A stretch of 12,413 bases of DNA from Desulfarculus sp. (lineage in GTDB: Bacteria > Desulfobacterota > Desulfarculia > Desulfarculales > Desulfarculaceae), in the NCBI GenBank assembly GCA_020216805.1, contig JAIWNN010000144.1, forward strand, positions 1-12,413, given 5' to 3'. Below the pieces are notes generated by a model. The model worked only from the letters and a program-made list of their open reading frames with translations, was not told the DNA's origin and searched no databases. Numbering within the stretch: position 1 is the first letter of the stretch; the number at the start of each line of letters is the position of its first letter. Shown one piece after another: positions 1 through 12,413 of the stretch. The position numbers and the translations under genes are program-made.

Positions 1-285
1 CAGCTCCTTCATGCGGATCAGCTTCTCGTCGATGACGCTCATGGCGCCCTCGGCGGTCTGAATCATGCTGATGGCGTCGCTGGCGTTGCGGATGCCCTGG
101 TTGATGACCGAAATATCGGAGCGCATCAACTCGCGAATGGCCAAACCGGCGGCGTCGTCGGCGGCCGAGTTGACCCGCAAGCCCGAGGACAACCGCTGGG
201 TGCTGGTGGACAACCGCCCATAGATCGTACTCAGGTTCCTGGCCGCGTTCATGGCCATCAAGTTGTGATTGACTACCAAGCTCAT
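1..285 (-). CDS. fliC: Flagellin, N-terminal part (cut by window edge)
   Basis: Flagellin is the subunit of the flagellar filament, exported through the flagellar type III apparatus and polymerised under the FliD cap. The 95 visible residues are the conserved D0/D1 N-terminal helices: they open MSLVVNHNLMAMNAARNL, followed by LSSGLRVNSAADDAAGLAIR and the coiled-coil stretch AISMIQTAEGAMSVIDEKL, which is diagnostic for the family. The start ATG (complement of 283-285) is supported by an AAGGAGG Shine-Dalgarno site 7 bases upstream. The variable centre and C-terminus lie outside the window, so length and glycosylation sites cannot be judged. A sigma-28-like promoter and a leader hairpin precede it. 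The divergent neighbour is a glycosyltransferase gene. Family identity is certain; the symbol could be fliC or flaA/flaB if there are several copies. Confidence 0.97.
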   Translation of the reverse strand, partial: MSLVVNHNLMAMNAARNLSTIYGRLSTSTQRLSSGLRVNSAADDAAGLAIRELMRSDISVINQGIRNASDAISMIQTAEGAMSVIDEKLIRMKEL

Positions 286-292
286 CTCAACC

Positions 293-299
293 CCTCCTT
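293..299 (-). promoter_or_regulatory. Flagellin Shine-Dalgarno site (possible second CsrA site)
   Basis: The minus strand reads AAGGAGG 7 bases before the flagellin ATG, an almost ideal ribosome binding site fitting very high expression. The same bases include AAGGA, a match to the CsrA core ANGGA. A CsrA protein bound here would block translation. Because any strong SD resembles this core, the match alone is weak; it gains weight from the hairpin-loop match just upstream. Confidence 0.75.
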
Positions 300-308
300 G
301 GTTGGCGT

Positions 309-331
309 GGCGCCAAGATCCCTTTGGCGCC
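309..331 (-). promoter_or_regulatory. Flagellin 5' leader hairpin with ANGGA in loop
   Basis: A perfect 8-base-pair inverted repeat (GGCGCCAA / TTGGCGCC) encloses a 7-base loop. On the flagellin transcript the loop reads AGGGATC, so AGGGA (ANGGA core of CsrA sites) is displayed in the loop. The stem ends 9 bases before the SD site. Two ANGGA cores, one in a hairpin loop and one over the SD, repeat the layout known from the Bacillus hag leader, where CsrA represses and FliW relieves. The pairing is seen directly; CsrA control is inference. The hairpin could instead only stabilise the mRNA. Confidence 0.55.
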
Positions 332-411
332 TTGTTTTTCTGCTGGGCTAGTGTCTTTCCCCTTGAGTTCCGGGTTGGCAGCCCGGCGCCACCGCCCTGC
401 ATTCACCGGTC

Positions 412-438
412 TTATCGGCCGGGCGAAAATCGCCTAAA
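412..438 (-). promoter_or_regulatory. Sigma-28 (FliA)-type promoter for flagellin
   Basis: The minus strand carries GCCGATAA (complement of 412-419), identical to the -10 consensus of flagellar sigma-28 promoters and correctly placed about 125 bases before the flagellin start. The -35 box at the usual spacing (431-438, TTTAGGCG) matches TAAAGTTT poorly, so the call rests on the -10 element and the gene it serves. A short palindrome (GGCGA-AAA-TCGCC, 422-434) occupies the spacer and could be a protein site or chance. Confidence 0.6.
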
Positions 439-539
439 GACTTTTTTGTCGCCGGGGCGAAAAAAAATTAAAGCCGCCCGGGGCGGGGCCCGGCGCCCGG
501 CGAACCAGGCCGGACGCCCCGGCCAAGCGTGGGCCATGG

Positions 540-569
540 TTGACAGTATCCCCGCGTGGCCCTTACACT
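540..569 (+). promoter_or_regulatory. Housekeeping-type promoter for the GT2 gene
   Basis: A perfect -35 box TTGACA (540-545) is followed after 18 bases by TACACT (564-569), which matches the -10 consensus at four of six positions. Transcription would start near 576, giving a leader of about 40 bases to the ATG at 616. This promoter overlaps the upstream GTG at 556, which argues against that GTG as the start codon. Confidence 0.5.
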
Positions 570-615
570 TCCGCCAGATCGACCCGGCGCAACCCATCAT
601 CCGGTGGAGGTCAGG

Positions 616-3138
616 ATGCCGCCCGCGAAAGGCAAGCAAAAGCCACCGACCCCGTCCAAGCAAGGCCCGGCCCCCCACAACCGTCCCACCATCAGTTGCT
701 GCATGATGGTGAAGAACGAGGAGAAACGCCTGGCCACCGCCCTGGCCAGCGTGCGCCCCTGGATGGACGAGATCATCGTGGTGGACACCGGCAGCACCGA
801 CCGCACGGTGGAGATCGCCCAAGAATTCGGCGCCAAGATCTATCACCACCCCTGGGAGTACAACTTCTCGGTCCACCGCAACCAGTCCATCAGCTACGCC
901 AGCGGCGACTGGCTGTTCATCTTCGACGCCGACGAGGAGCTGGACCAGGAAACCGCCCCCCTGCTCTATGACGCGGTGCGGGCGCCAGTTGGCATCAACG
1001 CCTTCCTGGTCGAGCTGTACAACGACATCAGCGCCGGGGGAGAGACCTTCATCCTCCACCCGCGCCTGTTCCGCAATCACGTGGGTTTCCACTACGAGGG
1101 TCTGGTCCACAACCGGCCCATGGTCACCGGGCAGGTGGCCCGCATCGGAGTCAAGCTGTGGCATTACGGCTACAACGAGGACCCCGAGACCATGGAGGCC
1201 AAGCACCAGCGACGCTTGAGCATGATCCGCAAGTGGGCCGAGAACGAGCCGGACAACTTCCTGGCCCATTCCTACCTGGCCCACACCCTGGTCTCGCGTA
1301 TGGAGAGCGTGTCCGAGGCGGTGGACGAGGCCTACCGAGCCCTGGAGCTGTTGCAGCAAGAGCACGGCAAAGAGCGCCACTACCCCCACGTCTACTATCC
1401 TTTGATCAATGGCCTGGCCATCCTGGGCCGGGACCAGGAGGTGCTGCGCCACGCCCCGGAATGCCTGGCCAAGGTCCCGGTCTACCCCGATCCCCTGTTT
1501 TTCGTGGTCATGACTCACTACAAGCACCGCCGGTGGGAGGAGTTGGTCCAAGCCGCCGAGCAGTACTGGAAGCTGCAGATGGAGGCCAGGGCCAACCCGG
1601 ACGCCTTCATTTTTTTCGAGAACATGACCTTGGACCAGATGAACCTGGTCCTACTGCGCTGGGTGGTGGCCGAAGCCTTCTTGGGGCGCGAGGACCGAGC
1701 CGAGGAGCTTTTCGCCCGCATGGAGGAGTTCAACAAGCTGGAGCAGTGCAGCCAGCAGGCGTTGGCCACGCTTCTGGCCCATGATTTCACGACCCTGGTC
1801 CAACGCCTCAATCAAAGGGCCATGCGATCCCATCCGGAATGGGACTGGACCCGGCAGATCGAGCGCCTGACCCTGGACAAGCTGGAGAGTCGGCGAAGCG
1901 AGGATCTGGGCCGCCAGGGGCGCGAGGCCCTGGCGGCTGGCCGACCGACCGAGGCGGTGGATCTCCTCTCCCGGGCCGAGCGTCTGTCGCCGCTGTCTCC
2001 CGAGATCGTTTTCGACCTGGCCCAAGCCTTGGACCGCTCTGGACGGACCGAGCAGGCCATTGCCTGGATGATGCGGGGGCTGGACCTCTACCCCGGTCAG
2101 ATCGCGGCCTGGCGAAGGTTGGGAGACCACTATTTCGGTCGAGGTGAGTACGCCAGCGCCCAGGCCGCCTATGGCCGGCTGCTGATGCTCCAGCCCGCGG
2201 ATGAGACGGCCATCTCGCGCCTAGCGGTCTGCCAGCGCCGGCTGGCCCAGGCCCCACCCTGCGTGGCCGATCAGCCTCCCCGCCTGCTGGTCTTCCTGGT
2301 TGGCGGCATGAGCCTGGATCTGATCAAGTTGCCCGCGCCCCACTTCCTGATGGGCAAGGCCTGGGGAGGGCTGTTGCTGCCCGAGCCGGCCAAGGCCACC
2401 GACTATCCAGCCTGGGCCACCATCTACACCGGTCTGGAGCCGGATCGCCATGGTCTGACCAGCGAGACCGTAGGCGATCGCGCCCCCCGCCTGGATGACC
2501 TGGCCGTGTTGTCGGTCTGGGAGATCATGGCCCGGGAGCTCAGCCTGGGTCTGGTGGCGATTCCCTTGGGCTGCCCGCCGACCCGCCTGCCGGGCTGGGC
2601 CCTGGCTGGCTATCCTGGGGGCCGCCTGGCTCCGGATCTGGTTCATCCCCCGAGCCTGGCTGGTCAGGCGTTGGCCAGCGGCTACCGCACCGATTTCGTC
2701 CTCACCGATTACGAGCGCCAAATCGCCAGCCAGAAGCTGGAGACCGACGTGCGCCAGGAAGCCCTGCTCCACCAGGTGGAGCGCAACAAGCTAAGCACCG
2801 CCATGGGCCTGCCGGCGGTGGATGTGCTGGTGGTGGGACTCAACGCCTTGGAGTTGGCCCAGCAGACCTGGGAGCTGACCAATTACCGCACCTTCGCCGC
2901 CTATCAGCAGGTCTACGCCCTGATCGAGACCACCGTGGCCGCCCTACGGCCCGGCGCCTTCGCGGTCTTGAGCCAGCGGGGATACCATCACCAGAACCGC
3001 AAGCCCGACGCAGATGGCTTCTATTGCCTGTCCTGGTTGCGGGGAGAAGCGGGCAAGGCTAACGCCACCGACGTGGCCCCGGAACTACTTAAGCGGGTGG
3101 GGCTGGATCCCGGACTGCTGGGAAGCCCTCGGGGCTGA
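616..3138 (+). CDS. GT2 glycosyltransferase-TPR-degenerate AlkP-like fusion protein
   Basis: This 840-residue cytoplasmic-looking protein has no signal peptide or membrane segments. Residues 25-250 are a GT2 (GT-A fold) catalytic domain: TISCCMMVKNEE, the nucleotide-binding VVDTGSTDRT (D57), the DxD-type FDADEEL (D104/D106), and RLFRN followed by GLVHNRP, which matches the usual RLFR and late-histidine region. A helical linker leads to about three TPR repeats (roughly 433-543). Residues 556-835 resemble the phosphodiesterase/alkaline phosphatase superfamily (LLVFLVGG, then DYPAWATIYTGLEPDRHGL, then AVLSQRG). The family's metal-binding residues appear to be lost there, suggesting a pseudoenzyme. 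The start at 616 is chosen because GGAGG lies 5 bases upstream. Substrate is unknown; flagellin is the obvious candidate acceptor from position. The GT2 call is very secure, the C-terminal assignment moderate. Confidence 0.9.
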   Translation: MPPAKGKQKPPTPSKQGPAPHNRPTISCCMMVKNEEKRLATALASVRPWMDEIIVVDTGSTDRTVEIAQEFGAKIYHHPWEYNFSVHRNQSISYASGDWLFIFDADEELDQETAPLLYDAVRAPVGINAFLVELYNDISAGGETFILHPRLFRNHVGFHYEGLVHNRPMVTGQVARIGVKLWHYGYNEDPETMEAKHQRRLSMIRKWAENEPDNFLAHSYLAHTLVSRMESVSEAVDEAYRALELLQQEHGKERHYPHVYYPLINGLAILGRDQEVLRHAPECLAKVPVYPDPLFFVVMTHYKHRRWEELVQAAEQYWKLQMEARANPDAFIFFENMTLDQMNLVLLRWVVAEAFLGREDRAEELFARMEEFNKLEQCSQQALATLLAHDFTTLVQRLNQRAMRSHPEWDWTRQIERLTLDKLESRRSEDLGRQGREALAAGRPTEAVDLLSRAERLSPLSPEIVFDLAQALDRSGRTEQAIAWMMRGLDLYPGQIAAWRRLGDHYFGRGEYASAQAAYGRLLMLQPADETAISRLAVCQRRLAQAPPCVADQPPRLLVFLVGGMSLDLIKLPAPHFLMGKAWGGLLLPEPAKATDYPAWATIYTGLEPDRHGLTSETVGDRAPRLDDLAVLSVWEIMARELSLGLVAIPLGCPPTRLPGWALAGYPGGRLAPDLVHPPSLAGQALASGYRTDFVLTDYERQIASQKLETDVRQEALLHQVERNKLSTAMGLPAVDVLVVGLNALELAQQTWELTNYRTFAAYQQVYALIETTVAALRPGAFAVLSQRGYHHQNRKPDADGFYCLSWLRGEAGKANATDVAPELLKRVGLDPGLLGSPRG

Positions 3139-3166
3139 GGCGGCCGGAGCCTCGACTCGCCGGCGG

Positions 3167-4342
3167 TCAGGGGAAGACCGGGACCACCCAGTTCTCCCCC
3201 GCCGCCAAGCGGCCCCACACCGCCCCCTGGGCGAAGTCCAGGCTCTGGGCGTTGATCCGGCGGCGTTGCTCCGGGTCATCGCGCCAGGCGGCCATGGCCC
3301 GGCGCTCCTCCTCCATCTCCCGCCAGATCAACACCATCCGGGTCATCTGCTCCTCGCCGCCGGCCAGAGCCTGGGCCCGATCCTGCCAGTCGGCCTGGGC
3401 CAAGGCGGGGTCATCCTCGATCCGGGCGGAGAGTTTGGCCAGCATGGACCGCAACTGGGTCCGATCCAGGCGGCAAGTCTGGGGGTAGCGGAAGGTGTAG
3501 GGATTGCTGAAGAGTAGATGGTGGCCGCCCGCCCCGGCCCAGAAGCGATAGCTGGCCATGGAATCCCAGATCAGCACCCGGCGGGGGTTCACCGCCGTGG
3601 CCAGGTGGGACAGGCCGCCCTCGCGACCCACGAATCCCGCTGCCCGTCCCAGGAGCCAGGCCAGATCCAGCAAGGTGGAATCGGGGTGGTCGGAGGGCAG
3701 GCAGATGTCAACTTCCGGAGTCAGCTCGCCATAATCCGGGGCCCCCACCGCCACCAGGTGGAAGCCGGGGCGCAGGCGGCGCAGCAACTCGATCCACCAC
3801 TCCCGGTCCTGCCAGAGGCTGTCGGCCCGGTCGCCGTGCAGGGGATAGACCACCAGCGTCGGCCGCTGACGGGCCAGCAGACCGGCCAGGCGGACGGGCC
3901 GGGCCGGGTCCACAAAGACGCTGGGGCGGTCGTCGGTGTTTTCCAGACCGTAGTGCAGGCTATGGGCCAGGATGGGATTGGCCCGCACCTGGTCCACCGG
4001 CCGCACCCCCTGGGGCAGACGCAAGGTGGCGGCGCTGACCCAGGTCACCGCCCGTCCGAAGCGGGCCACCGGCAGGGCCTGGATCCTCGGACCGCCGTCC
4101 GGCTCCAGCACCAGCTCCCGCACCAGGGGATGGCTTTCCACCAGCTCCCGGGCCGCGCCGGGCTGCATGAACAGCCGCACCGGACGTCCCTGATTGCGCA
4201 AAAGCCCCAGCACCATCAGGGTGTCGCCCAGGGCCAGGTTGGCCGGCGGCTGACAGCGATCGCCATCCAGCCCGATATAGATTGGGCAATCCAGGTACTC
4301 CACCGTGTTGCGCAGATGATACGGAATCTGGTGAATATCCAC
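3167..4342 (-). CDS. GT9-like glycosyltransferase (ADP-heptosyltransferase superfamily)
   Basis: This protein of about 391 residues has the GT-B features of GT9. An N-terminal LALGDTLMVLGLLRNQG (near residues 36-52) corresponds to the GD-x-(6)-P-type helix of heptosyltransferases, and VGREGGLSHLATAVNPRRV (near 238-256) corresponds to the nucleotide-sugar-binding DTGxSHLAAA motif, here EGGLSH. Family members usually move heptose or other sugars in the cytoplasm onto LPS core; some act on protein. After the motif there is a highly charged helical C-terminal extension of about 100 residues. The GTG start at 4342 is preferred because GGGAG lies 7 bases upstream. An in-frame TTG at 4420 is part of the -35 box of its promoter. 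It stands alone, converging on the GT2 gene with a 28-base gap. The acceptor is unknown; a role in flagellin glycosylation is inferred from location. Confidence 0.82.
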   Translation of the reverse strand: MDIHQIPYHLRNTVEYLDCPIYIGLDGDRCQPPANLALGDTLMVLGLLRNQGRPVRLFMQPGAARELVESHPLVRELVLEPDGGPRIQALPVARFGRAVTWVSAATLRLPQGVRPVDQVRANPILAHSLHYGLENTDDRPSVFVDPARPVRLAGLLARQRPTLVVYPLHGDRADSLWQDREWWIELLRRLRPGFHLVAVGAPDYGELTPEVDICLPSDHPDSTLLDLAWLLGRAAGFVGREGGLSHLATAVNPRRVLIWDSMASYRFWAGAGGHHLLFSNPYTFRYPQTCRLDRTQLRSMLAKLSARIEDDPALAQADWQDRAQALAGGEEQMTRMVLIWREMEEERRAMAAWRDDPEQRRRINAQSLDFAQGAVWGRLAAGENWVVPVFP

Positions 4343-4390
4343 CGCCGCGCTCCCGGTCTTTTGCCGCCGCCGGGCGGCTAACCCGGTGGC

Positions 4391-4420
4391 ATCATAGGCC
4401 GCGCCTGCGATGGCTGTCAA
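4391..4420 (-). promoter_or_regulatory. Housekeeping-type promoter for the GT9-like gene
   Basis: On the minus strand TTGACA (complement of 4415-4420) is followed after exactly 18 bases by TATGAT (complement of 4391-4396), a perfect -35 and a five-of-six -10. The predicted start near 4384 leaves a leader of about 40 bases to the GTG at 4342. This shows that the open frame upstream of 4342 is untranslated leader and promoter. Confidence 0.65.
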
Positions 4421-4591
4421 AGATCATTCAAGTCTCCACCGCCATAACCCGATCAGATTAGTGAGCAGGCCAGCAAGACTGGCCCGGTCAGGGCGGCAAC
4501 ATCTTCCCCCTTGCCTGGGCGGGGTCGATTTTCGCTCCGGAAGCCGACGCCTTTTGTCTCGCGTTTCAGCTTGTTAGGAAAAAGATCGTTT

Positions 4592-4607
4592 CGGCACAGG
4601 CATTGCA
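4592..4607 (+). promoter_or_regulatory. Sigma-54 promoter for fliD-fliS
   Basis: The plus strand reads CGGCAC-AGGCA-TTGCA, differing from the RpoN consensus TGGCAC-N5-TTGCW only at the first base, with the required GG-N10-GC spacing (GG 4593-4594, GC 4605-4606). Transcription would start near 4618, about 40 bases before the fliD ATG. Sigma-54 control with an NtrC-type activator is well known for flagellar class III genes in many proteobacteria. The activator is not in this window. Confidence 0.8.
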
Positions 4608-4659
4608 TAAAGGCTGATCGGAAGCTTCGCCTGCACTCCAGCCCCGGGACGTGAGGAAC

Positions 4660-7101
4660 ATGGCCACCAACGCCACCACCAGCAGCAGCCTCACCAACCT
4701 GACCTCGACGCTCCTCAGCGGGTCGATCAACTTCGCCGGCCTGGGCTCCGGCACCGATTTCAACAAGATCGTGGACCAGTTGGTGAAGATCGAGTCCATC
4801 CACAAGACCCGGATGGAGACTTGGAAGGCCACCTGGGAAGCCAAGATCACCTCGATGACGGCGCTTAACCAGCGCCTCAACGCGGTCGAGGAGGCGGCCG
4901 GGGCCATGGACACCAGCGCGGAGTTCATGGCGCTGAGCGCCTCCACCAGCTCCTCCTCGGTGGCCACCGCCACCACCACCACCGGCGCCACTCAGGGCGC
5001 CTACCGGCTGACAGTGGGTGGCAATGTGCCCCAGATCCTGCGCAGCGCCGGCCTGGCCAGCTCCTCCACCACCGCCGTCAGCGCCGGCGGCGGGACCATG
5101 ATCCTGCGGGTGGGCAGCACCGACTACAACGTCACCCTGACCGGGGGGGAGACCCTGGCCCAGTTGCGCGACGCCATCAACGCCCAGGCCTCGGGCGCGG
5201 TCACCGCCACCATCGAGGACGACGGCACCGGCAGCCGCAGCCAGCACCTGGTGCTGACCGCGGTCACCGGCGGCGACGCCGGCCGGGTGGACGTGGTGCA
5301 GAACCCCACCCTGCTCTCCTTCGACTCCCACGACGCGGCCCTGGCCTCCTCCTCCCTGGGAGTGGGCGTCTCGGTGGCCGGCCAATTCACCGGCGACAAG
5401 GCCGACGGCAGCGTGGCCACCTACAGCTTCACGATCCAGAACGTCAGCGGCGGCGGAACCGTGGGCGCCGACAGCTTCGAGATCTCCTGGACCCGTTCCT
5501 GGGACGGCGGTCCGGCCAGCACCGCGACGGTGATCACCGTGCCCGCCGACTACCAGCCCGGCGACAGCATTGAGGTCGAACAAGGCGTCTACATCCAGTT
5601 GCAAGCCGGCACGGTGGCCAACGGCCAGACCTTCACCGTCAACGCCTACGCCAACGACATCGATGACGCCGAGCTCCAGAAATGGTCCGGCACCAGCGCC
5701 GTGACCACCTCCGGCAACTACCAGGGCTCGGTCAGCAAGACCTACAGCTTCACCGTGATGTCCTCGGGCGCCATCGCCTCCGGCGGGGGCGACACCGTGG
5801 TCCTGCGTTGGACCGACTCCCTGGGGCGGACCGGCACCGTCAGCGTCAGCGACAGCGACCAGACCTACAGCGTCGAGCAGGGATTTTCCCTGAAGCTGAG
5901 CCAGGGCACCCTGGTCGCTGGCGACACCTTCCAGGTCAACGTCTTCGCTCCGGTGCAGCAGCAGGGCCAGGACAAAGGCCTGGCCCAGGCCACCAAGGTG
6001 GTGCACCAAGGCTTCGCCGACAAGGACACCACCGCCGTGACCACGGCCAACGCCACCTTCAGTTACACCTACAACGGCAATAAGATCGACGTCGGGGTGC
6101 CGGCCGGCACCACGCTTTCGCAGCTGGCGACCCTGATCAACGTCGATTCGGACAACCCCGGCGTCAACGCCAGCATCATCAACGACGGCCTGGGCCTGCC
6201 CAACAGCTACAAGCTGGTGCTGACCGGCAAGAACTCCGGTGCGCAATACCAGATCTCCAACGTCAGCCATGATTTCAGCGGCTCCAGCTTCAGCAGCGGC
6301 GGCGAGTTGGGCGGCGGCTTCGACGTGACCCAGTTGGCCACCAACAGCATGATCAAGGTGGACGGCTATCCCTCCGGCGCCTCCAACTACCTGCAACGCA
6401 GCAGCAACAGCATCGACGGCGTGATCAACGGCGTCACGCTCTCTCTGCACGACGCCGGCAGCACCGTAGTCACTGTCTCGGTGGACACCAACGCCATCAA
6501 GGACAAGATCGAGGCCCTGATCAACGCCGTCAACTACGCCCAGAGCTACATCCGCGAAGCCACCAAGTACGACTCGTCAACCGGCGAATCCGGCGTGCTC
6601 ATCGGCAACTACTCCTACTACATCATCAAATCGCGTCTGGACTCCACTCTCAACCAGAGCATCGCGGGGCTGGTGGACGGCCAGGACACCTTCACCCACC
6701 TGAGCCAGATCGGCATCACCACCGACCCCAACAACGAAGGCACCTGGACCATCGACAACACCATGCTGTCCAAGGCTCTGGCCCTTGACCCGGAGGCGGT
6801 GGCCAACCTGTTCATCAACAACCCCACCAAGGGCAGCACCGGCGCCGCCCAGCGGGTCTACAAGGAGACCAAGGCCCTGACCGATTCCAAGACGGGCATG
6901 CTCAACGTTCTGATCGAAAACTACAACGACATCATCACCGATATCGACAAGCGCATCGAAAGCGAGGAAAAGCGCCTGGAGCTGTACCGCCAGCGCCAGA
7001 TCGAGCGTTTCGCCCGATTGGAGGCGACCCTGTCCACCCTCAACGCGCAGTCCAGCGCGGTGGATAGCGCCATCAAGCAGTTGCCGGGCAACAAAGACTA
7101 A
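4660..7101 (+). CDS. fliD: Flagellar filament capping protein FliD (hook-associated protein 2)
   Basis: FliD forms the cap at the filament tip under which flagellin folds. Its N-terminus (residues 20-100, with GLGSGTDFNKIVDQLVKIES and a long helix) and C-terminus (about 588-810, with GVINGVTLSL, then FTHLSQIGITTD, then the terminal coiled coil ending TLSTLNAQSSAVDSAIKQL) are typical. At 813 residues it is much longer than common FliD proteins (about 450-700). Between the ends lie two flagellin hook-IN-type motifs (about 155-190 and 474-530) flanking a duplicated beta-rich unit (255-331 and 362-430). The ATG at 4660 is chosen over the GTG at 4651, because GAGGA precedes it and the GTG lacks an SD; the spacing is short (2 bases), so the start could be off by three codons. 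It is expressed from a sigma-54 promoter, with fliS downstream. Confidence 0.96.
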   Translation: MATNATTSSSLTNLTSTLLSGSINFAGLGSGTDFNKIVDQLVKIESIHKTRMETWKATWEAKITSMTALNQRLNAVEEAAGAMDTSAEFMALSASTSSSSVATATTTTGATQGAYRLTVGGNVPQILRSAGLASSSTTAVSAGGGTMILRVGSTDYNVTLTGGETLAQLRDAINAQASGAVTATIEDDGTGSRSQHLVLTAVTGGDAGRVDVVQNPTLLSFDSHDAALASSSLGVGVSVAGQFTGDKADGSVATYSFTIQNVSGGGTVGADSFEISWTRSWDGGPASTATVITVPADYQPGDSIEVEQGVYIQLQAGTVANGQTFTVNAYANDIDDAELQKWSGTSAVTTSGNYQGSVSKTYSFTVMSSGAIASGGGDTVVLRWTDSLGRTGTVSVSDSDQTYSVEQGFSLKLSQGTLVAGDTFQVNVFAPVQQQGQDKGLAQATKVVHQGFADKDTTAVTTANATFSYTYNGNKIDVGVPAGTTLSQLATLINVDSDNPGVNASIINDGLGLPNSYKLVLTGKNSGAQYQISNVSHDFSGSSFSSGGELGGGFDVTQLATNSMIKVDGYPSGASNYLQRSSNSIDGVINGVTLSLHDAGSTVVTVSVDTNAIKDKIEALINAVNYAQSYIREATKYDSSTGESGVLIGNYSYYIIKSRLDSTLNQSIAGLVDGQDTFTHLSQIGITTDPNNEGTWTIDNTMLSKALALDPEAVANLFINNPTKGSTGAAQRVYKETKALTDSKTGMLNVLIENYNDIITDIDKRIESEEKRLELYRQRQIERFARLEATLSTLNAQSSAVDSAIKQLPGNKD

Positions 7102-7102
7102 C

Positions 7103-7124
7103 CCCCCAGCAGGGCCGCTGGGGG
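7103..7124 (+). repeat. Hairpin between fliD and fliS
   Basis: A perfect 8-base-pair inverted repeat (CCCCCAGC / GCTGGGGG) with the 6-base loop AGGGCC starts one base after the fliD stop codon. No T-run follows, so it is not a standard terminator. It may protect the 3' end of fliD mRNA after processing, or partly reduce read-through to tune FliS against FliD. Confidence 0.6.
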
Positions 7125-7155
7125 ACGACCCATGACCAAGGAAGGGATGGGACTC

Positions 7156-7599
7156 ATGTTGAACTACGCGCAAAACCAATACCGGAAGACCCAGGTGGCC
7201 ACCGTGGACCGCGGACGGCTGATCGTCCTGCTCTACGAGGGGGCCATCAGCTTCCTGATCAAGGCCAAGACCTGCCTGACCGAGGACGACATCCCGGCCT
7301 GCGCATCCTTGATCAATCGCGCCCAAGACATCATCGACGAGCTCAACGCCTCGCTGAACATGGAGTTGGGAGGAGAGATCGCCGCCAATCTGCGCCGGCT
7401 GTACCTCTACATGGGCGACCGCCTGGTGCGGGCCAAGATTCGCCGCGAGGAAGCGCCGATTGACGAGGTGATCCGCATCCTGACCAGCCTGAACGAGGCC
7501 TGGCGCGAAGCCCTGGCCAAGCCCGAGGCCCAGGAGGTTTTGAGCCGCCAGCCGGTCCAACCCACCACCACCCAGGCCCGAGGTGGGGTGCGGATCTGA
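7156..7599 (+). CDS. fliS: Flagellin export chaperone FliS
   Basis: FliS binds the C-terminal helix of flagellin in the cytoplasm, prevents early polymerisation and delivers it to the export gate. From the chosen start the protein has 147 residues, near the usual 125-145, and begins MLNYAQNQYRKTQVATVDRG, the family N-terminus, followed by LIVLLYEGAISFLIKAK and the helix around IIDELNASLNMELGGEIAANL with LRRLYLYM. The last 20 residues are a proline/threonine-rich tail. ATGs at 7132, 7147 and 7156 are all possible; AAGGAAGG at 7138-7145 could serve 7147 (4-base spacing from AAGGA) or 7156 (10 bases). The family N-terminus favours 7156. It is co-transcribed with fliD, the usual gene order. Confidence 0.95.
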   Translation: MLNYAQNQYRKTQVATVDRGRLIVLLYEGAISFLIKAKTCLTEDDIPACASLINRAQDIIDELNASLNMELGGEIAANLRRLYLYMGDRLVRAKIRREEAPIDEVIRILTSLNEAWREALAKPEAQEVLSRQPVQPTTTQARGGVRI

Positions 7600-7667
7600 C
7601 GCCAGGTCCTTTTTGGGATCGCGGTTCCGTTGAGGCGCCAGCCTCCGCTCCCATCCCCGACAGATCT

Positions 7668-7709
7668 CGCGCCCGCGCGGCCGGTTCCACCGCCGGCCAC
7701 GCGGGCGCG
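7668..7709. repeat. Large GC hairpin between converging operons
   Basis: Two 17-base arms (7668-7684 and 7693-7709) are complementary at 16 of 17 positions around the 8-base loop TTCCACCG. The single mismatch is at 7678/7699. The arms are almost all G/C, so the RNA hairpin would be very stable in either direction. It lies 69 bases after fliS and about 135 bases beyond the stop codon of the opposing GT4 gene. With no T-run on either strand it is not a classic intrinsic terminator. It could act as a bidirectional transcription barrier, an mRNA 3'-end stabiliser, or one copy of a dispersed palindromic repeat. Confidence 0.7.
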
Positions 7710-7843
7710 TCTCCTGCCCAGCGCCGGCGACAGGGAAATCCAGCAGCTTCATGTCCTGGCCAGGCCGACCCGGCCCGGCCACCAGCCAGGCGGTCGCGAT
7801 GACCAGCGCCTTTTGAATTAGCTTCCAATCATGGGCTTGAGGA

Positions 7844-9484
7844 TCAGCCCTGGCGGGAAAGCAAGCCGTACTTCAGCCCCCAGAGGACCAAGTGCTCGCA
7901 TTGATAGGCCGGCATTTGCGGGGCTAGGTCGGCCTGGAGTTCGGCCAGGCTGGCCCGCTGGCCCCGGGCGGCCAGGGCCTCCAACACCCGATCCAGTTCT
8001 GCGGGCGGCAGGGTGGCGGCCGCGTCGGGATAAGGGGCCTGGGCCCAGTCTCCGGCGGCGCGCCGCGCAGCCAGGGGCCCGGGCGACAAGAGCAGATCGT
8101 CGGCGATGGCCCGACTGGGAAAGTGGCCGAAAAGCTCGCCCTGGCCAGCGGCCAGCACGTCCATCAACCGCGCCGGCCGACCCAGGGCCTGGGCTTGGGC
8201 GCGCAGCCGCAGCCAGATCTCCTCCAGACGCGGCACCACCCGTCCCCATTCGAAACGCTCGGCCGCCCGCTGTCGGGCGGTCCGGCCCAGGCCCTGGCGA
8301 AGCCCGGGATCGCCCGCCAGACGGAGCAGGCGTTCCACCAGGACATCCAAATCCACCGCGGTGCGCTGGGCCACCTGCAGGGCGGCGATATGCTCGGGCA
8401 GGATGGTCCAGGCCGCGTCCAGGGGCTCGAAGCTGGCCGGTCCCAGGGTGGGGACCAGGAAGCCGGTGCGTCCCTCCACCACCAGGTCGCGGTAGCCGCT
8501 GAAGTCGCTGGCCACCACCGGCCGGGCCGCGGCCATGGCCTCGATGATGGACAGGCCGAAGGTCTCCTGGAGGTTGTCGGTGACGGCCACCACCACGTCG
8601 GCCGCGGCCAGGAGCGTCGGTTTGATCTCGCTGTCGAAGTCCACCGACAGGCTGACCCGTCCCTCCAGGCCCAGGCGACGGGCCTGCTCCAGAAGGGCCT
8701 GGCCATAGCCCGCGCCGCCGCCCCCGGCCAGGATCAGGCGCGCGGGGACCCCACGCTCGATCAGCAGCGCCAGGGCGCCGATCAAGGGAGCCAGGTCGCA
8801 CTTGTCCGCCGGCGAGAGGCGACCCAGGCTGAGCAGGGTGAACTCGTCACCGCCGAGGCCGAGGCGGGCCCTGGCCTCGGCCTGGTCCAGGAGCGGGAAA
8901 TCCGATAGACGCACGCCCAGGGGCGCGATCTCCAGACGTCCGGCGAAACCGGCGCCGTTCAGCCCCAGGGCTCGCAGCCGCAGGGTGGAGGCGGCGAAAG
9001 CGCGGGAGAGGTGCTCCCGGGCGGCGCGGCTGGTGCAGATCACCGCGTCGTAGGGCATGGCCCCGGGCAGAACCTTGTAGAGGTTGCGCACCTGGGTGGG
9101 CCAGTAGCTAAGGGTGTGGGTGATGCAGGTGATGGGGGTCGGATGACGGGCCACCCGGTTGCGGAGGTGGCAGAGTTCGGGCAGATAGCGGTCCAGCTCC
9201 GGGGCGTGGAGAGCGGTGTAGGCGGTGCGTTCCAGGGACGAAGGCAGGGCCAGGGCAGGCAGAAGCTTGACCCGGCCGGCCAGCTCCGGTCGCTCCAGCC
9301 AAGGGGCGTAGACCCGCTGGAAGGGGGCCAGCGCGCCCTGGAAGGGCAGGAAAAAGTGCAGCTCGTCGAAGCTGGAGTGCTCCAGCAGGGCCGTTACCAC
9401 ACCAAAGTTGGCCACCTTGCGCCCCAGGCGGCGGTCCGGCTCGGACAGCTCGTCGAAGGCGTTGATAAAGCCCAGTATCTTCAC
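7844..9484 (-). CDS. GT4-family glycosyltransferase with C-terminal extension
   Basis: This 546-residue GT-B enzyme belongs to family GT4 (group 1), which transfers sugars from NDP-sugars with retention. Visible signs are TLLSLGRLSPADKCDLAPLI (about 216-235), LILAGGGGAGYG (250-261), ADVVVAVTDNLQETFGLSII, with the E-x7-E motif at E307/E315, and ARPVVASDFSGYRDLVVEGR before the GT-B closing helix. The acceptor domain (1-200) is divergent. Beyond about residue 430 there is a non-catalytic C-terminal region of about 115 residues whose last part (helix, LAELQADLAP, then LVLWGLKYGLL) resembles a winged-helix fold. The GTG start has AAGGA 8 bases upstream. It is the last gene of the minus-strand operon, 16 bases after the chaperone-like gene. 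A role in flagellin glycosylation is inferred from context. Confidence 0.9.
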   Translation of the reverse strand: MKILGFINAFDELSEPDRRLGRKVANFGVVTALLEHSSFDELHFFLPFQGALAPFQRVYAPWLERPELAGRVKLLPALALPSSLERTAYTALHAPELDRYLPELCHLRNRVARHPTPITCITHTLSYWPTQVRNLYKVLPGAMPYDAVICTSRAAREHLSRAFAASTLRLRALGLNGAGFAGRLEIAPLGVRLSDFPLLDQAEARARLGLGGDEFTLLSLGRLSPADKCDLAPLIGALALLIERGVPARLILAGGGGAGYGQALLEQARRLGLEGRVSLSVDFDSEIKPTLLAAADVVVAVTDNLQETFGLSIIEAMAAARPVVASDFSGYRDLVVEGRTGFLVPTLGPASFEPLDAAWTILPEHIAALQVAQRTAVDLDVLVERLLRLAGDPGLRQGLGRTARQRAAERFEWGRVVPRLEEIWLRLRAQAQALGRPARLMDVLAAGQGELFGHFPSRAIADDLLLSPGPLAARRAAGDWAQAPYPDAAATLPPAELDRVLEALAARGQRASLAELQADLAPQMPAYQCEHLVLWGLKYGLLSRQG

Positions 9485-9500
9485 CGCTGGCGTCCTTAGC

Positions 9501-9938
9501 TCAAGCGGTGCGCGAGAGCTTGTCCGGCCCCCGTCCAGCCAGAGGCGCCGGACGGTAGGCGGAGAAAAGCTGCCGGCCGGTCTCCAGCCGTCCCAACTCC
9601 TGGCGCATCTCGGCCATCTCCCGCTCCAGGAGTCGGACGGACTCGCGGTCCAAGGAGTTGAGGCGCTCGGACAGTACCCGCAGCTTTTCCAGCAGGGACT
9701 GGGCCTCGGCGGCCTCGGCCGGATCCAGGCCGGCCAGAACCGCCTCCCAGTCGCGCCAGACCGGCTGCAGGCGGCGATGGCGACTCATCACCCGGCGGAA
9801 CACGATCTGGCGACGAGCCATGAGGTCATTGAGGGCCTCTTGCTGGTGGTCCCGCAACAGGCCGCGCCCGGCCAGGGCCAGGCCGGCCAGCTCGTCCTGG
9901 TCCCGGGTCAGCTCCCGCAATTGGTTGAGGAGCCGCAT
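9501..9938 (-). CDS. FlgN/FliT-like putative flagellar export chaperone
   Basis: A 145-residue, almost wholly helical, charged protein with heptad-like leucines (LLNQLRELTRDQDELAGLAL, then LLRDHQQEALNDLMARRQ, then LLEKLRVLSERLNSL). It ends in a short basic tail after FSAYRP. Size, helical pattern, the early L-L motif and the QQEAL-x-LMARRQ segment resemble FlgN and FliT, the cytoplasmic export chaperones of hook-associated proteins and FliD. It has no catalytic motif, signal peptide or membrane segment. Its ATG overlaps the stop codon of the preceding gene in a TGATG, so the two are translationally coupled. Assignment to FlgN rather than FliT cannot be made by eye; it could also be an unrelated small coiled-coil protein. 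Confidence 0.65.
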   Translation of the reverse strand: MRLLNQLRELTRDQDELAGLALAGRGLLRDHQQEALNDLMARRQIVFRRVMSRHRRLQPVWRDWEAVLAGLDPAEAAEAQSLLEKLRVLSERLNSLDRESVRLLEREMAEMRQELGRLETGRQLFSAYRPAPLAGRGPDKLSRTA

Positions 9939-10546
9939 CAGTGGGCCTGCCGGCGCAGGCGGGGCATCAGCTCCGACCAGGCCTGGAGCTCGTCCCTGAG
10001 ATCGTGCTCCAGGATGTCGGCCAGGAGGATCCAGTCCTCCTGCTCCTGGGATTGCAGCATCTCGGAGATCAAGCCGTTGAGGCGGGCCTGGCTCTGGGCC
10101 AGGCTGGGCAGACCGTCCAGGCCCTGGGCGCTGTCCAGCCGCAGGGTCTCGCAGGCCCCGTCCACCAGTTGCAGGAACAGATGCAGGGTCTCCAGCAGAG
10201 AGCTGTATTGCTGATTGGCCTCGCGGTCGTCGGCCACCCTGAACAGCTCGGCCACCTGGGGCAGCGATCCGGTCATGGCCTGCAGGTAGGCCCTGGCGTT
10301 ATCCAGGAAATGCAGCGCCACCTGCCGGGCGTCCATGGTCTCCAGCTCCAGGTGGTCGATGGCCTCCCGAGGCAGGCTGCCAGCCGGTCCCTGCTGGCTG
10401 AGTTCATAGGGCCGGCCGTTGACCTTCAGCTCCACCAGGGTGCGGTCGGCCAGTTCCTCGCCGCTCAGCAGGTGGTCCAACATCTCGCCCAGGTTGGCCC
10501 CCCTGGGCTCCACCGCCAATGGCTTGCCGTCCATCCAGACTTCCAT
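9938..10546 (-). CDS. Uncharacterised flagellar-locus protein, coupled to the chaperone-like gene
   Basis: I do not recognise this 202-residue protein. Residues 1-70 look beta-rich, with two strand-turn-strand units each containing a related turn (MEVWMDGKPLAV and LVELKVNGRPYEL) and ending DHLELETMDARQ, suggesting a small beta-grasp-like fold. Residues 72-200 are helical (ALHFLDNARAYLQAM, LLETLHLFLQLVDGACETL, and the acidic DWILLADILEHDLRDELQ). No signal peptide, membrane segment or enzyme motif is visible. ATG at 10546 is chosen because GGGAG lies 8 bases upstream; ATG at 10552 and GTG at 10555 are too close to it. The stop overlaps the next start (TGATG), implying stoichiometric production with the chaperone-like protein. 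A cytoplasmic role in filament assembly or modification is inferred. Confidence 0.85.
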   Translation of the reverse strand: MEVWMDGKPLAVEPRGANLGEMLDHLLSGEELADRTLVELKVNGRPYELSQQGPAGSLPREAIDHLELETMDARQVALHFLDNARAYLQAMTGSLPQVAELFRVADDREANQQYSSLLETLHLFLQLVDGACETLRLDSAQGLDGLPSLAQSQARLNGLISEMLQSQEQEDWILLADILEHDLRDELQAWSELMPRLRRQAH

Positions 10547-10585
10547 GTCCATCACTCCCTTTGTCAGTCAGCCCAGCCGTCGCCC

Positions 10586-12214
10586 TCAGTTGCGAGCCGC
10601 CTCGGCCGGGGCCATGATTTCCAACAACGCGGCCGCCGGATCGTCGGTTGCGCCGGGCAGAGGCAGATCCTCCCGCGCCGGTCCCAGGCAACGCTCCAGC
10701 AAGGCTTCCATGCGGTGATAGTAGGTGTGTTGGGCCAGCACCCGGCGGCGTCCCGCCTGGGCGATGGCCGCGCGCTGCTCGGGATAGCGCCGGTAGTGCT
10801 CCACCATCTCGAGAAGCTGCGCCTCGTTCTCGAAGACCGCCACCTCGCGACCCGGCTCCAGGAACCGCTCCAGGCCCCGCACCCGGTCCACCAGCATGAA
10901 GCCGCCGCAGGCCGGCACCTCCAGGGTGCGGGGGTTGACCCAGTCCGCGCCTTCCGGACGATGGGCATCCTGGGGCGAGGAGTGCAGATTGAGCACGATC
11001 TCGCAGCCGTTGTAGACCTTGACCACCTCCTCGGCCTCCAGGTAGCGCTCCTCGGCCAGATGAGGGGCCAGGGCCTGGCTGCCGGTCCAGCCCACCCCCC
11101 ACAGGCGCAGGGGCAGACCCCGCCCCACCAGGTCGGCGAAGATTCGCCGCCGGTTGGCGTAGCCCGCGCCCATGAAGCCCACCACCCCGCCGTAGCGCTG
11201 GCGGTCGGCGGGGCTGAGGCTCAAGGGCCGGTGACAGGGCGGATGGGCGGCCATGGGCAGGAAATCATGCTCCACCCCCAGGCGCTCCAGCTCGGCGCTC
11301 AGCTCCGGCCCCTGGATGTGGAAGAAATAGTCGTAGGCTCCGGCCACCTCGCGGAAATAGGGCATGGCCCGGAAGTCCTCCACGAACCAAAAGGCGATGG
11401 GGGCGCCCAGGGCGCGCAGATCCTTGAGGGCCCGGCGATCCAGGGGGGCCTGGGCCAGGGCCAGCACCAGATCGGGCTGGAAGACCTCGGCCTCCAGGAC
11501 GGTCAGCTCACCCAAAAAGCGCATCAGGGGGGCGTAGACCCGATCCACCCGCTCCGGCGTCGCGCCGCAGGCGTACATCCTCTCGTGCAGGGGTTTGAGC
11601 TGGTCCAGGGGGGCCAGGCGGGTCTGACAGCCCAGGGCGATCAGCGCCTCGGCGCACCAGTGGGCCACATTGAGCGAGCCGCCCCAGACCGGCGGCACCA
11701 CCAGCACCCGGGGCCGATCCGGTCGGAGTCGGCGGGTCGACGGCTCGTTGAGGCGGCGAGCCAGGGTCTCGGCCGCGCCGGGATGCAGGCGTGACTCGGC
11801 GCGATGGATGAGCAGACCCCGGCCGCGCAGGTCGCCCAGATCGGCGGGATCCACCACCAGGCGCAGGCTGGGCAGCAGAGCGGTGAGGTCGCGGCCGGCC
11901 AGGGCCACGCGCAACAGCCGCGGATCCGGCTCCCAAACCACCAGGTCGCGGCCGGCCAGGGGCTCCAGATGATAACCCAGGCCAAAGCCCAACACCACCA
12001 GGGAACCATCAGGGGCTTGGGCCGCCTGCCGCCGGCCCTCGGCCGCCGGGTCCACCCCGGAGGTGAGGCTCAAACCTCCCAGCTTGAGGCTGGGCGCGCC
12101 CTGGCGGCTGGGCGAGACCAGGGCCTCGGGGTGAGGCGGGGTCCGCTCCAGGCGACGGGCCAGGTCGGGCTGGCGCTGGGCCAGGACGGCCAGGTTGGCG
12201 GCAAAAAAGTCCAC
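10586..12214 (-). CDS. CgeB-like glycosyltransferase with Maf-like N-terminal domain
   Basis: A 542-residue protein. Residues 70-140 (SLVVLGFGLGYHLEPLA, DLVVWEPDPRLLRVAL, LRLVVDP) follow the pattern of the N-terminal nucleotide-binding-like domain of Maf (motility accessory factor) proteins, which modify flagellin. From about residue 168 it matches the CgeB/GT-B type: RVLVVPPVWGGSLNVAHWC, FQPDLVLALAQ, IAFWFVEDFR, YDYFFHIQ, GFMGAGYANRRRIF, VLNLHSS, and the C-terminal NPRTLEVPACGGFMLVDRV with EVAVFENEAQLLEMVEHY. CgeB-type enzymes are glycosyltransferase-like proteins, first described with the Bacillus spore coat. The GTG start is supported by GGAGA 6 bases upstream. It is followed after 39 bases by the unknown 202-residue protein. 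A flagellin-modifying role is inferred from the Maf-like part and the neighbours. Confidence 0.88.
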   Translation of the reverse strand: MDFFAANLAVLAQRQPDLARRLERTPPHPEALVSPSRQGAPSLKLGGLSLTSGVDPAAEGRRQAAQAPDGSLVVLGFGLGYHLEPLAGRDLVVWEPDPRLLRVALAGRDLTALLPSLRLVVDPADLGDLRGRGLLIHRAESRLHPGAAETLARRLNEPSTRRLRPDRPRVLVVPPVWGGSLNVAHWCAEALIALGCQTRLAPLDQLKPLHERMYACGATPERVDRVYAPLMRFLGELTVLEAEVFQPDLVLALAQAPLDRRALKDLRALGAPIAFWFVEDFRAMPYFREVAGAYDYFFHIQGPELSAELERLGVEHDFLPMAAHPPCHRPLSLSPADRQRYGGVVGFMGAGYANRRRIFADLVGRGLPLRLWGVGWTGSQALAPHLAEERYLEAEEVVKVYNGCEIVLNLHSSPQDAHRPEGADWVNPRTLEVPACGGFMLVDRVRGLERFLEPGREVAVFENEAQLLEMVEHYRRYPEQRAAIAQAGRRRVLAQHTYYHRMEALLERCLGPAREDLPLPGATDDPAAALLEIMAPAEAARN

Positions 12215-12269
12215 AATCGCTCTCCGCGCGTGCTGTCACGCTGATTTGTGCAAGATCGATACCACGGAC

Positions 12270-12413
12270 TCAGAGCCCTGCCGCCGCCGCCAGCCAATCC
12301 CGGGCTCGGCCGCAGGCCTGGGCCAGGCGCGGGGGTGCCCCCGGGCCGGCCAAAGCCGCCAGGGGGCGCAGCCCCGGAGCCTCGGCCAGGACTCGCCCGG
12401 CGGCCGGCGCGTC
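12270..12413 (-). CDS. C-terminal end of an unidentified gene (cut by window edge)
   Basis: An open minus-strand frame enters from the right edge and ends at a TGA (complement of 12270-12272), giving 47 residues rich in Ala, Leu, Gly and Pro and ending ARDWLAAAAGL. Third positions are mostly G/C, like the neighbours. The 55-base gap to the next start in the same direction fits an operon. In such GC-rich DNA short open frames occur by chance, and another frame is also open here, so this is tentative. No family can be named. Confidence 0.45.
   Translation of the reverse strand, partial: DAPAAGRVLAEAPGLRPLAALAGPGAPPRLAQACGRARDWLAAAAGL

Follow-up and report, generated by a model that had tools for sequence, protein, structure and literature searches.

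How cytoplasmic glycosyltransferases pick flagellin as their acceptor is not fully known, and the cases cited in the available parts of the literature make use of TPRs or of a helper protein. The stretch of DNA analyzed here (12,413 nucleotides from Desulfarculus sp., hereafter the window) encodes a fusion protein in which a complete AlkP (alkaline phosphatase-like) domain is joined to such a glycosyltransferase, has lost its catalytic residues, and yet persists in those genomes of one family that are flagellated. What does such a domain contribute? The locus provides a clean pseudoenzyme that can be compared with an intact sister family, and with it a testable claim on acceptor recognition.

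Table 1. Features of the window, with residue numbers referring to the fusion protein
Feature	Position	Strand	Evidence
Flagellin gene, first 95 codons, truncated at the window edge; divergent from the fusion gene	1..285	-	92.6% identity
GT2-TPR-pseudo-AlkP protein, 840 aa	616..3138	+	open reading frame
GT2 domain, residues 27-133 (Pfam stretch)	694..1014	+	PF00535, 79.0 bits (cut-off 23.3)
GT2 acidic motif DADE, residues 104-107	925..936	+	invariant in 40/40
TPR region, residues 434-531	1915..2208	+	TPR families above their own cut-offs
Pseudo-AlkP domain, residues 551-840	2266..3135	+	
G563, replacing Asp of GxDG	2302..2304	+	alignment with intact family
D596, replacing the Thr/Ser nucleophile	2401..2403	+	alignment with intact family
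E746, replacing metal-binding Asp of the D-x-x-x-H pair	2851..2853	+	acid kept in 37/40
Q750, replacing metal-binding His of the D-x-x-x-H pair	2863..2865	+	alignment
Q787-R788, replacing Asp-His of DHG	2974..2979	+	Q in 39/39, R in 35/38
P797, replacing the last metal-binding His	3004..3006	+	His in 3/39 homologs with a residue there
GT9-like protein	3167-4420	-	below Pfam cut-off; adjoins the fusion gene in five relatives
FliD	4651..7101	+	NCBIfam FliD models, best 141.5 bits, below equivalog cut-offs
FliS	7132..7599	+	TIGR00208, 98.6 bits, above cut-off
Weak FliT match, 145 aa	9501-9938	-	22.0 bits (cut-off 29.5); beside fliS in relatives
205-aa protein without Pfam match	9938-10555	-	kept in four relative loci, L057-L060
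Glycosyltransferase, Maf N-terminal	10586-12214	-	PF20157, 36.7 bits; PF13524, 122.7 bits

An AlkP fold behind a GT2-TPR enzyme

A sequence-only reading of this DNA had proposed the domain order GT2, TPR and AlkP fold, and the analysis supports this order. The N-terminal part carries both the PF00535 profile and an intact acidic metal motif, DADE, as expected of a GT2 glycosyltransferase. The top NCBIfam model for this part was SunS (TIGR04195, an equivalog model), at 94.7 bits far below the cut-off of 350; the fusion protein differs from the SunS/ThuS glycocin S-glycosyltransferases (7msp, 7msn, 7msk) also in its extra TPRs, its pseudo-AlkP domain and its flagellar setting. In the predicted full-length structure, residues 551-840 adopt what the fold search identified as an AlkP fold, in line with the same reading. 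The model of the domain alone was poor, and the fold search with it returned no match at E <= 0.001, so that the fold assignment rests on the full-length model.

The homology to AlkPs was upheld by sequence and profile comparison. The domain aligned with a family of intact short AlkPs (P0047-P0050) by hhalign with an E-value of 1.6e-28 over 277 columns, and AlkPs of its own genome matched it at 2.1e-7 and 3.1e-5. The curated PF01663 cut-off of 23 was not reached by the whole protein (18.4 bits, over residues 594-622) or by the domain alone (20.7 bits); a fragment, P0042, scored 34.8 bits. Were such proteins labeled PF01663 automatically, the label would give a false idea of their activity. PDB sequence searches gave nothing significant with the domain (best E 0.12 and 0.41) and no match at E <= 0.01 with the intact AlkP family, and neither NCBIfam nor PHROGs had a match for the domain. 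The profile and fold comparisons rule out a chance resemblance to AlkP, and the C-terminal domain is almost certainly a pseudo-AlkP. The motif G-[FTY]-Y around the C-terminal strand is common to the domain and its intact homologs, which differ from it in being separate proteins of 360-365 aa.

Conserved loss of the catalytic residues

The catalytic positions were placed by alignment with P0047-P0050, and hhalign agreed with this placement. All seven catalytic residues are present in each of the intact proteins (4/4), and all seven are replaced in the window protein. The two-metal site of three Asp and three His is absent, with G563, E746, Q750, Q787, R788 and P797 standing in place of the ligands, as the sequence-only reading had supposed; that reading was wrong in holding the region of the nucleophile to be kept, the nucleophile position being D596. 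The same seven replacements set the domain apart from Xac NPP and the ENPPs (7n1s, 2gsn, 9nir), which are enzymes.

To follow the loss among homologs, we used an alignment (A1) of the window protein with 39 of the 40 matches of the homolog search; P0021, which has no GT2 part, was omitted, P0039 is cut short and lacks four of the seven positions, and P0040 is gapped at one. None of the seven catalytic residues is kept in 21 of the 40 sequences, one is kept in 15 and two in 4, such that the loss is itself conserved. Position 596 is Asp in 22/40, Ser in 7/40 and Thr in 0/40, and in none of the A1 homologs is there a His at 750 or an Asp at 787. Intact Asp/His ligands elsewhere in the domain, which would speak against a lost metal site, were also looked for: besides H576 and H612, no His in the domain is conserved in A1, and ligands elsewhere are ruled out for want of a suitable one. 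The HH at 791-792 of the window protein is His in only 3/40 and 6/40, respectively. An unusual site that would leave the domain catalytically active, for which the acid at 746 and the Asp at 596 might speak, is highly improbable, given that the His and Asp at 750 and 787 are found in no homolog, that Ser/Thr at 596 is confined to seven sequences, and that no further conserved His is available. What is left at the C-terminus is a dead AlkP of the NPP type, its fold kept, its nucleophile and two-metal site gone.

Some parts of the domain are conserved more strictly than others. The motifs ERNK (722-725) and GFYCLSWLRGE (801-811) are among those conserved and specific to the domain, and the less conserved columns include G563, D596, Q750 and P797 (ranks 199, 182, 236 and 208 of 290). 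Four of the seven old catalytic columns thus drift, and conservation does not extend to the entire pocket. This drift, together with paralogs that do without the domain and so mark it as modular, would suit a structural part that merely stabilizes the protein or makes a dimer, and that binds no ligand. We regard this as unlikely, since at the former metal site Q787 never varies and R788 seldom does, which is more than a scaffold needs. By mean entropy, the domain (1.58) lies between the GT2 part (1.02) on one side and the helical part (1.90) and TPR region (2.00) on the other. One pair was compared for dN/dS, the window protein and a relative that shares 88% identity with it: the domain gives 0.23, three times the GT2 value of 0.08, with 0.23 for the TPR region and 0.10 for the helical part. 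Judged from these sequence comparisons, the pseudo-AlkP domain is constrained, but less so than the GT2 part. A decaying remnant is ruled out by the absence of a stop in frame, the dN/dS of this one pair and the conserved columns.

One genome with a full copy also has a fragment of the domain (G002:C37:48130-48438, positions 175-278) with one internal stop. The copy of the full fusion protein at G004:C97 (L064; P0040) is divergent, at 37% identity, and its SQRG motif is altered.

Flagellar setting and a proposed role in acceptor recognition

The flagellin gene of the window starts at position 285, and the encoded segment shares 92.6% identity with the first 95 residues of a flagellin from a related locus (L060), itself a match to PF00669 and PF00700. 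Eleven relative loci were fetched, two of which (L063 and L066) start inside the fusion gene, leaving nine with upstream sequence. As in the window, a flagellin is encoded near the fusion gene in seven of these nine (L056-L061, L065), at a distance of about 2 kb in L061; L062 and L064 have no flagellin near the fusion gene, and L064 is also without a nearby fliD match. Four relative flagellins, two each from L059 and L060, were scanned and match both Flagellin_N and Flagellin_C (PF00669, PF00700). The same stretch carries fliD and fliS in 6 of the 11 relative loci (L057-L061, L065), and the flagellar setting implied by the sequence-only reading is supported. L059 lacks a match to the GT9-like neighbor of the fusion gene. 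A sigma-28-like site (412-438, minus strand; exact GCCGATAA) lies upstream of the flagellin start; by count, sigma-28-like sites (2 in the window, 1.5 expected) and sigma-54-like sites (13 in the window, 15.5 expected) are not in excess over chance.

Across 20 genomes of the family, the domain occurs in 12/12 with fliS and in 0/8 without it. This co-occurrence may reflect a single event, because all eight genomes lacking fliS belong to one genus. It nonetheless bears, with the gene context, on the acceptor. The copies away from flagellin in L062 and L064 would fit an enzyme that acts on another surface protein or a glycan, its gene lying by flagellin without modifying it, and so would the intact sister AlkP of genome G075, which sits in a polysaccharide cluster among GT2, epimerase, Wzx-like, hexapeptide, GT and Wzy_C genes; against the gene context and the co-occurrence with fliS, we consider this quite unlikely.

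Among known systems, GmaR has the nearest solved GT domain by sequence (PDB 22ao), which resembles residues 22-211 of the fusion protein with an E-value of 1.1e-32, and a flagellar role would be common to both. GmaR is bifunctional, being a flagellin O-GlcNAc transferase and an anti-repressor, and its C-terminal part binds a motility repressor. The fusion protein differs in that TPRs and a complete pseudo-AlkP domain come after GT2. By analogy with GmaR, the GT2 domain might glycosylate flagellin, and the C-terminal domain might serve to bind a regulator or an export part of the flagellar program, as the nearness of the GmaR domain and the flagellar gene context would allow. However, the solved GmaR chain (204 aa) spans the GT domain only, so that the comparison covers that part, and the window yielded no gene recognized as a regulator; such a regulatory arm is a doubtful, if conceivable, alternative.

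TPRs have been tied to flagellin in other bacteria. In Caulobacter, FlmG likewise unites a TPR part and a flagellin glycosyltransferase in one protein; the TPR part binds flagellins, and their efficient glycosylation depends on it (PMC7591256). FlmG differs in that its TPRs are N-terminal, and an AlkP domain is not mentioned in the part of the description available. In the flagellar island of C. sporogenes, TPR-bearing GT2 proteins are predicted flagellin glycosyltransferases, and one Maf is described as using a TPR domain where another needs the helper GlfM (PMC13317340 and work cited in it).

In this flagellar locus, a GT2-TPR enzyme carries a fused pseudo-AlkP domain that is real and conserved. 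We propose, with a probability of roughly 0.55, that this protein is a cytoplasmic flagellin glycosyltransferase whose dead AlkP domain serves as a non-catalytic binding module. The N-terminal GT2 domain, of the GmaR/SunS type, is predicted to be active and would glycosylate flagellin in the cytoplasm; the helical and TPR parts would hold the protein acceptor, the TPRs presumably by binding flagellin. The dead AlkP domain would then dock flagellin, or a sugar already on flagellin, near the GT2 site, perhaps via the former pocket, which no longer has metals and bears the fixed pair Gln787-Arg788. A narrower form of this proposal, which we offer tentatively, is that the domain retained its pocket with the Gln-Arg pair in place of the metals, and so became a metal-free, lectin-like module that reads a charged flagellin glycan, either phosphate-bearing or acidic, and steers GT2. 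Because phosphate-bearing flagellin glycans are reported for C. difficile (PMC4441256 and PMC8861647), a phospho-glycan ligand for a former phosphodiesterase is thinkable by analogy, no more. If the glycan-reader idea is true, the specificity of a bacterial protein glycosylation would here be set in a new way, by a lectin-like module derived from a phosphatase. Within the partial coverage of the literature searched, no title dealt with a glycosyltransferase that carries a fused pseudo-AlkP.

Distribution and origin of the domain

Among 63 genomes of the class, the domain was found at E <= 1e-20 in 12, all within the family, and in 0/43 outside it. Among 395 genomes of the phylum, with at most six candidates scored per genome, whole-domain matches were likewise restricted to the family, and the other matches were partial, 1.8e-21 or weaker, and fell on other AlkP-like frames. 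The domain-length homolog search gave six proteins, all on contigs of <=2716 bases, which for this reason are probably fragments; no free-standing pseudo-domain was found among them. An unrooted tree was built from 12 pseudo-domains of A1, the four intact short AlkPs and 11 other AlkPs (one a duplicate of P0047), the latter being the loci that passed a motif filter out of 25 tried. It resolved three groups, and the 12 pseudo-domains came together in a single clade with a support of 1.000 and a long stem.

GT2 proteins without the domain are present as well. Five further GT2 frames of the family (G003, G006 twice, G007 and G010), of 390-511 aa and 34-39% identical, have matches that end at residue 378-482 and show no pseudo-AlkP domain match; the G007 frame contains one stop. 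In another family, a flagellin and fliS locus (G031), in which fliD and two small proteins were recognized by eye only, encodes a 396-aa GT2-TPR protein without the domain. From these domain-less proteins and the setting of the intact AlkP in G075, we infer that a flagellar GT2-TPR enzyme probably gained the AlkP domain before the flagellated members of the family diverged. A 1208-aa open frame (L080/L085; G021:C117) was also observed, with two separate GT2-helical matches.
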